Positions 1 to 64,000 of a stretch of 64,000 bases of DNA are shown here, in pieces. The notes under the pieces are model-generated. The model worked only from the letters and a program-made list of their open reading frames with translations. It did no database searches and was not told where the DNA came from. Source of the DNA: an uncultured Bacteroidota bacterium (GTDB lineage Bacteria > Bacteroidota > Bacteroidia > Flavobacteriales_F > PHOS-HE28); NCBI GenBank assembly GCA_902826215.1, contig CADEDY010000001.1, positions 62,001-126,000 of the forward strand, in the 5' to 3' direction. The number at the start of each line of letters is the position of its first letter. Positions within the stretch are counted from its first letter, which is position 1. The translations under genes were made by a program, and so were the position numbers.

Positions 1-339
1 GGATCGAGGATCTTCATCCACCACGAATTCCGCATGCTCGAATCCTTCGATGCAGGCACTACCCGGTTTAGGTGAAGGCAACTCCAGCACAGCGATCGTC
101 CTGTTCCTGAATTGGCAAGGCTTGTCCAGCCGATACGTCGCGATAGGCCGGCCGCCGATGAGGTGCTCTCCGAGAAGAGTGCCCTCGGAACCAAGCGCGT
201 GTTTCATCGCGGCATAGCGTTCCGCAGTGGCGACGCGGTAGCAGACATGATCCAGTTCAAAGCGCGCTACGTCGATGCCATCGCGCAGCAGGGCAGCGAA
301 CAGTCGTTCCAAGAACGCAGTGGGGTCGAGGCTCAACAT
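1..339 (-). CDS. YecM-like VOC-fold protein (partial, 3' end off window)
   Basis: The complement strand reads as an open frame from an ATG at 339 to the left edge, 113 residues without a stop. It contains DHVCYRVATAERY near residues 25-37, then GEHLIGGRPIATY and an E-L-P segment followed by GFEHAEFVV. This order (DH..., ...ING/GGRPI..., IVELP..., GWEHIE) is the signature of the YecM family (DUF991), small proteins with a vicinal-oxygen-chelate-type fold and a putative metal site. The frame stays open upstream to a stop at 424-426, so a GTG at 417 is a longer alternative start; the ATG fits the usual family N-terminus better. The gene diverges from the A2M lipoprotein gene across about 130 bp. 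The cellular role is not known in detail for this family. Confidence 0.72.
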   Translation of the reverse strand, partial: MLSLDPTAFLERLFAALLRDGIDVARFELDHVCYRVATAERYAAMKHALGSEGTLLGEHLIGGRPIATYRLDKPCQFRNRTIAVLELPSPKPGSACIEGFEHAEFVVDEDPRS

Positions 340-467
340 AGGGATGTCGATCGTGTGCGGCTGGTCCTGGTCCGCCAACCGTTCGCGGTGTGAAGATCGC
401 GTGCCGAGAAAATGCACGCGTCGCTACCGTGCGGCTTCCCACCTTTGTCGATGCAACCCATGGTCCC

Positions 468-3400
468 ATGCGCAATCCGCTGTCAGTCGTTCTTCTCTTC
501 GCTGTCGCCGTGTTCTTCATCACCTGTAACACGGCACGAACAGTGAGCAAAGGTTCGAATACCGAGCAGGATCCGCGTTGGGCCGTGGTGGATTCGTTGA
601 GCGGGCAGGGGCTGTACGCAAGTGCCCTGGAACGCAGCAACGAGATCCTTGCGGATGCGCAGGCACAAAGCGATTGGCGCAATGAATTCCGGGCTTGGAG
701 CTACCGAGCGCGTTTCCGGGAGTACATGGGTGTGGATATGGACAGCACGCTGCGCGAGGTGGAGGAGAGGGCGATCACAAGTGAGCTACCGCTGAAGCAG
801 TTGTTGCACTCCATGGCCGCAGAAGGTTGGTGGAACCGCTACCAGCGGGATCGCTGGCTGATCCTGGAGCGCACGAACATGCAGGAGGAGGGTGAGGACC
901 CCGCGACATGGTCCCAAGCGTCGTTCATGGTCCGAGTGATCGACCATTACAAGGCCTCGCTTTCGCCGGAAGCGGCATTGCGAAACATATCGGTCGATGA
1001 TCTGGGGACCTTGCTCGCGGGCGGACCGGACACGTACCTGCGACCAACGCTTTTCGATCTCCTGGCCCATCGGGCGCTTGGGGTTTTTGCCAATTCCGAG
1101 ACGCGCCTCACCGAACCTGCCTGGCGATTCACCCTCGATGATCCGCGCGACTTCGAGTTGTTCGAGCCCTTTGTGTACCGCAAGCTCGAACACCGCGACA
1201 GTACCGCCTGGGAGTTCCAAGCACTGCGTTTGTTCCAGTCGTTGGAACACGCCCATCTGAACGATGATGCGCCAGATGCACTGGTGGACGTGACACTGCA
1301 GCGATTGGGCTATGTACGCGAGCGCAGCACATTGCCGGAGAAGGATTCTCTGTATTTGAACGCGCTTGAAGCCTTACAGGGCCGGTTGGTGAACGACAGC
1401 GTTCGGGCCGAAGTGACCGTGGCCATCGCGCGTTGGCATGCCGAGCAAGGTGCGAAGTACCAACGGCTCGCAGGGGATGCTTGGAAGTGGGAAAAGAAAG
1501 CCGCACGGGACCTGTGTGATTCTGCGATCACTCGGTTCCCGGGTTCCTTCGGCGCGGCGAATGCATATGCCCTGAAGGCCTCCTTGGAGCAACCGACCAT
1601 ACAGTTGCAGGCGGAAGAAGCCGCTTCACCCAATGCACCATTCAATGTGGCTTTGACCTATTCGAACGTTCCGACATTGTCGTTGCGCATAGTGAAGGAT
1701 CCGCTGGAGATCAACGCAGAATACCGTGCTGATCGGGACGAGTGGCTCACCGAACAGAAGGCGGTGCGTGAATGGAGCGTGACCTTACCGGATGATGGTG
1801 ACCTGCAAACCCATATGATCGAATTGCCTGTGGAAGGATTACCAGCAGGTCGGTACTCGCTACTCGTCAGTAACGCGACCAGCTTTGTTCCAACGCAGGA
1901 CCTGATCGCGCATGCAGCCTTCTGGTGCACGGATCTCGCCATGGTGGATCGCTACCACGGGAAGGACTTGGATCTGCTGGTATTGGACCGGACCACGGGT
2001 AAGCCCAAGGTCGGTGTGAAGGCTGTCGCCTACGTTCGGAACCGGGATTATACGGGGATCCGGCGATTCATCGGGGTTTCCGAATTCAGCACGGATAAGA
2101 ACGGCATGGTGCGCACCACGCTCAATGGGGAACAGGGCGAGGTGCTGTGGAGTTTGGTGGACGGGGCCGACAAGTACATCAGTGGGTCGCGTTGGATGTA
2201 CGCCTATGAGCAAGAGACGCAAGAGCAGCTCCGCACCTACCTCTTCACCGATCGGGCGATCTACCGTCCCGGGCAGGAGATCTTCTTCAAGGGCATCGTC
2301 GTTGCACAGAACAACAAGCTCAGCAACGTAAGAGCCGGACACATGGCCACAGTGAAGTTCTACGACGTGAATGGAGAAGTCGTGGATACCCTCGGCGTAA
2401 GGACCGATGAATTCGGATCCTATCACGGATCCTTCACCGCACCTCGTGGAGCACTCACCGGCAGCTTGCGCATCGACGATGGACAAGGGTCGCGATCGAT
2501 CCAAGTGGAGGAATACAAGCGTCCGACCTTCGAGGTGCTCTTCGACCCCATAACGACAGCTGTCAAATTGGGTGAGGAGGCCACTGTTACCGGCATGGCG
2601 AAGAGCTACGCCGGTGCTCCTTTGGATGGAGCGATGGTGCAATGGACCGTGGAACGTGGCACTCGCATGCCCTGGTGGTGCGGTTGGGGCTGGCGCGGAT
2701 TGCCTTGGGGGCGTGAAACGGAGATCGCTAGTGGAGAAGCGGTGTGCGATGGTGCAGGCAAATTCACGTTCAAGTTCACTGCAACGGCGGATAGGACCTT
2801 TCCCCGCGACGCGGACCCGGTCTTCGTGTACATGGTGAATGCTGCCGCCACGGATATCACCGGGGAAACGCAACAAGCAACAACGAACCTCAGCGTGGGC
2901 TATCGCAGCATCGAACCGGTGATCGACATCGGCGATGCGATCGATCGGAATACGGTGGAAAGCATTGACATCCGCATCGAGAACCTGAACGGCGAGGACA
3001 TGGATGTGCCCATGAACGTGCGTGTCGTTGAGCTGTTTCCTCCGTCAGATGCACCACAACGCGAGCGACTCTGGGAGCATCCGGATCGTTCGTTCACCGG
3101 GTCGTTGCCCACCTCACATCTTGCGAATGATCCGATGAGCTGGCCGGAGAAGAAGGTGGTGCTGGAGAAAGTGGACCACCGCGCGATGGGCAAAGCGCTT
3201 CCTGCTCTTGGCGTGGAGGACTGGACCGTTGGCATGTACCGTGTTGAGGTCACTGCTACCGATGCCAATGGCACAACGGTGAAAGCCAGCAAACTCTTCA
3301 CGGTGTACGACACGGAGATCCAGAACAGCGGTTTCGTCAACGAGGCCTTTCACGTGCAGCCGGTGAAAGTGCGGTGCGAGCCGGGAGAGAAAGCCGTGAT

Positions 3401-6400
3401 GCTCATCAGCACAGCACTCTTACAAGGACGAGTGCTGATGGAAGTGGAGCGTGAAGGACGGATCGCTGTGAGGAAGCCCTTCATTCTCAGCAAGGGTCAG
3501 CAGCGCATTGAACTCTCCGTCATGGAGGAGGACCGCGGGGGCTTCGCCGTGCACTTCCTCTGCGTTGAGCGGGGTCTTGCCCACACCGTCACACAATGGA
3601 TCGATGTGCCATGGAGCAACAAGGACCTCCATGTGGAGTGGATGAGCTTCCGGGATAAGCTCTTACCGGGATCCAAGGAGGAATGGCGGTTGAAGATCAG
3701 CGGGCCGAAGAAAGAGAGAGTGACGGCGCAGTTACTCGGCGTGATGTACGATGCCTCCCTCGATCATTTCGTGATGAATGATTGGCCGATGTTCCAATGG
3801 CCCCGCGGATACGCGAGCATGGGTTGGCAACGGAATGCACCGTTCGGGTCGGTCCAGGGCAGAGTATTGCGCAATAGCGAACCACCCATCGAGGTGTTCC
3901 GGGATTATCCATGCTTGATGTCATATGGCGTTGCAGGATACGTAGGTGGTCGACGATTCCGAACGGTGGCGTGTCCGACATTCGGTGGTGTTGAAGAATA
4001 TTCTCCTATCCGAGGGAATATCAATGCCCGTGCTAGCATCGATGCGGACGAAGGTGCGATAGCATTGAATTTCAGTATCGCAGAAGACAATATCGAAAGG
4101 CCTGAGCCGGTATTGGCGGGTGGCTTGGGAACTGGCCCTCAACCCGTCCGTTCCGACTTCCGCGAAACCGCCTTCTTCTTCCCGGACCTGCGCACCGATA
4201 TCGACGGCAACGTCGTGCTTCGCTTCACCACCCCCGATGCCTTGACGCGTTGGAAGGTCATGGGTCTAGCACACACCAAGGACCTCCAGCTCGCGCAATT
4301 CACCAAGGAAGCCACGACGAGCAAGCCCTTGATGGTGGTGCCGAACCTGCCGCGCTTCCTCCGTGAAGGCGATCGGATCACGCTCACAGCGAAGATCAAC
4401 GTATTGGAAGGGGAAGCCGTCACGGGTGTTGCCCGGATCGCGCTCTTCGATCCCACCACCAACACGGATGTGACGCGGAGTTTCACCACGCGTGAAACAA
4501 CGAAGCCCTTCACCGCAGGTCCTGGTCAAAGTGCGAATGCTGAATGGACCATCAATGTGCCTGTCGGCATCAACCTAGCGAGCGTGCGCATCACGGCCAA
4601 CGCAGCCGGTCTCGGCGATGGCGAAGAGCGACCACTTCCTATCCTGACCGACAAGATACTGGTCACGGAGAGCCTGCCCATTGCGATAACCAAAGCGGGC
4701 ACCAAGACCTTCACGTTGGACAAGCTGAAGAATACTATGAGCACCACCTTGCGGAGCGAGCGCTTGCAGTTCGAGTACACGCCGAACCCGGCGTGGTATG
4801 CAGTTCAAGCGTTGCCATGCCTCATGGAATTCCCGCACGAATGCGCGGAGCAGACCTTCAGCCGGTACTACGCGAACCGCCTAGCAACACACATCGTGGA
4901 ACAGCGACCCGCTGTGAAGAAGGTATTCGAACAGTGGAGTGCTGCATCACCGGGGAATGAGGGCGCTTTCCTTTCTGCATTGGAAAAGAACGCCGACCTG
5001 AAAAGCACATTACTGGAAGAAACACCGTGGGTGGTGAACGCGAAGGACGAAGCAGAAAGCAAGCGTCGCATTGCGCTTTTCTTCGATCTACAACGCATGG
5101 CCAGCGAAGAAGCGATCGCGATGAAGAAGTTGCGCGATATGCAGTTGCCTGAAGGCGCGTGGCCCTGGTGGAGCGGCATGCGCCCATCGCGTTACATCAC
5201 ACAGCACATCGTTGCCGGTTTTGGTCACCTCGAAGCGTTGAAGGCAGGCGATACGCGTCCCGATGGTCCAACAGAACAGATGCTGCGCAGCGCGGTGCGC
5301 TGGTTGGATGCGGAGATGGAGAAGGACTACAAAGAGCTGGTGCGTACCTCATCGAAGGAGTCGCTTGCGCAGTACGTTCCCAACGCCACGGACATCCATT
5401 TCCTGTACGCACGATCCTACTTCCAGCGCTGGCCGATCGATGGTGCAACACGCACGGCCGTTGACTTCTACATGCACCGTGCAAAAGAGACCTGGCTCGG
5501 CAGCGGCCTTCAACAACAAGGCATGTTGGCGCTGGCTTTCGACCGTCTCGACGACCGCAATAGGGCGCAGCTCATTCTGAAGTCGCTGATCGAACGTGCT
5601 ACACGAAGCGAAGAATTGGGCATGTACTGGAAAGGCTTCAACAACGGCTTTGAGTGGTGGAGCTTTCCGACGGAGACACATGCCCTGATGATCGAAGCCT
5701 TCCAAGAAGTGGGGCACGACGATGCCAGCGTGAACGCCTTGAAGCAATATCTCTTGAAGTTGAAACAGACCACTGATTGGAAGACGACCAAGGCCACGTC
5801 GGAAGCGTGTTATGCGTTACTGCTAACCGGCGAAGATTGGTTGGAACCGAGGGCTGACCCGGTGATCACTGTTGGGGGTGAGCGTGTGGTCGCGGACAAG
5901 CAGGAGGCGGGCACGGGTTACTTCACCCGGACGTGGACCGGTTCCGAAGTGAAGTCTCCGATGGGCGAGGTGAAAGTGACCACCGCGAGCGATGGGGTGC
6001 AGTGGGGAGCACTGCATTGGCAGTACCTCGAACGCATGGACAAGGTCACCCCGCATGAGAGTCCGTTCAGCATCACGAAGCAAGTGATGTTGCACGCGCA
6101 GACCGAGGCGGGTGCGCAGTTGATCACCTTGGACAAAGCGCGAACGTTGAAGGCCGGCGACAAGCTCACCATTCGGATCGAATTGCGCACGGACAGGTAC
6201 GTGGACTATGTGCACATGAAGGACCTGCGTGCGGCGGGGCTGGAGCCGGTGGAAGCCATCAGCGGGTACAAGTGGCAGGACGGTTTAGGCTACTACCAGA
6301 GCATTCGCGATGCAGGTATGCACTTCTTCTTCGACCGCATCGAACCGGGCACCTATGTGTTCGAGTACGACCTGCGCGTGACGCATGCTGGTGACTTCAG

Positions 6401-6485
6401 CAATGGCATTACCACGGCCATGTGCATGTACGCACCGGAGTTCAGCAGTCACAGTGACGGTGTTCGGGTGAGGGTGGGGGAGTAG
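468..6485 (+). CDS. alpha-2-macroglobulin family lipoprotein with thioester
   Basis: This encodes a 2005-residue protein. The ATG at 468 gives a signal peptide with a loose lipobox and Cys20, so it is probably a lipoprotein; the in-frame start further upstream has no signal. The order matches bacterial alpha-2-macroglobulins: an alpha-helical N-terminal part, an MG2-like segment near residue 593 (DRAIYRPGQEIFFKG), the A2M domain near 1230 (AFFFPDLRTDIDGNV) and the thioester motif CAEQ at 1459-1462, followed by the alpha/alpha thioester domain (EGAWPWWSG near 1565) and a C-terminal macroglobulin domain. Family members trap proteases covalently in the periplasm or at the surface. At about 2000 aa it is longer than E. 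coli YfhM (about 1650 aa). No penicillin-binding protein 1C gene lies next to it, unlike the common proteobacterial pairing. A CACCTTTG box at 440-447 could be its -7 element. Confidence 0.93.
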   Translation: MRNPLSVVLLFAVAVFFITCNTARTVSKGSNTEQDPRWAVVDSLSGQGLYASALERSNEILADAQAQSDWRNEFRAWSYRARFREYMGVDMDSTLREVEERAITSELPLKQLLHSMAAEGWWNRYQRDRWLILERTNMQEEGEDPATWSQASFMVRVIDHYKASLSPEAALRNISVDDLGTLLAGGPDTYLRPTLFDLLAHRALGVFANSETRLTEPAWRFTLDDPRDFELFEPFVYRKLEHRDSTAWEFQALRLFQSLEHAHLNDDAPDALVDVTLQRLGYVRERSTLPEKDSLYLNALEALQGRLVNDSVRAEVTVAIARWHAEQGAKYQRLAGDAWKWEKKAARDLCDSAITRFPGSFGAANAYALKASLEQPTIQLQAEEAASPNAPFNVALTYSNVPTLSLRIVKDPLEINAEYRADRDEWLTEQKAVREWSVTLPDDGDLQTHMIELPVEGLPAGRYSLLVSNATSFVPTQDLIAHAAFWCTDLAMVDRYHGKDLDLLVLDRTTGKPKVGVKAVAYVRNRDYTGIRRFIGVSEFSTDKNGMVRTTLNGEQGEVLWSLVDGADKYISGSRWMYAYEQETQEQLRTYLFTDRAIYRPGQEIFFKGIVVAQNNKLSNVRAGHMATVKFYDVNGEVVDTLGVRTDEFGSYHGSFTAPRGALTGSLRIDDGQGSRSIQVEEYKRPTFEVLFDPITTAVKLGEEATVTGMAKSYAGAPLDGAMVQWTVERGTRMPWWCGWGWRGLPWGRETEIASGEAVCDGAGKFTFKFTATADRTFPRDADPVFVYMVNAAATDITGETQQATTNLSVGYRSIEPVIDIGDAIDRNTVESIDIRIENLNGEDMDVPMNVRVVELFPPSDAPQRERLWEHPDRSFTGSLPTSHLANDPMSWPEKKVVLEKVDHRAMGKALPALGVEDWTVGMYRVEVTATDANGTTVKASKLFTVYDTEIQNSGFVNEAFHVQPVKVRCEPGEKAVMLISTALLQGRVLMEVEREGRIAVRKPFILSKGQQRIELSVMEEDRGGFAVHFLCVERGLAHTVTQWIDVPWSNKDLHVEWMSFRDKLLPGSKEEWRLKISGPKKERVTAQLLGVMYDASLDHFVMNDWPMFQWPRGYASMGWQRNAPFGSVQGRVLRNSEPPIEVFRDYPCLMSYGVAGYVGGRRFRTVACPTFGGVEEYSPIRGNINARASIDADEGAIALNFSIAEDNIERPEPVLAGGLGTGPQPVRSDFRETAFFFPDLRTDIDGNVVLRFTTPDALTRWKVMGLAHTKDLQLAQFTKEATTSKPLMVVPNLPRFLREGDRITLTAKINVLEGEAVTGVARIALFDPTTNTDVTRSFTTRETTKPFTAGPGQSANAEWTINVPVGINLASVRITANAAGLGDGEERPLPILTDKILVTESLPIAITKAGTKTFTLDKLKNTMSTTLRSERLQFEYTPNPAWYAVQALPCLMEFPHECAEQTFSRYYANRLATHIVEQRPAVKKVFEQWSAASPGNEGAFLSALEKNADLKSTLLEETPWVVNAKDEAESKRRIALFFDLQRMASEEAIAMKKLRDMQLPEGAWPWWSGMRPSRYITQHIVAGFGHLEALKAGDTRPDGPTEQMLRSAVRWLDAEMEKDYKELVRTSSKESLAQYVPNATDIHFLYARSYFQRWPIDGATRTAVDFYMHRAKETWLGSGLQQQGMLALAFDRLDDRNRAQLILKSLIERATRSEELGMYWKGFNNGFEWWSFPTETHALMIEAFQEVGHDDASVNALKQYLLKLKQTTDWKTTKATSEACYALLLTGEDWLEPRADPVITVGGERVVADKQEAGTGYFTRTWTGSEVKSPMGEVKVTTASDGVQWGALHWQYLERMDKVTPHESPFSITKQVMLHAQTEAGAQLITLDKARTLKAGDKLTIRIELRTDRYVDYVHMKDLRAAGLEPVEAISGYKWQDGLGYYQSIRDAGMHFFFDRIEPGTYVFEYDLRVTHAGDFSNGITTAMCMYAPEFSSHSDGVRVRVGE

Positions 6486-6674
6486 GTCAGGCCGTGTTCT
6501 CGGCGGAGCTCGTCTCTTTTTGTCGATCGGTTCCATCGGTTCGTGGTTCGTTTCAGGTTGTGTGACAATTGTGACTGGTGGCCTCAACTATTCGCCCCAA
6601 ATTGAGCGGCTTTTCAAGCTGATATCTTGGCCGCAACCGATGGTTCAGCCTGTTCAAATCATTGCTCCGAAACC

Positions 6675-9600
6675 ATGATCGCTCGTTCATTTCTGCTCGT
6701 TCTTTTCATTTCCACCCTTCATTTCGTAGGCTCCGCGCAGTCGATCTGGGAAGAGATTCCCACTTCGAAAGTCCTTGCACGGAACGGAGAGCGCCGCATC
6801 ACACCGACCACTTCCCGTATGCTTCGGTTGAACGTCGAAAGCATGCGCGGGCAGCTTTCAAGCTCGCGCCTCGGAACGCTCGCGGACCTTGCCGGCGGAG
6901 GTCTGACGATCGACCTGCCTGCACCCGATGGGTCGAAGGCCAGATTCAGCATTCTGGAAGTGCCCGTGATGCAACCTGACCTGCAAGCGCGTTACCCGAT
7001 GATCCGCACGTATACCGGCGTAGGTATCACGGATCCATCAGCCACGGTGAAGATCGACATCGGTCCGAACGGTTTCCACGCCATGGTCTCGCCAGGGAAC
7101 CGTGAGGTCTGGTTCATTGATCCTGTCTTTGTTGGAGATGTGAATTTCTATCAGGTCTATAAGAAAAAGGATCTGGTCCGTGTCGGAGGGAACCCGGTAT
7201 TGTCGTGTGGGGTGGATCTGGTGAACGATGTACCGCACGAAGAATCACGCACCCAAGGGTGGATCCAACAGATGGGCGTTGATCGGGTGGGTGATTGCCA
7301 GTTGCGCACCTATCGATTGGCCTTGGCCTGCACCGGAGAGTACGCCAACTTCCACGGATCCAATTCAACGAACAACAACAAGAGCTTCGCGCTGGCCGCC
7401 ATGGTGACCACCATGAACCGTGTGAACGACATGTTCGAGCGCGATGCGACCCTGACGATGGTGATGGTGTTGAACACGGACCAATTGATCTTCTTGAACG
7501 GCGCCACCGACCCGTATTCCAACACGAACGGCAGTGCCATGTTGGGCGAGAACCAAACGCAATGCGACAACATCATCGGCAGCGCGAACTATGATATCGG
7601 GCACGTATTCAGCACTGGCGGCGGTGGCGTTGCATACTTGAACAGTCCGTGCAACAATAACCTTAAGGCTGGCGGTGTTACGGGTCAGTCAATGCCGGTC
7701 GGTGATGGGTTCGACATCGATTATGTGGCCCACGAAATGGGTCACCAGTACGGTGCCAACCACACACAGAACAACAACTGCAACCGGGCGGGTCCTGCTG
7801 CGGTGGAGGTGGGTAGTGGGATCACCATCATGGGCTATGCCGGCATCTGCGCACCCGATGTCGCTTTGCATAGTATCGCCATGTTCGGCGGTTACAGCAT
7901 GCAGGAAATGGCCGCGAACGTCACATCCGGAACGAGCAGCAGTTGCCCCGCCACGGTGTCGTTGGTGCCGGAGGTTGCTCCCACGGCCAATGCGGGCGTC
8001 GATCGTGTCATTCCGAAGTCGACGCCATTCATCCTCACTGGCAGCGGTAGTGATGCCAATGGTGGTAATGTGCTCACGTACAGTTGGGAGCAGATGGATC
8101 CGGCGGTGGCCACCATGCCTCCGGTATCGACCAGCACAGGAGGCCCGGCTTGGGAGCCGCTACTGCCTGTGAGCACGCCTCTTCGTTACATGCCCGACCT
8201 CAGTGCGGTGATCGCGAACACCACGCCAACGTGGCAAGTACTTTCGAGCGTTGGACGCACGTTGAATTTCAGGCTGACGGTTCGCGACAATGTGGCGAAC
8301 GGTGGATGCAATGGACAGGATAACATGGTAGTTACGGTGAACGGAGCCAGCGGTCCATTCCTCGTGACACAGCCGAACACTGCTGTTTCCTGGTCTGGTC
8401 TTTCCGCCCAGACCGTGACCTGGGATGTGGCCAACACAACGGCTTCACCGGTAAGTTGCGCCAACGTGGACATCCTGCTCTCGACCGATGGTGGTCTGAC
8501 GTATCCGACCACCATTCTCACCGCCACGCCGAACGATGGCACGCAGACCATCACGGTTCCGAACATTGCCAGCACTACAGCCCGGATCATGGTGAGGGCC
8601 AATGGCAACATCTTTTACGACATCTCGAACACGAACTTCACGATCACGGTGGCGTCGTCACCGGATTATACCTTGGCAGTAACGAGCAACACCGCTTCGG
8701 TGTGTCAACCGGCTGCCGCGACCTACGCGGTCCAGATCGGATCGATCCTCTCCTACAACTCCCCAGTGACGCTTTCGACGACCGGTCTCCCTGGAGCAGC
8801 CGTTGTCGGCTTCAGCACCAACCTGGTCACGCCAGTGGGATCCAGTACCCTGACGATCTCCAATACCGCTGGTATTGCACCGGGTACCTACCCCTTCACG
8901 CTCAACGCCACCAGCACATCCGGTCCCAAGAGCTTGGCTATGAGCTTGATCGTGGGAGCAACGCCCGCAGCGGTAACGCTGGTGCAGCCAGCTGATGGTG
9001 CGACCGGCGTTTCCGGTGGGTCCGCGTTGACCTGGAATGCCAGCGCGGCCGCCTCGAGCTATACGGTCCGTCTTTCCACGAGTGCAACCATGACCCCCTT
9101 ACTGGAGAATGCGGTCGGGGTGGTCGGGACCTCCTACACACCGACGATCGCCAACCAAGGATCAACGACCTATTATTGGACGGTCACGGCAGTAAGCGAC
9201 TGTGGGTCGAGTGCCGCTTCCGGCGTGCGGTCCTTCACCACTTCGGAATGCATCAACGTTACGGTGAAGGTCATCATCGATCGTTACGGCGAGGAGACCA
9301 CGTGGGAGATCCAAGATGGCAGTAGCATGGTCGTCGCTTCTGGTGGACCATACACCCAGCAAGCCGCTGCCGGCGCTTATCCTCAGCCTGATGTCAACCT
9401 CTGTTTGCCAGCTGGTTGCTACTCGCTCATCATCAACGACAGCTTCGGAGATGGCATGTGCTGCGCCTTCGGGAACGGGTCCATTTCAGTGGTCGATGCC
9501 AGCGGTACACCGCTCACACCATCGCCGAGCACATTCACCTCAACGATCACCAATTCGTTCTGCCTGCCTTCTGTCTGCGTCACCTCGCTTCCGTATTCCG

Positions 9601-10820
9601 AAGCATTCGAGAGCGGCTTTGGTGCATGGTACCAGAGCGTGACCGACGATATGGACTGGACACGGGGAACGGGTTCCACACCGACCGCGAACACGGGGCC
9701 TACGGGTGACCATACCACAGGAACCGGTAACTACCTCTTCACCGAATCCAGCAATCCGAACAACCCAGCCAAACGCGCCGAATTGTACGGACCCTGTGTG
9801 GATCTCAGCGGACTGGCGACTGCGGAGCTTACCTTCTGGTATCACCTCTTCGGCGCAACGATGGGTACTTTGAACGTCGATATCTGGAATGGTGCTTCAT
9901 GGGTCAACAGTGTGTTCAGCCGAATAGGGAACCAAGGGAACAGCTGGCAGCAGGCCACAGTAAACCTCTCAGCGTACGTCGGGGGTGATATCCGCGTTCG
10001 ATTCCGGGGGATCACTGGTACGGGGATCACGAGCGACATGGCGATCGACGATATCCAGTTGACCGGTGTGGCACAACCCACCGCGATCCAATTGGCGCTC
10101 GGCGCATTCCTCGATGGTCCATACGTTGCGTTGGATGGACTGATGACGGACAGCCTGCGTCACAAGAACATGATCCCGCTGAACGAACCATACGCAGGCC
10201 TCGGTTTCCTGATCGCGGGCGGTGGTGGGGAAAGCACCACGGCTCCAGTGCTCGCTGCAACTGGAAGCAACGCAGTCGTGGATTGGGTGCTGGTCGAATT
10301 GCGAAGCATTGTTGATCCAACGCAGATCATAGCAACCCGATCAGGACTTATCCAGCGTGATGGTGATGTGGTGGACACCGATGGAATTTCACCGCTTTCG
10401 TTCAACATCGCGGCAGGCACCTACCACATCGCACTCCGTCATCGCAATCACTTGGGTGTGATGACCGCAAGTGGTGTTGCGCTGAGCTCGACCCCGACGA
10501 CCGTGAACCTGCGCAACGGAAGCACGGCCACGTACGGCACCGAAGCGCAGAAGTCGACCTCGGGCGTGTACAAGCTTTGGCCCGGTAACGTGATCGCCGA
10601 TGATCAGGTGCTCTACACCAATGAATCCAACGACCGCGACCCGATCTTGAATCTTATCGGCGGCGTAGTTCCCACCGCAGTGGTCTCGGGGTACCACCAA
10701 GAGGATCTCAACTTGGATGGTAACGTGAAGTACACCAACGAATTCAACGATCGCGACCTGGTGCTCCAGACCATTGGCGGTGTGGTTCCAACGGCGGTCC
10801 GTGTGGAACAGCTGCCTTGA
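6675..10820 (+). CDS. secreted reprolysin-like zinc metalloprotease, multidomain
   Basis: This encodes a 1381-residue protein. The ATG at 6675 starts a clean signal peptide (MIARSFLLVLFISTLHFVGS) cleaved near SAQS; an earlier in-frame start would add 16 unlikely residues. After a propeptide-like region, the zinc motif HEMGHQYGANH is at residues 353-363 (HExxHxxxxxH), typical of M12B/reprolysin-like metzincins. Ig-like beta domains follow (the WDVANT region near 575), then an fibronectin-III-like segment at roughly 765-860 and a MAM-type domain at roughly 970-1133 (LPYSEAFESGFGAW). The last 70 residues hold two copies of a YTNExNDRD...IGGVVPTAV unit separated by DLNLDGN, a dockerin-like acidic loop, and end in EQLP. 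There is no ordinary Por secretion tail, so this repeat may be the surface or sorting module. The protein is predicted to be extracellular and to degrade proteins. Confidence 0.9.
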   Translation: MIARSFLLVLFISTLHFVGSAQSIWEEIPTSKVLARNGERRITPTTSRMLRLNVESMRGQLSSSRLGTLADLAGGGLTIDLPAPDGSKARFSILEVPVMQPDLQARYPMIRTYTGVGITDPSATVKIDIGPNGFHAMVSPGNREVWFIDPVFVGDVNFYQVYKKKDLVRVGGNPVLSCGVDLVNDVPHEESRTQGWIQQMGVDRVGDCQLRTYRLALACTGEYANFHGSNSTNNNKSFALAAMVTTMNRVNDMFERDATLTMVMVLNTDQLIFLNGATDPYSNTNGSAMLGENQTQCDNIIGSANYDIGHVFSTGGGGVAYLNSPCNNNLKAGGVTGQSMPVGDGFDIDYVAHEMGHQYGANHTQNNNCNRAGPAAVEVGSGITIMGYAGICAPDVALHSIAMFGGYSMQEMAANVTSGTSSSCPATVSLVPEVAPTANAGVDRVIPKSTPFILTGSGSDANGGNVLTYSWEQMDPAVATMPPVSTSTGGPAWEPLLPVSTPLRYMPDLSAVIANTTPTWQVLSSVGRTLNFRLTVRDNVANGGCNGQDNMVVTVNGASGPFLVTQPNTAVSWSGLSAQTVTWDVANTTASPVSCANVDILLSTDGGLTYPTTILTATPNDGTQTITVPNIASTTARIMVRANGNIFYDISNTNFTITVASSPDYTLAVTSNTASVCQPAAATYAVQIGSILSYNSPVTLSTTGLPGAAVVGFSTNLVTPVGSSTLTISNTAGIAPGTYPFTLNATSTSGPKSLAMSLIVGATPAAVTLVQPADGATGVSGGSALTWNASAAASSYTVRLSTSATMTPLLENAVGVVGTSYTPTIANQGSTTYYWTVTAVSDCGSSAASGVRSFTTSECINVTVKVIIDRYGEETTWEIQDGSSMVVASGGPYTQQAAAGAYPQPDVNLCLPAGCYSLIINDSFGDGMCCAFGNGSISVVDASGTPLTPSPSTFTSTITNSFCLPSVCVTSLPYSEAFESGFGAWYQSVTDDMDWTRGTGSTPTANTGPTGDHTTGTGNYLFTESSNPNNPAKRAELYGPCVDLSGLATAELTFWYHLFGATMGTLNVDIWNGASWVNSVFSRIGNQGNSWQQATVNLSAYVGGDIRVRFRGITGTGITSDMAIDDIQLTGVAQPTAIQLALGAFLDGPYVALDGLMTDSLRHKNMIPLNEPYAGLGFLIAGGGGESTTAPVLAATGSNAVVDWVLVELRSIVDPTQIIATRSGLIQRDGDVVDTDGISPLSFNIAAGTYHIALRHRNHLGVMTASGVALSSTPTTVNLRNGSTATYGTEAQKSTSGVYKLWPGNVIADDQVLYTNESNDRDPILNLIGGVVPTAVVSGYHQEDLNLDGNVKYTNEFNDRDLVLQTIGGVVPTAVRVEQLP

Positions 10821-10846
10821 CGGGATCACACTGCATGTGCCGATCC

Positions 10847-10854
10847 TACCTTCG
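10847..10854 (+). promoter_or_regulatory. -7 promoter box TACCTTCG, near-leaderless
   Basis: TACCTTCG differs by one base from the Bacteroidota -7 consensus TAnnTTTG and ends 4 nt before the ATG of the lipoprotein gene at 10859, so the transcript would begin at or next to the start codon. Assigned from pattern and position only. Confidence 0.4.
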
Positions 10855-10858
10855 CGGC

Positions 10859-11383
10859 ATGAAACAATTCATCCCTGTCCTCACGACCGTGCTGCTTTTG
10901 GGTAGCTGTGGCGATGGTAAGAAGGAAGCTGCGGAACAACTGGCGGACAGCACCGCTGTGGCGACCGGAATAATATTGGACTTGGCCAAACACGACACGC
11001 CGCTAACGGTGGATCTTGGAGACCCGAACCTACTTGGAGGGGATTCGGCCCATGTGGTCTGGAATGAAGAATTCGGCCAATTGCGGGTGAACGGAGGAGA
11101 TCACTTTGCCATCACCATTACCGAAGAGCCCGGCGACATTCCACGGCGCAAGGCGGATCTGGAGCGGGACATGTTGCGCAAGCATACCGTTCTGGAAGAT
11201 GCTCCGGACCGCATCGTCTACCGCTCCCAGTTCCCGGATGAGGACCTCGTTTTCATCCACTTCTACCAGGTGATCCCGGTCGGCGACCGCACCTTCGTTG
11301 TGGAAGACGCTGCTGAAGGTCGGTTCAACGAGGCGGACATCAAGCGTATGGCTTCTGCCGTGCGACCGAAACCGGCGGTCTGA
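10859..11383 (+). CDS. small lipoprotein of unknown function
   Basis: This encodes a 174-residue protein with a typical lipoprotein signal: a Lys near the N-terminus, a hydrophobic stretch and the lipobox LLGSC with Cys17. The ATG at 10859 was chosen because it places the signal peptide correctly; the frame extends 14 codons upstream without a signal. The mature part is acidic, with no motif I recognise (middle segment GDHFAITITEEPGDIPRRK). Its stop overlaps the start of the next gene by one base (TGATG), so the two are probably co-transcribed and translationally coupled. The likely location is the inner face of the outer membrane or the periplasm. Confidence 0.8.
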   Translation: MKQFIPVLTTVLLLGSCGDGKKEAAEQLADSTAVATGIILDLAKHDTPLTVDLGDPNLLGGDSAHVVWNEEFGQLRVNGGDHFAITITEEPGDIPRRKADLERDMLRKHTVLEDAPDRIVYRSQFPDEDLVFIHFYQVIPVGDRTFVVEDAAEGRFNEADIKRMASAVRPKPAV

Positions 11384-11988
11384 TGCGGACCCTTTTCTTA
11401 TTCGTTCTTATTGCGCTTGGTCTTCAGGCTTTGGCTCAACCCGATGAGAAGGCATGGCGCGCCGAACTGACGACCTATTGGTTCAAGATCGATTCGGCAT
11501 TTCGAGACACACTGCACTCTCCCTTACCTGCTCCCGAGCGAAAAGCATTCAAAGCCCTAGAGCGCTATCCGATCGATCTGGCCTATCGGGTCGAAGCACA
11601 GTTCGAATCGAACGAAGGGCCGGTCTTCGGCATGAAGACGACCAGCGAGCGGGAACCTAAGTACCGGAGCGTGGGGACTTTACGCTTTGTTCTGCAGGGT
11701 AAAGAGGAGCAGCTGATCGTGTACAAGAACATCGACCTCAGTCGGTTGGACGAGTACCGCAACTACCTTTTCGTCCCCTTCACCGACCTGACGAATGGTG
11801 AAACCACATACGGCGGTGGGCGCTACATCGACTTGGAAGGTCCACTGGGCGGCACGGTGACATTGGACTTCAACAAGGCCTACAACCCATACTGTGCGTA
11901 TGGTGGCTTGTATTCCTGCCCGATCCCACCGGAGGAGAACCACTTGGAGTTGCGTGTGGAGGCCGGGGTGCTCAAGTTCCACGACTGA
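11383..11988 (+). CDS. DUF1684 family exported protein
   Basis: This encodes a 201-residue protein with a signal peptide (MRTLFLFVLIALGLQALAQ). The C-terminal half carries the DUF1684 hallmarks: GGGRYIDLEGP, then LDFNKAYNPYCAY, then SCPIPPEENHLELRVEAG at the end. The family is widespread in bacteria and its biochemical function is not established. It overlaps the upstream lipoprotein gene by one base, which suggests an operon of two exported proteins. The full family length appears to be present. Confidence 0.88.
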   Translation: MRTLFLFVLIALGLQALAQPDEKAWRAELTTYWFKIDSAFRDTLHSPLPAPERKAFKALERYPIDLAYRVEAQFESNEGPVFGMKTTSEREPKYRSVGTLRFVLQGKEEQLIVYKNIDLSRLDEYRNYLFVPFTDLTNGETTYGGGRYIDLEGPLGGTVTLDFNKAYNPYCAYGGLYSCPIPPEENHLELRVEAGVLKFHD

Positions 11989-12103
11989 GTGGTCCTGCGC
12001 AACTTCTTCGGAAGTTGCCCGTAGACAGCCCGTCGAAAACCCCTCGGAAAACCGCCTTGGATCGCTTATCCTTGCATCTTGACCTGAACGGTACCCAATA
12101 GCC

Positions 12104-12892
12104 ATGCGCTCCATCCACCTCTTTTTAGCCGCCGCCTTGAGCGCACCACTCTCCGCTGGTGTCATCGTGCTCGAAGGCAACTACCAGGGCAAGAATCTCT
12201 TCATCCAGAACCCCTTCTCCGAAGCAGGGGTCGGTTTCTGCGTGTTCGAGGTTTCCGTGAACGACCAGATCGCTACGGACGAGATCAACAGCAGCGCGTT
12301 CGAGGTGGACATGAACAACTTCGGCCTGAAGATATCGGATGCCGTTGTGGTGAAGATCAAGCACAAGGACGGTTGCACACCCGTGGTGCTGAACCCCGAA
12401 GTGCTGAAGCCCAAGAGCACGTTCGACATCGTGAAACAATCCATCGCCAGCGACGGCACCTATACATGGGTCGCCACGAATGAGACCGGCGAGCTTCCTT
12501 TCATCGTGGAGCAGAAGCGCTGGAACAAATGGGTGAAGGTGGGAGAAGTGATGGGCACGGGCAAGCCCGGTGAGAACAGCTATTCCTTCAAGGTGACCCC
12601 GCACAGTGGCGAGAACACGTTCCGCGTGAAGCAGACCGATCTAACGAAGCGTGCGCGCTACAGCGAAGCCGTGAACTACACCGACCCGAGCGTGCAGCCC
12701 GTTACCTGGAGCCCGGTGAAGCCCAAGGACGAGATCATTTTCAGCGGAAAGACCTTGTTCGAGGTGTATGATCAGTATGGCAACATCGTGAAGCGTGGTT
12801 ACGCTGATCGCGTGGAAGTGGCCTCCTTGAAGAAGGATCTCTACTACCTCAACTACGACAATAAGCTGGGCGAGACCTTCATCAAGCGTTGA
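12104..12892 (+). CDS. exported protein of unknown function with beta-rich C-terminus
   Basis: This encodes a 262-residue protein with a signal peptide ending near LSAG. I do not recognise the family. The middle shows alternating hydrophobic patterns typical of beta domains (VEQKRWNKWVKVGEVMG; NTFRVKQTDLTKRARYS). The last 45 residues (FEVYDQYGNIVKRGYADRVE ... LYYLNYDNKLGETFIKR) resemble the shape of T9SS C-terminal domains, in which a Y-D-x-x-G-x-x-V/I strand is followed by a final strand ending in basic residues, but the usual NP motif is missing. The 115-bp upstream gap holds TATCCTTG at 12067-12074, a possible -7 box. A hairpin terminator follows directly. Confidence 0.78.
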   Translation: MRSIHLFLAAALSAPLSAGVIVLEGNYQGKNLFIQNPFSEAGVGFCVFEVSVNDQIATDEINSSAFEVDMNNFGLKISDAVVVKIKHKDGCTPVVLNPEVLKPKSTFDIVKQSIASDGTYTWVATNETGELPFIVEQKRWNKWVKVGEVMGTGKPGENSYSFKVTPHSGENTFRVKQTDLTKRARYSEAVNYTDPSVQPVTWSPVKPKDEIIFSGKTLFEVYDQYGNIVKRGYADRVEVASLKKDLYYLNYDNKLGETFIKR

Positions 12893-12912
12893 TCCTGCAG
12901 CATTGCATTCGG

Positions 12913-12945
12913 AAGCCTCTCGGGAACGAGGGGCTTTCTTCTTTT
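12913..12945 (+). terminator. intrinsic terminator after the 12104-12892 gene
   Basis: The stem AAGCCTCTCG (12913-12922) pairs with CGAGGGGCTT (12927-12936), with one T-G wobble and a GGAA loop. It is followed by a T-rich run to 12945. It begins 21 nt after the stop codon. Confidence 0.8.
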
Positions 12946-12977
12946 CGGAACTTCGTCCGCACAACCAAGAGCACCCC

Positions 12978-13379
12978 ATGATCCGCATTGAACACATCGG
13001 TATCGCCGTGAAGGACCTTGAGAAGGCCGAAGAAGTGTATGCGAAGCTGCTGGGCTCGGAGAGCTACAAAAGGGAAGCCGTGGAAAGCGAAGGCGTGGTC
13101 ACCTCGTTCTTCCGAACGGGCCCGAACAAGATCGAGCTGCTGGAAAGCACGCGCTCCGACGGTCCCATTGCGAAGGCCATCGAGAAGCGGGGCGAAGGCA
13201 TTCACCACATTGCTTTCGAAGTCGCCGATATCCGCGCGGAGATGGAGCGTTTGCGGAACGAAGGCTTCACGCTACTGAACGAGGAGCCGAAACGTGGCGC
13301 GGACAACAAGCTCGTTTGCTTCGTTCATCCGAAGAGTGCGAATGGCGTGTTGGTCGAGTTGTGCCAGGAGATCAGTTGA
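12978..13379 (+). CDS. mce: methylmalonyl-CoA epimerase
   Basis: This encodes a 133-residue protein of the vicinal oxygen chelate superfamily. The N-terminus IEHIGIAVKDLEKAEEVY carries the first metal-binding His, GIHHIAFEVADI holds the second, and NGVLVELCQ near the end supplies the Glu; this order and length match methylmalonyl-CoA epimerases, which interconvert (2R)- and (2S)-methylmalonyl-CoA in the propionate/succinyl-CoA route in the cytoplasm. The ATG at 12978 was chosen because the earlier in-frame start adds residues that cover the terminator region. The next gene starts 2 nt after its stop, which suggests co-transcription. No mutase gene is in the window. Confidence 0.9.
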   Translation: MIRIEHIGIAVKDLEKAEEVYAKLLGSESYKREAVESEGVVTSFFRTGPNKIELLESTRSDGPIAKAIEKRGEGIHHIAFEVADIRAEMERLRNEGFTLLNEEPKRGADNKLVCFVHPKSANGVLVELCQEIS

Positions 13380-13381
13380 CG

Positions 13382-13705
13382 ATGGGCGCGCGGAAGGAAA
13401 CAGCAGCTTTCATTCTTGAACAATTGGACCGGCCTGATCGGTTCACGGTGCGGTCCATGTTCGGTGAATTCGCACTGTACGCCGATGGCAAGCCGGTAGC
13501 CTTCATCTGCGATGATCAACTTTTTGTGAAGATCATGCCCGAGAGTGCTCCTTTGGCCGGTCGTTCAGAGCGGGCCCCTGCCTATCCGGGGTCGAAGGAC
13601 TACTACCTCGTGCCCGAAGAGGTGATCACCGGGGATCGTGAGCTATCTGGGTTGCTTCTGCGCATGGCCCAAGCATTGCCTTTCCCCAAGACGAAACGGT
13701 CCTAG
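13382..13705 (+). CDS. TfoX N-terminal domain protein
   Basis: This encodes a 107-residue protein that begins 2 nt after the epimerase stop codon. The segment FTVRSMFGEFALYADGKPVAF and the later IMPESAPLAGRSERAPAYPG match the TfoX/Sxy N-terminal domain family, a stand-alone single-domain form. In Gammaproteobacteria two-domain TfoX/Sxy activates competence genes, but single-domain versions are common in bacteria without known competence and their role is uncertain. It ends in TAG and converges with the HAD phosphatase gene, leaving 57 bp between them with no clear terminator. Confidence 0.85.
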   Translation: MGARKETAAFILEQLDRPDRFTVRSMFGEFALYADGKPVAFICDDQLFVKIMPESAPLAGRSERAPAYPGSKDYYLVPEEVITGDRELSGLLLRMAQALPFPKTKRS

Positions 13706-13762
13706 AAGAAAGGATGACCTGTTTTCAGGAGCAGGCCGGAGCCATTCTGTGCACGCACTTCT

Positions 13763-14404
13763 TCAAGCGGTGGTCAAACCGAGCCGCCGCGCTAGGCTGA
13801 TCACGTCTTCCTTGGAAAGGTCCAAGTGCTCGGCACGAAGGCCCGCAGCGCGAGCCCCGTGCACGTGTTGGATGCTGTCATCGATGAACAACGTTCGCTC
13901 CCGAACAGCGCCATGTTGCTCCAGGGCATGGTGGAACGCATCTGCATCGGGTTTGCGCAGACCGATCTCGCAACTGTAGTAGGCACCGTGGAACAAGCTC
14001 TTGAAGTCGGAGATGCCGTTCTCCTTCGCGATGATGGCCTCGAAGGCGGGAACGTGGATCGCATTGGTATTGCTCAACAACAACACTTGGTAGTGTTCTT
14101 TCAGTTGTCCCACCAGCTGGATGCGTTCTTCAGGAATGGACCCCAACATCGCGTTCCAACTGGCATCGATCATGGCATCGGTCAGCTCGTGGCCGAGGAT
14201 CTCGCGGATCCGGTCCCGGAACTGAGCGGGGGACAAGGCACCGGTCTCGAATCCATCGAAGAGGTGATCCTGTTGTGCCTGGCTATACAGCGTGTCGAAA
14301 TCGGCATGACCAAGTGCCCGGAAAGCCGCTGCGGATGCATGGTAATCCACGTCGATCAGCACACCGCCGAGGTCGAGCAGGATCGTGTCGAAGGCCCTTT
14401 TCAT
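13763..14404 (-). CDS. HAD-superfamily phosphatase, YihX-like
   Basis: This encodes a 213-residue protein. HAD motif I is FDTILLDLGGVLIDVDY (the nucleophile Asp in DLGG), motif II is LLLSNTNAIH, motif III is the Lys in GLRKPDADAF, and motif IV is LFIDDS. The arrangement with a helical cap between motifs I and II resembles E. coli YihX, a sugar-phosphate phosphatase, although the substrate here cannot be told from the sequence. The ATG at 14404 is preferred over an upstream start because a consensus -7 promoter box TACTTTTG ends 6 nt in front of it. It diverges from the CAU tRNA. Confidence 0.88.
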   Translation of the reverse strand: MKRAFDTILLDLGGVLIDVDYHASAAAFRALGHADFDTLYSQAQQDHLFDGFETGALSPAQFRDRIREILGHELTDAMIDASWNAMLGSIPEERIQLVGQLKEHYQVLLLSNTNAIHVPAFEAIIAKENGISDFKSLFHGAYYSCEIGLRKPDADAFHHALEQHGAVRERTLFIDDSIQHVHGARAAGLRAEHLDLSKEDVISLARRLGLTTA

Positions 14405-14410
14405 GGGCCG

Positions 14411-14418
14411 CAAAAGTA
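14411..14418 (-). promoter_or_regulatory. -7 promoter box TACTTTTG of the HAD gene
   Basis: On the complement strand TACTTTTG fits the Bacteroidota -7 consensus TAnnTTTG exactly and lies 6 nt before the ATG at 14404, so the mRNA is predicted to be nearly leaderless. Confidence 0.55.
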
Positions 14419-14474
14419 GCCTTCGCGGTAGCCGCTCTATTTTCGCGCTCCCGTTCTGCACGAACGGGTAGACC

Positions 14475-14547
14475 GGGCCCATAGCTCAGCGGTCAGAGCA
14501 GGGGACTCATAATCCCTTGGTCGCAGGTTCAAATCCTGCTGGGCCCA
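14475..14547 (+). tRNA. tRNA with CAU anticodon (Ile2 or elongator Met)
   Basis: The 73-nt cloverleaf folds cleanly. The acceptor GGGCCCA pairs with TGGGCCC plus discriminator A; the D-arm is GCTC/GAGC; the anticodon arm is GGGGA/TCCCT (one G-T pair) with loop CTCATAA; the T-arm is GCAGG/CCTGC with loop TTCAAAT. The anticodon is CAT. The variable and T-arm region (TGGTCGCAGGTTCAA) resembles E. coli tRNA-Ile2, whose C34 is changed to lysidine to read AUA, more than initiator Met, but elongator Met cannot be excluded. The CCA end is not encoded. Confidence 0.9.
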
Positions 14548-14572
14548 CTGTCGATCGGCGTTGACGAGAAGC

Positions 14573-16372
14573 TCAGTAGGGGTTCACGGCAGAGACGCGT
14601 ATGAACACTGCATCCACCAGGAAGGCCGAGTTGTTGTCCTTGTTCCAGAAGTAGAAGCGCAACTCGTCCCCTTCGATCAACGGCGGAACCGGAATGCGGT
14701 ATTCAAGCTGTTCCCAAACGCCCGGCTCGGGTGGCAGGGGATCCATGCGGAAGGGTTGGTAGAAGCGCGCCGTGTCATTCTTATGGACCACTTCTGTGAT
14801 GCCAAGGGTATTTCGTGAACCTTCCGGCGAAGCCACCAAACGCTGAAGGCCGACCTCCAGATAGAGCCAACGACCAATGGGCAGCATATCCGTGGTGGCT
14901 CGGAAGGTGGTGCCGAACTCGATCCCTGGAGCGAACACGCACACGTTGGGTCCCGCGTACGCGTATTCCCACTCCTGTAGCGCTCCCCCGGACCAGAACC
15001 GGCATGGCGCATCAAGGTCGCAACTTTCCGTGATGATCACCTCCATGCCGTTCGGGTTGAACGGCGCGGTCTGGTAGTTGCCGCCCAATTGCCCGCGATA
15101 GGCATCACTGAAACGGAGAAAGGTGTACGCGTACTTCGCGCGATCCATGCTTTCGCGGTGTAGGATGTCGTGGTAGTACTGCCACATCTGTGCGAGGTGA
15201 AGAACCATGCAGGCCAACATGAAGGCACGCGCTGCGACCCACCACGTGCGCGACCAGCTGTTGAGCACCAGCGCCATCGGCACCACCAGTACCGGGTAGT
15301 GATCAATGAAAACACGACTACCGAAGCCACTGCCGTAATACCAGATCCACCAACTACTGATCACGAAGGTGGTGACCGTCCAGTACAGTGCGCTCGAAAG
15401 TGCACGCACGCGATCCTGTTTCCACACGAGCACGGCGCTCAAAGCCGCTAGGAGGAAGAAAGGTGTCCACAGGAACAGTCCCCGTCGGAAACCGAAAAGC
15501 ACCTTGATCACCTCGGGCTGTCCCCAGTGGAAGCCTTCGCCTTTGTAGCCCCACTCGAACCAATGTCCGGTCTGTAGGTGCCAAAGCAGTAGTTGAATGC
15601 CAACGACCGAACTGAACACGACCAAGGAGGTGAAGAGGACAGCGGGTCGTTTGATGAGCCGCTGGATCAACGTCCATGTTTCCGCCCCTGCGATCACTGG
15701 GATAGCGAGGATCACCAGCGCATTCACCGGACGGATGAGGACGATGAGCCCAAGAGTCGCGGCAGCGGCCACGGCAAACCAAGGCGATGCGCCGCGGACC
15801 AACTTGTGGATCACCCATAGAAAGAAACTTACCGCACAGAAGGAGTAGACATGCGACCAACCTGGCTGTAAGCCTGCGTACTGCAAGAGCGTGGTTCCCA
15901 ACCCAAGACCGATCACCAACCAAACGATCACGCCATCGCGAACGCCCATACCGGTCAGCATGGAGCGAAGGGCCAACAGACCCAAGAGCAGATACACCCA
16001 TGCCCCGACCGCAATGGCCTTGAATTCCGCTTCGGAGAAACCGTCGCAAGATCCATTCGGGGCGGCGCATAGCAAGTGCCCGAGACCGAACCACGGAGCC
16101 ATCATAACGGCCGTTCCACAGAAGTACTTGTTGAGCGTGCCGTCCGGCGTTTCATTCACATATTCCCAAGCGAATTCCTCGTGACCAAGGTCGTGATCGA
16201 TGAAGATCGCCGTGAGGTAAGCGTAATAGCCTCGGGCATCACTCCGAATGGTGTGCTGCCATCCGGTGCCATCGTACGCTTGCCACAGCCCACGCACGGT
16301 GATGAGCGCTGTGACCGCCACGACCATAAATATGGCGCGTAGGGAAGCTGAACGAAGCCCGTTTCGGATCAT
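14573..16372 (-). CDS. polytopic membrane protein, GT-C glycosyltransferase-like
   Basis: This encodes a 599-residue protein with about ten hydrophobic segments in the first 430 residues and a soluble C-terminal beta-rich part. The first loop has SDARGYYAYLTAIFIDHDL, a pattern shared by large membrane proteins of the Bacteroidota that look like ArnT/PMT-type (GT-C) lipid-linked sugar transferases, in which acidic residues in loop 1 are catalytic. The C-terminal 150 residues (WSGGALQEWEYAYAGPNVCV, LYLEVGLQR) look like a carbohydrate-binding or jelly-roll-type domain. The ATG at 16372 was chosen over a TTG at 16414 because it gives the usual short basic N-terminus. It lies downstream of the PAP2-like gene on the same strand, 45 nt apart. 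A sugar transfer role is inferred only. Confidence 0.62.
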   Translation of the reverse strand: MIRNGLRSASLRAIFMVVAVTALITVRGLWQAYDGTGWQHTIRSDARGYYAYLTAIFIDHDLGHEEFAWEYVNETPDGTLNKYFCGTAVMMAPWFGLGHLLCAAPNGSCDGFSEAEFKAIAVGAWVYLLLGLLALRSMLTGMGVRDGVIVWLVIGLGLGTTLLQYAGLQPGWSHVYSFCAVSFFLWVIHKLVRGASPWFAVAAAATLGLIVLIRPVNALVILAIPVIAGAETWTLIQRLIKRPAVLFTSLVVFSSVVGIQLLLWHLQTGHWFEWGYKGEGFHWGQPEVIKVLFGFRRGLFLWTPFFLLAALSAVLVWKQDRVRALSSALYWTVTTFVISSWWIWYYGSGFGSRVFIDHYPVLVVPMALVLNSWSRTWWVAARAFMLACMVLHLAQMWQYYHDILHRESMDRAKYAYTFLRFSDAYRGQLGGNYQTAPFNPNGMEVIITESCDLDAPCRFWSGGALQEWEYAYAGPNVCVFAPGIEFGTTFRATTDMLPIGRWLYLEVGLQRLVASPEGSRNTLGITEVVHKNDTARFYQPFRMDPLPPEPGVWEQLEYRIPVPPLIEGDELRFYFWNKDNNSAFLVDAVFIRVSAVNPY

Positions 16373-16417
16373 GATCGAGCGGGTGAAGATCCGTGTTCCA
16401 CCGCCGCCCTGCAAGGG

Positions 16418-17050
16418 TCAAAGGCCTGACCCGATGAGCAGAGCCCCTTGCGTGCAGATCCATCCGACCAATGCGCCGGCAATGATCTGGCCTTGTGTGT
16501 GGTCACTGGTCAGCAGGCGTGCGCTGCCTAACGCACCCGCTACGAGGGCCACCCCCGCGATGAGCGGGAGGATGTGAAGGCCATGGATCATCGAGAGCCC
16601 CATGAGCGCACCAAGCAGACCTCCGATACCGACCATGTGGGCGCTGATCTTCCACCATGCTGTGATCAACAACGTCGCGAACAAGGCAATAAGGATCCCG
16701 ATGAAGAGGTGATCTACCGCCGGATGAAGAGGTGTTCTCCACAGAAGGTAAAGTGCCATTGCGTAGTAGAGCAAGGTCATCACGAATGGGGCGACCCGTT
16801 CTTGGCGCGAATGCATCTCCAGGCTGTTCACCACACCTGCACGCAGCAGCAGAAGAGCACTGATGACGGGGAAGGTCACGGTCATTACAACGAGCATTCC
16901 TAGCAGGAGCCAGCGGCCGCTGCTTCCAGGCGGAACGAAATACCCCAATTGCGGATCAACCTCCAGTGCAAGCCAAACGGCGATCACCGGCATCAGCAGT
17001 GGATGCAGCAGGATCGAGACCGTGCGCGCGATGGACCTCACGCTGATCAC
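16418..17050 (-). CDS. PAP2-like integral membrane protein
   Basis: This encodes a 210-residue protein with six hydrophobic segments. Its start is GTG, overlapping the rpoN stop as GTGA, so translation is coupled to rpoN. The segment KISAHMVGIGG and the later SARLLTSDHTQGQIIAG correspond in place to phosphatase PAP2 motifs 2 and 3 (PSGH and SRxxxxxHxxxD), but Pro-Ser-Gly-His is reduced to Ser-Ala-His and the final Asp is Gln. It may therefore be a divergent lipid phosphatase or an inactive relative. It is placed in the inner membrane. Confidence 0.7.
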   Translation of the reverse strand: MISVRSIARTVSILLHPLLMPVIAVWLALEVDPQLGYFVPPGSSGRWLLLGMLVVMTVTFPVISALLLLRAGVVNSLEMHSRQERVAPFVMTLLYYAMALYLLWRTPLHPAVDHLFIGILIALFATLLITAWWKISAHMVGIGGLLGALMGLSMIHGLHILPLIAGVALVAGALGSARLLTSDHTQGQIIAGALVGWICTQGALLIGSGL

Positions 17051-18510
17051 AATTCCTTGCGTAGACGCGCCACCGGAATGTTCAACTGCTCGCGGTACTT
17101 GGCCACGGTGCGGCGTGCGATGTTGTAACCCTTCTCTTTCAGGAGTGCCGTCAATTCATCGTCGGTGAGTGGTTTTCGTTTCTCCTCTGCCTCGATGGAA
17201 TCCTTGAGGATCTTCTTCACTTCACGGGTGCTCACTTCTTCGCCTTGGTCGTTCGTAAGGCTCTCGCTGAAGAAGAACTTGAGCAGGAAGGTGCCGTAGT
17301 TGGTTTGCACGTATTTGCTGTTCGCCACCCGACTGATGGTGCTGATGTCGAGCCCCACGCGCTCCGCGATATCCTTCAGGATCATCGGCTTCAACTTGGT
17401 CTCGTCGCCGGTGAGAAAGAACTCGCGTTGGTGTTCCATGATCGCTTCCATGGTCACGAGCAGGGTGTTCTGGCGTTGCTTGATGGCATCGATGAACCAC
17501 TTCGCGCTGTCCAATTTCTGCTTGATGAATTGCAAGGCTTCGCGCTGCTCCTTGTCCTTCTTGTTGCGCCCGTATTCCTTGATCATTTCGCGGTAGGCCC
17601 GGCTCACCCGCAACTCAGGTGCGTTTCGGCCGTTCAGCGAAAGTTCCAGTTGCCCGTCGATCGCCATCACACCGAAATCGGGAATGATCTCCTGCGACGG
17701 CTTGTCCGTATCGCGCATCGTATTCCCCGGCCGCGGATTCAGACGCACGATCAATTCGATCGCGCCCTTCAAGGCATCCTCGTCGATCTCCAACCGCTCC
17801 ATGATCCGGTCGTAGTGCTTCTTGCCGAAGGCTTCGAAGTGCTTGCCGAGTATCTCGTGTGCGATCCGCTGCTCCAAGCTGTGGGGCATCCGGTCCACTT
17901 GGATCAACAGGCATTCGCGCAGGTCGCGCGCACCCACTCCGGCCGGGTCCAACGATTGCAGTGCCTTCAGCGCCCTCTCCAGTTCCGCCTTCTCGCAGAT
18001 CACGTTCTGGGTGAAGGCCAGATCGTTCACGATGGCATCCAGATCACGGCGCAGATACCCATCCTCGTCCAGGTTGCCGATCAGGTTCTCCGCAAGCAGT
18101 TCGGTCCGATCGTCGATGGAGCGCAAAGAGAGTTGGGACTTCAGGGCATCCTGGAAGGTGGTGCCACCGGCTAGTGGGATCTCCCGCTCCTCTTCATCCG
18201 GACCGCTATTCTGCACGCTCAGCTTGTAGTCTGGTGTGTCGTCGTCCTGGAAGTAATCGCTCATGTCGAAATCGTCGCGCTCGTTCTCCTCGTTGCCGTC
18301 GACGTTCTCGCTTTCCGTTATGGCTTGCTCTTCGGTGGGCGCATCCTCCTCGGTTTGATCTTCACCCTCTTCCAAAGCCGGGTTCTCCTCGATCTCCTGC
18401 TTCACGCGCTGCTCCAACTCCGCTGTGGGCACCTGCAACAGCTTCATCAACTGGATCTGCTGCGGCGAGAGCTTCTGCTGCAGTTTCTGGAAAAGGCCTT
18501 GTTTGAGCAT
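17047..18510 (-). CDS. rpoN: RNA polymerase sigma-54 factor
   Basis: This encodes a 487-residue protein. Region I starts MLKQGLFQKLQQKLSPQQIQ and is Gln-rich, as needed for activator-dependent control. A long acidic region II follows (EEGEDQTEEDAPTEE...), then the core-binding domain (LDPAGVGARDLRECL) and a helix-turn-helix (GLDISTISRVANSKYVQTNY). The RpoN box ARRTVAKYRE lies about 20 residues before the end. Together with core RNA polymerase it recognises -24/-12 promoters and needs an AAA+ activator; none is encoded in this window. The ATG at 18510 is supported by the family N-terminus and by a perfect -7 box just upstream. The gene is followed by a coupled PAP2-like gene. Confidence 0.97.
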   Translation of the reverse strand: MLKQGLFQKLQQKLSPQQIQLMKLLQVPTAELEQRVKQEIEENPALEEGEDQTEEDAPTEEQAITESENVDGNEENERDDFDMSDYFQDDDTPDYKLSVQNSGPDEEEREIPLAGGTTFQDALKSQLSLRSIDDRTELLAENLIGNLDEDGYLRRDLDAIVNDLAFTQNVICEKAELERALKALQSLDPAGVGARDLRECLLIQVDRMPHSLEQRIAHEILGKHFEAFGKKHYDRIMERLEIDEDALKGAIELIVRLNPRPGNTMRDTDKPSQEIIPDFGVMAIDGQLELSLNGRNAPELRVSRAYREMIKEYGRNKKDKEQREALQFIKQKLDSAKWFIDAIKQRQNTLLVTMEAIMEHQREFFLTGDETKLKPMILKDIAERVGLDISTISRVANSKYVQTNYGTFLLKFFFSESLTNDQGEEVSTREVKKILKDSIEAEEKRKPLTDDELTALLKEKGYNIARRTVAKYREQLNIPVARLRKEL

Positions 18511-18517
18511 GACAGGG

Positions 18518-18525
18518 CAAAAATA
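18518..18525 (-). promoter_or_regulatory. -7 promoter box TATTTTTG of rpoN
   Basis: On the complement strand TATTTTTG matches TAnnTTTG exactly, with 7 nt to the rpoN ATG. The predicted leader is therefore about 3 nt or less. Confidence 0.55.
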
Positions 18526-18627
18526 CGGGGCCGGAGTGGCTGGCTCGTTGGAGAAGTAGGGTAGAAGTGAAAGTGCTTGTGGATCGTCGATGAAGCGGGA
18601 TATTTGTTGAAGGACGTACCCGCCACA

Positions 18628-18978
18628 ATGCAATTGGAACCACGAACCTCCGTTGCCGAATGGAACGCCGCAAGGAACACCCATGACATGGATCGGATCC
18701 TGGCGCACTATGCGGACGATGTGGAGATAAGCTCACCCATGATCAAGTTGGCCGCTGGGATCGACAACGGCGCGCTCAAAGGCAAGGAGGCTGTAGCATC
18801 GTATTGGAAGAAAGCGTTGGAACGGATCCCGGATCTGCGTTTCGAGCTGATCGACGTGACCGCAGGGGTCGATTCCGTGGCGCTCTATTAACACTCCGTG
18901 ATGAACAAGCGGAGCGTAGAGGTGATGTTCTTCAATGCAGCAGGCAAGGTGCATCGGATCATCGCCCACTACTCCTGA
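18628..18978 (+). pseudogene. SnoaL-like (NTF2 fold) protein gene interrupted by in-frame TAA
   Basis: The frame from the ATG at 18628 encodes a SnoaL/NTF2-like domain: VAEWNAARNTHDMDRILAHY, then DDVEISSP, LKGKEAVASYW and IPDLRFELIDV. After SVALY at codon 87 there is a TAA (18889-18891). The same frame then continues as HSVMNKRSVEVMFFNAAGKV and HRIIAHYS to a natural stop at 18976-18978. That continuation is the expected last beta-strands of the fold, where relatives often have a Tyr-Tyr pair at this point, so TAA probably replaces a Tyr codon (TAT or TAC). It may be a recent nonsense mutation or a sequencing error; there is no frameshift. The full product would be 116 residues. The gene lies between rpoN (divergent) and the ArsC-like gene (convergent). 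Confidence 0.75.
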
Positions 18979-18985
18979 AGACAGC

Positions 18986-19339
18986 TCAAGCCTTCGCCGC
19001 AGCTACAGCAGCCGCTACCGTCTTCGGAGCATTCCCCACGAATACCTCATCGCCGATCACGATCACCGGTCGCTTCAGGAAGGTGTACTCCTGCAGGATG
19101 TACTTGCGGTAATCCTTCTCGGTCAACTTCATCGTGTTCAGCCCCATGCTGCGGTACTTCAACGCGATCTTGCTGAAGAGCGCTTCGTAGCTGCCCACGG
19201 ACTTCTTCAACGCGTCGAGCTGTGCGGCAGTGATCGGGTCGGTCTTGATGTCCTGTAAGGTGAAGCGCTTGATCTTGGGGATCTCCTTCAGGATGCGTTG
19301 ACAGGTGGAACACGTGCCGAGGTGGAAGATGTGATGCAT
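18986..19339 (-). CDS. ArsC/Spx-family thioredoxin-fold protein
   Basis: This encodes a 117-residue protein. The N-terminus HIFHLGTCSTCQRILKEI has a CxxC at residues 10-13 on a thioredoxin-like strand, followed by LQDIKTDPITAAQLDALKK and, near the end, FLKRPVIVIGDEVFVGNAP. This is the ArsC/Spx/YffB superfamily pattern (arsenate reductase-like). The second Cys makes it look more like the Spx/YffB branch than like classical ArsC, and no ars genes are nearby, so arsenate reduction should not be assumed. The ATG at 19339 sits at the family N-terminus. The end is Ala-rich. Confidence 0.82.
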   Translation of the reverse strand: MHHIFHLGTCSTCQRILKEIPKIKRFTLQDIKTDPITAAQLDALKKSVGSYEALFSKIALKYRSMGLNTMKLTEKDYRKYILQEYTFLKRPVIVIGDEVFVGNAPKTVAAAVAAAKA

Positions 19340-19411
19340 GGTTGGCCTTCTCTGGTTCTGGTGGGAAAGGAACACCACTTTCCGCAAATGGTTCGGTAGC
19401 AGATCGTATCA

Positions 19412-19439
19412 TTGTTCACCAAGACATCTCGGACCTTTG
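19412..19439 (+). promoter_or_regulatory. Bacteroidota promoter (TTG-N17-GACCTTTG) of the S9 peptidase gene
   Basis: TTG at 19412-19414 and GACCTTTG at 19432-19439 are spaced by 17 nt. The box ends 6 nt before the ATG at 19446, so the mRNA should be almost leaderless. This is one of the two best complete promoters seen in the window. Confidence 0.55.
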
Positions 19440-19445
19440 CACACC

Positions 19446-21578
19446 ATGACCGTACCTGATCACACACCCCGCTTTTCCTCGTTCGTTCGGGGATCCCTGA
19501 CCGCACTTTCTTTCCTCTTCACAGTGGCCGTTGCTGTCGCCCAGACCACTCTGTTCACCTATCCCGATATGCTCCTGCTGGATCGGATCGGTAACCTGAA
19601 CGTGGACGCATCCGGCCACTACGCGCTCTTCAATGTCCGCGCTACGGACATGGACCGCAACAAGGGCGTGTCATCCCTTTGGCGCAAGGACCTGACCAAG
19701 CCGACCGGACCGGAAGTCCGGCTCGCTGTCAGTGACGGCGGCGCGTACGATGCACAATGGTCGCCGGATGGAGGGCACATCTACTTTCTATCCGGTCGGG
19801 GAGAAGGTGGCATCACCCAGGTTTGGAGGTGCGATGCGATGGGGGGCAATGCGCAACAGGTCACTTGGCTTCCGCTGGATGTGGGCACCTATCGCGTAAC
19901 CCCTGATGGCAAGGGGCTCGTGGTATCGCTGGCGGTCTTCCCCGAATGCAAGGGCGACGAGATCAATTGTACGGTGCAAAGGAATGCAGCACGTGCCGCC
20001 GACAAAGCATCCGGCATGGTCTACACCAAGTTGTTCGTGCGTCATTGGGACACATGGGCCGATGGAACTCGGAACCACCTGTTCTATGTTGCGCTCAACG
20101 GAGCCGATGCCCCTTCCCTGCCTGTTGCGCTCACAGATGGTTTGGATGGCGATGTCCCTTCGAAGCCTTTCGGTGGAAGCGAGGACTACACGATATCACC
20201 GGACTCGAAGACCCTCTACTACAGTGCAAGGGTGGCCGGGACCACCGAGCCTTGGAGCACCAACTTCGACATCTTCAGTGTGCCGATCACCGGTGGAGCA
20301 AGCACCAACTTGACCTCGGCCAACTTGGCTTGGGATGCAACACCACGTGTATCGCCCGATGGAAAAGTGTTGGCCTATAAAGCCATGAAGCAGCCGGGTT
20401 TCGAAGCTGATCGGTTCGAGATGCAACTGCGCGACATCGCCACCGGAAATGTGACACCGCTCGCTTCCACTTGGGACCGGAGCGTGGATGATATGCAATG
20501 GAGCCGTGATGGCAAGAGTTTGTTGGTGATCGCCGGAGATGTGGGCACCACGCGACTGTTCCGGATCGATGCGAAGACGGGTGCGGTGACGCCGCTCTCC
20601 ACAAAAGGTCACATGGACGCGGTGCAGGAAACGCCGACCGGTTTCGTGTTCCTGAAGAGCGGGCTGAACGGTCCTTCGGCCCTGTATGCAAGTGCCCCCA
20701 AGGCGAAGATGATCGATGCTGGGGCCACGAACTTGACAGCAGTGAATGCGAGCTTGAAGAACAAGGAATTCGGAGCCTTCGAGCAATTCAACTTCAAAGG
20801 CTGGAACGATGAAACCGTTCATGGCTACGTGATCAAACCCGCAGGCTATGTCGAAGGCAGGAAATATCCGGTCGCCTTCATTATCCACGGTGGACCGCAA
20901 GGCAGCTTCGGCGATGGCTGGAGTTTCCGATGGAATCCGCAGACCTACGCAGGCGCTGGGTACGCGGTGGTGATGATCGACTTCCATGGCAGCACCGGAT
21001 ACGGGCAGGACTTCTGTGACGCGATCTCCGGGCATTGGGGCGACCGGCCGCTGGAGGATCTTCAGAAAGGTTGGGCCCACGCGCTGAAGACCTATTCCTT
21101 CCTGGACGGCGACCGCGCTGCCGCATTGGGTGCATCCTATGGCGGTTTCATGGTGAATTGGATCGCCAGCCAGTGGAAGGCGCCGTGGAAATGCCTCATT
21201 TCGCACGACGGGGTTTTCGACTCGCGGTCCATGGGCTACAGTACAGAGGAGCTTTGGTTCGATGAGTGGGAGAACAACGGTGCCAACGTATTCGAGAAGC
21301 CTGCGGTATACGATACTTTCAATCCACTGCTGCATGCGAACAACTGGAGCGTGCCGATGCTTGTGATCCACAGCGACCTCGACCATCGCATACCGCTGGA
21401 ACAAGGCATCGGTGTGTTCACGGCGTTGCAATCGAAAGGCATCGATTCGCAGTTCTTGCGCTTCCCCGATGAGAACCACTGGGTGCTGAAACCACAGAAC
21501 TCCATGATGTGGCACCGTACCGTGTTCGATTGGTTGGATACGCACATAGGTGACGGCGTTGGCAACGGAACACATTGA
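19446..21578 (+). CDS. S9 family prolyl oligopeptidase-type peptidase
   Basis: This encodes a 710-residue protein. The N-terminus has a hydrophobic signal (SFLFTVAVAVAQ), so it is exported. The first two thirds form WD-like beta-propeller repeats (AQWSPDGGHIYFLSGR, RVTPDGKGLVV, YTISPDSKTLYYSARV, RVSPDGKVLAY). The C-terminal alpha/beta hydrolase domain begins near residue 470 (GYVIKPAGY ... AFIIHGGPQGSFGDGW). The catalytic Ser564 is in GASYGGF, the Asp lies in VIHSDLDHRIP and the His in DENHWVL. This is the dipeptidyl-peptidase/acylaminoacyl-peptidase group of family S9, which removes short N-terminal peptides in the periplasm. The start at 19446 is supported by the promoter right in front of it. 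Confidence 0.93.
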   Translation: MTVPDHTPRFSSFVRGSLTALSFLFTVAVAVAQTTLFTYPDMLLLDRIGNLNVDASGHYALFNVRATDMDRNKGVSSLWRKDLTKPTGPEVRLAVSDGGAYDAQWSPDGGHIYFLSGRGEGGITQVWRCDAMGGNAQQVTWLPLDVGTYRVTPDGKGLVVSLAVFPECKGDEINCTVQRNAARAADKASGMVYTKLFVRHWDTWADGTRNHLFYVALNGADAPSLPVALTDGLDGDVPSKPFGGSEDYTISPDSKTLYYSARVAGTTEPWSTNFDIFSVPITGGASTNLTSANLAWDATPRVSPDGKVLAYKAMKQPGFEADRFEMQLRDIATGNVTPLASTWDRSVDDMQWSRDGKSLLVIAGDVGTTRLFRIDAKTGAVTPLSTKGHMDAVQETPTGFVFLKSGLNGPSALYASAPKAKMIDAGATNLTAVNASLKNKEFGAFEQFNFKGWNDETVHGYVIKPAGYVEGRKYPVAFIIHGGPQGSFGDGWSFRWNPQTYAGAGYAVVMIDFHGSTGYGQDFCDAISGHWGDRPLEDLQKGWAHALKTYSFLDGDRAAALGASYGGFMVNWIASQWKAPWKCLISHDGVFDSRSMGYSTEELWFDEWENNGANVFEKPAVYDTFNPLLHANNWSVPMLVIHSDLDHRIPLEQGIGVFTALQSKGIDSQFLRFPDENHWVLKPQNSMMWHRTVFDWLDTHIGDGVGNGTH

Positions 21579-21789
21579 CCCCTTCAAGAATGAAACTGAT
21601 CCACGACCTTTTGAAGTGTTCCGCGGTCGAACATTCGACCGGTGGCTTCGGTGGTGATACACTTCAGGGTCATTTCGCGTGTTCCGTCGAGTGATGGGGA
21701 TGCGTGGATGGTGGTCACTGTTGTACGGTTCTGGATCTTCATGCCGATCGAGTCCGAGAGGGTATGATCGGATCGACATCGAACTTGGA

Positions 21790-21797
21790 TATTTTCA
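21790..21797 (+). promoter_or_regulatory. possible -7 box TATTTTCA of the DUF3179 gene
   Basis: TATTTTCA keeps the TA and two of the three T of TAnnTTTG and ends 6 nt before the ATG at 21804. The fit is weaker than for the other boxes, but the spacing is the same. Confidence 0.3.
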
Positions 21798-21803
21798 CAT
21801 TCC

Positions 21804-22910
21804 ATGAGACCCTGGATCTTCACGCTCGGCACCTTGCTCGTTCTTGTTCCTGAGATCTTGCGGGTGTATTTCATCATGCCTTTTCCGGGCAGTCAACAGG
21901 ATATGCCGGGCGGTCCCGACCAGGTGGAAACGGCATACTGGCTGCACAACAACATCTGGTGGATCCGGATGGTCGGCTTGGCCCTGATGACCGCCCCGTT
22001 CGTGCACTACTTGCGCAGAGGCAGCAAAATGAAGCGCATTGCGGTGCTGCTCCCTTTAGTGGTTTGCGCCTTGGTGGTGTATGCCTTCAATTTCCGTTTC
22101 ATGGCGGACAAGATGTTCTTGGTACCGAAAGAGAAAACGCTCCTTTCCGTTGCGCAGGCTGACGCCACCTCCAATGAACTTGTGCTGATGGTGGAGCGCC
22201 ACGGGGATGCTCGTGCGTACCCGGTTGAGGTCCTGGGTTACCACCATCAGGTGTTGGATACCTTCGGAAGAGAACCGGTCCTGATCACCTATTGCACGGT
22301 ATGCCGAACCGGTCGCGCATGGTCACCGGTGATCAATGGCGAAGTGGAACGATTCCGACTGGTGGGGATGGACCACTTCAACGCCATGTTCGAGGACACA
22401 CGAACGAAAAGCTGGTGGCGGCAGGTCAACGGGGAGTGCATAGCGGGGCCACTAAAAGGAACTCGAATGCAGGAGGTGCCTTCTGCACAGATGTCCTTTG
22501 GCGAGTTCGCGCGACTTCATCCTGCTGGACAGGTGCTCCAACCGGACCGGAACTTCATTGAAGAATACGCTGAGCTGGACGGGTTTGACGAGGGTACGGT
22601 CGATTCTTCTTTAGAACAACGAGACACGGCCAGTTGGCGAATGAAAAGCTGGGTATTGGGGGTTGTGCACAAGGGTGCAGCTCGAGCGTACGACTGGAAT
22701 GATCTTGTGGCCTTACGCACAGTGGTCGATACCCTGGCCGGCGATTCCATCATCATCCAGCTTCGTCCGGATGATGCCTCTTTCGTGGTATCTCGTCAAG
22801 CGGATCCAGATGCATCCGTCGCGACCGAGGCCATTCCCGCCTATCAGGAATTCTGGCACAGTTGGCTCACGTTCCAGCCCAGCACGACACGCTATCAGCG
22901 AGTTCATTAG
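21804..22910 (+). CDS. DUF3179 domain membrane protein
   Basis: This encodes a 368-residue protein. Three hydrophobic segments occur in the first 100 residues (WIFTLGTLLVLVPEIL; IRMVGLALMTAPFVHYL; IAVLLPLVVCALVVYAF). The rest is a DUF3179 domain: ARAYPVEVLGYHHQV, the cysteine pair in LITYCTVCRTGRAWSP, and later GVVHKGAARAYDWNDL. The domain is common in Bacteroidota, archaea and others, and its function is unknown. The soluble part is predicted to face the periplasm. The gene stands alone, 225 bp after the S9 peptidase gene. Confidence 0.88.
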   Translation: MRPWIFTLGTLLVLVPEILRVYFIMPFPGSQQDMPGGPDQVETAYWLHNNIWWIRMVGLALMTAPFVHYLRRGSKMKRIAVLLPLVVCALVVYAFNFRFMADKMFLVPKEKTLLSVAQADATSNELVLMVERHGDARAYPVEVLGYHHQVLDTFGREPVLITYCTVCRTGRAWSPVINGEVERFRLVGMDHFNAMFEDTRTKSWWRQVNGECIAGPLKGTRMQEVPSAQMSFGEFARLHPAGQVLQPDRNFIEEYAELDGFDEGTVDSSLEQRDTASWRMKSWVLGVVHKGAARAYDWNDLVALRTVVDTLAGDSIIIQLRPDDASFVVSRQADPDASVATEAIPAYQEFWHSWLTFQPSTTRYQRVH

Positions 22911-23157
22911 TTGGCATCCTGATGTGCGACGAGCAGGGTTGATGCTCTGCGGTTCGAAGTGCGCGATTGCTCAGCACTTCGCACTCCGCTTGATCCCGAA
23001 AGCCTGCTTCCGTCATGGGTCCATGCCCCGAACGGCCACGCCTCATACATGGTCCAAAGTAGGGTCTTCATCCAAGATCGAAAGCTGTTCGATCGAACGG
23101 AAGTACATTGGGAGCAGCCGGAGTACTGTTTCGGGTCAATTACTCACCCGATGCGGC

Positions 23158-23165
23158 TAACTTTA
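23158..23165 (+). promoter_or_regulatory. -7 promoter box TAACTTTA
   Basis: TAACTTTA matches TAnnTTTG at all but the last base, and 4 nt separate it from the ATG at 23170. It supports that start. Confidence 0.4.
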
Positions 23166-23169
23166 GGTC

Positions 23170-23565
23170 ATGGCCAAGGAGCTTCCATACGCAGACACGC
23201 CGATCGCCACGGTCGCATTCACTGCTCCAGACCGTGTCGAAGTGCGGTTCAAGCTAGGCGTGCGCTTGACCGCCGCCAACGTTGCCGCCATGATGAAGGT
23301 GAGGCAAGAACTTGGCGCGGATGGGAAGCATCGCGTGCTTATGTTCCTGCCCGATCTGCTCGACTTCAGTGTGGACATGTTGCGGACCGACCACTACGCC
23401 AACGTGCCGCAGCCCAATACCGAAGCCGTTGCATGGCTAGCCAAGAACGAAGGTGATGCGGCCATCACGCGCACGGTGATCTCCCGGTCCAAGATCGAAT
23501 TTCCTTGGAAGGTCTTTTTGGATGAAGCTGAAGCGCGGGCCTGGCTGGAAGAGGTGAAGGCGTAG
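23170..23565 (+). CDS. STAS/SpoIIAA-like domain protein of unknown function
   Basis: This encodes a 131-residue cytoplasmic protein. The pattern of a beta strand (VEVRFKLGVRLTAANVAAMM), helix, strand (KHRVLMFLPDLLDFS), helix (NTEAVAWLAKNEGDA), strand (ITRTVISRSKIE) and a last segment (VFLDEAEARAWLEEVK) resembles stand-alone STAS-like proteins of Bacteroidota, in which the final part reads F-x-x-x-x-x-A-x-x-W-L. I cannot assign a role. The 259 bp in front of it hold only the promoter-like box; no other gene was found there. Confidence 0.68.
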   Translation: MAKELPYADTPIATVAFTAPDRVEVRFKLGVRLTAANVAAMMKVRQELGADGKHRVLMFLPDLLDFSVDMLRTDHYANVPQPNTEAVAWLAKNEGDAAITRTVISRSKIEFPWKVFLDEAEARAWLEEVKA

Positions 23566-23577
23566 TATCCAGCCGGC

Positions 23578-25038
23578 TCAGAACTCCGCACTCTTCGGGG
23601 TCCGCGGGAACGGGATCACGTCACGGATGTTCCCCATGCCGGTAACGAAAAGCACGAAGCGCTCCAAACCAAGGCCGAAACCCGCGTGCGGCACCGTGCC
23701 GAATTTGCGCGTGTCGAGGTACCACCAGAGTTCTTCCTTAGGCACACCCATTTCATCCATGCGTGCCTCCAATACATCAAGGCGTTCCTCGCGCTGGCTA
23801 CCACCGATGATCTCGCCGATGCCCGGGAAGAGCACATCCATCGCAGCGACGGTCTTGCCCTTTTCGCTGTATCCGAAGTCGCCGGGCGCGTTGGTGCGCA
23901 TGTAGAAGGCCTTGATCTTGGCGGGATAGCCCGTAACGATCACCGGCTTCTTGAAATGCTTCTCCACCAAATAGCGCTCGTGTTCGCTCTGTAGGTCGAT
24001 GCCCCATTCCACGGGGAACTGGAATTGCTTCTTCTGGTACGGTTTGCTGCGGAGCAGGATGTTGATCGCATCGTCGTACGTGATCCGCTCGAAGGGATTC
24101 TCCAGCACGAATTGCAAGCGTTCGATGAGGCCCATCTCGCTGCGTTGCGCTTGCGGCTTCGTCGCTTCCTCTTCCTTCAATCGAGCATCGAGGAATTGCA
24201 GGTCGTCCATGCTGTTCTTCAGCACACGGGCGATCAAGTGCTTGCACAACCCTTCGGCGAGGTCCATATCGCCCTTCAGATCCATGAAGGCAGCCTCCGG
24301 TTCGATCATCCAGAATTCGGCCAAGTGGCGCGTGGTGTTGCTATTCTCAGCCCGGAACGTAGGTCCGAAGGTGTAGACCTTCCCCAAGGCCAGTGCGCCC
24401 AATTCAGCTTGTAGTTGGCCACTTACCGTAAGCCGGCTCTCAGCACCGAAGAAATCCTCCTTGAAGTCCACGGAACCGACATCATTCAGCGGTGGGTTCT
24501 TCGCATCGAGAACACTCACGCGGAACATCTCCCCCGCGCCCTCCGCATCACTCGCCGTAATAATGGGACTGTGGAAGTAGTTGTAGCCTTCTTTGTCGAA
24601 GTACTCGTGGATCCCGAAGCTCACTTGGTGCCGTGTGCGGAAGACCGCGCTGAAGGTGTTCGTGCGGAAGCGCAGGTGGGCGTTCTCGCGCAGGAATTCC
24701 AACGAGTGTTTCTTTGGTTGGATCGGGTAAGCGGTGGCGTCGCTGTCGCCGAGCACCGTCACTTCGGTCACCTTCATCTCCACGCGCTGGCCACTGCCTT
24801 GCGATGCAACCAGTTCACCGGTGCATTGCACCGCAGCACTGGTCGTGAAGCGTGCACGCGTTGGGGCGTCCACCTTCTCCTGATCGATCACGCATTGCAG
24901 GTTTAGGATGGTGCTACCGTCGTTCAACGCAATGAAGCGGTCGTTACGGAAGGTGCGCACCCAGCCTGCCACGGTAACGGTGGTTCCGGTGATCGTTTCG
25001 TTTTCGAGGACTTCTTTGATCGAGGTGTGTGCCTTCAT
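23578..25038 (-). CDS. asnS: asparagine--tRNA ligase
   Basis: This encodes a 486-residue class IIb synthetase. The N-terminal OB-fold binds the anticodon (TVTVAGWVRTFRNDRFIALND), and the catalytic domain starts near residue 130 (RTRHQVSFGIHEYFDKEGY). Motif 2 lies around FGPTFRAENSNTTRHLAEFW and motif 3 is GFGLGLERFVLFVTG near the C-terminus. The combination of RAENSNT and HLAEFW is typical of AsnRS, not AspRS. It charges tRNA-Asn in the cytoplasm. The ATG at 25038 starts the known N-terminus. A possible -7 box TTCCTTTG is on the complement strand at 25062-25069, giving a leader of about 20 nt. Confidence 0.97.
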   Translation of the reverse strand: MKAHTSIKEVLENETITGTTVTVAGWVRTFRNDRFIALNDGSTILNLQCVIDQEKVDAPTRARFTTSAAVQCTGELVASQGSGQRVEMKVTEVTVLGDSDATAYPIQPKKHSLEFLRENAHLRFRTNTFSAVFRTRHQVSFGIHEYFDKEGYNYFHSPIITASDAEGAGEMFRVSVLDAKNPPLNDVGSVDFKEDFFGAESRLTVSGQLQAELGALALGKVYTFGPTFRAENSNTTRHLAEFWMIEPEAAFMDLKGDMDLAEGLCKHLIARVLKNSMDDLQFLDARLKEEEATKPQAQRSEMGLIERLQFVLENPFERITYDDAINILLRSKPYQKKQFQFPVEWGIDLQSEHERYLVEKHFKKPVIVTGYPAKIKAFYMRTNAPGDFGYSEKGKTVAAMDVLFPGIGEIIGGSQREERLDVLEARMDEMGVPKEELWWYLDTRKFGTVPHAGFGLGLERFVLFVTGMGNIRDVIPFPRTPKSAEF

Positions 25039-25178
25039 CCTATTAGTGCGCTATCGGGTCGCAAAGGAACGAAAGGAGAGCCTGCTCAGCGGGCTTTCGC
25101 AAAGGCTTCTGTCATGGGGATGTGAGGCATGGTGATCTTGGGTCGTTCTGGACGAGCGGTGGCATAAAGTGATAAACG

Positions 25179-25208
25179 GAAGAAACGATAATATAGAAGA
25201 AACGTTTC
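25179..25208 (+). promoter_or_regulatory. putative operator of the TetR-RND operon
   Basis: GAAGAAACG occurs twice, at 25179-25187 and 25196-25204 (17 bp apart), and the second copy runs into a perfect 10-bp palindrome GAAACGTTTC (25199-25208). This sits 19 bp in front of the -7 box of the operon, a position suited to a repressor such as the TetR protein encoded first in the operon. It is an inference from symmetry and position. Confidence 0.35.
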
Positions 25209-25226
25209 CGCCTTAAAAATGTTCCA

Positions 25227-25234
25227 TATGTTTG
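25227..25234 (+). promoter_or_regulatory. -7 promoter box TATGTTTG of the efflux operon
   Basis: TATGTTTG fits TAnnTTTG exactly, 12 nt before the ATG at 25247. No good TTG element is seen 17-20 nt upstream, where the putative operator lies instead. Confidence 0.55.
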
Positions 25235-25246
25235 CACCCGCCAACA

Positions 25247-25870
25247 ATGGACCAGAAGGAGAAACATATCATCGATCAAGCCAGCAAGGTGTTCATGCGC
25301 TTGGGGATACGCAGCGTGAACATGGATGATGTAGCGCAGCACTTGCGTGTTTCCAAGAAGACCTTGTACCAGTTCTTCAAGGACAAGAACGATCTGGTGG
25401 AGCGCATGGTGAAGTCCATCTGCGAGGATCACCGAACCAACATATCGGCCATTTGCGCGAAGGGATTGAATGCGATCGACGAGAACTTCGAGATCGCACG
25501 ATTCATTGCATCCCAATTGGGGCAGATGCATCCAAGTGTCCACTTCGACCTTCAGAAATACCACGCGGAAGCATGGGATCTACTGCAGAGGACCGAAAGA
25601 GCGGATATCTACGCCTGCGTCACGGCCAACATGGAGAAGGGGATCAAGGAGGGGCTGTACAGGGATGACCTCAACATTCCGGTGATAGCCAAGATCTACA
25701 TCGCACGATTCGATGCGGTGTTCGATGGAGAACTCTTCCCGAGTTCCGAGCATGATTTCCAGGAGGTGACCTGGGAGATGTTCCGGTACCACATCCGCGG
25801 TATCGCGAGCGACAAGGGCTTGAAGTACCTGATGAAGAAAGTGAAGAAAGAACAACCGCCACAACGATGA
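25247..25870 (+). CDS. TetR/AcrR-family transcriptional regulator
   Basis: This encodes a 207-residue protein. Residues 1-50 form the TetR DNA-binding domain (IIDQASKVFMRLGIRSVNMD, then VAQHLRVSKKTLYQFFKDKN), and the C-terminal helices would bind a ligand. The start is ATG 25247; the TTG five codons upstream overlaps the -7 box. Its stop overlaps the next ATG (ATGA), so it is co-translated with the TolC, adaptor and RND genes, and it probably represses this operon and is released by an efflux substrate. The inducer is unknown. Confidence 0.92.
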   Translation: MDQKEKHIIDQASKVFMRLGIRSVNMDDVAQHLRVSKKTLYQFFKDKNDLVERMVKSICEDHRTNISAICAKGLNAIDENFEIARFIASQLGQMHPSVHFDLQKYHAEAWDLLQRTERADIYACVTANMEKGIKEGLYRDDLNIPVIAKIYIARFDAVFDGELFPSSEHDFQEVTWEMFRYHIRGIASDKGLKYLMKKVKKEQPPQR

Positions 25871-27195
25871 GAACGAGTACGATGATCGCTGCACTTTGCT
25901 TGGCGGCCCAGAGCATGGCCCAAGGGCCCGTGGGCCTGAGCCTGCAACAAGCGCTGGACATGGCGGCCAAGCAGAGCTATGCGGTACAAGCAAGTGAACT
26001 GGAGGCCGAGAAGGCGAGGCATAAGGTGAAGGAGATCACGGCCATCGGCTTTCCGCAGATCAGCGGGGAGGTGGCCTTGAACAATTACATCGATGTGCCG
26101 ACGCAGCTTATACCGAATTTCTTCACCCCCGGACAAGGGCCTGAGTACGTAGCAGCGCAATTCGGTCTGCCGTGGAATGGGAGCGGTGGCCTCACGCTGA
26201 GCCAGTTGATCTTCGACGGCAGTTATCTGGTGGGGCTGAAGGCCACGCGGGCGCTTGCAGAACAGAGCCAGCAGGATCTTGAGAAGGCTGCCGCTGATGC
26301 CCGTAATCAGGCGGCCAAGGCCTATTTCGGCGTCCTCGCTGCAGAGGAGGGCCAGCGCTTAGCAGGCGAAGGGATCCCGTTATTGGAAAAGAGCCTCAAC
26401 GAAGTGACCGCCATGAAGGATGCGGGTTTCATGGAGAGTACGGATGTGGATCGCCTGACCATTCAGTTGGAGCAGGCCAAAGCACAACAGCGAAGCTTCA
26501 AGCAGCAGGCTGATGTTGCACGAATGCTGCTCGCCCTTGCGCTGGGTCTTCCTCAAGGTACACCGCTCACCTTGACCGATGATCTCTCTGGGATACTGAA
26601 TGATGCGAATGAGACGGCGCTCAGTGAACAAGCACTGGATCCAACTTCCCACGTCGAGTTGCGTTATGCCGAGAACTTGGTATTGCTGCAGGACCTTAAT
26701 CGAAAGAACGAACGCAGCAAGGCCATGCCATCGCTCGGAGGCTTCCTGAACCATCAGCAAGTGTGGAACGGTCCGATTTTCGATCCCGGTGGGAAGTACC
26801 CGTTCTATCCCACTACGGTATGGGGGCTGAAGTTGACCGTGCCGATCTTCAGTAGCGGAAGCCGGTACCATAAGGTGAAACAGGCGGAGATCGCTTTGCA
26901 ACAAACGGAGGTGAACCGGACGGCTACCGAACAACGGCTGCGCACGTTCGCCGAGCAGAGCAGGAGCCAAGCGCGTACGGCGTTCGATAACTTCCGTACG
27001 GAGGAGCGCAATTTGGCCTTATCGCGGAGCATCTTCGATCGCACTACGGTCAAGTTCTCCAACGGTGCTGCCGCAAGCTTCGAACTCACCCAGGAACAGG
27101 GCAACTACCTCATAGCCCAACAGTCATACATCCAACGTGCCGTGGAGTTGCTCATGGCCCGTGCAGACCTACGTAAAGCACTCGACCTCTATTAA
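25867..27195 (+). CDS. TolC-family outer membrane efflux protein
   Basis: This encodes a 442-residue protein with a signal peptide (MRTSTMIAALCLAAQSMAQ). Two long helical repeats start with LSLQQALDMAAKQSYAVQAS and with the region around LRYAENLVLLQDLNRKNERS; WGLKLTVPIFSSGSRYHKVK matches the end of the second beta-barrel strand pair. This is the OEP/TolC fold: a trimeric channel through the outer membrane and periplasm. It is the outer component of the tripartite pump encoded by the next two genes and overlaps the TetR gene by 4 nt. Confidence 0.92.
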   Translation: MRTSTMIAALCLAAQSMAQGPVGLSLQQALDMAAKQSYAVQASELEAEKARHKVKEITAIGFPQISGEVALNNYIDVPTQLIPNFFTPGQGPEYVAAQFGLPWNGSGGLTLSQLIFDGSYLVGLKATRALAEQSQQDLEKAAADARNQAAKAYFGVLAAEEGQRLAGEGIPLLEKSLNEVTAMKDAGFMESTDVDRLTIQLEQAKAQQRSFKQQADVARMLLALALGLPQGTPLTLTDDLSGILNDANETALSEQALDPTSHVELRYAENLVLLQDLNRKNERSKAMPSLGGFLNHQQVWNGPIFDPGGKYPFYPTTVWGLKLTVPIFSSGSRYHKVKQAEIALQQTEVNRTATEQRLRTFAEQSRSQARTAFDNFRTEERNLALSRSIFDRTTVKFSNGAAASFELTQEQGNYLIAQQSYIQRAVELLMARADLRKALDLY

Positions 27196-27203
27196 GACCC
27201 ACC

Positions 27204-28361
27204 ATGAAGCAGACGATCCTTGTGTTGACAACGATGGCCCTACTCGCCGCATGTGGTGGTGGTGCCGATACCAGTGCCCTCGGTAAGAAGCGCGCCGAGC
27301 GCGATTCCTTGAAAACGGTCTACGCCGAGTTGGGCGTGAAGATCAAGGACATCGAAACGTGGCTCGCGGAGAATGACAGTACTGTGCGACGTAACTTATC
27401 CATCGTTACGGCAATACCGGTCGAAGCGGGATCTTTTTCACATTATGTGGATGTTCACGGAATCGTGAAGGCCGATAAGTCCGCGGCGCTTTTCGCGCAA
27501 GGAGGCGGTAGGGTGCGGAGCATTCTGGTGAAGCCCGGTGATCAGGTCCGTTCCGGTCAATTGCTGATCAGCATCGACAACGACATCGTGCAAAAACAGA
27601 TCGCGCAGGCGGAGACCGGTGCTGAACTGGCACGGACCACGTTCGAGAAACAGGATGCACTTTGGAAGCAGAAGATCGGCAGCGAGATGCAATACCTACA
27701 GGCAAAGTCGCAGAAGGAGCAGGCCGAGGCGGGGCTTGCCGCCCTGCGCGAGCAGCAGCGTCTCACGAACATTACAGCGCCTTTCGATGGTCTGGTGGAC
27801 GACATCATGGTGCGTGTTGGCGATATGGCCAGCCCCATGCAGCCTGCGGCGCGCGTAGTGAATTTGAGCGCAGTCCAATTGGAGGCCGATGTGCCGGAAA
27901 GCTACTTGCGCAGTGTGAAGGAGGGCGCCCTGGTGAAGGTGCGTTTCCCCAGCTTGGACGAGACCTTCGATGGCGAACTGGATCACGTGGGCCAGTTCAT
28001 CGACCCTTCGAACCGAACGTTCAAAGTGACCGTGCGTGTTCCGAAGGCCGAGCCCTACATGCGCCCGAATCTCTTGAGCGACATCAGCATACAGGATCGA
28101 AGCAACGATAGTGCCTTGGTGGTGCCGAGCCGCACCGTTCTGCAAGATGTGGAAGGCAACAACTACATCTATGTTCTGGACGCCACCCACGACGATGAAG
28201 CTGTGGCCCGCAAGATCATGGTGCAGCGTCTCAGCGAGTACAAAGGCCGCATCAGTGTTACACCTGTCAAGGCTGGTGAACTGAAGGGCGGAGAGCGTGT
28301 TGTGGATGAAGGTGCCAAGAACGTGTCGGAGGGAACGACCGTCCGTGTGGCCAATAACTGA
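27204..28361 (+). CDS. RND efflux periplasmic adaptor lipoprotein
   Basis: This encodes a 385-residue protein. A lipobox (LLAAC, Cys17) is followed by a short coiled region, then the lipoyl/barrel-sandwich halves (VRSILVKPGDQVRSGQLL; LTNITAPFDGLVDDIMVRVG), a helical hairpin between them, a beta-barrel domain (EADVPESYLRSVKEGALVKV) and a membrane-proximal domain. This is the HlyD/AcrA membrane-fusion family, which links the RND pump to TolC. It starts 8 nt after the TolC gene and ends 6 nt before the RND gene. Confidence 0.92.
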   Translation: MKQTILVLTTMALLAACGGGADTSALGKKRAERDSLKTVYAELGVKIKDIETWLAENDSTVRRNLSIVTAIPVEAGSFSHYVDVHGIVKADKSAALFAQGGGRVRSILVKPGDQVRSGQLLISIDNDIVQKQIAQAETGAELARTTFEKQDALWKQKIGSEMQYLQAKSQKEQAEAGLAALREQQRLTNITAPFDGLVDDIMVRVGDMASPMQPAARVVNLSAVQLEADVPESYLRSVKEGALVKVRFPSLDETFDGELDHVGQFIDPSNRTFKVTVRVPKAEPYMRPNLLSDISIQDRSNDSALVVPSRTVLQDVEGNNYIYVLDATHDDEAVARKIMVQRLSEYKGRISVTPVKAGELKGGERVVDEGAKNVSEGTTVRVANN

Positions 28362-28367
28362 TCCCAG

Positions 28368-31300
28368 ATGAACAGTAACGAGGATATCGAAAAGGATCTG
28401 CACGGACCGGAGCGCCAGTTCGGGATCACCACCTGGGCGGTGAACAACCGTACCACGGTGATCGTGCTCACGCTGCTGATCTGCGTAATGGGGGTCTATT
28501 CCTACATCGTGATGCCGAAAGTGAGCTTTCCGGAGGTCGTCACCCCGGAGATCTTCATCGGCACACCGTACAACAGCAGCTCGGTCGTGGACATCGAGAA
28601 GCTCATCACCAAGCCGATCGAGAAGGAGCTCAACACGATAAGTGGGGTTGACGAGATCACGAGCAAGAGCATTCCGAACTTCAGTTCGATCAATGTCAAA
28701 TTCAACTACGACGTCACCCCGACAGAGGCGTTGCGCAAGGTGAAAGACGCCGTGGACAAGGCCCGTGGCGATTCCAACTTTCCGACGGATCTCCCCACAG
28801 AACCGAACGTGTTCGAGATGAACTTCTCGGAACTGATGCCGGTGATGAACATCAACCTCAGTGGCGACTACCCGATGGAGCAGCTCCACGAGTATGCGAA
28901 GCATTTGGAGGACCGCATCGAGGACCTGCCGGAGATCAACAAGGTGGAGATCCGCGGCGTACCCGAACGGGAAGTGAAAGTGAGCGTGGACCTTTATCAA
29001 TTGGAAGCGCTCCAACTGAATTTTGACGACATCGCCAACGCCCTTCGCAGCGAGAACCTCACCATGAGCGGTGGCGACATCCTGAACAAGGACCAGCGCC
29101 GCAGCGTGCGGATCATCGGCGAGTTCAAGGACATGCCGCAGGTCCGGGACATCGTGGTGAAGAACGAGGGGCAACGTGAAGTTCGACTCGGCGACATCGC
29201 CGAGGTGACCTTCGGCTACAAGGAGCCCGAGAGCTTTGCGCGTGAGTACGGCAAGAGCGTGGTGATGTTGGATGTGATCAAACGCGCGGGCGAGAACCTC
29301 TTGGATGCCAGCGATAAGATCAATGCCATCTTGGCCGAGGACAAAGGCCATGCATTACCCGATGACCTCACCATCACCCTCACCGGTGACCAGAGCGAGC
29401 AGACCCGTGTGAGCGTGGACGAACTGATGAACCATATCGTGCTCGGTGTGGTGCTGGTCGTGGGTGTCCTCATGCTCTTCCTCGGTTTGCGTAACGCCGT
29501 ATTCGTTGGCTTGGCGATCCCGATGAGCATGTTCATCTCGTTCACCCTCCTGAATCTCTTCGGCATCTCCCTGAACATGATGGTGCTGTTCGCGCTCATC
29601 CTTGCCCTCGGCCGACTTGTGGATGACGGCATCGTGATCGTGGAGAACATCTACAGGCACATGACCAATGGCGAACCGGCCATGAAAGCCACTCAATTGG
29701 CGGTCGGTGAAGTCACGATGCCGATCATCGCAGCCACCACCGCTACGGTGATGGTGTTCGCGCCGCTGTTGTTCTGGCCGGGCATGATGGGTGAGTTCAT
29801 GAGCCTGATGCCGATCACCTTCATGATCGCGTTGGGATCCTCGTTGTTCGTCGCACTCGTCGTGAACCCTGCGCTCGCCTCGAAGTTCATGAAAGTGGAA
29901 AGCGACCATATGCCCACGAAGAAGATGTGGAGGGTTGCTGCGATCATGATCGTGATCGGGGTGCTCGTGGCCATGGGCGGTGGTCTAGCGAAGAGCACGC
30001 TCCTGTTCAGCCTTGGAACGCTCACCGCGTTCTTCGGCATCATGGGCATTGCGAACAACAAGATCTTCGTACCGCTTACCGATCTCTTCCAGAACAAGTG
30101 GTTGCCAGCGCTGGAGCATAGGTACGAGGGCTTTCTGCGGTATGCGCTCAGCAAGCATCACCCGCGCACCTTCCTCTTCGGCACGTTCGGGTTGTTGATC
30201 CTCGCCTTCTTGTTGCTGGGGATCTTCCCACCGAAGACCTTGTTCTTCCCGTCGAACGAACCGCAGTTCATCAATGCCTTCATCGAGGCACCCATCGGCA
30301 CGGATATCCTGAAGACCGATAGCATCACCCGTATCGTGGAGGCGCAAGTGATGAAGGTCATCAATGTACCCGAGTACATGAAAGAGGTGGATGTTGTGGA
30401 TAAGGATGGCAACGTGGTCGGAACGGAGCAGAAGAACTTCCTGGTGAAGTCGGTGATCAGTCAAGTGGGTCAAGGAACAAGCGACCCCGGCACAGGTGAA
30501 GTGGAAATGGGGGCGACACCGAACAAGGGTCGTATCCAAGTGACCTTCGTGAAGTTCGCCGACCGTCACGGTATCAATACCAATGAGGTGTTGGAGAAGC
30601 TCCAGAACGGCGTGAGCGGTTATCCAGGAGTTGTCACCACGGTCGTGAAGAATGCCGATGGCCCGCCCGTTGGTAAGCCCATCAACATCGAGATCCGGGG
30701 CAAGGAGATCGAAGGCCTCTTGGATATTGCCGAGGACGTGAAGAAGTTCATCGAAGAAAAGAACGTGCCGGGTGTCGAAGCGTTACGGATCGATATTGAC
30801 AGAGCGAAACCGGAGATGCCGATCATCATCGACCGTGAGAAGGCACGCCGTCTTAACGTGAGCACGTATGCCGTAGCCGATGCCATCCGGACCGCTCTTT
30901 TCGGGAAGGAAGTGAGCACTTTCCGGATCGAAGGCGATGATGACGACTACGAGATCAATGTTCGGTTGAAGGATGACTATCGTTACGATGCACAGCAGTT
31001 GATGGACATGAAGATCACCTTCCGCGATATGCTCAGTGGTCAGATTCGACAGGTGCCGATCAGCGCCGTTGCTCATGCCGAATACACCACGACCTTCAGC
31101 GCCATCAAACGCAAGGATCTGGATCGTGTGGTGACGGTGAGCAGCAACGTGATCGCAGGGTACAACAACAACGAGGTCGTGCAACAGATCAAGGACGAGA
31201 TTGCTGCCGGCTACACGGTACCAGAAGAATTTAACTTGCGCTTCACAGGCGAGCAAGAGGATCAAGCGAAGGATATGAACTTCCTGATGATGGCCTTCGT

Positions 31301-31949
31301 TGTAGCGATCTTCGTTGTATTCCTCATCATCGTGGCCCAGTTCAACAGCATCAGCTACCCGATGATCGTCATGAGCACGGTGATCTTCAGCACCATCGGA
31401 GTGTTCCTTGGATTGGTGATATTCCGCATGGACTTCATCATTCTGATGACCATGTTGGGCATCATCTCACTCATCGGCGTCGTGGTGAACAACGCGATCG
31501 TATTGATGGACTTTGCTCGATTGTTGTTCGCTCGCGCACAACGAAAGCTCGGGCTGGATGAGAACGCCATCATCCCGAACGATGAAAGTCGTGAAGCGCT
31601 GGTCATCGCTGGTCGCACCCGACTGCGTCCGGTGATCCTCACCGCAGTAACCGCTGTCCTGGGCTTGCTGCCGTTGGCGGTCGGACTCAACTTCAACTTC
31701 TTCAGCTTGTTCAGTGAACTGGATCCGCACATCCACATGGGTGGTGACAACGTGATCTTCTGGGGCCCCTTGAGCTGGGCGGTCATCTACGGCCTCATTT
31801 TCGCCACCTTCCTCACCCTGATCATGGTGCCGGTGATGTTGCTGATCGTGCAGAAGATCAAGCACCGCCGCCAATGGAAGCGGGAGTTACGAGAAGCGGA
31901 GAACCGCGTGAACGACCCGCGGAACACGCTACGACCAGGTATGGCCTGA
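28368..31949 (+). CDS. RND efflux permease (AcrB/HAE1 family)
   Basis: This encodes a 1193-residue inner-membrane pump. The N-terminal TM1 region is followed by porter domains (SFPEVVTPEIFIGTPYNSSS). The transmembrane block holds GRLVDDGIVIVENIYRHM, the TM4 segment with the two Asp residues of the proton relay, and a second half that repeats the fold, ending in a 12th TM (FATFLTLIMVPVMLLIV). Around residues 515-560 an extra pair of hydrophobic segments (VAAIMIVIGVLVAMGGGLA; LLFSLGTLTAFFGIMGI) makes the protein longer than classical AcrB (about 1050 aa). It exports small molecules using the proton gradient; the substrate is unknown. It is the last gene of the operon and is followed by a strong terminator. 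Confidence 0.93.
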   Translation: MNSNEDIEKDLHGPERQFGITTWAVNNRTTVIVLTLLICVMGVYSYIVMPKVSFPEVVTPEIFIGTPYNSSSVVDIEKLITKPIEKELNTISGVDEITSKSIPNFSSINVKFNYDVTPTEALRKVKDAVDKARGDSNFPTDLPTEPNVFEMNFSELMPVMNINLSGDYPMEQLHEYAKHLEDRIEDLPEINKVEIRGVPEREVKVSVDLYQLEALQLNFDDIANALRSENLTMSGGDILNKDQRRSVRIIGEFKDMPQVRDIVVKNEGQREVRLGDIAEVTFGYKEPESFAREYGKSVVMLDVIKRAGENLLDASDKINAILAEDKGHALPDDLTITLTGDQSEQTRVSVDELMNHIVLGVVLVVGVLMLFLGLRNAVFVGLAIPMSMFISFTLLNLFGISLNMMVLFALILALGRLVDDGIVIVENIYRHMTNGEPAMKATQLAVGEVTMPIIAATTATVMVFAPLLFWPGMMGEFMSLMPITFMIALGSSLFVALVVNPALASKFMKVESDHMPTKKMWRVAAIMIVIGVLVAMGGGLAKSTLLFSLGTLTAFFGIMGIANNKIFVPLTDLFQNKWLPALEHRYEGFLRYALSKHHPRTFLFGTFGLLILAFLLLGIFPPKTLFFPSNEPQFINAFIEAPIGTDILKTDSITRIVEAQVMKVINVPEYMKEVDVVDKDGNVVGTEQKNFLVKSVISQVGQGTSDPGTGEVEMGATPNKGRIQVTFVKFADRHGINTNEVLEKLQNGVSGYPGVVTTVVKNADGPPVGKPINIEIRGKEIEGLLDIAEDVKKFIEEKNVPGVEALRIDIDRAKPEMPIIIDREKARRLNVSTYAVADAIRTALFGKEVSTFRIEGDDDDYEINVRLKDDYRYDAQQLMDMKITFRDMLSGQIRQVPISAVAHAEYTTTFSAIKRKDLDRVVTVSSNVIAGYNNNEVVQQIKDEIAAGYTVPEEFNLRFTGEQEDQAKDMNFLMMAFVVAIFVVFLIIVAQFNSISYPMIVMSTVIFSTIGVFLGLVIFRMDFIILMTMLGIISLIGVVVNNAIVLMDFARLLFARAQRKLGLDENAIIPNDESREALVIAGRTRLRPVILTAVTAVLGLLPLAVGLNFNFFSLFSELDPHIHMGGDNVIFWGPLSWAVIYGLIFATFLTLIMVPVMLLIVQKIKHRRQWKRELREAENRVNDPRNTLRPGMA

Positions 31950-31971
31950 TCGTTCACTCTTTCATCTGGAG

Positions 31972-32005
31972 CCGCCCTCGATCGCCGAGGGCGGTTCTTT
32001 TTTTT
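31972..32005 (+). terminator. strong intrinsic terminator of the efflux operon
   Basis: CCGCCCTCG (31972-31980) pairs perfectly with CGAGGGCGG (31986-31994) around the loop ATCGC, followed by TTC and a run of eight T. It lies 23 nt after the RND stop codon. Confidence 0.92.
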
Positions 32006-32097
32006 GGGAGGTGCCGTCGTTGCTTGTCAACAGCCAACGGGGAAATATCTCGTCGTGCTTACGATGCACTGGGCCGTGTTCCTTCTAAGTTCGCTGG

Positions 32098-34419
32098 ATG
32101 TTCGTGCGGCTTCTGGTACTGATCTCGGCAATGCTCTGGAATGCATGGGCCAGCGCGCAGGTCGCTTCCGCATTGAGCGGCACCATAAGTGACGCCTCCA
32201 CCAGCATTTCGTTGCCGGGGGCCACGGTCCAGGTCTTCGTTGGTGATACGAGCTACAGCACGATCTCGGATGATGCCGGTACGTTCCGGTTGTCAAACAT
32301 ACCCACTGGTATACACCAAGTTCGCGCGAGCTTCGTCGGTTATGGCCCTGTGGAGAACGCTGAGGTGTGGGTGCGTGCCGGCAAAGAAGAACGTGTTGAC
32401 CTGCAATTGCATCGGTCGGTGAACGAGCTGGGTGAAGTGGTGGTACGAGCGACCGCACCACAGCGGATGGACGCGACCAGTTCGCACACCCTCACGGTGG
32501 AGCAGAGCTTGCGCTACCCGGCCACTTTCTTCGATCCGGCGAGATTGGCGATGAGCTATTCCGGGGTGGCATCGACGAATGACCAAGGGAACCATTTCAG
32601 TGTGAGGGGCAATGGCCCTGCGAGCAATGCATGGCTGTTGGAAGGGGCAGAGATCGTTACACCCAACCACCTGACCAACGCGGGCACGCAAAGCGATCTT
32701 CCCACCTTGACAGGAGGCGGCACGACGATCCTGAGCGCACAGATGCTCGGCACCTCGCGTTTGCTCATGGGAGGTATGGCCGCGCCTTACGGTAACGCGC
32801 TTGGGGGCATCATGGACCTGCGCCTGCGGCCGGGCATCAACTCCCGCCACGCGTTCACCGTTCAAGCCGGATTGATCGGGATGGACCTCAGTGCAGAGGG
32901 GCCGTTCCGTCAAGGAGGAAAGGCTTCGTACCTCGTGAACTACCGCTATTCCACACTGGGTCTGCTCAGCGCGATGGGTGTTGCACTTGGCGACGAGGCC
33001 ATCACTTTCCAGGACCTCTCGTTCAATGTGACCTTGCCGATCAAGGACCGAAGCGTACTCACCTTCTTCGGCATGGGCGGTAACAGCAGCAACCGGTTCG
33101 AGGCGAAGGACAGCACGGAATGGGAGTTCGATAAGGATAGCCAGAACATCGACTACACGGCGAAGGTGGGAATTGCAGGAATGACCTTCAAGCAACGGAT
33201 CGGCGAGCGCATGGTATGGCACACGACCGCAGTGATCTCGGAGAATGATCAGGAACGATCGGAGGAGGGGCCGTTCTTCGCGCGTCGTGGCAACCGATCT
33301 ACTGTGGACAACGCGCTCAATGAGCGAAAGCTCTCCTTCGTTACCCACCTGCGCACGGCACTATCGGATCGAACGGCATTGCAAATTGGGGCGAGCGGAA
33401 TGGAGCGGACCATCGAAAAGCAGTTGACCATATTGGACGAGACCACCACGGGTTGGCTGTTGCGGCCCTATGCGCGATTGGAACACCAGTTCACAGAGCG
33501 CCTGCGGATGGACCTTGGTTTGGCCTATTCCCATTGGACCGCGAACCGAACGGACTGTTTGGAACCACGAGCCGCGTTCCGGGCGGATCTCTCGGCGAGT
33601 GATCGGATCTCGATCTCCATCGGTCAACGTAGCCAGTTGCCATCGGTCCAGAACTACGCTGAACAGGTGACCTGGATAGCTCAGACTCCGATCGCACCAA
33701 CGGACAACTCAGGTCTTGGACTGTTGCGTTCGAAGGATATGGAACTCGCGTACGACCACGCCTTTCGTCCATACCTGCGGCTGGTCGCAACAGTATTTGC
33801 GCAGCTTGTGGACCAAGTTCCGATCAGCGCACAATTCGAACAACTTCCTGACGATGCTTTCAGCCTGATCAACGCATGGGACGGGCTCTACCTATTGCCA
33901 TTGCGGTCAGCGGGGAAGTCGAGGAACATCGGAGGTCAACTCGCCGTGCAACGAACATTTGACCGCAACGTGTTCTACCAGATGAACGTCACGGCCTTCG
34001 ATGCGACCTATACGGACAGGAGCGGCCGAACGCACGATAGCCGATGGAATACCGGCGTGATCGCGAACGCCGTCATTGGGAAGGAATTCGTGGATCTCAA
34101 GGACGACCGGAAGCGCACGTGGGGGGTCAACGGTCGGGCCAATTACACTGGCGGGCAGCGCTACACGCCGCGACCCACAGAGGGTACCATGGAACCAGAA
34201 CCCTACACTGCGCAATACGCCGGCAGCTACCGCATCGATCTCCGCATATATCGGAAAATGGAGCGCAAGGGGCACACCGGCATGTGGTCCTTGGACCTGC
34301 TGAATGCCACCAACGCTCAGAACGTGGCCTATCGCTATTTCGATCTTCGGAAAGGGGAGGAGGTCACGAAATACCAATTGGGGCTCATTCCGAACCTCGG
34401 TTATCGCATCGAATTCTGA
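32098..34419 (+). CDS. TonB-dependent receptor with carboxypeptidase-like regulatory domain
   Basis: This encodes a 773-residue outer-membrane protein. After a signal peptide (cleaved near ASAQ) residues 25-108 form a carboxypeptidase-regulatory-like beta-sandwich (SGTISDASTSISLPGATVQV ... VRASFVGYGPVENAEV). The plug domain follows (ELGEVVVRATAPQRMDATSS, FSVRGNGPASNAWLLEGAEI), then a 22-strand barrel rich in alternating aromatic residues, ending in PNLGYRIEF, a typical barrel end with terminal Phe. It takes up a ligand with energy from TonB. No SusD partner is present, so a siderophore, metal or small peptide is as likely as a glycan. The next gene starts 5 nt after its stop. Confidence 0.9.
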   Translation: MFVRLLVLISAMLWNAWASAQVASALSGTISDASTSISLPGATVQVFVGDTSYSTISDDAGTFRLSNIPTGIHQVRASFVGYGPVENAEVWVRAGKEERVDLQLHRSVNELGEVVVRATAPQRMDATSSHTLTVEQSLRYPATFFDPARLAMSYSGVASTNDQGNHFSVRGNGPASNAWLLEGAEIVTPNHLTNAGTQSDLPTLTGGGTTILSAQMLGTSRLLMGGMAAPYGNALGGIMDLRLRPGINSRHAFTVQAGLIGMDLSAEGPFRQGGKASYLVNYRYSTLGLLSAMGVALGDEAITFQDLSFNVTLPIKDRSVLTFFGMGGNSSNRFEAKDSTEWEFDKDSQNIDYTAKVGIAGMTFKQRIGERMVWHTTAVISENDQERSEEGPFFARRGNRSTVDNALNERKLSFVTHLRTALSDRTALQIGASGMERTIEKQLTILDETTTGWLLRPYARLEHQFTERLRMDLGLAYSHWTANRTDCLEPRAAFRADLSASDRISISIGQRSQLPSVQNYAEQVTWIAQTPIAPTDNSGLGLLRSKDMELAYDHAFRPYLRLVATVFAQLVDQVPISAQFEQLPDDAFSLINAWDGLYLLPLRSAGKSRNIGGQLAVQRTFDRNVFYQMNVTAFDATYTDRSGRTHDSRWNTGVIANAVIGKEFVDLKDDRKRTWGVNGRANYTGGQRYTPRPTEGTMEPEPYTAQYAGSYRIDLRIYRKMERKGHTGMWSLDLLNATNAQNVAYRYFDLRKGEEVTKYQLGLIPNLGYRIEF

Positions 34420-34424
34420 TCACC

Positions 34425-34796
34425 ATGAAAAGACTGCTCAACATCCTGTTCGCTTTGATCTTCGCCCTGTTCGCGTACTGGAACCTGAACGACCCGGACG
34501 CTGCACTTTGGGTTTCGGCCTATGGCATCACCGCAATTCTGTTCGCGTTGGCGGCGCTCGGCCGTGCTGATCGCCGGGTGAGCGGCGTGTTGTGCATTGC
34601 CCTGTGGATCTGGGCGATCATCATGGTGCCTGGCATGCTGGATTGGATCGATGCCGACATGCCGTCCATCACGGACGAGATGCAGGCCACTGCTCCCCAC
34701 ATCGAAGTCGTGCGTGAGTTCCTTGGTTTGTCCATCGCGTCATTGGCGCTCGTTTTCCTGGTCTTCAGCACGCCGAAAGCAGCGCGGTTGATGTGA
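34425..34796 (+). CDS. TMEM220-family membrane protein
   Basis: This encodes a 123-residue protein with four hydrophobic segments (LLNILFALIFALFAYWNLND, YGITAILFALAALGR, VLCIALWIWAIIMV, IASLALVFLVFST). The N-terminal FAYWNLNDPDAALWV, with its N-x-N-D-P-D core, is the hallmark of the TMEM220 family, whose function is unknown. It starts 5 nt after the TonB-dependent receptor gene and probably shares its mRNA. Confidence 0.85.
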   Translation: MKRLLNILFALIFALFAYWNLNDPDAALWVSAYGITAILFALAALGRADRRVSGVLCIALWIWAIIMVPGMLDWIDADMPSITDEMQATAPHIEVVREFLGLSIASLALVFLVFSTPKAARLM

Positions 34797-34804
34797 GCGC
34801 GCAG

Positions 34805-35548
34805 CTACGATAGCACCCACACCGCGAACACCGAAGCCCCGATCAGCAGCATCAGGTAAACGACCAACAGCCCGACGAATTTCAAGGAATTCGCCAAGGG
34901 CGGTTCTTGGTAGATGGTCTTCAGCGAGCGCCACAAGTAGTACAAAGTGTAACCGCAAAGGGCGGTGATCAACCACCGGTTCACGGCCAAGGCCCCGCTT
35001 GCGCGGAAGAGAGCTGAGATCAGGCCATAGACTCCGAATGCCAAGAACACGAATGCATGGAAGTGCATGCTGGCCACGAAGGCGATGAGCAAAGGGGTCT
35101 TCGTTCGGCGGTGGAAAAGGAAGGTGAGGAGTGCCATGCACGGCATGAAGAGGAAGATCATCTTCGGCAACACGGAGCCGAAGAAGCGATCCCAGAACAC
35201 CTGCTCCTGAAGTTGATCGCTATCCGTAAGTTCATTGGAGGAGCTGGACCATCCGATCACCAAGAAGAAGAGCACCGATAGAAAGATGAACATCCGCAGA
35301 GGCGGTATGTAGCGCGCACGACGCCCTATCCGGAATTCGTTCGTGAGGAAACCGGGCTTCAGCACCACCGGCACCAAGCTTCGGATGATCTTCGAGTCGA
35401 AGGTGAAGTAGTCGCCGAGGAAGTGGGTGATGAACGAGCCGAGGCTATCCTCCCCGATCACCTGCTGCCCGCACGAAGCGCAATACACATGGTCTGCGGC
35501 CAAGGGATATTCACAATTGGGGCAACGCGTCGGGCGCATTCGATCCAT
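34805..35548 (-). CDS. DUF3667 family membrane protein with zinc ribbon
   Basis: This encodes a 247-residue protein. The N-terminal zinc ribbon is RCPNCEYPLAADHVYCASCG (two CxxC pairs), followed by FITHFLGDYFTFDSKIIRSL and the strongly conserved PGFLTNEFRIGRRARYIPPL, which defines DUF3667, and then four or five membrane segments. The family is found mainly in Bacteroidota and its role is unknown. Met4 (35539) is an alternative start. It converges with the TMEM220 gene, with 8 bp between them. Confidence 0.88.
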   Translation of the reverse strand: MDRMRPTRCPNCEYPLAADHVYCASCGQQVIGEDSLGSFITHFLGDYFTFDSKIIRSLVPVVLKPGFLTNEFRIGRRARYIPPLRMFIFLSVLFFLVIGWSSSSNELTDSDQLQEQVFWDRFFGSVLPKMIFLFMPCMALLTFLFHRRTKTPLLIAFVASMHFHAFVFLAFGVYGLISALFRASGALAVNRWLITALCGYTLYYLWRSLKTIYQEPPLANSLKFVGLLVVYLMLLIGASVFAVWVLS

Positions 35549-35676
35549 TCAATGCCAAAGAGGCTCGGGTCAATGTTAGTGATACTCACCATTATCCGGT
35601 CGGTCCATCCAACGAACCGTTGATACATTTCCGGCCTACCCGAACCGGTCACCACCTACTTTAGGCCGAGTAGAGC

Positions 35677-35961
35677 ATGTTCAAGCGGACCCTTTCAGCC
35701 GGACTAGCCTCGTTGCTCCTTGGTCTTGCTCACGGACAGACCACCGAGAAACCGGTACCTGCGAAGACCGTTGCAGCACCCGTGGAGACGGTGACCAAGG
35801 AGAACCTGGATGCGGGGGAAAGCCTGATCTTCATGGGCAAGAAGCTCTGGTTCGAAACCCGCAAACGACTCAACCTCACCACGGAAGAGGAAGTCAAGCA
35901 ACAGGTCGCCGAAGAGAAGAAAGTGAAGCTCCGCGTAGGTGGGTTCAAGATCGAGAAGTGA
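35677..35961 (+). CDS. small exported protein of unknown function
   Basis: This encodes a 94-residue protein with a signal peptide (MFKRTLSAGLASLLLGLAHG). The mature part is short, rich in Lys and Glu and probably helical (LTTEEEVKQQVAEEKKVK). I do not recognise the family. The sequence CTACTTTA lies about 16 nt before the ATG and could be a weak -7 box. Confidence 0.6.
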   Translation: MFKRTLSAGLASLLLGLAHGQTTEKPVPAKTVAAPVETVTKENLDAGESLIFMGKKLWFETRKRLNLTTEEEVKQQVAEEKKVKLRVGGFKIEK

Positions 35962-36074
35962 TCGACGGGCGGTTATGACCGCACTGCGAAGAACGGCTTG
36001 TTGATCGAAGTAGAGGCAAGCAGGCTCGTACCATTCGAGAGGCCGCTACATTGCTTCGGCAAGTTCCTGGACCC

Positions 36075-37544
36075 ATGCGCACCCACCTCCTACGACTGAG
36101 CGGCCCTGTTCTGGGCACTGCGGTGTATGTGTTGCTGTTGCACTTGGGACATGCTCCGGCTGCCATGGCCGGTATCGTCACTTGGATGGCCGTTTGGTGG
36201 ATCAGTGAGGCTGTTCCACTGGCCGTTACATCGCTTCTGCCGTTGATCCTGTTCCCCTTGCTGGGGATCGACAGTACCGCAGGCACCGCTGTCAATTATG
36301 GCAAGGAGATCATCTTCCTTTTCCTCGGCGGGTTCCTGCTCGCGTTGGCGTTGGAGCGTGCGCAGCTGCATCGGCGCATCGCCTTGCGGATCGTTGGTCG
36401 CATCGGCGGCACCGGCCCCCGGCTCATCGCAGGGATGATGGTCGCGAGCGCTCTCCTGAGCATGTGGATGAACAGCACCAGTTGTGTGCTGGTGATGCTG
36501 CCCATCGCACTAAGCCTGCTCGATGGGGACGGTGATGCCGCCTTGCGCAAGCAATTGACCGTGCCTCTCCTTCTTGCGGTGTCGTACGGGGCCACTATCG
36601 GCGGCATGTCCACACCGGTCGGAACACCTCCTAATCTGGTTTTCTTGGAGGTGTGGCGCGATCGATATCCTGATCGGCCGGCCATTGGATTCGGCCAGTG
36701 GATGTCCTTCGGTATTCCGCTGATGCTCGTGTACCTGGCCGCAGCCTGGTTCCTCATCACCAAGCTGGTCTTCAAGGTGCCGACGACCCACCTCAGCACA
36801 CCGGCCGAAGTGAAAGCCCGCTTGAAAGCACTGGGTCCTGTTTCCTACGCGGAACGGGTCGCGGCTATCGTCTTCGCCACGGTGGCCTTGCTCTGGATCA
36901 CCGGCGACGATCTGGTTTTGGGGACAGGCACTTTTCACGGTTGGCGTTGGCATACGAAGCTTACCGAGTTCTCCGATGGGGCCGTGGCCTTGTTTGGCGC
37001 GATCTCCCTTTTTCTCATTCCGATTCCGCGGCAGTTGGAAGGGGACGAGGTCGGCGGATCCGATGAAGGGAAGAGACCACCCTGTGCACTGCTCACGTGG
37101 CGATATGCGGAGAAGCATGTCCCGTGGGGCATTCTGCTCCTTTTCGGTGGTGGATTTGCCATCGCCAGCGGTATTGACAAGTCCGGCTTGGCCTTGGAAA
37201 TGTTAGCCGGTATGGAGCGGCTCAAGGGCCTGGCACCACCGGTACTGGTCGGCGCGGTCAGTGGCCTGGTTTGTCTCCTGAGTGAACTGGGCAGCAACAC
37301 CGCTACAGCCAGCCTCACCTTGCCCATTCTGGCCCAAAGCGCTGAAGCCTGGGGCCTGGATCCACAGGCCTTGCTCATTCCTGCGACCTTGGCAGCCACC
37401 CTCGGCTTCGCCCTCCCGGTGGCGTCACCCATGCAGGCCATCGTATTCGGCAGCGGCCGCATCCCCGTGCGGGAAATGGTCCGGGCGGGCATTTGGCTGG
37501 ATCTGATCGGCATACTGCTTCTCGTGCTGTTTTTCGGCTGGTAA
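36075..37544 (+). CDS. SLC13/DASS-family sodium:anion symporter
   Basis: This encodes a 489-residue inner-membrane protein with about eleven TM segments. The two helical-hairpin motifs of the divalent anion:Na+ symporters are visible: LSMWMNSTSCVLVMLPIALS with the N-S-T type SNT motif, and LVCLLSELGSNTATASLTLP with SNT. TPVGTPPNLVF and FALPVASPMQAIVFGSGRI also fit the family. It imports dicarboxylates, citrate or sulfate-like anions with Na+; the substrate cannot be told here. The ATG at 36075 gives the usual N-terminus; a TTG eight codons upstream is possible. TACATTGC, just before that TTG, is a possible -7 box. Confidence 0.88.
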   Translation: MRTHLLRLSGPVLGTAVYVLLLHLGHAPAAMAGIVTWMAVWWISEAVPLAVTSLLPLILFPLLGIDSTAGTAVNYGKEIIFLFLGGFLLALALERAQLHRRIALRIVGRIGGTGPRLIAGMMVASALLSMWMNSTSCVLVMLPIALSLLDGDGDAALRKQLTVPLLLAVSYGATIGGMSTPVGTPPNLVFLEVWRDRYPDRPAIGFGQWMSFGIPLMLVYLAAAWFLITKLVFKVPTTHLSTPAEVKARLKALGPVSYAERVAAIVFATVALLWITGDDLVLGTGTFHGWRWHTKLTEFSDGAVALFGAISLFLIPIPRQLEGDEVGGSDEGKRPPCALLTWRYAEKHVPWGILLLFGGGFAIASGIDKSGLALEMLAGMERLKGLAPPVLVGAVSGLVCLLSELGSNTATASLTLPILAQSAEAWGLDPQALLIPATLAATLGFALPVASPMQAIVFGSGRIPVREMVRAGIWLDLIGILLLVLFFGW

Positions 37545-37671
37545 TGAGCGATTTGTGACAATTAGGTCTGGGCTTCGGCTGCTGTAGAAGTATGGTATTC
37601 GTCCGAAGGTTCTCAGCCAAGGCTTGTTCGGAGAATTTGACCGGTCATGGCGGAAATGCGCCACCTTTTCA

Positions 37672-37679
37672 CAACTTTG
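37672..37679 (+). promoter_or_regulatory. -7 promoter box CAACTTTG of the AIPR gene
   Basis: CAACTTTG keeps the A and TTTG of TAnnTTTG and ends 6 nt before the ATG at 37686, the same geometry as for rpoN, the HAD gene and the S9 peptidase gene. Confidence 0.4.
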
Positions 37680-37685
37680 GATACC

Positions 37686-39458
37686 ATGCGCATCACAGAA
37701 GAACAGATCAAAGCCGCCCATAAGGCGCTCAAGAACGAGAACGGTGGAGCCTGGCAGGACTATTTCGGCCTGCTTTTTCTGGAAGAGTTCCACAAGGTCC
37801 CTCGCGAACAAGCGGTGCATCAGGTAGCCTTCGGCGGCGAGGACTATGGCATCGATGGCTATCACTTCGATAAGGCCAAGCGCAACCTCTATCTGTTCCA
37901 GTTCAAGTGGAGCAACGATCACGAGCACTTCAAGCCCGGCTTCCGAACGTTGTTGGAACATGGCATGAGCGAAGTGTTCGGTGCCGGTGCCGACAGCAAG
38001 AGCCGCAACGCTGTCGTGAACGGGTTGAAGCAAGTGCTGCGTGAGAACCACAACAAGATCGATCAGGTCAACTTCCATTTCGTCTTCACCGGTGAGCCGG
38101 ACAAGGCCGAGAACAGCAGCGTCTTGGCAGCCATGCGCGAAGACCTCGAGAACAAGAAGCACCTCTTGGATACCTGGTGGGGCCGCGACATGAGCATGGT
38201 GATCGAGTACCGATCACTATCGGGCAAGCGCGCGCATGTTGTGGTGAACAAGACGCATGAGTATCCACTGAAACTCTCGGATTCCTTGGAGAAGAACGGT
38301 CCCGATGGACAACAGATGCACATCGGCATGGGCCGGTTGTACGATCTGTACAGCATGTTCCGCCACATGGGATCGCGGTTCTTCGAGCGCAACATCCGCC
38401 ACAGTTTGCCAGAGGATGGATCGGTGAACCGGGTGTTGGAGCGTGCGTTCCGGGACATCGGCATCGACAAGAAATTGGAACCTGCGATGTTCGCCTTCAA
38501 CCACAACGGCGTCACCTTCAGCGCCCAGCGGATCGAGCAGGACGGAAGCGGCTATCGCATCACGGAGCCACGCTTGTTGAACGGAGCGCAAACGATCACT
38601 ACGTTGGCGCGGTTCATCGAAAAGAACAAGCACCGAGACGACATTGAGACGATCAAGGATCGGTTGAAACGGATCGAAGTGATCTGCAAAGTGATCACCG
38701 ATGCGGAAGATGGTTTCATCACCACGGTCACCATCAACAACAACCGCCAGAACCCGGTTGATTCGTGGAACCTGCGAGCGAACGATCAGATCCAGTTGGA
38801 ACTGAGCGATCACTTCCGCGGCAAGCTCGGCATCTACTATGAGCGCCAACAGAAAGCTTTCGAGGGGCTGACGGAAGAAGAGCGCGAAGAGCAGGGCATC
38901 ACCGACGACAAGGCGATCCAAATGCTCAAATTGGCTCAGACCTTCTTGGCCTCTGAGGGCGAACTGGTGGTCATGCGTTCCATGCGCAAGGCATTCGAAG
39001 AGGACAAGCAATACGAGCACATCTTCAACATGCGCCGCTTGGATGTGGATCCACGGTACGTTGTGCTGTGCTACAAAGTGCAGTTCCGTTTGCCTTTGCT
39101 TACCCGGTCGATCTTGGAGCGTGGGGAGAACAAGTACAGTTTCGTTGGTCGAGGTCGCCATTTGCTGTGGGCGCTCATGTGCCAAGCCATCCTGAACGAC
39201 AAGGACCTGCAGAAAATGTCGGAACGCTACGGTCAGGACCTTTCGATCAGCGCCAACTACATGCAGTATATCAGCAGTTTGGCCACCGGACCGTGCCGCA
39301 CCTTGCTTTCGGAGTTGGTCGAATTGGCCGTCAATGCCGAAGCGGTGAAGAACGGCGAGTTCAACTTCCTGCGCAGCAAGCAGTCGTTCGATTATTGCAT
39401 GGAAGTGGCCAAGCAACGATTCGGTTGGGAGAAGCGCAAGCTTTCCGGTTCGTGGTAG
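37686..39458 (+). CDS. AIPR-family protein with nuclease-like N-terminus (possible phage defence)
   Basis: This encodes a 590-residue cytoplasmic protein. The region from about residue 220 carries the AIPR (abortive infection phage resistance) family motifs in order: FFERNIRHSL with RNIR at 235-238, FAFNHNGVTF near 271-277, LLNGAQTI at 299-304 and INNNRQNPVDSW at 350-360. The first 80 residues have GGEDYGIDGYHFD, with Asp57, and LYLFQFKWS, with Gln72-x-Lys74, a D...QxK pattern of PD-(D/E)XK nuclease folds as in Mrr-like enzymes. A nuclease role is inferred. AIPR proteins are linked to phage resistance, but the exact mechanism here is unknown. The gene is alone between a symporter and an MscS gene, with no methylase or other defence gene. 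ATG 37686 was chosen for the promoter box just upstream; 37647 is an alternative. Confidence 0.8.
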   Translation: MRITEEQIKAAHKALKNENGGAWQDYFGLLFLEEFHKVPREQAVHQVAFGGEDYGIDGYHFDKAKRNLYLFQFKWSNDHEHFKPGFRTLLEHGMSEVFGAGADSKSRNAVVNGLKQVLRENHNKIDQVNFHFVFTGEPDKAENSSVLAAMREDLENKKHLLDTWWGRDMSMVIEYRSLSGKRAHVVVNKTHEYPLKLSDSLEKNGPDGQQMHIGMGRLYDLYSMFRHMGSRFFERNIRHSLPEDGSVNRVLERAFRDIGIDKKLEPAMFAFNHNGVTFSAQRIEQDGSGYRITEPRLLNGAQTITTLARFIEKNKHRDDIETIKDRLKRIEVICKVITDAEDGFITTVTINNNRQNPVDSWNLRANDQIQLELSDHFRGKLGIYYERQQKAFEGLTEEEREEQGITDDKAIQMLKLAQTFLASEGELVVMRSMRKAFEEDKQYEHIFNMRRLDVDPRYVVLCYKVQFRLPLLTRSILERGENKYSFVGRGRHLLWALMCQAILNDKDLQKMSERYGQDLSISANYMQYISSLATGPCRTLLSELVELAVNAEAVKNGEFNFLRSKQSFDYCMEVAKQRFGWEKRKLSGSW

Positions 39459-39601
39459 AGCACATCGGTTGAGGTGATCGCGTCTTCATTTCGGTCACCA
39501 GCGAAAGTTGGTTCAACCCACTTTCAATGTGAACGCCGAAGTACAGCGCCCTGTTCGATACGATCTCCTACGATCCGGGATCACCAAGGAGCAAGCATTA
39601 G

Positions 39602-39609
39602 TACCTTGA
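39602..39609 (+). promoter_or_regulatory. possible -7 box TACCTTGA of the MscS gene
   Basis: TACCTTGA matches the first six positions of TAnnTTTG and lies 7 nt before the ATG at 39617. Confidence 0.3.
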
Positions 39610-39616
39610 GCGCGAC

Positions 39617-40510
39617 ATGAAGTTGAGCGAGAGCATTCATCTGATCGAGGCGAAACTCCTGCATTGGCTCAAGGCGCTGGTGCAGATGCTGCCCAACTTG
39701 ATGTTAGCTGCATTGATCGTCGTCGCTGCATGGTTGGCCGCACGAATTGCGCGCTACTGGACGAAACGTCTAGTTGAAAAGGTCACGGATAGCCAAACGC
39801 TTCGGAGACTTATCGGTAACACCACCTATCTCTTCGTGCTCCTTGTTGGCCTCTTCGGCGCCCTCAGTGTTCTGCATCTCGATAAGACCGTCACATCGAT
39901 CCTGGCCGGTGCCGGTATCATCGGCCTAGCGCTCGGCTTCGCTTTCCAGGATATCGCAGCCAATTTCATCAGCGGCGTCATCATGGCGACCCAACGGCCC
40001 ATCCGGGTTGGCGAATTGATCGCTACCGGAGATCAGGTCGGCGTGGTCGAGCGTATCGATCTTCGCACCACGGAACTGATGGATCTGCAAGGCATCCAGG
40101 TCATCATACCCAACAAGGACATCTTCCAATCGGTGTTGAAGAACTACACACGGCATGGAATACGTCGTGTGGATGTCGGTGTGGGGGTGAGCTACGGCGA
40201 TGACCTGGAAAAGGCGGAACGGGTCACACTGGATGCGGTTCGTGGCCTTTCCGACCTGGTTCCTGGCCACGAGGTCGAACTGTACTATCAAGGCTTTGGC
40301 GACAGTAGCATCGACCTGGAAGTGCGTTTCTGGATCGTCGCATCGACCAATGCGCATTACAACGACATGCGGAGTCGAGCGGTCAAAGCCATCAAAGCGG
40401 CGTACGATCGTGAAGGCATCACCATCCCATTCCCGATCCGCACATTGGACTTCGGGATCAAGGGCGGGGAGAAGTTGAACGCTATGTTGAGCGAGCGGCC
40501 AACGAACTGA
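39617..40510 (+). CDS. MscS-family small-conductance mechanosensitive channel
   Basis: This encodes a 297-residue protein with three TM segments. The pore helix is SILAGAGIIGLALGFAFQDI followed by AANFISGVIMATQRPIRVGE, the usual MscS TM3 and beta-domain start. The C-terminal alpha/beta part ends in IPFPIRTLDF, a family hallmark. It opens on membrane tension to release solutes during osmotic downshift. Length and order match E. coli MscS (286 aa). Confidence 0.95.
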   Translation: MKLSESIHLIEAKLLHWLKALVQMLPNLMLAALIVVAAWLAARIARYWTKRLVEKVTDSQTLRRLIGNTTYLFVLLVGLFGALSVLHLDKTVTSILAGAGIIGLALGFAFQDIAANFISGVIMATQRPIRVGELIATGDQVGVVERIDLRTTELMDLQGIQVIIPNKDIFQSVLKNYTRHGIRRVDVGVGVSYGDDLEKAERVTLDAVRGLSDLVPGHEVELYYQGFGDSSIDLEVRFWIVASTNAHYNDMRSRAVKAIKAAYDREGITIPFPIRTLDFGIKGGEKLNAMLSERPTN

Positions 40511-40525
40511 CGCACCTTCCAACTC

Positions 40526-42531
40526 ATGTCGTGTTCCATAGGTCGTATTGATAAGGCTCTTTGGATGACCGTGTTGCCATCCATTCGCAATGTCCTCAGG
40601 ACGGTCGCTGCATTCGGCGCCTTTGCCATTCTGGCCCTGTGCCAAGCTCAGGACGTCAGCTTGGTGCCTGATCTTCGCGCGGGAGCTGAGCGCGGCGACC
40701 GACGACACTGCTCGCTCCGAAGTCCTTTCGCGGATCTGTTTCAACTTCATCCATAGCGATCCGGACAGTGCGCGCCGGTATGGAACCCGAGCACTTGCTT
40801 TGGTACATCGCATCGGCCACCCAAAGGCACTCGGCGACGCGCACAAAACTTGGGCTGGCTCGATGCGCAGTACGGAAGATCCGACAGCGCCGAAGCACAA
40901 CTGAACAAGGCACTGGCTCAATTCCAACGCATCGGAAACCCGGCCTAGATCGCTGTAACGCTCTCCAATCTCGGTTTGCTGGCCAACAAACGCGGCGACC
41001 AAGTGGGCGCGGTGAAGAACTTCCAAGCCTCCCTCACGCAGAGCGAATTGGTGAATGACACGGCGGGTATGGCCGTGGCCTTCTATTCCATCGGCAGCAC
41101 GTACCGGAAGATGAAGGAGTTCGATCGCGGTATGGAGTATTTGCATCGCTCCCTTGCGATGGAGCGCGCGCTCGGTCGCACGACCAAAGAGGCGAACTGC
41201 CCGCGATCGATCGCCAATGTGTATGCTGAACTGGGAGATAGGCTACGTGCGATGAAGGGTTACGAAGAAGCCTACGGGATCTTCGTGGAACACCATGATG
41301 ACATCGGTGCGGGCATCGTGCAAGAGAACATCGGCGACCTCCTCAGCGATACATCTCCCAAGGAGGCCTTGATCCATTATCAACTCGCGTTCGCCCTGTA
41401 CGATTCCGCAAGAAGCGATCTGGACAAGGCCTATGTGCTCCGACGCTTGGGCCGCGCGCACATCACGCTTGGTGACCTGAAGGAAGCCAAGGCCGATGTG
41501 GAGAGCGACCGGGTGTTGGCCGTCCCCAGTAGGGCTCAGGAGCTAGTGATGGATTATGAACTCGCCTTGGCCGAATTGGCCCGTGCTGAGGGGGACGGCA
41601 AAGTCACGTTCGCTCATTACGAGCGCTATGTCGTGATGAAGGACAGCCATCAAGGTGCGGAAACACAAACCGAGCTTGATCGCTTGCGTACGGAGTTCGA
41701 GACTGAGCGGAAAGAAAGGACAATGCGTTGTTGCGCGCCGAGAATGACGAAAGGCGCATGAACGAAGAGCGCCTCCGGAACCGATGGGTCGCTGCTGCTG
41801 CCCTGGTGGTGCTGTTGGGGCTGCTCTACCGCAACTTCCGGTTGCGCGGTCAACATGCGCGTGACATGGGTAGTATCAATGCCGAATTGGAATGCCAGCG
41901 CGATCGCGTACAACGGATGAATGACCTGTTGGAATTGAAGGTGCTGCGCGCGCAGCTCAACCCGCACTTCATTCACAACTGCCAGAACAGCGCCATCGCC
42001 TTGGTGAAGGAGGGACGTGATCAGGAGACGCTTGCCTTTCTACAATGCGTCTCCGAGCTGATGCGGTCGGTGTTGGAGCATTCCGTTAAGGACCGCATCA
42101 CACTGGAAACGGAGATCGATTTCCTTCGCCAATACCTCGCCTTGGAAGCGTTGCGGCTGAAGGATCTGCACTTCACTGTGGAAGCTGATGAGGAGTTGTA
42201 GAACGATGAAGTGCTTCTCCCTGCCTTGCTTGTGAAGCCTTTCGTAGAGAACGCCATCTGGCATGGCCTGGCCGCCAAGGAAGGCGACCGCATCGTCGAT
42301 GTGCGGTTCCGATCCACCGAAAGCGGCCTGCGTTGCACGGTGACCGATAATGGCATTGGGCGACAGGGTGCCACGAGCAGAGCGAACGGCGAACATTCCT
42401 ACGCCACGGAACTCACACAGGAGCGGTTGCTTTTGCTTACACCTCGCATGCAGCAGAAGGGCATCATCGTTGATCGGTATGAACGTGGTGCACCGAGCGG
42501 AACGGAGGTGGTGATCGAACTGGCGATCTGA
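40526..42531 (+). pseudogene. TPR sensor histidine kinase (LytS/YpdA type), decayed
   Basis: The pieces add up to one sensor: a signal peptide (ATG 40565, frame 2), TPR repeats (LSAATDDTARSEVLSRICFN in frame 0 from about 40690; LGWLDAQYGRSDSAEAQLNK then IAVTLSNLGLLANKRGDQVG in frame 2), a TM segment (WVAAAALVVLLGLLYRNF, frame 1), the His_kinase domain (LRAQLNPHFIHNCQNSAIAL) and a HATPase (LLVKPFVENAIWHGL). At least three frameshifts (near 40680, 40848 and 41715) and two in-frame TAG codons (40946-40948; 42199-42201) break it. In intact relatives the phospho-acceptor motif reads NPHFLFN; here it is NPHFIHN. The next gene is a LytTR regulator that has also lost its key Asp. Sequencing error could explain single events but hardly five. 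Confidence 0.82.
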
Positions 42532-42553
42532 TCACGTTCTCGAACTTGCGCAC

Positions 42554-43291
42554 ATGATGCGCACCCTGTTGGTGGACGATGACGATGCCACACGGCGTTA
42601 CCTGCGCGTGTTACTGAAAGAAGCCCGCGCTGACATAGAAGTGGTTGGCGAAGCGGCGAACATAAGAGAAGCGGAACGGGCGATCATGACCCACAAGCCG
42701 GACCTCGTGTTCCTGGGTGTGGAGATGCCCGGTGGAACAGGCTTCGATCTCCTGCGCAACTTGAAGCGATGGGATTTCGCAGTGATCTTCACCACTGGTC
42801 ACCAGCATTACGCCACACAGGCCATCCGGTTCAGTGCGCTGGACTTTGTGCCCAAACCCGTGCTGCCGGAAGAGCTCGCATCGGCCATGGAGCGGTTGCA
42901 CGAACAGCGGCCAACACCACCGGCGGCACAGGTGCAAGAGCAGTTCATCGCCAACATCACACAACCCGACGGCAGCAGGTTCAAGCTCACCATTCCGCAC
43001 GGTGAGCGCACCTTCTTCGTAGCACCCGCGGAGGTCGTTCGCTGCGAAGCGGAACGCAACTACACATGGGTGCATCTTGGCGAGGACAGGCGCTACCTGT
43101 TGTCGCGCACACTGAAGGAATTCGAGGAATTGCTGGAGCCCTTCGGCTTCGTGCGCCTCAACCGTGGCGATCTGGTACGCAAGCAGGAGATTGCGCACAT
43201 GGAAGGCGGCAACGCGGTATTGCGCACTGGTCACCGCATCGAAGTGAGTAGTCGCCGACTAGCCGAGCTGAAGCAGTTATTGGCTTCCTGA
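42554..43291 (+). CDS. LytTR-type response regulator lacking the phospho-acceptor Asp
   Basis: This encodes a 245-residue protein with an N-terminal receiver (MRTLLVDDDDATRRYLRVLL) and a C-terminal LytTR DNA-binding domain (FFVAPAEVVRCEAERNYTWV ... YLLSRTLKEFEELLEPFGFV). In the receiver the acidic triad and the Thr/Lys positions (FTTG; VPKP) are kept, but the phospho-acceptor site reads LVFLGVEMPGG: residue 55 is Gly (GGT at 42716-42718) where the family has Asp (GAT or GAC). One base change would explain this. It cannot be phosphorylated in the usual way and may be constitutive or inactive. It follows the decayed kinase by 22 bp and was presumably its partner. Confidence 0.85.
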   Translation: MMRTLLVDDDDATRRYLRVLLKEARADIEVVGEAANIREAERAIMTHKPDLVFLGVEMPGGTGFDLLRNLKRWDFAVIFTTGHQHYATQAIRFSALDFVPKPVLPEELASAMERLHEQRPTPPAAQVQEQFIANITQPDGSRFKLTIPHGERTFFVAPAEVVRCEAERNYTWVHLGEDRRYLLSRTLKEFEELLEPFGFVRLNRGDLVRKQEIAHMEGGNAVLRTGHRIEVSSRRLAELKQLLAS

Positions 43292-43385
43292 GCGCCACTC
43301 GGTAGGTCCTTCGACCGCTGGATAGGAACACCTTTACAGGGGTCCGCAAGGGGCGCACTTTCGCTGCATCGATACACCGTACATC

Positions 43386-45176
43386 ATGACCACCGCACGC
43401 CCATTCCCAGCCCACTTGGCCCGCCATTCGCGCCACGCCCGTTTCTGGAACACGCTGATCTGGACCAGCATCTCGGTCGGACTGGCGCTGCTGTTGTTCC
43501 TTGCTTCATCCTTCTCGAGCCTAGCACAATGGCCTACGGATCCGGCCAACCCCTTGGTGATCTGCAACGCCCCGAGCTACCAGAAGAGCCTGCGTATCGC
43601 AAGCGATGGTGAAGGAGGCTGGATCGTGCTGTAGACAGATGACCGCTTAGGGGCGAACAACTAGGCTGTATACGGGCAACGGTTGGACGCAGGAGGAAAC
43701 CTGCTTTGGGAGCCCAATGGTCGTTTGATCCAGGCAATCCACGGGCGAAGCATCAACTACGTTGGTTCGGCGCGCCGGAATGATGACAGCATTTTCCTCG
43801 CCTACACCAGTGGTGCGGACCAGTTCGGTGCAGACACCCAGCGTGCGATGGCCTTCGACGGAGACGGCCAAGCGGTGTGGGCCCAGCCTACGTTGTTGGC
43901 ACAGCCAGAACCATTGCCGGGCGGCGGAACGGCCGGTGGTCACTTCTATCCACGGGTGGCAACAGTGCTCAACGGCATTTTCGTGGGCTGGGGAACGAAC
44001 CTGCTCGGTGGGGCGGATTACGTACACGAGGCTCGGGTCCTCAACGATGGCGCCAACCTGATGCCGGTGCAAGGCGTGGAGATCCCCAGCATGAACAACT
44101 CGATCGTCACCGGCCCTTGGACCATGCGACATGATCGGAATGGTGGTCTGATGCTGGAAGAACGATGGGGCAATGGAGCCGGAGCACCCTTGTTCACCAT
44201 GCATGTGGATAGCTTGGGCAGTGAACTGTGGCCCGAGTTGCTTCAAGTGACCGCCAACAGTGGCGGGCTCTTCTACGAGTGGAGCACCGCCATGGCACCG
44301 AACACGCGCATGAATTCCGTTTGGGCCAATGGTTACGACCTGAGCATGGCGATCTACGATACGTCTGGTGTACTCCTCAATACGACCGCAACGATCAACG
44401 TGTGCATGCAGGTCGATGTGCAAGAGAATCCCTTCGTGGTGCTGGCCGAGGAGGAGACCAGCGTGTTCTGGGCGGACAACCGTGCATCAGCGGGTAACGG
44501 TAGGCAGGTCTTCATGCAACGGTTCGATGTGAACGGCGCGCCGCTCCTCGCGGAGAATGGCGTGCGGGCCATGCAGGTCAATGGCAACCTCAACGGCTTT
44601 CCACGTGCGTTGGTAATGGAGGACGGTACACACATCGTTACCCTGTATTCCACTGCGGAGCTGCTGGGCGGAACACCCGGCTTCCGTGCAGGCCGCGTGA
44701 CCAATACGGGTGCGAACCTGTGGAGCGACACCACGCGTTTCTGCACACCGGAGCTCGGGCCGAATGGTGGTACGGACTACGGCATCGTACTTGATGATCA
44801 TGATGGTGTGGTGGCCGTCTGGTTCAACTACCAGAACGATGCGCTCTACGCGGCGCGCATCGAAAGCAGCGGAGCACTCGGTGGCAACAACTCAACGTCC
44901 ATTGCGCGATCTGGAAGTTCATAAGGTTTCCACATCTATCCGAACCCTATGAATGAACGGATCATGTTGAAGGTCGAGCACCCGTGGATAGGCCATGCGG
45001 CTACGGTGGATGTGCTGGATGCAATGGGCAGGGAGGTCTTCCATCAGCGCATCGGGGCGATGAGCGCCGTTGAGACCATCTTCCTATTGCCGGAGTGGAA
45101 GGATGGTATGTACCTGTTGAAACTCTATGCGGAAGGCCAGGTTCCGAAGATCACGCGCGTGATCGTGCGGCGCTGA
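43386..45176 (+). pseudogene. T9SS-secreted beta-propeller-like protein gene with three in-frame stops
   Basis: One frame of 597 codons runs without any indel: an N-terminal membrane or signal segment (TSISVGLALLLFLASSFS), repeats with a V-F-W-A-D-N-R ... Q-R-F-D-V-N-G pattern, and a type A T9SS tail (FHIYPNPMNERIMLKVEHP ... DGMYLLKLYAEGQ) ending at 45176. It is interrupted by TAG at 43632-43634, TAG at 43662-43664 and TAA at 44922-44924. By alignment to the repeat near 44468, the first TAG stands where Trp occurs in the other copy. Either the gene is dying by point mutations or several reads carry errors. It follows the defective LytTR regulator and may have been its target. The stop abuts the RidA gene on the other strand. 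Confidence 0.78.
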
Positions 45177-45587
45177 TCAAACTGTAGCCACCACCTTCAA
45201 CTCGATCGCGATCGGCGTGGGCAGGCAGTTGATCTCCAGCGTTGTCCGGCATGGAGGATTGTTCTCGAAGTGCTCCTTCCAAAGCCGGTTGTACGTGGCG
45301 AAGTCATCCTTCATGTTGGTGAGGAATACCGTCACATCTACGATCTTTTCCCACGAGGAACCGGAATCTTCAAGGATCCACTTCACATTCTGGAATACAC
45401 TACGCACTTGCGTTTCAATATCGTAGGAAAGGATGGAGCCATCCGTATCGAGTTCAACACCAGGGATCTTCTTCGTGCCACGTTCTCGCGGTCCCACGCC
45501 GCTGAGGAACAAAAGGTCGCCAACGCGACGTGCATGCGGGTAATGGCCAACGGGTTCGGGTGCCTTATTGCTGGAAATGGAGCTCAT
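45177..45587 (-). CDS. RidA-family protein (2-aminomuconate deaminase-like)
   Basis: This encodes a 136-residue protein. PVGHYPHARRVGDLLFLSGV, then IETQVRSVFQNVKWILEDSG and CRTTLEINCLPTPIAIELKV match the RidA/YjgF family; the Arg in CRTTLEI is the conserved substrate-binding residue. The spacing GPRERGTKKIPG-V in the N-terminal half is close to the 2-aminomuconate deaminase branch of the family, used in tryptophan/kynurenine breakdown, while other members hydrolyse reactive enamines. No other kynurenine genes are nearby. It is likely a cytoplasmic trimer. Confidence 0.88.
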   Translation of the reverse strand: MSSISSNKAPEPVGHYPHARRVGDLLFLSGVGPRERGTKKIPGVELDTDGSILSYDIETQVRSVFQNVKWILEDSGSSWEKIVDVTVFLTNMKDDFATYNRLWKEHFENNPPCRTTLEINCLPTPIAIELKVVATV

Positions 45588-45669
45588 GATCGGTACCTGG
45601 TTAACGTCGCGTATCGAATGTTTACACGGCGAAGATGACGACGATCACGCTTCCGGGGCAAATGACACC

Positions 45670-45677
45670 GACCTTTG
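45670..45677 (+). promoter_or_regulatory. -7 promoter box GACCTTTG of the ABC exporter operon
   Basis: GACCTTTG, identical to the boxes at 19432 and 51611, ends 4 nt before the ATG at 45682 of the adaptor gene, so the transcript is nearly leaderless. Confidence 0.45.
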
Positions 45678-45681
45678 GGAT

Positions 45682-46767
45682 ATGTCGCCTCACTTCTTGA
45701 CCATCATTCCGATCTTGCTATTGGTCACCGGATGCAAGCCGGATTCGGAAAGTGTGACACCTACCTTGGGTACGATCACGGAAAGCGCCTACGCCAGTGG
45801 AGTGGTGAAGGCCGAAGGACAGTATCAAGTGTTCCCTGTGGTGAGCGGTCGTGTCGTTACTATCCTGGTCCAGGAAGGAGATACGGTCAAGGCCGGACAA
45901 GTGCTCCTTCATATCGATGATCGCACCAGCAGCTTGAGCACGAACAACGCCTATGCGCAACTGCGGCTATTGGAGCAGAACGTTCGGGATGATGGCCCGG
46001 TGCTTTCTCAGTTGAGCTCGGCCGTTGAACAAGCGCGGGAGAAGCTCGCCGTGGATAGCACGAATCTCGCGAGACAACAAGCGCTGTGGGCGCAACAGAT
46101 CGGCAGCCGCAATGATCTGGACCAACGTGAACTGGCCTACACCACGAGTCGAACAACGTATGACCGCGCGGTGAAATCCTTGGTTGAGAACCGCGCGAAG
46201 CTGCAGACCGAACTGAGCGTCGCGCGCAATAACCTCGCCATCAGCGCGGCAGGGAACGATGACCGCAGCCCGCGCAGTTTGATCGATGGGATCGTGTACG
46301 ACCTCATGATCGAACCAGGGGAGTTGGCGACCACGCAGCGGGCGGTCGCCATAATCGGCAGTGCGACCGATCTGTACTTGGATCTCGAAGTGGACGAATA
46401 CGACATCCGCCGAATAGAGCCAGGGCAGCAAGTGTATGTGACCCTTGATAGTTATGGAGAGCAGGCCTTCGAAGCCAAGGTCACGCGCATCATCCCCTTC
46501 ATGGATGAACGGTCCCGTACGTTCAAGGTGGAAGCGGAATTCGTACAGCGGCCACCCACGCTTTTCCCGAACCTCACAGCGGAAGCGAGCATTGTACTGC
46601 AGATGAAGGAGAATGCCTTACGTGTTCCTGCAAGCTACGTGGTCGATGATGCGTACGTACTTACCGCTCCAGATACGCGTACTCCGGTGAAGCTCGGTCT
46701 ACGTGACATGCAGTTCGTGGAGATCGTTTCGGGCATCGACGCAAACACACAGCTCTACAAGCCTTGA
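45682..46767 (+). CDS. MacA-like periplasmic adaptor lipoprotein
   Basis: This encodes a 361-residue protein with a lipobox (LLVTGC). The first lipoyl half is ASGVVKAEGQYQVFPVVSGR then VVTILVQEGDTVKAGQVLLH, followed by a long coiled-coil hairpin (about residues 85-180), the second half (LIDGIVYDLMIEPGEL) and a beta-barrel (LDLEVDEYDIRRIEPGQQVY). This is the HlyD/MacA family, connecting an inner-membrane ABC exporter to an outer channel. The ATG at 45682 was chosen for its signal and promoter; an earlier in-frame start has neither. It is followed by an FtsX-type permease and an ATPase gene. Confidence 0.88.
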   Translation: MSPHFLTIIPILLLVTGCKPDSESVTPTLGTITESAYASGVVKAEGQYQVFPVVSGRVVTILVQEGDTVKAGQVLLHIDDRTSSLSTNNAYAQLRLLEQNVRDDGPVLSQLSSAVEQAREKLAVDSTNLARQQALWAQQIGSRNDLDQRELAYTTSRTTYDRAVKSLVENRAKLQTELSVARNNLAISAAGNDDRSPRSLIDGIVYDLMIEPGELATTQRAVAIIGSATDLYLDLEVDEYDIRRIEPGQQVYVTLDSYGEQAFEAKVTRIIPFMDERSRTFKVEAEFVQRPPTLFPNLTAEASIVLQMKENALRVPASYVVDDAYVLTAPDTRTPVKLGLRDMQFVEIVSGIDANTQLYKP

Positions 46768-46775
46768 TCCCGAGC

Positions 46776-48047
46776 ATGCTGCTGCTCATCGAGATCGCTG
46801 TGACCTTGCTACGTGCCAAGTTGCGTCAGAGCATCATTGCCGCTGTGGGCGTGATGTTCAGCATTGCCATGTTCGTGACACTGTTGGGTTTCATGAATGG
46901 CCTGAACCAGCTGCTCGACGGGCTCGTACTCAACCGGACCCCGCACGTACGCTTGTACAACGAATTGAAGGTCTCGGACAAACAACCGATCGACCTCGTC
47001 CGCTTTCCAGGGCCGTCGACGTTCGATGCGGGACCTTACCACATCATTCGGAGCGCGAAACCCAAGAATGAGCTACCACGCTTGCGCAACGCCACGGCCA
47101 TCATGAGTGCATTGGAGAAGGACGATCGGGTGCTGGCCGTCTCCCCAAGACTTGTCGCTCAAGTGCTCTTCAACGTGGGAACCACCGAGCTCAATGGCAT
47201 CGTGAACGGCGTGGATGTGATGAAGGAGGTGCAGTACTACAAGTTCAAGGACTATCTCGTAGAAGGCGAGCCGTATGACCTGGCCACGGGCAACAACGCG
47301 ATCGTTCTGGGTAAAGGCTTGGCAGACCTGATGGAAGCCAAGATCGGCGACCTTGTGCAAGTGACCACCGCCTCGGGCGACCGTTCCATGTTGCGCGTGG
47401 TAGGCTTGTTCCAGACCGGTATCGCCGAGTACGACAAGGTGCAGTGCTACGCGAGCATCAAGACCGTTCAGAAGCTGATCGCTCGACCGAGCAGCTACTA
47501 CACGGACATCAACGTGAAATTGCACGACCTCGCCAACGCGCCCTCCATGGCACGGGAGTTCGAATCCCGTTTTAGCGTGCAAGCGGTCGACATCCGAACC
47601 GCCAACGCGCAATTCGAAACGGGGAGCGATGTGCGCAACATCATCAGCTACGCGGTCGGCGTGGTGTTGCTGATCGTGGCAGGCTTCGGGATCTACAACA
47701 TCCTGAACATGATGATCTATGAGAAGCTCGATGCCATCGCCATACTCAAGGCCACCGGGTTCAATGGACGCGATGTTCAGCGCATCTTTCTTCTATTGAG
47801 CATCATCATCGGGCTGGTGGGGGGTGTTGGCGGTCTCGCGGGGGGCTTCGCACTGCAAAAGGTCATCGACAATATCCCGTTCAAGACAGAAGCGCTGCCG
47901 ACAGTCACGACCTATCCGATCGATTTTTCGTTGAAATTCTACATCATCGCGGTCACCTTCGCGCTACTTACAACGTGGGTGGCCGGCTGGTTCCCGGCGC
48001 GCAAAGCCAGCCAAGTGGATCCTGTCGAGATCATCAGAGGGAAATGA
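46776..48047 (+). CDS. MacB/FtsX-type ABC exporter permease
   Basis: This encodes a 423-residue membrane protein: TM1 near the N-terminus (QSIIAAVGVMFSIAMFVTLL), a periplasmic domain of about 230 residues, then three TM segments (SYAVGVVLLIVAGFGIYNIL; IFLLLSIIIGLVGGVGGLAG; FYIIAVTFALLTTWVAGW), ending in FPARKASQVDPVEIIRGK, the usual FtsX/LolE/MacB end. TTG at 46764 (overlapping the adaptor stop) is an alternative start. It overlaps the ATPase gene by 4 nt (ATGA). The complex is like MacAB: it expels peptides, glycolipids or macrolides. No TolC gene is adjacent; the one at 25.9 kb might be shared. Confidence 0.9.
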   Translation: MLLLIEIAVTLLRAKLRQSIIAAVGVMFSIAMFVTLLGFMNGLNQLLDGLVLNRTPHVRLYNELKVSDKQPIDLVRFPGPSTFDAGPYHIIRSAKPKNELPRLRNATAIMSALEKDDRVLAVSPRLVAQVLFNVGTTELNGIVNGVDVMKEVQYYKFKDYLVEGEPYDLATGNNAIVLGKGLADLMEAKIGDLVQVTTASGDRSMLRVVGLFQTGIAEYDKVQCYASIKTVQKLIARPSSYYTDINVKLHDLANAPSMAREFESRFSVQAVDIRTANAQFETGSDVRNIISYAVGVVLLIVAGFGIYNILNMMIYEKLDAIAILKATGFNGRDVQRIFLLLSIIIGLVGGVGGLAGGFALQKVIDNIPFKTEALPTVTTYPIDFSLKFYIIAVTFALLTTWVAGWFPARKASQVDPVEIIRGK

Positions 48048-48742
48048 GCGGCAAGGACCTCGTGCTTCAAGTGGAGAAGGTGAACAAGTCCTTCCACGAC
48101 CCCATCACGGTGAAGGTGCTGAAGGATGTTTCGCTGGAGATCGCAAAGGGTGAATTCGTCAGCATCACCGGCAAAAGTGGGTGCGGTAAAAGTACATTGC
48201 TCTACATCCTGAGCACCATGGACACCGACTATGAAGGTGAGTTGCGCATCGATGGCGAACCGACGCGACTCGCCACCAAGACGAGGCTGGCTCATTTGCG
48301 CAACGAGAAGATCGGCTTCGTTTTCCAGTTCCACTACCTGCTCAATGAATTCAGCGTGCTGCACAATGTGATGCTCCCCGGTTTGAAGCTGGGCAAGAAG
48401 AGCAAGGCTGAAGTCGAGCAGCGCGCCATGGAACTCCTGCGCGAATTGGAGATCGGCGATCAAGCCTTGAAAGGGGCGCACCAGATCAGCGGTGGTCAGA
48501 AGCAGCGTGTGGCCATTGCGCGCGCCATGATCAACGACCCGCTGATCATCATGGGCGACGAGCCCACCGGCAACCTGGACAGTCGGAACGGCGAGATCGT
48601 CTTCGGGATCTTCCAACGGATCGCCCAAGAGCACAAGCGCAGCTTGCTCATTGTTACGCACGATCAGGATTTCGCAGCGCGCACCGACCGCATCATCGAG
48701 ATGGACGACGGAAGGGTGGTCGGGTCTGCCGATCGAGCGTGA
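48044..48742 (+). CDS. ABC transporter ATPase (LolD/MacB type)
   Basis: This encodes a 232-residue protein. Walker A is GKSGCGKST (residues 43-51), the Q-loop Gln is at 95 (FVFQFHYLL), the signature is ISGGQ (148-152), Walker B is IIMGDEPTGNLDSR (D172, E173), and the switch His is in LIVTHDQDFA. The sequence FQFHYLLNEFSVLHNVMLP is typical of the LolD/MacB/FtsE subgroup. It drives the permease encoded just upstream (4-nt overlap). The 266 bp downstream of it contain no gene or terminator that I can see. Confidence 0.93.
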   Translation: MSGKDLVLQVEKVNKSFHDPITVKVLKDVSLEIAKGEFVSITGKSGCGKSTLLYILSTMDTDYEGELRIDGEPTRLATKTRLAHLRNEKIGFVFQFHYLLNEFSVLHNVMLPGLKLGKKSKAEVEQRAMELLRELEIGDQALKGAHQISGGQKQRVAIARAMINDPLIIMGDEPTGNLDSRNGEIVFGIFQRIAQEHKRSLLIVTHDQDFAARTDRIIEMDDGRVVGSADRA

Positions 48743-49008
48743 TCAGCGCGTTCTCAAAAGGAGAAGGACCCCGTTGACTGATCCTCCAGCGAGTCTTGTT
48801 CGCGCTGCGATACAACGATACAACCCGGAATTGCGTGTGGCAGCGTACTGATCCGACCTGTCGTCAGGAAGAAGTTTCCGGGTGCCTGGGCAACGAATGG
48901 CTTTGATCCGGTTTCTTCCAAAGAATAGATGGGTGGAGTTCGGACGATGCGCACGAACGCAGGATCCGTAATGAAGCACCTCGGATTTCGGGGAGGGATC
49001 TAGATGAT

Positions 49009-50379
49009 CTAACGCGCCCTGTAAAAGCTCACGATGAATCTGGCCCCTGCGCCGAGTTCGGACTCCACGTGCACGCGACCACCATGAAGTTCGGTGATCC
49101 GCTTGACCAGTGAAAGTCCTATGCCATGTCCTTTAGTGCCAGCCGCACTAGGTGCACGGTAGAACTGTTGAAAGATCCGTTCATGATCGGCTGTATCGAT
49201 CCCCGAACCGTGATCAGCGACCTCTATGGACAGTTGGGTCCTATTGCCCTTCAGTGTTACGATGGCATGGTGATCGTTGGAATACTTGCACGCATTCTCG
49301 ATCAGGTTCACGAGCAATGAGCGAAGCAGGATCTCATTTCCTTGGATCGTAATATCCGCTGCTTCTTCCACTTCGGCGATGAAGACATCAACACGATTCT
49401 GCGCATCCGTACGAATGACCTCAGAGCGGGCGGCCCATAGTAGCTCATCCATCCGGACCGGAGCGAAGCTGATCCCTGTGGCATCGGTCTCAGCTTGCGC
49501 CATCAGAAGGAGGCGATTGCTCAATCGATTGAGGGAATGCATGTCCTCCAGTACCGAATTCAAAGCATTTCGATAGTCCTCGCCGCTGCGTTCTTTCAAG
49601 AGGAGCACTTCCAATTGCCCGGATATCGCTGTAAGGGGTGTTCGCATCTCATGTGATGCGTTCGCAATGAAATTCTTCTGAGCCGCGAACGCCGCCTCGA
49701 GCCTTTCCAGAAGGTCGTTGAACGATACGGCCACTTGGGCGATCTCGTCCGTTCCCTTGCCCAAGGCACTTCGTCTTGATAGGTCCGAAGCACTGATGGT
49801 CCGGAGGTCCATCACCAAGCGCTGTAAGGGTGATAGCGCTCTGCGCGCGAAGGCTCGACCGATCAGAAAGATCAGCACCAGACCGATCAGAAAGGTCACG
49901 AGCATTACTCGAGCTTGATCCTGCAATTTGCCCCTTCCGTAGAGGTCTTGCCCGGAGACCACAGCTACGGATCGTTCATTCGGCTTGTTCACACTGAACG
50001 CCAACAGCTCCCGGTCGTTCGTGATGCGCTCAACATCGCCCTGTTTTCGAATGCTATCGAGCAAGGCTGGGGTGATCTCCAACAACCCATGATCTTCCCC
50101 AAGGTGGAAGATCAGCGCATTGTTGGCGTCATAAATGCTCAACCCCTCTTTGACCAATCGCACAGGGCTCTTCTGTTCGATCTTCCTCAGCAGGTGATCA
50201 TCCACCTCGGCAACGTCCAGGAGCAGGCTTGCCGTGTTCTCACCACGCGAGCGCATGCGATCATGGAATTGTTCCTGCCGGAATTCGGCCGCACGGGCAT
50301 ACACGACGATGAAGGCAGCCCCAACGATGAGCGAAGCCAGCACCAGGAATTGAAGTGCCAGTCGCGTACGTATCCTCAT
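49009..50379 (-). CDS. sensor histidine kinase with HAMP domain
   Basis: This encodes a 456-residue protein with TM1 (residues 8-28), a periplasmic sensor of about 130 residues, TM2 (160-175, FLIGLVLIFLIG), HAMP (RALSPLQRLVMDLRTISASD), HisKA (NFIANASHEMRTPLTAISGQ with H243) and HATPase (VNLIENACKYSNDH; VADHGSGIDTADHERIFQQF; GIGLSLVKRI). This is the EnvZ/BaeS class of two-component kinases. Its ATG overlaps the stop of the response-regulator gene upstream (ATGA). The signal is unknown; the neighbouring MacAB-like exporter is a plausible target but has no visible site. Confidence 0.93.
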   Translation of the reverse strand: MRIRTRLALQFLVLASLIVGAAFIVVYARAAEFRQEQFHDRMRSRGENTASLLLDVAEVDDHLLRKIEQKSPVRLVKEGLSIYDANNALIFHLGEDHGLLEITPALLDSIRKQGDVERITNDRELLAFSVNKPNERSVAVVSGQDLYGRGKLQDQARVMLVTFLIGLVLIFLIGRAFARRALSPLQRLVMDLRTISASDLSRRSALGKGTDEIAQVAVSFNDLLERLEAAFAAQKNFIANASHEMRTPLTAISGQLEVLLLKERSGEDYRNALNSVLEDMHSLNRLSNRLLLMAQAETDATGISFAPVRMDELLWAARSEVIRTDAQNRVDVFIAEVEEAADITIQGNEILLRSLLVNLIENACKYSNDHHAIVTLKGNRTQLSIEVADHGSGIDTADHERIFQQFYRAPSAAGTKGHGIGLSLVKRITELHGGRVHVESELGAGARFIVSFYRAR

Positions 50380-51056
50380 GGACGATCGGTCAGGATATAC
50401 CCTAGGCCCACTCGATTGTGGATCAACTTCGGTTCGAAATCCCGGTCCACTTTCTTACGAAGCAATTTGATGTAGGCTTCGACCACATTGGTGCCGGTGT
50501 TGAAATCGATGTCCCAAACCCGCTCGCTGATCAAAGCACGCGAAAGCACACGTTCCGGGTTGCGCAGGAAGAACTCCAACAACGCGAATTCCTTGGCCGT
50601 TAGAAGAATACGTTGACCGTCGCGTGTGGCCTCCTTCTTCATCAGGTTCAACTCGAGGTTGCCATAGGCCAACGTGCCATTGGATTCCGTTGCGGCATGG
50701 CCTCGACGTGAGAGTGACCGTATGCGCGCAAGCAGTTCTTGGAACTCGAAGGGTTTCACCAAATAGTCGTCTGCGCCGGCATCCAAGCCGGCCACCTTAT
50801 CATCCGTGGTGCCCAATGCCGTCAACATCAGGATCGGCATGTTACCGCCATCGTGACGGATCGCCCTGCAAGTGTCCACCCCATTGAGACCGGGCAGGAT
50901 CACATCCAGCAGGACCAGATCCACACCTTTCTCTTTGGCCAGTCGCCTACCGCTATTCCCATCTGAGGCGCTTAATACCTCGTGTCCGCTTTCTTCCAAT
51001 CCTTGCTTCAGGAAAGCAGCCACCTTGGGTTCATCTTCTACCACAAGAATGCGCAT
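50376..51056 (-). CDS. OmpR/PhoB-family response regulator
   Basis: This encodes a 226-residue protein. The receiver MRILVVEDEPKVAAFLKQG has phospho-acceptor Asp51 (LVLLDVILPG), T/S switch LMLTA and Lys101 (LVKPF). The C-terminal winged helix has RILLTAKEFALLEFFLRNPE and VVEAYIKLLRKKVDRDFEPK. The ATG at 51056 gives the family N-terminus; the frame extends 31 codons upstream. It is translated ahead of its kinase with a 4-nt overlap. Confidence 0.94.
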   Translation of the reverse strand: MRILVVEDEPKVAAFLKQGLEESGHEVLSASDGNSGRRLAKEKGVDLVLLDVILPGLNGVDTCRAIRHDGGNMPILMLTALGTTDDKVAGLDAGADDYLVKPFEFQELLARIRSLSRRGHAATESNGTLAYGNLELNLMKKEATRDGQRILLTAKEFALLEFFLRNPERVLSRALISERVWDIDFNTGTNVVEAYIKLLRKKVDRDFEPKLIHNRVGLGYILTDRP

Positions 51057-51119
51057 GGCCAAATCTACGGGGAGTGCTTGGCCATTAGTTGCCATTTGGT
51101 CCAGCGTTGGCGAAAATGC

Positions 51120-51147
51120 GAAGAAGGCCCGTCCCCGAGCCTTCTTC
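51120..51147 (-). repeat. inverted repeat / hairpin A
   Basis: GAAGAAGGC (51120-51128) and GCCTTCTTC (51139-51147) pair perfectly around CCGTCCCCGA. Read on the complement strand the stem extends to 12 bp (one U-G pair) closed by a GGGA tetraloop; on the plus strand a C-A mismatch would occur, so the complement RNA is the better folder. It may be a terminator or a structured RNA element. Confidence 0.6.
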
Positions 51148-51377
51148 AAGTAGTTGGATCATGCGCGACGTGCGGTCTTGCGACCACCCCGGACCGGATC
51201 TCCCAAACCTGCCCGTTCATCGTGCATTCTACGGTGCGTTACGTACCTTACCTACGCAAGTGCACCGTTGATCCGCACTATTCTAACATCCGGGTACAAA
51301 GGTGAAGTGGTGGAATGAAGCGCTTGGGCAGGGGAGGTGAAAGTTCCGTGAAGATCACAAGAGACGGGTTCAATGCG

Positions 51378-51403
51378 AACAGGCCCCGTCCCCGAGGCCT
51401 GTT
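51378..51403 (-). repeat. inverted repeat / hairpin B
   Basis: AACAGGCC (51378-51385) and GGCCTGTT (51396-51403) pair perfectly around the same centre, CCGTCCCCGA, as hairpin A 250 bp away. The bases before both stems (AATGCGAA) are also shared, while the stems differ in a way that keeps the pairing. Confidence 0.6.
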
Positions 51404-51588
51404 GCTAGGTCGTCCGTCCGCTTGAGGGCGGAACACCACCCCTTTGCTCACCTTTCGATCGCCCTCCCGGGCATCCTGTGGTTCTGGCGGACGAGTTGTT
51501 CTTCTGCAGCGCAAAGATCAACAGGTCGTATGAAGCCGATGTGTAAAGTGTGTGAAGCATTTATTCGGGGTCTCCTTGTTCTCCACTA

Positions 51589-51618
51589 TTGATCAACAAC
51601 CATTCGCGCCGACCTTTG
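51589..51618 (+). promoter_or_regulatory. Bacteroidota promoter (TTG-N19-GACCTTTG) of the AKR gene
   Basis: TTG at 51589-51591 and GACCTTTG at 51611-51618 are 19 nt apart, the normal spacing. The start codon at 51650 follows 31 nt later, so unlike most genes here this one has a leader of roughly 25 nt. Confidence 0.6.
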
Positions 51619-51649
51619 TTACGCTTGTATAACTCCCAACCTCCAGAAC

Positions 51650-52636
51650 ATGCGCTACCGTCGTCTCGGCTCCTCCGGCCTTCAAGTATCTGAGCTCTCC
51701 CTCGGCTCGTGGCTCACCTTCGGCAAACAGATCGGTGATCCGATCGCCGAGAAGCTGATGAAGACCGCCTACGATGGAGGAGTCAATTTCTTCGACAATG
51801 CGGAGATCTACGCACGCGGCAATAGCGAACGCGTCATGGGGAAGGTGCTGAAGAAGATGAAGTGGCCGCGTGACACTTGGACGGTGAGCAGCAAGGTCTT
51901 CTTCGGTACGGGAGGAAAATTGCCGACACAGGTCGGCTTGCACCGCAAACATGTGATGGAGGGTTGCAACGATGCGTTGAAGCGGTTACAGGTCGAGTAC
52001 CTCGACCTCTTTTTCTGTCATCGGCCGGATAAGAACACGCCGATCGAGGAGACCGTATGGACCATGCACCAGCTGATCATGGCCGGTAAGATCCTGTATT
52101 GGGGAACCAGTGAATGGAGCGCGCAGGAGATCATGGAAGCGCACATGGTGGCCAAGCAGCATCACCTCATCGGACCCGTGATGGAGCAGCCGCAGTACAA
52201 CATGTTCCATCGCGATAAGGTCGAGGTCGAGTTCGGGCAGATATATAAAGGTGTAGGCTTGGGCACCACCATCTGGAGCCCGCTTGCCAGCGGTATCCTG
52301 AGTGGCAAGCACCGCGACACCAAGGCCAGCAAAGGCACTCGCCTAACAATGCAAGGGCTGGACTGGCTGCGCGAACGCGAACTCACCGAAGCTCGCTTGA
52401 AGAAGGTGGACAAGCTGAAACTGATCGCAGAAAAGATCGACCTCTCGCTCCCCGTAATGGCGCTCGCCTGGTGCCTCAAGAATCCCAACGTGAGCACCGT
52501 GATCCTCGGTGCGAGCAAGGAGGCGCAATTGAAAGAGAACCTCAAAGCGAGCGAAGCACAAGACCGGCTCACCCCGGAAGTAATGGCGCGCATCGCCAAG
52601 GTGTTGGACAACGAACCGGAAAGGCCGCAGTTCTGA
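51650..52636 (+). CDS. aldo/keto reductase (Kv-beta-like)
   Basis: This encodes a 328-residue TIM-barrel oxidoreductase. The N-terminus MRYRRLGSSGLQVSELSLGS starts strand 1. The catalytic tetrad is Asp49 and Tyr54 (FFDNAEIYARG), Lys82 (TVSSKVFF) and His124 (LFFCHRPDKNTP). The NADPH-binding end is VSTVILGASKEAQLKENLKA. The whole sequence is close to the AKR6 group (voltage-gated K+ channel beta subunit and bacterial relatives such as YghZ). It reduces aldehydes with NADPH in the cytoplasm; the physiological substrate is not known. Confidence 0.93.
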   Translation: MRYRRLGSSGLQVSELSLGSWLTFGKQIGDPIAEKLMKTAYDGGVNFFDNAEIYARGNSERVMGKVLKKMKWPRDTWTVSSKVFFGTGGKLPTQVGLHRKHVMEGCNDALKRLQVEYLDLFFCHRPDKNTPIEETVWTMHQLIMAGKILYWGTSEWSAQEIMEAHMVAKQHHLIGPVMEQPQYNMFHRDKVEVEFGQIYKGVGLGTTIWSPLASGILSGKHRDTKASKGTRLTMQGLDWLRERELTEARLKKVDKLKLIAEKIDLSLPVMALAWCLKNPNVSTVILGASKEAQLKENLKASEAQDRLTPEVMARIAKVLDNEPERPQF

Positions 52637-52658
52637 CGGAACTTCCGCATCTTGCGGT

Positions 52659-54467
52659 ATGCGATGGCTCTTCTTCCTGATCGCATGCTCAGCGACGTCA
52701 ACTGCGCATGCCCAATTGGACAGTCTGCTACGCGTGCTCAACACTCTGCCGGACGATACCTCGCGTCTACCTGTTCTGACCGGATTGCTGCGCGCCACGG
52801 TATTCAGCGATCCCGATAGTGGTCTTTTCTTCGCCGAACGATATCTGGCCGTGGCGAAGAGCAGCGATGTGGCCATGGAAATAGGCAAGGGCCACAACTA
52901 TACTGGGATGTGCTATTCGGCCAAAGGCGATCATGACCTCGCCTTGGAACATTACATGGCCGCGCTGTCGCATTTCGAGCATGGCGATGATCCGTGGTAC
53001 ACCGCCATGGCGCATAACAATGTCGGCAGTGTGATGGAGCACGAACTCAGGTTCTCAGAGGCCACACGTGAATTCCGGATCGCGTTGAAGGCCTTCGATC
53101 AACTGAACGATACGACATGGATATCCAATGTGAGCAACAACCTCGGGAATGTATACTTCAACCGAGGACAGAAGGATAGTGCGATGGTGTTCTACGAGTT
53201 GGCTGATCGCATGCTCGCGGAATTGGGTGATCGGGCATCGGCCTCGCAAGTGCGCATGAACCTTGCGGTGTGCTATTTGGATCTTGGTGACCCCCCAAGG
53301 GCCTTGTCCACCATTCGGTCAGCCGTGGAAGTGCATCCATTGGGTCAAGATGAATTGAACAGAGCGAACATCCTGATCAATTATGGTCGGGTATTGGATG
53401 CGAATGGCATGCACGACAGTGCTTTGGTGCAGCTTCGGGAGGGTGTGCGATTGGCGCAGGAGTATGGTGGCTTGGAGGTGGAGGGCAATGGAGAGGGTCT
53501 TCTGAGCGATCATTTCGAGGCCATCGGCAGATCGGATTCGGCCTTGGTGCATTACAAACGCATGGTAGCGGTGGATGATTCGTTGTTCACCGCAGAGCGA
53601 AGCGCCCAGATCTCCGAGGTACGCGAGAAGTACGAAAGCGGTAAGAAGGATGCACTACTTGCCGAGCGTGCCGCCGCCTTGGAGCAACGCGCGATCACGA
53701 TAAGGGCCGTTGTGGTGGGTGCGATCCTGTTGCTGTTGGCAGCCCTGTTCGCTTTCCGCGCGTACCGCGTGAAACGCAAGGGCGAGGCGGAGCTGGCTAG
53801 CAAGAACGCGATCATCGAGGGGCAGTTGAAGGAGAAGGAATTGCTGCTGCGCGAGATCCATCACCGCGTGAAGAACAACCTGCAAGTAGTAAGCAGCTTG
53901 TTGAGCATACAGGGTCGTGGCATCACCGACGAGAAGGCGCGGGGCGCCGTGCGCGATGGGCGCGACCGCGTGAAGAGCATGGCCCTCATCCACCAGGACC
54001 TTTACAAGGAGGACGACCTCACCGGCATCAGCATGCCCGGCTATGTGGAGAAGCTCGCACGCAGCCTCATGAGCAGTCATCAAATGCAGCCCGACCGCAT
54101 CGCACTGCACGTAGAGGTGCAGCCCATGACGTTGGATGTGGACACCGCCATACCGCTGGGTTTGATCCTGAACGAACTGATCACCAACGCGCTGAAGTAC
54201 GCGTGGCCCGAAGGAAGGAATGGAGTGCTTGCCGTGAACATGAAGGAGGTCCAGGATCCGAACGGTGACGGGGTCGTCCTGCAGTTGTACGTTCAGGACA
54301 ACGGCATCGGCTACGACCCCTCAGCACCCCGCAATGCCGAGGGTACTGGATTCGGGCTGAACATGATCAAGTCGTTCTCCTCGAAATTGGGTGCGGAGCA
54401 TAGCGTGATCCGCGATGGTGGTACATTGGCACGGCTCATCATCCGCAAGTACAAGAAGGTCCAATGA
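52659..54467 (+). CDS. TPR sensor histidine kinase (HisKA_2)
   Basis: This encodes a 602-residue protein. A signal peptide (cleaved near AHAQ) leads into about seven TPR repeats (residues 20-330, e.g. GKGHNYTGMCYSAKGDHDLA; AHNNVGSVMEHELRFSEATR), a coiled stretch, one TM helix (346-366) and the kinase core: HisKA_2 (LLLREIHHRVKNNLQVVSSL, with His401/402 in the H-box) and a HATPase (LILNELITNALKYAWPEG; DNGIGYDPSAPRNAEGTGF). The TPR domain lies in the periplasm and may sense a protein or peptide. It overlaps the LytTR response regulator by 4 nt (ATGA) and is the probable input of the adhesin cluster downstream. The start at 52659 lies 22 nt after the AKR gene. Confidence 0.92.
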   Translation: MRWLFFLIACSATSTAHAQLDSLLRVLNTLPDDTSRLPVLTGLLRATVFSDPDSGLFFAERYLAVAKSSDVAMEIGKGHNYTGMCYSAKGDHDLALEHYMAALSHFEHGDDPWYTAMAHNNVGSVMEHELRFSEATREFRIALKAFDQLNDTTWISNVSNNLGNVYFNRGQKDSAMVFYELADRMLAELGDRASASQVRMNLAVCYLDLGDPPRALSTIRSAVEVHPLGQDELNRANILINYGRVLDANGMHDSALVQLREGVRLAQEYGGLEVEGNGEGLLSDHFEAIGRSDSALVHYKRMVAVDDSLFTAERSAQISEVREKYESGKKDALLAERAAALEQRAITIRAVVVGAILLLLAALFAFRAYRVKRKGEAELASKNAIIEGQLKEKELLLREIHHRVKNNLQVVSSLLSIQGRGITDEKARGAVRDGRDRVKSMALIHQDLYKEDDLTGISMPGYVEKLARSLMSSHQMQPDRIALHVEVQPMTLDVDTAIPLGLILNELITNALKYAWPEGRNGVLAVNMKEVQDPNGDGVVLQLYVQDNGIGYDPSAPRNAEGTGFGLNMIKSFSSKLGAEHSVIRDGGTLARLIIRKYKKVQ

Positions 54468-55204
54468 ACGCCGTACACATCATCGTGGTGGAGGACGAAC
54501 CGCTGATCGCTGAGGATCTACGCGCACATTTGGAAGAGCTCGGTTACATCGTGTGCGCCGTGTGCGATAACGCCTTGGATGCGATGTCCGAGCTCATCGC
54601 CCACAAGCCCGACCTCTTGCTGCTGGACATCAACTTGGGCAATGGTGCTGATGGAGTGCAACTGGCGGCCTCCGTCAACGCGAAGCATCCCACCCCCTTC
54701 ATCTTCGTGACCAGCCACGCGGACAAGGCGACCCTGGATCGTGTCAAGGAAGTGCGACCAGCTGGCTTCATCATCAAACCCTTCGATGAGAATGACCTGC
54801 ACACGCAGATCGAAGTGGCCCTTGCACGCACCGCCGGAAAGCTGGACGTGACCACCCAACCCGAAACCGCACAACGCAGTGATTTCGTTATCGCCGACAG
54901 CATCTTCGTCCGCGACAAAGGCCGCTTGGTGAAGGTGCCCTTGGCGGAGATCCGCGTTGCTGAAGCGGACGACAATTATGTGACCTTGTTCACGCCTACG
55001 AAGAAGTATGTGATAACAAGCACGCTGGCTTCAGTGGAAGAAAAGCTGAATAGCCCACACCACATGCGCGTACACCGCAGCTACTTGGTGGACCTGCGGA
55101 AGGTCACGGCGGTGGAGGATGGTTGTGTGCGCATCGGTACCGAGATCATTCCTGTAGGTAAGACGTACAAGGAAGCTCTCATGGCGCGCATCCGTACGCT
55201 CTGA
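54464..55204 (+). CDS. LytTR-family response regulator
   Basis: This encodes a 246-residue protein. The receiver (NAVHIIVVEDEPLIAEDLRA) has phospho-acceptor Asp55 in LLLLDINLGNGADG, the switch Thr/Ser in FVTSHAD and Lys105 in IIKPFDEN. Residues 140-246 are a LytTR DNA-binding domain (DSIFVRDKGRLVKVPLAEIR, VAEADDNYVTLFTPTKKYVI, HHMRVHRSYLVDLRKVTAVE). Such regulators bind pairs of 9-bp direct repeats about two helical turns apart; a pair with that spacing lies 4 bp after its own stop codon and two more lie further right. It is the likely activator of the secreted-protein genes that follow. It is intact, unlike the related regulator at 42554. Confidence 0.94.
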   Translation: MNAVHIIVVEDEPLIAEDLRAHLEELGYIVCAVCDNALDAMSELIAHKPDLLLLDINLGNGADGVQLAASVNAKHPTPFIFVTSHADKATLDRVKEVRPAGFIIKPFDENDLHTQIEVALARTAGKLDVTTQPETAQRSDFVIADSIFVRDKGRLVKVPLAEIRVAEADDNYVTLFTPTKKYVITSTLASVEEKLNSPHHMRVHRSYLVDLRKVTAVEDGCVRIGTEIIPVGKTYKEALMARIRTL

Positions 55205-55207
55205 TCC

Positions 55208-55236
55208 GTTCACCCAACGTATTCGGTCGTTCACCC
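55208..55236 (+). promoter_or_regulatory. LytTR-type direct repeat site 1
   Basis: GTTCACCC at 55208-55215 and again at 55229-55236, start-to-start 21 bp. With its flank (TCCGTTCAC) the first copy resembles the LytTR half-site consensus [TA][AC][CA]GTTN[AG][TG], failing only at the last base. A box CAAGTTCG at 55269-55276, 40 bp after the second repeat, could be the -7 element of the operon starting at 55292. Confidence 0.65.
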
Positions 55237-55291
55237 GATCTTGGTGGCGCTGTACCGTGGATCCGGCGCAAGTTCGTGAACTCAATTGTCC

Positions 55292-56626
55292 ATGAAGATG
55301 CGTATGCGCCTCGCCCTCCTCATTGCAGCCATCAGCCTTTCTGCGATCGCTGCATTCGCCCAGCCCAGTGATGCCCAGATCCTCAAGGACATCGCCAGTC
55401 CGAAACAGCTGAAGGTGGAACTCTCCAAAAGCACCACCAAGAAAGTGTGGAGCGATGCCCATGCGCAGTGGTTCTGGGAGCGCGGCGCCACCATCTGGTT
55501 GCCCGCCGATGTCACCGAGTATCCGAACGCCAAGGTGGTTGTGTACGGGTTCGCGCGGTACCACACGGGCAACCCGCCCAGTTACCGCGAGTGGAAGACC
55601 AGCCTCAACGAGTACGAAGGAATACCCGCGCCCACCAAGGAGGAGATCCTCGCACACGCACGCAAGTACCTGAAGGATTTTGTAGGCGAATACAGGTACA
55701 ACCGGATGACCGATATCAAGAGCATCGATGTAGCGGCCGATCCCAAGACCGTATGGCACACACCGCTCTCCTTCAGCATGCAGTTCGAGGTGGTGGCCGA
55801 CGAGATCATCAGCGACATCGAAGTGGCCACGGTACTTACCCGACAAGAGACCCGCTTCTACCGTGACAAGGTCAGCGATCCATGGAAGTCGTTCATGGTA
55901 ACGGTGGAACGCGATACACGCCACGAGAACAAGCGCAGCTTCACCCCCGAGGATATCCGCGCGATGGAGACCATCGGCAGCCGCGAAGAGGAGGCACAAG
56001 CCCAAGCTGCATTGGCCGAGCTCGGAGAGATAACGATACCGGATTTCGCCCGCGATGTGGACGTGTTCATGCACACGCACAAGCTGCTGCGCGAAGGCAC
56101 CGCAGCACAATTCGAAGCGTATCTTATCCGCATGTTGGCGCCGGTCTACTTCGTTGAGGGCAGCACCACCCGCCTCACACCCCAAGGTGCCGACCTCGTG
56201 AACAAGGCGGTGAACAACGCCTTCAAAGGGAAGAGCACATACGCGCAGCAGTACTGCCCGGATCCCGGGGTGAAGCATCAGCAAGCCGACATGATGGAGT
56301 GGTGGAACGCCACGCAGGATGCGCATGTTCGAATGGCGTTGACCAAGGCCGGTGGCGGGTGGAAGAACGGTCAGAAGACCGGTGAGACATACAAGATCAA
56401 CGCGTTGGAGGTGTGGATGCTTTCCAGCGCTGATGACATCGCGCGGATCAATAGCTATGAGCCGGGCATGCTGTGCAAGACCCCTTCGGGCGCTTCGCAA
56501 GCGGTGCAGAAGGCGACCGCTGGAAGTGGAACATCTGGCGGCACGAGCACTGGGTCAACTAGCGGGAATGCCAACGATATCTTGAAGAAAGGAAAAGGAC
56601 TCCTCGACAAAATGACCAAGCCATGA
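55292..56626 (+). CDS. exported protein of unknown function, first gene of the LytTR-controlled operon
   Basis: This encodes a 444-residue protein with a signal peptide (MKMRMRLALLIAAISLSAIA, cleaved near AFAQ). I do not recognise the family. Visible features are a globular first half with aromatic-rich segments (DAHAQWFWERGATIWLPADV; VVVYGFARYHTGNPPSY), a central Glu/Ala-rich helix (GSREEEAQAQAALAELGEIT), a region with TYAQQYCPDPGVKHQQADM and a low-complexity Gly/Ser/Thr linker near residue 410 before a basic amphipathic C-terminus (NDILKKGKGLLDKMTKP). There is no T9SS tail or lipobox. It overlaps the next gene, a T9SS adhesin, by 4 nt (ATGA), so it may be its periplasmic or surface partner. 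The ATG at 55292 is preferred over a TTG two codons upstream. Confidence 0.8.
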   Translation: MKMRMRLALLIAAISLSAIAAFAQPSDAQILKDIASPKQLKVELSKSTTKKVWSDAHAQWFWERGATIWLPADVTEYPNAKVVVYGFARYHTGNPPSYREWKTSLNEYEGIPAPTKEEILAHARKYLKDFVGEYRYNRMTDIKSIDVAADPKTVWHTPLSFSMQFEVVADEIISDIEVATVLTRQETRFYRDKVSDPWKSFMVTVERDTRHENKRSFTPEDIRAMETIGSREEEAQAQAALAELGEITIPDFARDVDVFMHTHKLLREGTAAQFEAYLIRMLAPVYFVEGSTTRLTPQGADLVNKAVNNAFKGKSTYAQQYCPDPGVKHQQADMMEWWNATQDAHVRMALTKAGGGWKNGQKTGETYKINALEVWMLSSADDIARINSYEPGMLCKTPSGASQAVQKATAGSGTSGGTSTGSTSGNANDILKKGKGLLDKMTKP

Positions 56627-58464
56627 AACACTTCTACGCACTCCTGTTGGCATTCGCGTTCGCCGGGCTGGCTCAGGCACAGCTGAGCGGCACCTACACC
56701 GTGGGCGGTGCCTCACCGGATTATACCACCATCACCGCTGCGGTGAACGCGCTGAACACACAGGGCGCCTCGGGCAATGTCATCTTCGATATCCGTCCCG
56801 GCACCTACACCGGTCAGTACAGCTTGGGCGAGATCAGCGGCGCGCCGGGTTCCATCCAGTTCCGCAACAGCAGCAACGGAGCCCAGTTGGTGAACCTGGA
56901 GTACGACGCCAGCGGATCTTCGGACAACTACATTTTCAAGTTGGATGGCACCGATGACGTGCGCTTCGAGAAGCTCACCTTCCTTCCGTTGGACTTCAAT
57001 TATGCCCGCGCGATCCACTTCTTCAACTCCATCGAGGGTTTGATCATCGAGCAATGTGTGTTCCGCGGAAGCACCAATCCGTCGGGCTCGGCCTATTTCG
57101 ATCGTATCCTGGTCCACTGCGATCAGTCCAGCCTCAATACCAACAACAACCCACAGGATGTGCTGATCCTCGACAACTCCTTCTTCGATGGCAACACGGC
57201 CATCGACATCGACGCCTACGGGTTCAGTGGTGCGCGTAGCGCCGGACTGATCATCAGCGGCAACGAGTTCCGGCAACAGATCGGCACGGGTGTCAAGTTG
57301 AATAATTGCATCGGCAGCATCGGCGACAACGACTTCAGCACCACCGTGGGCAATTGGTATGTGGCGATCCGTACCACCTACTTCGATGGTGGCAGCCAGA
57401 TCCGGCGCAACGACATACGCGCATACGCTACGAATGGCTGTACGGGTATCGAGGTGGGCAATACGCAGAGCACCACCGGCAACATGATCAGCAACAACAT
57501 GGTGTACGTGAACGGCACCGGCGATGTGTGGGGCATGGCCGTGTACAACCTATGGGACATGAAAATCGTGCACAATAGCGTGCTGGTGGCGAACGGGCTG
57601 CCTGAGCAGTCCTTCGCCTTCTACCACCTCAGTGAATTCGCCGACGGCGAGGATGCCTTGGTCCGCAACAACCTCTTCGCCAACAACACCGGTGGCCTGG
57701 CCTACAAGGCCAACCGCCAGCAGAACATCGCCTTCGAGGACCACAACGGCCTCTTCACCACGGGTCCAGTGCTTTCCATGGTAGGGCCCAATGCCTACGA
57801 TGAACTGGCCGATCACCAAGCAGGAACAGGTCAGGGACTTGGCGATAGCGACATCGATCCGGTCTTCCCCGAGCAACCCGACCTGCACATGAACAACTGT
57901 GAGCTCGACAACCTCGGTGAATACTACTTCGTGGTCGCGGCCGATATCGACAGCGAAGCACGGGGTAACCCCGCTTGCGACATGGGGGCCGATGAGTTCG
58001 ACCCGGAGTCGGTCGTGGCAACACCACCGGTGATCATCGATCAAAGTCAACTGCCGTACGAACTAGGATTAGCGGCCACCTACACCACCTACCAATGGAA
58101 CACCGGCGCCACTACGCCCACCATCACCATCACCGCCGGCGGGCCCTACAGCTGTCTGGTGATGGACGTGAACCTATGCATGTACAATGTCAACGTGAAC
58201 GTGATCGTGGAGATCACCACGGACATTGCAACGCATGAGGCGAGCACATGGCAAGTGCTTCCCAACCCCGCAACGGACCACATTCGCATCAACGGGCTAG
58301 CGGATGTGACCCCATACACGATCCACGATGCTGGTGGGCGAATTGTGCACCAAGGCGTGCTGAACGAGGGCGCGCCGATCGCGGTGGATGCGCTGCCAGC
58401 CGGCCTGTACACGGTGCGTACCACGGACGAGAACTACCGTGCGCTCCGTTTCGTGAAGCAGTGA
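56623..58464 (+). CDS. T9SS-sorted right-handed beta-helix surface protein
   Basis: This encodes a 613-residue protein. The signal peptide (cleaved near LAQAQ) leads into LSGTYTVGGASPDYTTITAA, then VIFDIRPGTYTGQYSLGEIS, the start of a parallel beta-helix. Coils continue with regular N/G-rich turns (LILDNSFFDGNTAIDIDAYG; GLIISGNEFRQQIGTGVKLN). The C-terminal 80 residues are a type A T9SS domain (TWQVLPNPATDHIRINGLAD ... LPAGLYTVRTTDENYRALRF), which directs export across the outer membrane and attachment to the surface. It is translationally coupled to the upstream unknown gene and followed after 24 nt by a stand-alone LytTR gene. It probably acts as an adhesin or polysaccharide-binding protein. 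Confidence 0.88.
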   Translation: MKHFYALLLAFAFAGLAQAQLSGTYTVGGASPDYTTITAAVNALNTQGASGNVIFDIRPGTYTGQYSLGEISGAPGSIQFRNSSNGAQLVNLEYDASGSSDNYIFKLDGTDDVRFEKLTFLPLDFNYARAIHFFNSIEGLIIEQCVFRGSTNPSGSAYFDRILVHCDQSSLNTNNNPQDVLILDNSFFDGNTAIDIDAYGFSGARSAGLIISGNEFRQQIGTGVKLNNCIGSIGDNDFSTTVGNWYVAIRTTYFDGGSQIRRNDIRAYATNGCTGIEVGNTQSTTGNMISNNMVYVNGTGDVWGMAVYNLWDMKIVHNSVLVANGLPEQSFAFYHLSEFADGEDALVRNNLFANNTGGLAYKANRQQNIAFEDHNGLFTTGPVLSMVGPNAYDELADHQAGTGQGLGDSDIDPVFPEQPDLHMNNCELDNLGEYYFVVAADIDSEARGNPACDMGADEFDPESVVATPPVIIDQSQLPYELGLAATYTTYQWNTGATTPTITITAGGPYSCLVMDVNLCMYNVNVNVIVEITTDIATHEASTWQVLPNPATDHIRINGLADVTPYTIHDAGGRIVHQGVLNEGAPIAVDALPAGLYTVRTTDENYRALRFVKQ

Positions 58465-58488
58465 CGGGTCCCGTAACCCAACCGACGG

Positions 58489-58806
58489 ATGGTCACGAAT
58501 TCGGTCTACCTCAAGGATGGCGCGCAGTGGGTGCGCGTGCCCGTGCAGGACATCCTGTACATGGAGGCCGATGACAACGCTACACATGTGTACAGCACGC
58601 TGCGCGCCTACACCGTAGGCCGCATGTTGAAGGACGTGCTGGATGAGATGGCCAGCGAGCGCCTGGAACGGGTACACCGCTCGTACGCGGTGAACCTGGA
58701 CCGCGTGCAGGCCATCAGCGATAACGGCCTGCACGTGGGCGATCGCTGGTTGCCCATCGGACGCAGCTATCGACCGGCGGTATTGCAGCGCTTGCGCATG
58801 ATCTGA
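58489..58806 (+). CDS. stand-alone LytTR DNA-binding protein
   Basis: This encodes a 105-residue protein that is entirely a LytTR domain: VYLKDGAQWVRVPVQDILYM, EADDNATHVYSTLRAYTVGR, LERVHRSYAVNLDRVQAISD, and RWLPIGRSYRPAVLQRL at the end. Each block aligns with the LytTR part of the response regulator at 54464 (EADDNYVTLFTPTKKYVITS, HMRVHRSYLVDLRKVTAVED, EIIPVGKTYKEALMARI). There is no receiver or membrane part. It is the third gene of the operon driven by LytTR site 1 and can provide feedback or a second activator for sites 2 and 3. A hairpin follows 30 nt after its stop. Confidence 0.9.
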   Translation: MVTNSVYLKDGAQWVRVPVQDILYMEADDNATHVYSTLRAYTVGRMLKDVLDEMASERLERVHRSYAVNLDRVQAISDNGLHVGDRWLPIGRSYRPAVLQRLRMI

Positions 58807-58823
58807 AAAGGTAACCAAGGGTC

Positions 58824-58885
58824 TCTCCCGATCGCCGAACGCCTCGGACCTTCCCGCAAGGTTCCGGGGCGTTCACCCATGGATA
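58824..58885 (+). repeat. intergenic repeat copy 1 (hairpin plus operator)
   Basis: This is a segment of about 62 bp (TCTCCCGA, then a hairpin with GAACGCC...GGCGTTC ends, then ACCCATGGATA) that recurs at 60646-60705 before the next adhesin gene. The hairpin and the first half of the LytTR site are both inside it. Confidence 0.7.
58837..58874 (+). terminator. hairpin after the LytTR gene, overlapping LytTR site 2
   Basis: GAACGCCTCGG-ACCTT pairs with AAGGTTCCGGGGCGTTC around CCCGC, one bulge and one wobble, about 16 bp. No T-run follows, so termination is only likely. Its last four bases (GTTC, 58871-58874) are the first half of the direct repeat. Confidence 0.5.
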
Positions 58886-58899
58886 GGTCCCCTTCACCC
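58871..58899 (+). promoter_or_regulatory. LytTR-type direct repeat site 2
   Basis: GTTCACCC at 58871-58878 and CTTCACCC at 58892-58899, start-to-start 21 bp as at sites 1 and 3. A -7-like box CACGTTTG is at 58931-58938, 39 bp after the second repeat starts, 23 nt before the ATG at 58962. Confidence 0.68.
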
Positions 58900-58961
58900 G
58901 ATAATCGACCATAGCGATGGAGGAATAGCGCACGTTTGTGGCGTTCCAATAACCGATCTCC

Positions 58962-60635
58962 ATGAAACTCTCCTTTATCTCGATCTTATTCGCAAGTCTG
59001 TTCGCTCCCACGTTGATGCAGGCACAGGTAAGCGGCATCTTCCACATTGGCGGCGCGGGCGACTCGTATGCAACGATACAGGACGCGGTCGACGACCTTG
59101 CTCAGGTCGGTGTATCCGGTCCAGTGGACCTGGTAGTGGCTCCTGGGGTCTACACGGGAGGTCTCGCTTTGGACCCGATCCCCGGTGCAGGTGCGAGTGC
59201 GCCTATCCTGATCAGGCCGTTGAACCCAGGCGCGTACGACGTGCACATTTCCGGCGAACCTGAGCTCTTCCGCGGCGTGGTCGATATCCGCGTACCGTTC
59301 GTTTCTCTCCACGAGATATCGATCGACGTTTACCCGGATCCATTGAGCCCCGTACCTATCGCCACGAGCTGCGTGCAGGTTGACGCGGACGATGTGGTGG
59401 TCAGCTCTTGCACGATCACCAACAACACCGCGACTACGCATGGTGTTAGCGTTGATGGGGAAAGAAGCGTGCTGCTGGATAATGTCATTGTGAATGAATA
59501 TGCGGACAGCACCCATGGGTCCACGGGACTTCACGTCTATGGAGTGGAACGGGTCACCGTTGACGGCAACAACTTCTCCGGCTGGGTATCCGGCATGTAC
59601 TTATCGTCCATCGGACAATGCGATGTGGTGGACAATGGGATCCTGCTGGCCAAGACCGCATTGAATGAGGATCTGAGCCGCGGGATCACTCTCGCGCTCA
59701 GTGAGAACGCCAACATCCTCCGGAACAGGATCGTCATGTACGAGGCTGGGGCCGGCATATGGATCGGTGGATACTCGGACGAGGGAATAACGAGACGCAT
59801 CGAGAACAACATGGTCAGCAACATCAAGTACAGCGCTGTAGGATATGCGACAACGGGGATCGACGTGCACCTCTACACAACTCCTGCCGTGGATCTGACA
59901 ACACCGGCCGAAAGCGAATTGTACATCCGGCACAATAGCATCTATGTGGAAGGTGACAGCGCGAGCGGCATTTTTACGGACTATCCTCTCGCCCAAGAAA
60001 CCGTGATCACATCCAATTCCGTACGTATGGTCGGCAACGGATGTGTCGGATTGAACTACGCGGGCAACACCTCGGCGCCCTGGCCTACGAGCGACTACAA
60101 CAACGTGAGTTTCTCCGGTGTGGGCAACTGGTACGGGATCTACCAGACCAAGGTGCTTATCCGGACGAATACCACCATGGAAGACCATTCGATCGGTGCT
60201 GTGCCACATTATGTCAGCAAGACCAACTTGCACATCAAGGAAACCTCTCCGAACATCAACACGGCCTTCTTTGATGCGGAAATCACCAATGACTACGACA
60301 AGGATCCACGTCCGGGGCTGGGGCAACACGATATCGGAGCCGACGAATACGGTAACCTCGGCTTGAAGTCATTGGTGGTGGCCCCGCCCGTGCTTCCCGC
60401 GGCCACCGTCGAGATCGGTGCTTATCCGAACCCGGCTCAGGATCAGGTGGTGTTCGAGCTGCCGGATGATGAAGTCCAGCCCTTCGTGCTGCATGGCGCG
60501 GACGGCCGCGTGGTGCTGAGCGGTATGAGCGTTACCGGCCAGGCCGTCCGCTTGGATGGTCTCGCCCCGGGCACTTACATCGCACGGTTCCCGCAATGGC
60601 CAAGTAAAACAACGCGTCTCGTGGTCGCGCACTGA
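58962..60635 (+). CDS. T9SS-sorted beta-helix surface protein
   Basis: This encodes a 557-residue protein. A signal peptide (cleaved near LMQAQ) is followed by VSGIFHIGGAGDSYATIQDA and VDLVVAPGVYTGGLALDPIP, the same opening as its neighbours, then beta-helix coils (VVSSCTITNNTATTHGVSVD; VTVDGNNFSGWVSGMYLSSI; NANILRNRIVMYEAGAGIWI). The end has DIGADEYGNLG and a type A T9SS domain (EIGAYPNPAQDQVVFELPDD ... LAPGTYIARFPQW). It is a single-gene transcription unit behind LytTR site 2 and is followed by a hairpin. It is probably an adhesin or glycan-binding protein on the cell surface. Confidence 0.86.
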   Translation: MKLSFISILFASLFAPTLMQAQVSGIFHIGGAGDSYATIQDAVDDLAQVGVSGPVDLVVAPGVYTGGLALDPIPGAGASAPILIRPLNPGAYDVHISGEPELFRGVVDIRVPFVSLHEISIDVYPDPLSPVPIATSCVQVDADDVVVSSCTITNNTATTHGVSVDGERSVLLDNVIVNEYADSTHGSTGLHVYGVERVTVDGNNFSGWVSGMYLSSIGQCDVVDNGILLAKTALNEDLSRGITLALSENANILRNRIVMYEAGAGIWIGGYSDEGITRRIENNMVSNIKYSAVGYATTGIDVHLYTTPAVDLTTPAESELYIRHNSIYVEGDSASGIFTDYPLAQETVITSNSVRMVGNGCVGLNYAGNTSAPWPTSDYNNVSFSGVGNWYGIYQTKVLIRTNTTMEDHSIGAVPHYVSKTNLHIKETSPNINTAFFDAEITNDYDKDPRPGLGQHDIGADEYGNLGLKSLVVAPPVLPAATVEIGAYPNPAQDQVVFELPDDEVQPFVLHGADGRVVLSGMSVTGQAVRLDGLAPGTYIARFPQWPSKTTRLVVAH

Positions 60636-60645
60636 TCGAACGGTT

Positions 60646-60705
60646 TCTCCCGACCAACGAACGCCCCGGCGCCTTTCCAGGTTCCGGGGCGTTCACCCAT
60701 GGATA
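60646..60705 (+). repeat. intergenic repeat copy 2 (hairpin plus operator)
   Basis: This is a second copy of the 58824-58885 element, with TCTCCCGA, GAACGCCCCGG and GTTCCGGGGCGTTC then ACCCATGGATA all kept, while the middle of the hairpin differs. Confidence 0.7.
60659..60694 (+). terminator. hairpin after the 58962-60635 gene, overlapping LytTR site 3
   Basis: GAACGCCCCGG (60659-60669) pairs perfectly with CCGGGGCGTTC (60684-60694), with a further imperfect inner stem. No T-run follows. The GTTC end is shared with the operator. Confidence 0.5.
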
Positions 60706-60719
60706 CCGTTCGTTCACCC
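60691..60719 (+). promoter_or_regulatory. LytTR-type direct repeat site 3
   Basis: GTTCACCC at 60691-60698 and at 60712-60719, 21 bp start-to-start. The -7-like box GGAATTTG is at 60750-60757, 38 bp after the second repeat starts, and the ATG at 60779 follows 21 nt later. Confidence 0.68.
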
Positions 60720-60778
60720 ATTTCCGCTGGACAGGTGGGGATGTGTGCGGGAATTTGCGGGCTCAAGGTCCACCCGTC

Positions 60779-63700
60779 ATGTCACCGCTCGCCCGCCTGC
60801 TCCTCTTACCGCTCCTGCTGATCGCTGGCAGCCTCAGCGCACAGCTCAACGGCACGTACACCATCGATGCAGGCGGTGGTGGGGATTACCTCAGCTTCAG
60901 TGCTGCGGTCACCGCGCTCAACACGTCCGGGGTCAGTGGCCCGGTGGTGTTCGAAGTGGCCGATGGCTTCTACACGGAGCGGATAACGCTAGTGAACATC
61001 ACAGGGAGCAGTCCCACCAACACCATCACCTTCCGTGGTCAAAGCCTCGATAGCTCCTTGGTCGTGCTCAGGTCCAACAGCACCACTACGGTAGGTGGTT
61101 TCAGCGGTCCGAACCACGTGGTTTATTTCACTGGTGCGCGACACATCTCGTTCGAGCATCTCACCGTTCAGCGAACCGGATCCAGTCTTTACGGTCATGT
61201 GCTCGTGTATGCAGGTACTGCCACGGACATCAACTTCAGGTATTGCCGGTTGATCGGGGTTGCATTGCCAACGACCACGCTCCACACCCGGGACGTCGTG
61301 TACTGCAGTCAGTTCAATGACCAGACGGGGATCCGGTTCATTGCCACCAACATCAGTGGAGGAAATTTCGGGATGTATTGGTATGGTGGAGCGACCCAAA
61401 TGGATGAGCTTCAATTCCATGATTGTGTGATCACCTCTCCCCGGATCCAACTGAGCTTCATTAATGGGGGCCTGAGCTTCTTACGCAACAGGGTATCAAC
61501 GACGACAACCGGAAACTACATTTCCATCAGTGGACAAGGCGCGATCGTCATTCAGGACAACCTATTCAGCAATGCGACAACAAGCTCCAACGGCGCCAAC
61601 TTCAACTTACAAGGTACCGTTGGTACACCGGTATTGCTAGCCGGCAACATGTTCGTATTCCCGAACGGGTCCACTGGAGTAACACTTTCGCTCAGTCAGT
61701 ATGTGGACCTGTTGCACAACAGCCTCTCTGGAACGTTGTCTGTAACTACCAGTTGTTCCAATATCACCTTAAGGAACAATATCCTGCGTGGCAATGCTTA
61801 CCACGGCTTGAGCGTGCAGGATGCGACGAGCATTACCGCATCGGACCACAATTTCTTTTGGAGCGCGACAGGACTAACTGCGGTTTCCTGGTCAGGCAGT
61901 CACAACGACCGGAGCTCGCTGAATGCCGCAACGGGTTTCGATGCGAACAGTCATTTCATGGATCCGCTTTTCGTGAACAACAACGCCGACCTGCACCTGC
62001 AAACAGCTTCGCTATGTGCCGGAGCGGGTATGGCGGTTGCGGGACAAGTTCTCGACTTCGATCAGCAGGTGCGGCCACAACCGGCATTGACCGCGCCCGA
62101 TGTGGGTGCGGATGAGACAGCGGAATACTGCTCCTCCCTGAGTGGAACATACGTCATCGGCCCTTCTGTCGGGGCGGATTTCAGCGCATTCGCGTCAGCG
62201 GTCGGGAAGATGGTCGTTTGCGGTATTGCAGGCCCGGTGACCTTCTTGGTGGAGGATGGCACCTACACGGAACAGATCGTGCTGCCCAACATTCCGGGCA
62301 ACAGCAACGTGAACACCATCACCTTCCGCGGACAGAGCTTGGACAGCTCGCTGGTCACCCTCACCTGGCCCACCGGTTCAGCGTTGCCCACTGTGCGCAT
62401 GAGCGGCGCCGACCGCGTCACCTTCGAGCACATGACCATCCAGCGAACGGGCAGTCCAGCATTGCAAGGCGCGGTGGTTGACTGGGAGAGTACCATCGCC
62501 AACGCGACCACGCGTTCGCAATACACCACGATCCGTAATTGCCGACTGATCAGCAACGCCACCACCAATAACCTTTCTGCCTTGGTGTTGGGGATCGCAC
62601 AGAACGATGAGTCCAGTGTAAGTGTATTGAACTGCAGGATGCAGGGCGGGCATACCGGTGTACGCTGGTACATGGATACCGATGCAAGCATCACCATTCA
62701 GGGCTGCGTGTTCACAGGACAGTACGAGCGGAACATCGCGTGTATCAACCCGGGAGCGGGTGACCCGGAACTCGTGATCGATGGAAATGTCATCCAGGGG
62801 CCGACAGGAGCTACCCGGACGGCCGTGGAAGTGCGGCACAACAGCAATTGGTTGCGCATCACCGGCAATCGCATCACGGCGAACTCATCCAATGGGATCG
62901 GCATCGACATGACATGCAATGGCGGCGCGCCTTCGTGGACCCAAGTGGCCAACAACATGGTGCAATGCACGAGTAATACGAGGGGTATACTGCTGAGTGG
63001 TGACAACAATGGTCTGGGAGTCTATCACAATTCCGTTAGCACGTCTACTGGCACTGCGTTGGAACTATCAGGCACGGGCAGCAACAGCCACATGGTGGGC
63101 AACGCGTTCCGGAGCGCTACCGCGTATGCCATATACCGTACAGGCACGATTGCGTTCGCAGCTGCTGATCACAATGTTCTTTATGGCGGTAACACGCCAT
63201 TCGTCTACTGGGGTGCGGATATGGTCGACCTGGCGGCGCTGCGCTGCCTCACGGGCCAGCAGCTCAACAGCATCCAGGCGGACCCGCTCTTCGTGAACAA
63301 CTCCAACGACCTGCATCTTCAATCCGGATCGCCATGCGCGGGCCAAAGCATCTTCATCTCCGGCGTGGACTACGACTACGACGGCGAACTGCGTGCGCTG
63401 CCCTTGGCCACCGTGCCCGATATCGGTGCAGATGAGATCAACGAAGTCTGCACGCCAATGAGCGGAACTTATGTGATCGGACCATCGGTAGGGGCCGACT
63501 TCCTGAACTTCACTACGGCGGTAAGGCAGCTTCTGGGCTGCGGGATCAGTGGACCGGTGGTCTTCGAAGTGGAGAGCGGCATCTACACTGAGCAGGTCCG
63601 ACTCACGGCCATCAAGGGATCCAGTAGCACGAACACCGTGACCTTCCGCGGACAGGCGCTCGATAGTACCACGGTGATCCTGCAGTGGGCCGCGAGCCCT

Positions 63701-64000
63701 GTCGGCGCGAACAACCACCTGCTCGCGAACAGTGGTGCCGATCATGTGCGATTCGAGCACATGACCTTGAACCGCTATGGCATCCAGCCAAACGCGCGGG
63801 TCGTTCACCTCAACCCTGCGTGCGATCCGATCGTGGACATGCGCCTGTCGCATTGTGTGATCTCCAGCAGCGGTACGACCACGTTGAGCGCCGATCTCGT
63901 GGGTAGCGTGCTCGGTGCGATGCCGACCAGCTTCGTGCTGGAGAACTGTTCGCTCCAAGGAGGAGGCTATGCGGTCTATTCCCAGCCACTTTCTCCGCAG
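60779..64000 (+). CDS. very large modular beta-helix surface protein (partial, 3' end off window)
   Basis: An open frame of 1074 codons from the ATG at 60779 reaches the right edge with no stop. The signal peptide (MSPLARLLLLPLLLIAGSLS) is cleaved near SAQ. The rest consists of modules of about 430-440 residues that each open with S/N-G-T-Y-x-I, then VSGPVVFEVADGFYTERITL and NTITFRGQSLDSSLV and close with an ...ADLHLQTAS...DVGADE segment. Openings are at 60848, 62141 and 63461. These are right-handed parallel beta-helices like those of the two genes upstream. A T9SS tail is expected beyond the window but not seen. It is predicted to be exported and surface-bound, controlled by LytTR site 3. 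Confidence 0.88.
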   Translation, partial: MSPLARLLLLPLLLIAGSLSAQLNGTYTIDAGGGGDYLSFSAAVTALNTSGVSGPVVFEVADGFYTERITLVNITGSSPTNTITFRGQSLDSSLVVLRSNSTTTVGGFSGPNHVVYFTGARHISFEHLTVQRTGSSLYGHVLVYAGTATDINFRYCRLIGVALPTTTLHTRDVVYCSQFNDQTGIRFIATNISGGNFGMYWYGGATQMDELQFHDCVITSPRIQLSFINGGLSFLRNRVSTTTTGNYISISGQGAIVIQDNLFSNATTSSNGANFNLQGTVGTPVLLAGNMFVFPNGSTGVTLSLSQYVDLLHNSLSGTLSVTTSCSNITLRNNILRGNAYHGLSVQDATSITASDHNFFWSATGLTAVSWSGSHNDRSSLNAATGFDANSHFMDPLFVNNNADLHLQTASLCAGAGMAVAGQVLDFDQQVRPQPALTAPDVGADETAEYCSSLSGTYVIGPSVGADFSAFASAVGKMVVCGIAGPVTFLVEDGTYTEQIVLPNIPGNSNVNTITFRGQSLDSSLVTLTWPTGSALPTVRMSGADRVTFEHMTIQRTGSPALQGAVVDWESTIANATTRSQYTTIRNCRLISNATTNNLSALVLGIAQNDESSVSVLNCRMQGGHTGVRWYMDTDASITIQGCVFTGQYERNIACINPGAGDPELVIDGNVIQGPTGATRTAVEVRHNSNWLRITGNRITANSSNGIGIDMTCNGGAPSWTQVANNMVQCTSNTRGILLSGDNNGLGVYHNSVSTSTGTALELSGTGSNSHMVGNAFRSATAYAIYRTGTIAFAAADHNVLYGGNTPFVYWGADMVDLAALRCLTGQQLNSIQADPLFVNNSNDLHLQSGSPCAGQSIFISGVDYDYDGELRALPLATVPDIGADEINEVCTPMSGTYVIGPSVGADFLNFTTAVRQLLGCGISGPVVFEVESGIYTEQVRLTAIKGSSSTNTVTFRGQALDSTTVILQWAASPVGANNHLLANSGADHVRFEHMTLNRYGIQPNARVVHLNPACDPIVDMRLSHCVISSSGTTTLSADLVGSVLGAMPTSFVLENCSLQGGGYAVYSQPLSPQ
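60848..64000 (+). repeat. tandem protein modules of about 1.3 kb inside the large adhesin gene
   Basis: Three openings (60848, 62141, 63461) are spaced by 1293 and 1320 bp. Openings 2 and 3 are closest (SGTYVIGPSVGADF in both, then GPVxFxVExGxYTEQ). Opening 1 is more diverged. The third module is cut by the window edge. All spacings are multiples of three. Confidence 0.75.

What the first reader, a model, noticed from the sequence alone, without database searches (positions are those of the whole stretch)
42716..42718. Phospho-acceptor Asp replaced by Gly in an otherwise complete LytTR regulator
The receiver has the normal acidic cluster (VDDDDA), FTTG and VPKP, but LVFLGVEMPGG carries Gly (GGT) at position 55 where Asp is invariant. 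A single A-to-G change explains it. With a broken kinase next door, the regulator either became phosphorylation-independent or is on its way out; its LytTR part is complete and could still bind DNA.
Basis: seen in the sequence. Interest (0 to 1): 0.55.

Follow-up and report, generated by a model that had tools for sequence, protein, structure and literature searches.

The report
Aspartate-less regulator in a decaying cassette
A bacterial gene switch has lost the one residue that would receive its "on" signal, and it sits between two plainly broken genes, so it is most likely part of a small signalling unit that is decaying rather than a new kind of regulator.

Summary
Codon 55 of the LytTR response regulator (ORF 42554-43291) is GGT (Gly) at 42716-42718, where all 41 homologous loci aligned here have Asp; the two nearest orthologues (77-79% identical) have GAT.

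The regulator is the middle gene of a cassette found in nine other genomes of its genus: TPR histidine kinase, LytTR regulator, secreted protein (type IX sorting tail in the two copies tested). Eighteen other compared genes (25.5 kb) have none, so scattered sequencing error does not explain the breakage.

With kinase and presumed target both dead, ordinary decay of the whole cassette is the best reading. The regulator's open frame is weak evidence of selection: at its neighbours' lesion rate it would stay undamaged about 21% of the time. Selection tests were inconclusive. The other receiver landmarks are intact, as expected after a recent loss. A candidate LytTR operator (43298-43325) survives, so residual DNA binding is possible but not shown. 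The base itself could not be checked against reads. Low interest.

The parts
42554..43291 (+). LytTR response regulator, open frame of 245 aa, Asp55 replaced by Gly
   Evidence: ORF; Pfam Response_reg and LytTR; orthologues by identity, gene order and tree
42716..42718 (+). codon 55, GGT (Gly) at the phospho-acceptor position
   Evidence: Asp in 41 of 41 other loci
40526..42531 (+). broken TPR histidine kinase: frame changes near 40683, 40851 and 41719, in-frame TAG at 40946 and 42199
   Evidence: frame-by-frame comparison with intact homologues; stop codons read; His_kinase and TPR domains
43386..45176 (+). broken gene of the secreted-protein family: one frame with TAG at 43632, TAG at 43662 and TAA at 44922
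   Evidence: the intact copies L038 and L057 carry a type IX sorting tail
43298..43325 (+). candidate LytTR operator: two CTGGAT-like direct repeats starting 20 bp apart, between regulator and secreted-protein gene
   Evidence: seen by eye in 9 of 10 spacers compared, window included; pattern match; binding not tested

Best explanation
This is a three-gene signalling cassette that decayed recently. In sister species a TPR-containing LytS-like histidine kinase would phosphorylate Asp55 of the LytTR regulator, which would then act on the adjacent secreted-protein gene through a direct-repeat operator between them (inferred from domains, gene order and motif). In the window's lineage the kinase and the secreted-protein gene have been destroyed, and the regulator, no longer under use, has lost its phospho-acceptor. 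It cannot be switched on by phosphorylation of Asp55. Its LytTR domain may still fold and touch DNA, but the adjacent target is dead. Shown: the Gly codon, the lesions, the intact sister copies, the gene order. Inferred: the pathway, operator function, order of events, and that the regulator is out of use.
For: All three cassette genes altered at once while flanks are intact: kinase and secreted-protein gene carry about 8 lesions in 3.8 kb; 18 other compared genes, 25.5 kb, carry none, and dropping the coverage filter added only kinase stretches with stops. Intact cassette in nine sister genomes (one kinase cut by a contig end). Stops stand against different residues in the relatives and frame changes occur as well, which is not one systematic error. 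All other receiver landmarks remain, unlike the typical pseudo-receiver (PMC12632262 section 7). Lesion-free chance for the regulator is 0.21. It departs from otherwise invariant columns at 4 places against at most 2 in any of 28 others. Two intact paralogous kinase-regulator pairs remain in the genome.
Against: The regulator itself has no stop or frameshift. Codon model: omega 0.150 on the window branch against 0.114, not significant. Relative-rate excess (23 against 7 with outgroup G067, p 0.005) is not specific, since the AIPR control gives 16 against 4, p 0.012. The candidate operator is kept almost unchanged. The order of events is unknown.
Confidence: 0.77

Rival explanations
1. The regulator has been kept and works without phosphorylation as an aspartate-less receiver, bound constitutively at its operator or elsewhere, after its kinase was lost.
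For: Open frame over 738 bp; LytTR domain complete; no significant rise in omega; operator-like repeats retained. Aspartate-less receivers are known, as much as 4% of receivers (PMC4395418, passages).
Against: The adjacent target is dead; survival of the frame by chance has P about 0.21; other landmarks look like a normal receiver and not an adapted pseudo-receiver; the omega test is equally unremarkable for the dead kinase, so it has no power; no second target was identified (one search matches elsewhere were not examined).
Confidence: 0.13
2. The Gly codon is a sequencing or assembly error in an otherwise normal regulator; the neighbours are true pseudogenes or locally misassembled.
For: One base differs from the GAT of the nearest orthologues; one genome only; reads not available.
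Against: Eighteen compared genes show no lesion, so the general error rate is low; a chance error exactly at this codon is unlikely in itself, whereas loss of constraint in a dying cassette would explain it.
Confidence: 0.09
3. The in-frame TAG codons are recoded and the genes are alive.
For: Four of the five in-frame stops are TAG.
Against: The TAG codons stand against Leu, Trp and Tyr or Phe in the nearest relatives and the fifth stop is TAA; the kinase also changes frame; no other compared gene has an internal TAG.
Confidence: 0.01

Closest known systems
LytS/LytTR-type two-component systems (BtsS/BtsR, YpdA/YpdB; PMC5552118, passages seen)
   Same: LytS-like His_kinase domain next to a receiver plus LytTR regulator; NCBIfam BtsR model is the best hit though far below its cut-off (99.7 against 246 bits)
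   Different: TPR sensor part, downstream secreted-protein gene; in the window the kinase is broken and Asp55 is gone
Aspartate-less receivers / pseudo-receivers (PMC4395418 passages; PMC12632262 sections 4 and 7)
   Same: Phospho-acceptor Asp missing from a receiver that Pfam still recognises
   Different: Only this residue of the five active-site residues is lost, in one genome of the genus, beside broken neighbours; no retained function shown
Pseudogenisation of a redundant two-component cassette (general knowledge, recalled)
   Same: Sensor, regulator and presumed output altered together with intact flanks and intact sister copies
   Different: The regulator frame is still open, so it is seen at an early stage

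Membership tests
LytTR response regulator | Receiver followed by LytTR DNA-binding domain | tested here: met
   Pfam PF00072 E 3.4e-21 and PF04397 E 3.8e-16, both above the curated cut-offs
LytTR response regulator | Phosphorylatable Asp in the receiver | tested here: not met
   Gly55; Asp in 41 of 41 other loci
Aspartate-less receiver (ALR) | Receiver lacking the conserved Asp | tested here: met
   Gly55; base not checked against reads
Functional pseudo-receiver | Regulatory activity without phosphorylation | not testable with these tools
   needs DNA-binding or reporter assay
Functional pseudo-receiver | Changes at further landmarks as seen on average in pseudo-receivers (acidic pair, T, T+1, D+4, D+8, K) | tested here: not met
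   D8-D9, T81, G82, P59, G63 and K101 all present (averages from PMC12632262 section 7); this is a tendency, not a definition
Decaying (pseudogenised) cassette | Inactivating lesions in genes that are intact in relatives | tested here: met
   kinase and secreted-protein gene
Decaying (pseudogenised) cassette | Relaxed selection on the regulator itself | tested here: inconclusive
   omega not different; 23 against 7 unique changes, but AIPR control 16 against 4

The most novel reading that the evidence does not exclude
A LytTR regulator caught just after losing both its kinase and its phospho-acceptor, still holding its operator and working as a phosphorylation-independent DNA-binding protein: an early step from a phosphorylated to an aspartate-less regulator.
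Probability: 0.12. Interest if true: 0.4.

Novelty: new member of a known kind. Interest (0 to 1): 0.15.

Why it matters
Mostly as a caution: one missing catalytic residue beside broken neighbours is a sign of decay before it is a sign of a new mechanism. The intact sister cassettes outline a conserved kinase / LytTR / secreted-protein unit with a candidate operator, which is more useful for study than this broken copy. If the Gly55 protein did still work, it would show how an aspartate-less regulator begins.

Tried and rejected
Recoding of TAG: rejected because of the TAA, the frame changes and the varied residues opposite the stops.

Scattered sequencing error for the two broken genes: rejected. 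Of the 24 rows I kept 18 as the control (11 in the window, 15,447 bp; 7 in L047, 10,071 bp) and dropped six: two cassette genes (42554, 43386), an antisense row (41896-42555), two paralogue rows (L044, L045), and L047 18201-18461, which lies opposite a longer open frame. Two kept rows were flagged with one stop each (window 28359, L047 8638); these stops lie before the first Met. The 70% coverage filter would itself hide a gene as damaged as the kinase, so it was dropped: of 24 further stretches, only the two of the kinase held stops. If lesions were independent, all 8 falling in the two genes has P about 6e-8. Of the own-genome control stretches, L046 and L048-L051 gave no row, so they say little.

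Selection tests were inconclusive. Branch lengths are above 1 in the model's units in nearly all cases, so synonymous change is near saturation. The secreted-protein gene has omega 0.241 against 0.117 (2dlnL 5.0); regulator (0.53) and kinase (0.49) are not significant; the AIPR control is more elevated (2dlnL 11.35). Relative-rate counts lean to faster change in the window for all three genes with outgroup L041 (kinase part 22:10, regulator 23:13, secreted-protein gene 46:29), but with outgroup L038 the kinase part is 19:22 and the secreted-protein gene 46:40, and AIPR, a control, shows an excess too.

A LytTR half-site pattern recalled from memory gave one match among the ten spacers (L040) and one near the kinase start in the window; the repeat reported was found by eye. 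The genome pattern search gave 4 to 11 matches in each of 7 genomes against 0 or 1 for the reversed control; 6 of 7 genomes match at this locus (not G024), and the matches elsewhere were not examined, so no regulon is claimed. Structure prediction was not run: it would not separate function from decay. A paper search on decaying two-component systems (listing only) showed nothing on point; no claim of absence from print is made.

They were rewritten, and the control was added.

Full report
Observation. The ORF at 42554-43291 encodes a 245-aa LytTR response regulator. Codon 55, window 42716-42718, is GGT, Gly. In the receiver alignments this column is Asp in 36 of 36 other loci and 28 of 28 others, 41 distinct loci in all. 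These include seven paralogues of the same genome (L002-L008) and the orthologues of nine other genomes of the genus. The two nearest orthologues, in G060 (L052/L057, 79%) and G061 (L053/L038, 77-78%), have GAT. G061 contig 9 and JAEUTA010000031.1 ('Flavobacteriales bacterium isolate new MAG-317') have the same length and place the gene at the same coordinates, so I take them as one genome.

Surroundings. In nine of nine sister genomes whose locus was fetched, the regulator is preceded by a kinase and followed by a secreted-protein gene. In the two copies tested (L038, L057) that protein ends in a type IX sorting tail. The three frames are open in eight of nine; in the ninth (L042) the kinase runs off the contig. 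In the window the same three genes stand between an intact MscS channel gene (39617-40510) and an intact RidA-like gene (45177-45587, minus strand; name from general knowledge, intact against L057), but two of the three are broken. The kinase (40526-42531) changes frame near 40683, 40851 and 41719 and has TAG at 40946 and 42199; ten of eleven homologous kinases examined have open frames of 599-787 aa, the eleventh being L042 at its contig end. The secreted-protein gene (43386-45176) stays in one frame but has TAG at 43632 and 43662 and TAA at 44922. The TAG at 42199 falls between the His_kinase domain and the ATPase-like part (the latter below its curated cut-off), so no single piece could be a working kinase.

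Is it error? Sister DNA allowed 18 other genes to be compared (11 in the window, 15.4 kb; 7 in the next stretch, 10.1 kb). None has a frame change or internal stop. Without the coverage filter, 24 further stretches matched and only the two of the kinase held stops. About eight lesions in 3.8 kb and none in 25.5 kb argue against scattered sequencing error. The single base behind Gly55 could not be checked against reads.

Is the regulator kept by selection? At the neighbours' lesion rate 738 bp would carry about 1.6 lesions and be lesion-free about 21% of the time, so an open frame proves little. The codon model gives omega 0.150 on the window branch and 0.114 on the sisters (2dlnL 0.53); the plainly dead kinase is equally unremarkable (0.079 against 0.058), which suggests that inactivation is recent compared with the branch and that the test lacks power. 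The regulator departs from otherwise invariant columns at four places (alignment columns 55, 98, 99 and 194); no other of 28 sequences departs at more than two. Position 98 is the K-3 aromatic switch position (Tyr to Phe, a mild change; naming after PMC12632262 section 7). Relative-rate counts lean the same way (23:7 with outgroup G067), but the AIPR control does too (16:4).

Mechanism. Most likely a whole signalling unit fell out of use. Kinase and output gene were destroyed, and the regulator, free of constraint, lost the residue that phosphorylation needs. Its other receiver landmarks (acidic pair D8-D9, T81, Gly82 at T+1, Pro59 at D+4, Gly63 at D+8, K101) are still there, whereas a survey of pseudo-receivers reports lower conservation at these positions (PMC12632262 section 7). 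Two paralogous kinase-regulator pairs with open frames remain in the genome (C8 and C37), and a 34% homologue of the secreted protein with an open frame stands on C29, so redundancy may have made the loss tolerable (inference).

What survives. Nine of the ten regulator-to-secreted-protein spacers compared, the window's included, show by eye two CTGGAT-like repeats starting 20 bp apart; the exception is L043, and in L061 the first repeat overlaps the end of the regulator gene. Direct repeats about two helical turns apart suit a LytTR operator (recalled). In the window it lies at 43298-43325 and differs from the G060 copy at one base between the repeats. The regulator could therefore still bind there, next to a dead gene.

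Known kinds. As much as 4% of receivers lack the Asp (PMC4395418, passages), and about 6% of a representative bacterial set are pseudo-receivers (PMC12632262 section 4). Loss of signalling units by pseudogenisation is ordinary (recalled). This is a new instance, not a new kind, and interest is low.

Noticed in passing
window 43298-43325; spacers in L038, L057, L040, L041, L042, L059, L060, L061: Conserved CTGGAT-like direct repeats, 20 bp apart, between the LytTR regulator and the secreted-protein gene: a candidate operator for an undescribed sister-species cassette.
   Followed up: partly
window 39617-40510; L057 4066-7965; L038 4084-4187: The junction between the AIPR-like gene and the kinase is a variable slot: MscS in the window, about 3.9 kb of other DNA in G060, only about 0.1 kb in G061.
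   Followed up: no
window 37647-39458 against 40526-45176: G060 and G061 are 97% identical in the AIPR-like gene (queries; 97.3%) but only 62-82% in the three cassette genes, so the cassette evolves fast or has been exchanged.
   Followed up: no
L043, about 3655-4470: In G029 the regulator-to-secreted-protein spacer is about 0.8 kb long and holds a near-perfect inverted repeat just after the regulator.
   Followed up: no
L040 6034-9387: G024 has two secreted-protein genes of this family in tandem behind the regulator.
   Followed up: no
G000:C37, 279-12110: Four places in large open frames of 1250-1276 aa match the C-terminal tail of the secreted protein, near another kinase-LytTR pair.
   Followed up: no

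Follow-up and report, generated by a model that had tools for sequence, protein, structure and literature searches.

Published LytTR sites consist of two repeats of 9–11 nt separated by a spacer of 11–13 nt (PMC4847170). In operons of LytTR Regulatory Systems (LRS) the repeats are 9 bp long, 12 bp apart and about 10 bp upstream of the −35 element; two LRS-like operons of Bacteroides have 11-bp repeats with 11 bp between them, followed after a further 11 bp by a −33 element, itself 19 bp from TATCTTTG (PMC6193735). The proximal repeats of AgrA are located near −60 (PMC4227749), and FimR of Porphyromonas gingivalis binds the mfa1 promoter directly (PMC1974823). For the Bacteroidota, we found no experimentally defined LytTR operator in the open-access literature, and little is known about the control of individual T9SS surface proteins.

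We describe a locus in an uncultured Bacteroidota bacterium in which a sensor system very probably turns three adjoining surface-protein genes or operons on together, because the three units share a paired operator that is near-perfect in nine related species. The window, that is, the whole 64,000-nucleotide stretch of DNA that was analyzed (C1:62001-126000), is part of a genome of 4,157,469 bases in 51 contigs, all of which were scanned. The mechanism, a local LytTR regulon, is already known; we found no description of a system with this composition in the open-access literature.

Genes of the locus

The features of the locus are collected in Table 1. The sensor kinase (HK) has Pfam matches to HisKA_2 (E = 1.7e-26), TPR_12 (9e-21) and HATPase_c (1.9e-8), and its N-terminal half resembles P. 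gingivalis FimS (E = 1.3e-15, a match far below that model's cut-off); its signal peptide and membrane span were judged by reading the sequence. The response regulator (RR) combines a receiver with a LytTR domain, both over cut-off (Response_reg, 2.5e-22; LytTR, 5.7e-17). A phmmer search with the LytTR domain found no LytTR structure with which DNA-contact residues could be compared.

Table 1. Coordinates of the genes, operators, promoter boxes and hairpins, counted from the first letter of the window.
Feature	Position	Strand	Description
HK, sensor kinase	52659..54467	+	Signal peptide, TPR repeats, one likely membrane span, HisKA_2 and HATPase_c
RR, LytTR response regulator	54464..55204	+	Overlaps HK stop codon by 4 bp
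Operator 1	55207..55236	+	C-GTTCACCC-N12-C-GTTCACCC; 3 bp past RR stop codon; ortholog in 9/9 species
Promoter 1, −7-like box	55269..55276	+	CAAGTTCG; −33-like TGGC at 55245-55248; function inferred
P1	55292..56626	+	Secreted, 444 aa; no Pfam or NCBIfam match
P2	56623..58464	+	Secreted, 613 aa; T9SS sorting domain, TIGR04183 32.7 bits (cut-off 23)
LT, receiver-less LytTR protein	58489..58806	+	105 aa, LytTR domain only (1.6e-13); 24 bp past P2
Hairpin at operator 2	58837..58874	+	3′ arm ends in operator-2 GTTC; fold z −3.2
Operator 2	58870..58899	+	C-GTTCACCC-N12-C-CTTCACCC
Promoter 2, −7-like box	58931..58938	+	CACGTTTG
P3	58962..60635	+	Secreted beta-helix protein, 557 aa; Beta_helix 5.1e-8; TIGR04183 29.4 bits
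Hairpin at operator 3	60659..60694	+	3′ arm ends in operator-3 GTTC; fold z −4.8
Operator 3	60690..60719	+	C-GTTCACCC-N12-C-GTTCACCC
Promoter 3, −7-like box	60750..60757	+	GGAATTTG; −33-like TGGA at 60728-60731
P4	60779..64000	+	Secreted beta-helix protein, 1673 aa, extends beyond window end; Beta_helix 3.6e-13

The original prediction described the proteins behind the operators as adhesins and as T9SS beta-helix proteins. Secretion is supported for all four (signal peptides were assessed by eye), a T9SS sorting domain for three and a Pfam beta-helix for two; the word 'adhesin' is a guess. P2, P3 and P4 have both the signal peptide and the C-terminal sorting domain expected of T9SS cargo, P4 by virtue of its full-length sequence from L059 (TIGR04183, 23.7 bits; cut-off 23); in the NCBIfam search no TIGR04183 domain was found over cut-off in P1. 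The three secreted reading frames that follow operators begin where they had been placed; at 55292 and 60779 the open frame itself extends slightly farther upstream of that ATG.

The AlphaFold model of P1 has a pLDDT of 82.5, and a Foldseek search with it found no PDB match below E 0.08. VIA-align reached a Z of at most 6.0, with NTF2/cystatin-like pieces, which is background. Outside the genus, the scan identified relatives of P1 in only two Calditrichota MAGs (L150 and L151), without a LytTR system. Each of these relatives adjoins a gene whose product, by eye, starts in the manner of a beta-helix protein or a copper-type NosD-like repeat protein; this context suggests that P1 works together with beta-helix proteins such as P2.

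Operator 1 precedes a run of three genes (P1, P2 and LT) that are joined by a 4-bp overlap and then a 24-bp gap, so the run is probably one operon; there is no room for a further promoter block between the genes. The LT gene is, therefore, itself a predicted target, a point absent from the original prediction. The claim that each repeat pair stands before a transcription unit for a secreted protein holds, with the correction that LT is probably inside the first of these units and not outside it.

Paired operators in the source genome

The three repeat pairs, each 21 bp start to start, are present at the predicted positions 55208/55229, 58871/58892 and 60691/60712 with zero, one (the second copy is CTTCACCC) and zero mismatches, respectively. 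In shuffled windows 0.64 matches are expected at ≤3 mismatches; five are observed, and the best three are operators 1–3. The genome-wide scan proposed with the original prediction finds that the pairs are not scattered: exact TTCACCC-N14-TTCACCC occurs three times in the whole genome, in each case inside one 5.5 kb region of this locus and in the orientation of the genes that follow, and the reversed pattern, used as a control, has no match in the 4.16 Mb. Four pairs with one mismatch occur elsewhere in the genome, all within open frames of 409–657 aa. With a weight matrix built from the other eight species (so that the own genome is left out), sites 1–3 rank first at 40.4, 37.7 and 27.5 bits, and the next-best position in the window scores 0.4 bits. 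Chance repeats are ruled out by the shuffled windows, the genome scan, the reversed control and the weight matrix together.

Further members of the regulon were sought in 45 genomes with a 71-position model of 21 promoters (vide infra); nothing scored between 22 and 33 bits. This model was trained on the same 21 sites (training sites ≥33 bits, background ≤22 bits), so its one informative result is the lack of further sites. The regulon is narrow, including at most four of the at least 150 T9SS-tail proteins in the genome.

Conservation in the genus

The genus was searched in 45 genomes (this one and 44 congeneric genomes; assemblies, mostly MAGs). Orthologs of RR that are 69–77% identical are encoded by seven congeneric species, and an eighth (G032) contains a 75% identical fragment. 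All nine genomes with an RR ortholog, each a different species, have operators at this locus, 21 in total (17 perfect, four with one mismatch); because related species are not independent, these counts are not to be read as probabilities. The conservation that the original prediction looked for in related genomes is, then, observed for both the repeats and the regulator. In the genomes without an RR ortholog, the exact pairs that were examined are located in open frames or are not accompanied by the operator anatomy; the exception, G024, has an RR paralog (57% identical) and a P1 ortholog.

This distribution bears on the possibility that the repeats are bound by some other LytTR protein, or by a different regulator, and that the neighboring RR acts elsewhere. 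The genome does encode ten LytTR proteins (eight besides RR and LT), each of which could in principle bind; however, the operators are confined to the locus and co-occur with RR in 9/9 genomes, and the exact pairs of genomes without RR lack the operator anatomy (save in G024, with its paralog), so we regard this assignment as very unlikely.

For the most part, the species share one order: kinase, RR, operator 1, P1, P2, LT, operator 2, beta-helix gene. Operator 1 starts no more than about 15 bp from the RR stop codon in 8/9 genomes, the other being G041, in which an extra gene lies between the two. P1 follows operator 1 in 9/9 species; it is also present in G024, where the operator ahead of it has diverged. 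Orthologs of LT, 57–70% identical in seven species, are located behind P2 whenever both are on the same contig, and LT is present in 8/9 species that carry the operator (own genome counted). Operator 2 starts 1–2 bp past the LT stop codon in four genomes (G005, G007, G009 and G027); the two are separated by a second TPR kinase in G032, G040 and G041.

Aligned with a single 1-bp indel, the 21 operator-promoters read C-GTTCACCC-R-N11-C-GTTCACCC, mostly followed by GATC (9/9 class-1 sites, more rarely in classes 2 and 3). Between species, the repeats are 95–100% identical and the 12-bp spacer 35–37%; the values are 38–45% for positions 34–60 and 53–68% for positions 61–68. Because the P1 proteins encoded behind these operators are as little as 35% identical, the repeats are held by selection and not by recent ancestry. 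A possible third half-site (GTTC at +42) is seen in several class-1 sites; it is degenerate among them and was dropped as a regular element.

The same alignment weighs on a reading in which the repeats are a duplicated repeat or terminator element instead of operators. At sites 2 and 3 alike, GGTTCCGGGGCGTTCACCCATGGATA occurs together with a hairpin that overlaps the first half-site (Table 1), and a similar inverted repeat is found upstream of G040_s3 and G032_s3. By eye, however, only 4/21 sites have such a hairpin, no T-tract terminator was found, and conservation is limited to the half-sites and promoter-proximal positions; the spacer between the half-sites is variable, unlike what is expected of copies, and we judge this explanation extremely unlikely.

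Promoter anatomy

The operators are followed by putative promoter elements at conserved distances. The TGG at +38–40, 8 bp past repeat 2, is conserved in position (it is absent at site 2), the TTyG core is held at +65–68 in the 21 promoters (with a 1-bp shift at own sites 1 and 3), and a promoter-proximal TT is invariant across the alignment. Among annotated starts with a signal peptide, the ATG is located 55–63 bp past repeat 2. The boxes that had been placed 40, 39 and 38 bp after repeat 2 are at those distances if these are counted start to start; their likeness to TAnnTTTG is partial, with 1–2 mismatches.

The resulting geometry, 9-bp repeats (CGTTCACCC-N12-CGTTCACCC in 21 promoters of nine species) that are 12 bp apart, 8 bp from the TGG and 19–20 bp from the −7-like box, fits published LytTR sites in both repeat spacing and promoter position (PMC4847170, PMC6193735). 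The conserved TGG and TTyG positions place the repeats just upstream of a −33/−35 element, relative to a start site that is predicted. With the G of TTTG set at −5, as is the rule in Flavobacterium (PMC6847099), this predicted start would put one repeat at about −72 to −65 and the other at about −52 to −44, centered near −58, that is, close to AgrA.

Besides the ten LytTR proteins that could in principle bind, the promoters themselves count against the regulon reading: the −33/−7 boxes match TTTG/TAnnTTTG poorly, and site 1 is unremarkable if its promoter part is scored alone (rank 2587 of 127,860 positions). Weak boxes would, we infer, be as expected of activator-dependent promoters. A scan for E. 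coli-type promoters found nothing above shuffles.

Related operators beyond the locus

Paralogs of RR (44–59% identical) are encoded by other cassettes of the genus. In those of G024, G029 and G041, a related pair (1–2 mismatches, 21 bp) precedes a gene for a secreted protein of 720–740 aa, followed by a TPR kinase and then the RR, so that the regulator is within the regulated operon; by eye, the secreted protein reads as an SBBP-type repeat protein. The boxes read TAGGTTGC or TACGTTCG in 4/5 of these. In G028, pairs are located ahead of the RR and ahead of a beta-helix gene. The pairs in these four genomes are 58–63 bp from the ATG where the start is clear. No clear pair was found in G013 and G014 (RR paralogs 49–56% identical), which also counts against the regulon reading. 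Because paralogous RR cassettes carry related pairs, the GTTCACCC operator is the trait of a clade of regulators and not of a single locus.

Outside the genus, six exact matches were found in five of 379 other genomes sampled from the class. Five of these loci were read: two matches are in repetitive coding sequence, one (L198) is 78 bp behind a LytTR gene, and at two no LytTR gene or other relative of the system was found.

Assignment of the regulator and proposed mechanism

The original prediction had RR, and perhaps LT, switching the genes on. The first part is supported by co-occurrence; the second is weaker, because G039, in which LT was not found (no match, no open frame), retains operator 2 with one mismatch as well as its promoter. 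This genome, together with the co-occurrence of operator and RR in 9/9 genomes and an operator core that is identical at all sites, makes RR the better candidate activator.

A two-step cascade, in which RR triggers only the first operon while operators 2 and 3 (and 1) are activated mainly by LT, is, in our estimate, rather unlikely. It would account for the position of LT directly upstream of operator 2, probably inside the operator-1 operon, for its retention in all but one of the species, and for the slight differences between promoter classes (e.g., in the frequency of GATC). However, G039 dispenses with LT, and the operator cores are alike before both classes, and LT is distant from the LytTR domain of RR, being about 30% identical to it and forming its own clade in the tree. 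LT may bind the same repeats.

It is directly established that the operators are present, are confined to the locus, are conserved and co-occur with RR. From these we consider it highly likely that the locus is a local two-component regulon in which RR, acting at the repeat operators, activates P1-P2-LT, P3 and P4. Judging from domains and gene overlap, the TPR-HisKA_2 kinase in the envelope would phosphorylate the co-encoded RR. As geometry and conservation suggest, two RR molecules would then occupy the CGTTCACCC direct repeats of 9 bp, spaced by one helical-turn pair (21 bp), before the three promoters; bound RR, with repeat 2 about 44–52 bp upstream of the predicted start, would recruit RNA polymerase to the weak −33/−7 elements and so switch on P1-P2-LT, P3 and P4. 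LT, itself encoded in the first operon, probably serves as an accessory regulator by feeding back on these operators, without being needed in all species. A bolder elaboration, which we hold to be doubtful, is that LT and phosphorylated RR co-occupy or compete for half-sites, so that a product of the first operon sets the gain or memory of surface-gene expression, and that this arrangement is reused in the genus with exchanged kinases and cargo.

Comparison with known systems

The locus offers a precise operator, 21 natural promoter variants, the natural loss of a co-regulator (in G039) and a paralogous family of regulators and operators; with these, operator specificity and the role of LT become directly testable.

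In Escherichia coli, YpdA/YpdB-yhjX and BtsS/BtsR-yjiY likewise pair a kinase with a LytTR RR that has a very small regulon, and the YpdB site also consists of a pair of direct repeats whose starts are 21 bp apart (10 nt with an 11-nt spacer; PMC4847170). However, both systems use a LytS-type membrane kinase, a different half-site and transporter targets, and they are without the receiver-less LytTR protein and the secreted surface proteins that are present here.

The LRS (HdrRM, BrsRM and the LRS-like systems of Bacteroides) share with this locus a receiver-less LytTR gene with predicted feedback and 9-bp direct repeats with a 12-bp spacer directly upstream of the promoter (PMC6193735). LT is a regulator without a receiver, and direct repeats (operator 1) are located upstream of its own operon, co-transcription with P1 and P2 being predicted. 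In contrast to LRS, in which the regulator is partnered by a membrane inhibitor, LT is found here behind secreted proteins, with a full two-component system upstream, and in three species a second kinase adjoins it. No membrane inhibitor is found among the neighbors of LT (P2 and P3; the TPR kinase in G032, G040 and G041), so LT is not classed as an LRS.

FimR is not known to be a LytTR protein. FimS/FimR of P. gingivalis is likewise a two-component system of the Bacteroidota and activates surface structures, and FimS resembles the N-terminal TPR half of HK; it differs in being without tandem GTTCACCC operators. AgrA of the Staphylococcus aureus agr system is alike in being a LytTR RR that activates weak promoters from direct repeats centered near −60 (PMC4227749), and differs in its peptide quorum sensing, its half-site and its targets.

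Regulator cassettes and paralogs

A related form of the operator (a pair of direct repeats spaced 21 bp start to start) also occurs in modular cassettes, in which it is followed by an SBBP-type secreted protein, a TPR kinase and a LytTR response regulator, in that order; some of these cassettes are in tandem. The LytTR regulator of a cassette is predicted to fall within its own regulon. In G028, a genome of the same genus, degenerate GTTCACC half-sites (approximately four repeats at 21-bp steps, L133:6203-6273) recur 5' of a paralog of the response regulator (RR), which suggests that this paralog may be autoregulated.

In G032, G040 and G041, a second TPR kinase, HK2, is located upstream of operator 2; in G040 and G032 it immediately follows LT, the receiver-less LytTR protein. 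The window kinase resembles HK2 (56-57%) more than it does the kinases linked to the RR in G040, G009, G007 and G005 (48-50%), a sequence relationship that hints at kinase exchange. A further LytTR protein is encoded ~11 kb upstream of the kinase/RR/operator system.

Coordinates of the features
Feature	Location	z
Hairpin overlapping operator 2	window 58837-58874	-3.2
Hairpin overlapping operator 3	window 60659-60694	-4.8
HK2	L121:11767-13677; L128:6672-8633; L131:3648-5618	
Modular cassettes	L127:1311-6157; L128:12572-17375; L134:2776-12459; L132:8349-13075	
Further LytTR protein	window 42554-43291 (C1:105007-105282)	
P1 family members	window 55292-56626; L150:6523-7731; L151:8252-9469	

Operator context and distribution

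Operators 2 and 3 are each overlapped by a strong hairpin, the 3' arm of which terminates within the operator's first half-site; neither hairpin has a T tract.

The secreted protein P1 is a member of a secreted protein family that has no name. A scan for relatives placed this family in the present genus and in two MAGs of Calditrichota, and nowhere else; in every case, the gene adjoins one for a beta-helix-like secreted protein.

Outside the genus, the exact pairs at L199:1501-1529 and L201:935-963 are portions of tandem repeats within coding sequence, whose unit is 21 bp long; such repeats are a source of false positives in pattern scans. The exact operator at L198:1501-1529, from a genome of a different family in the same class, is 78 bp downstream of an open frame that encodes a LytTR domain.
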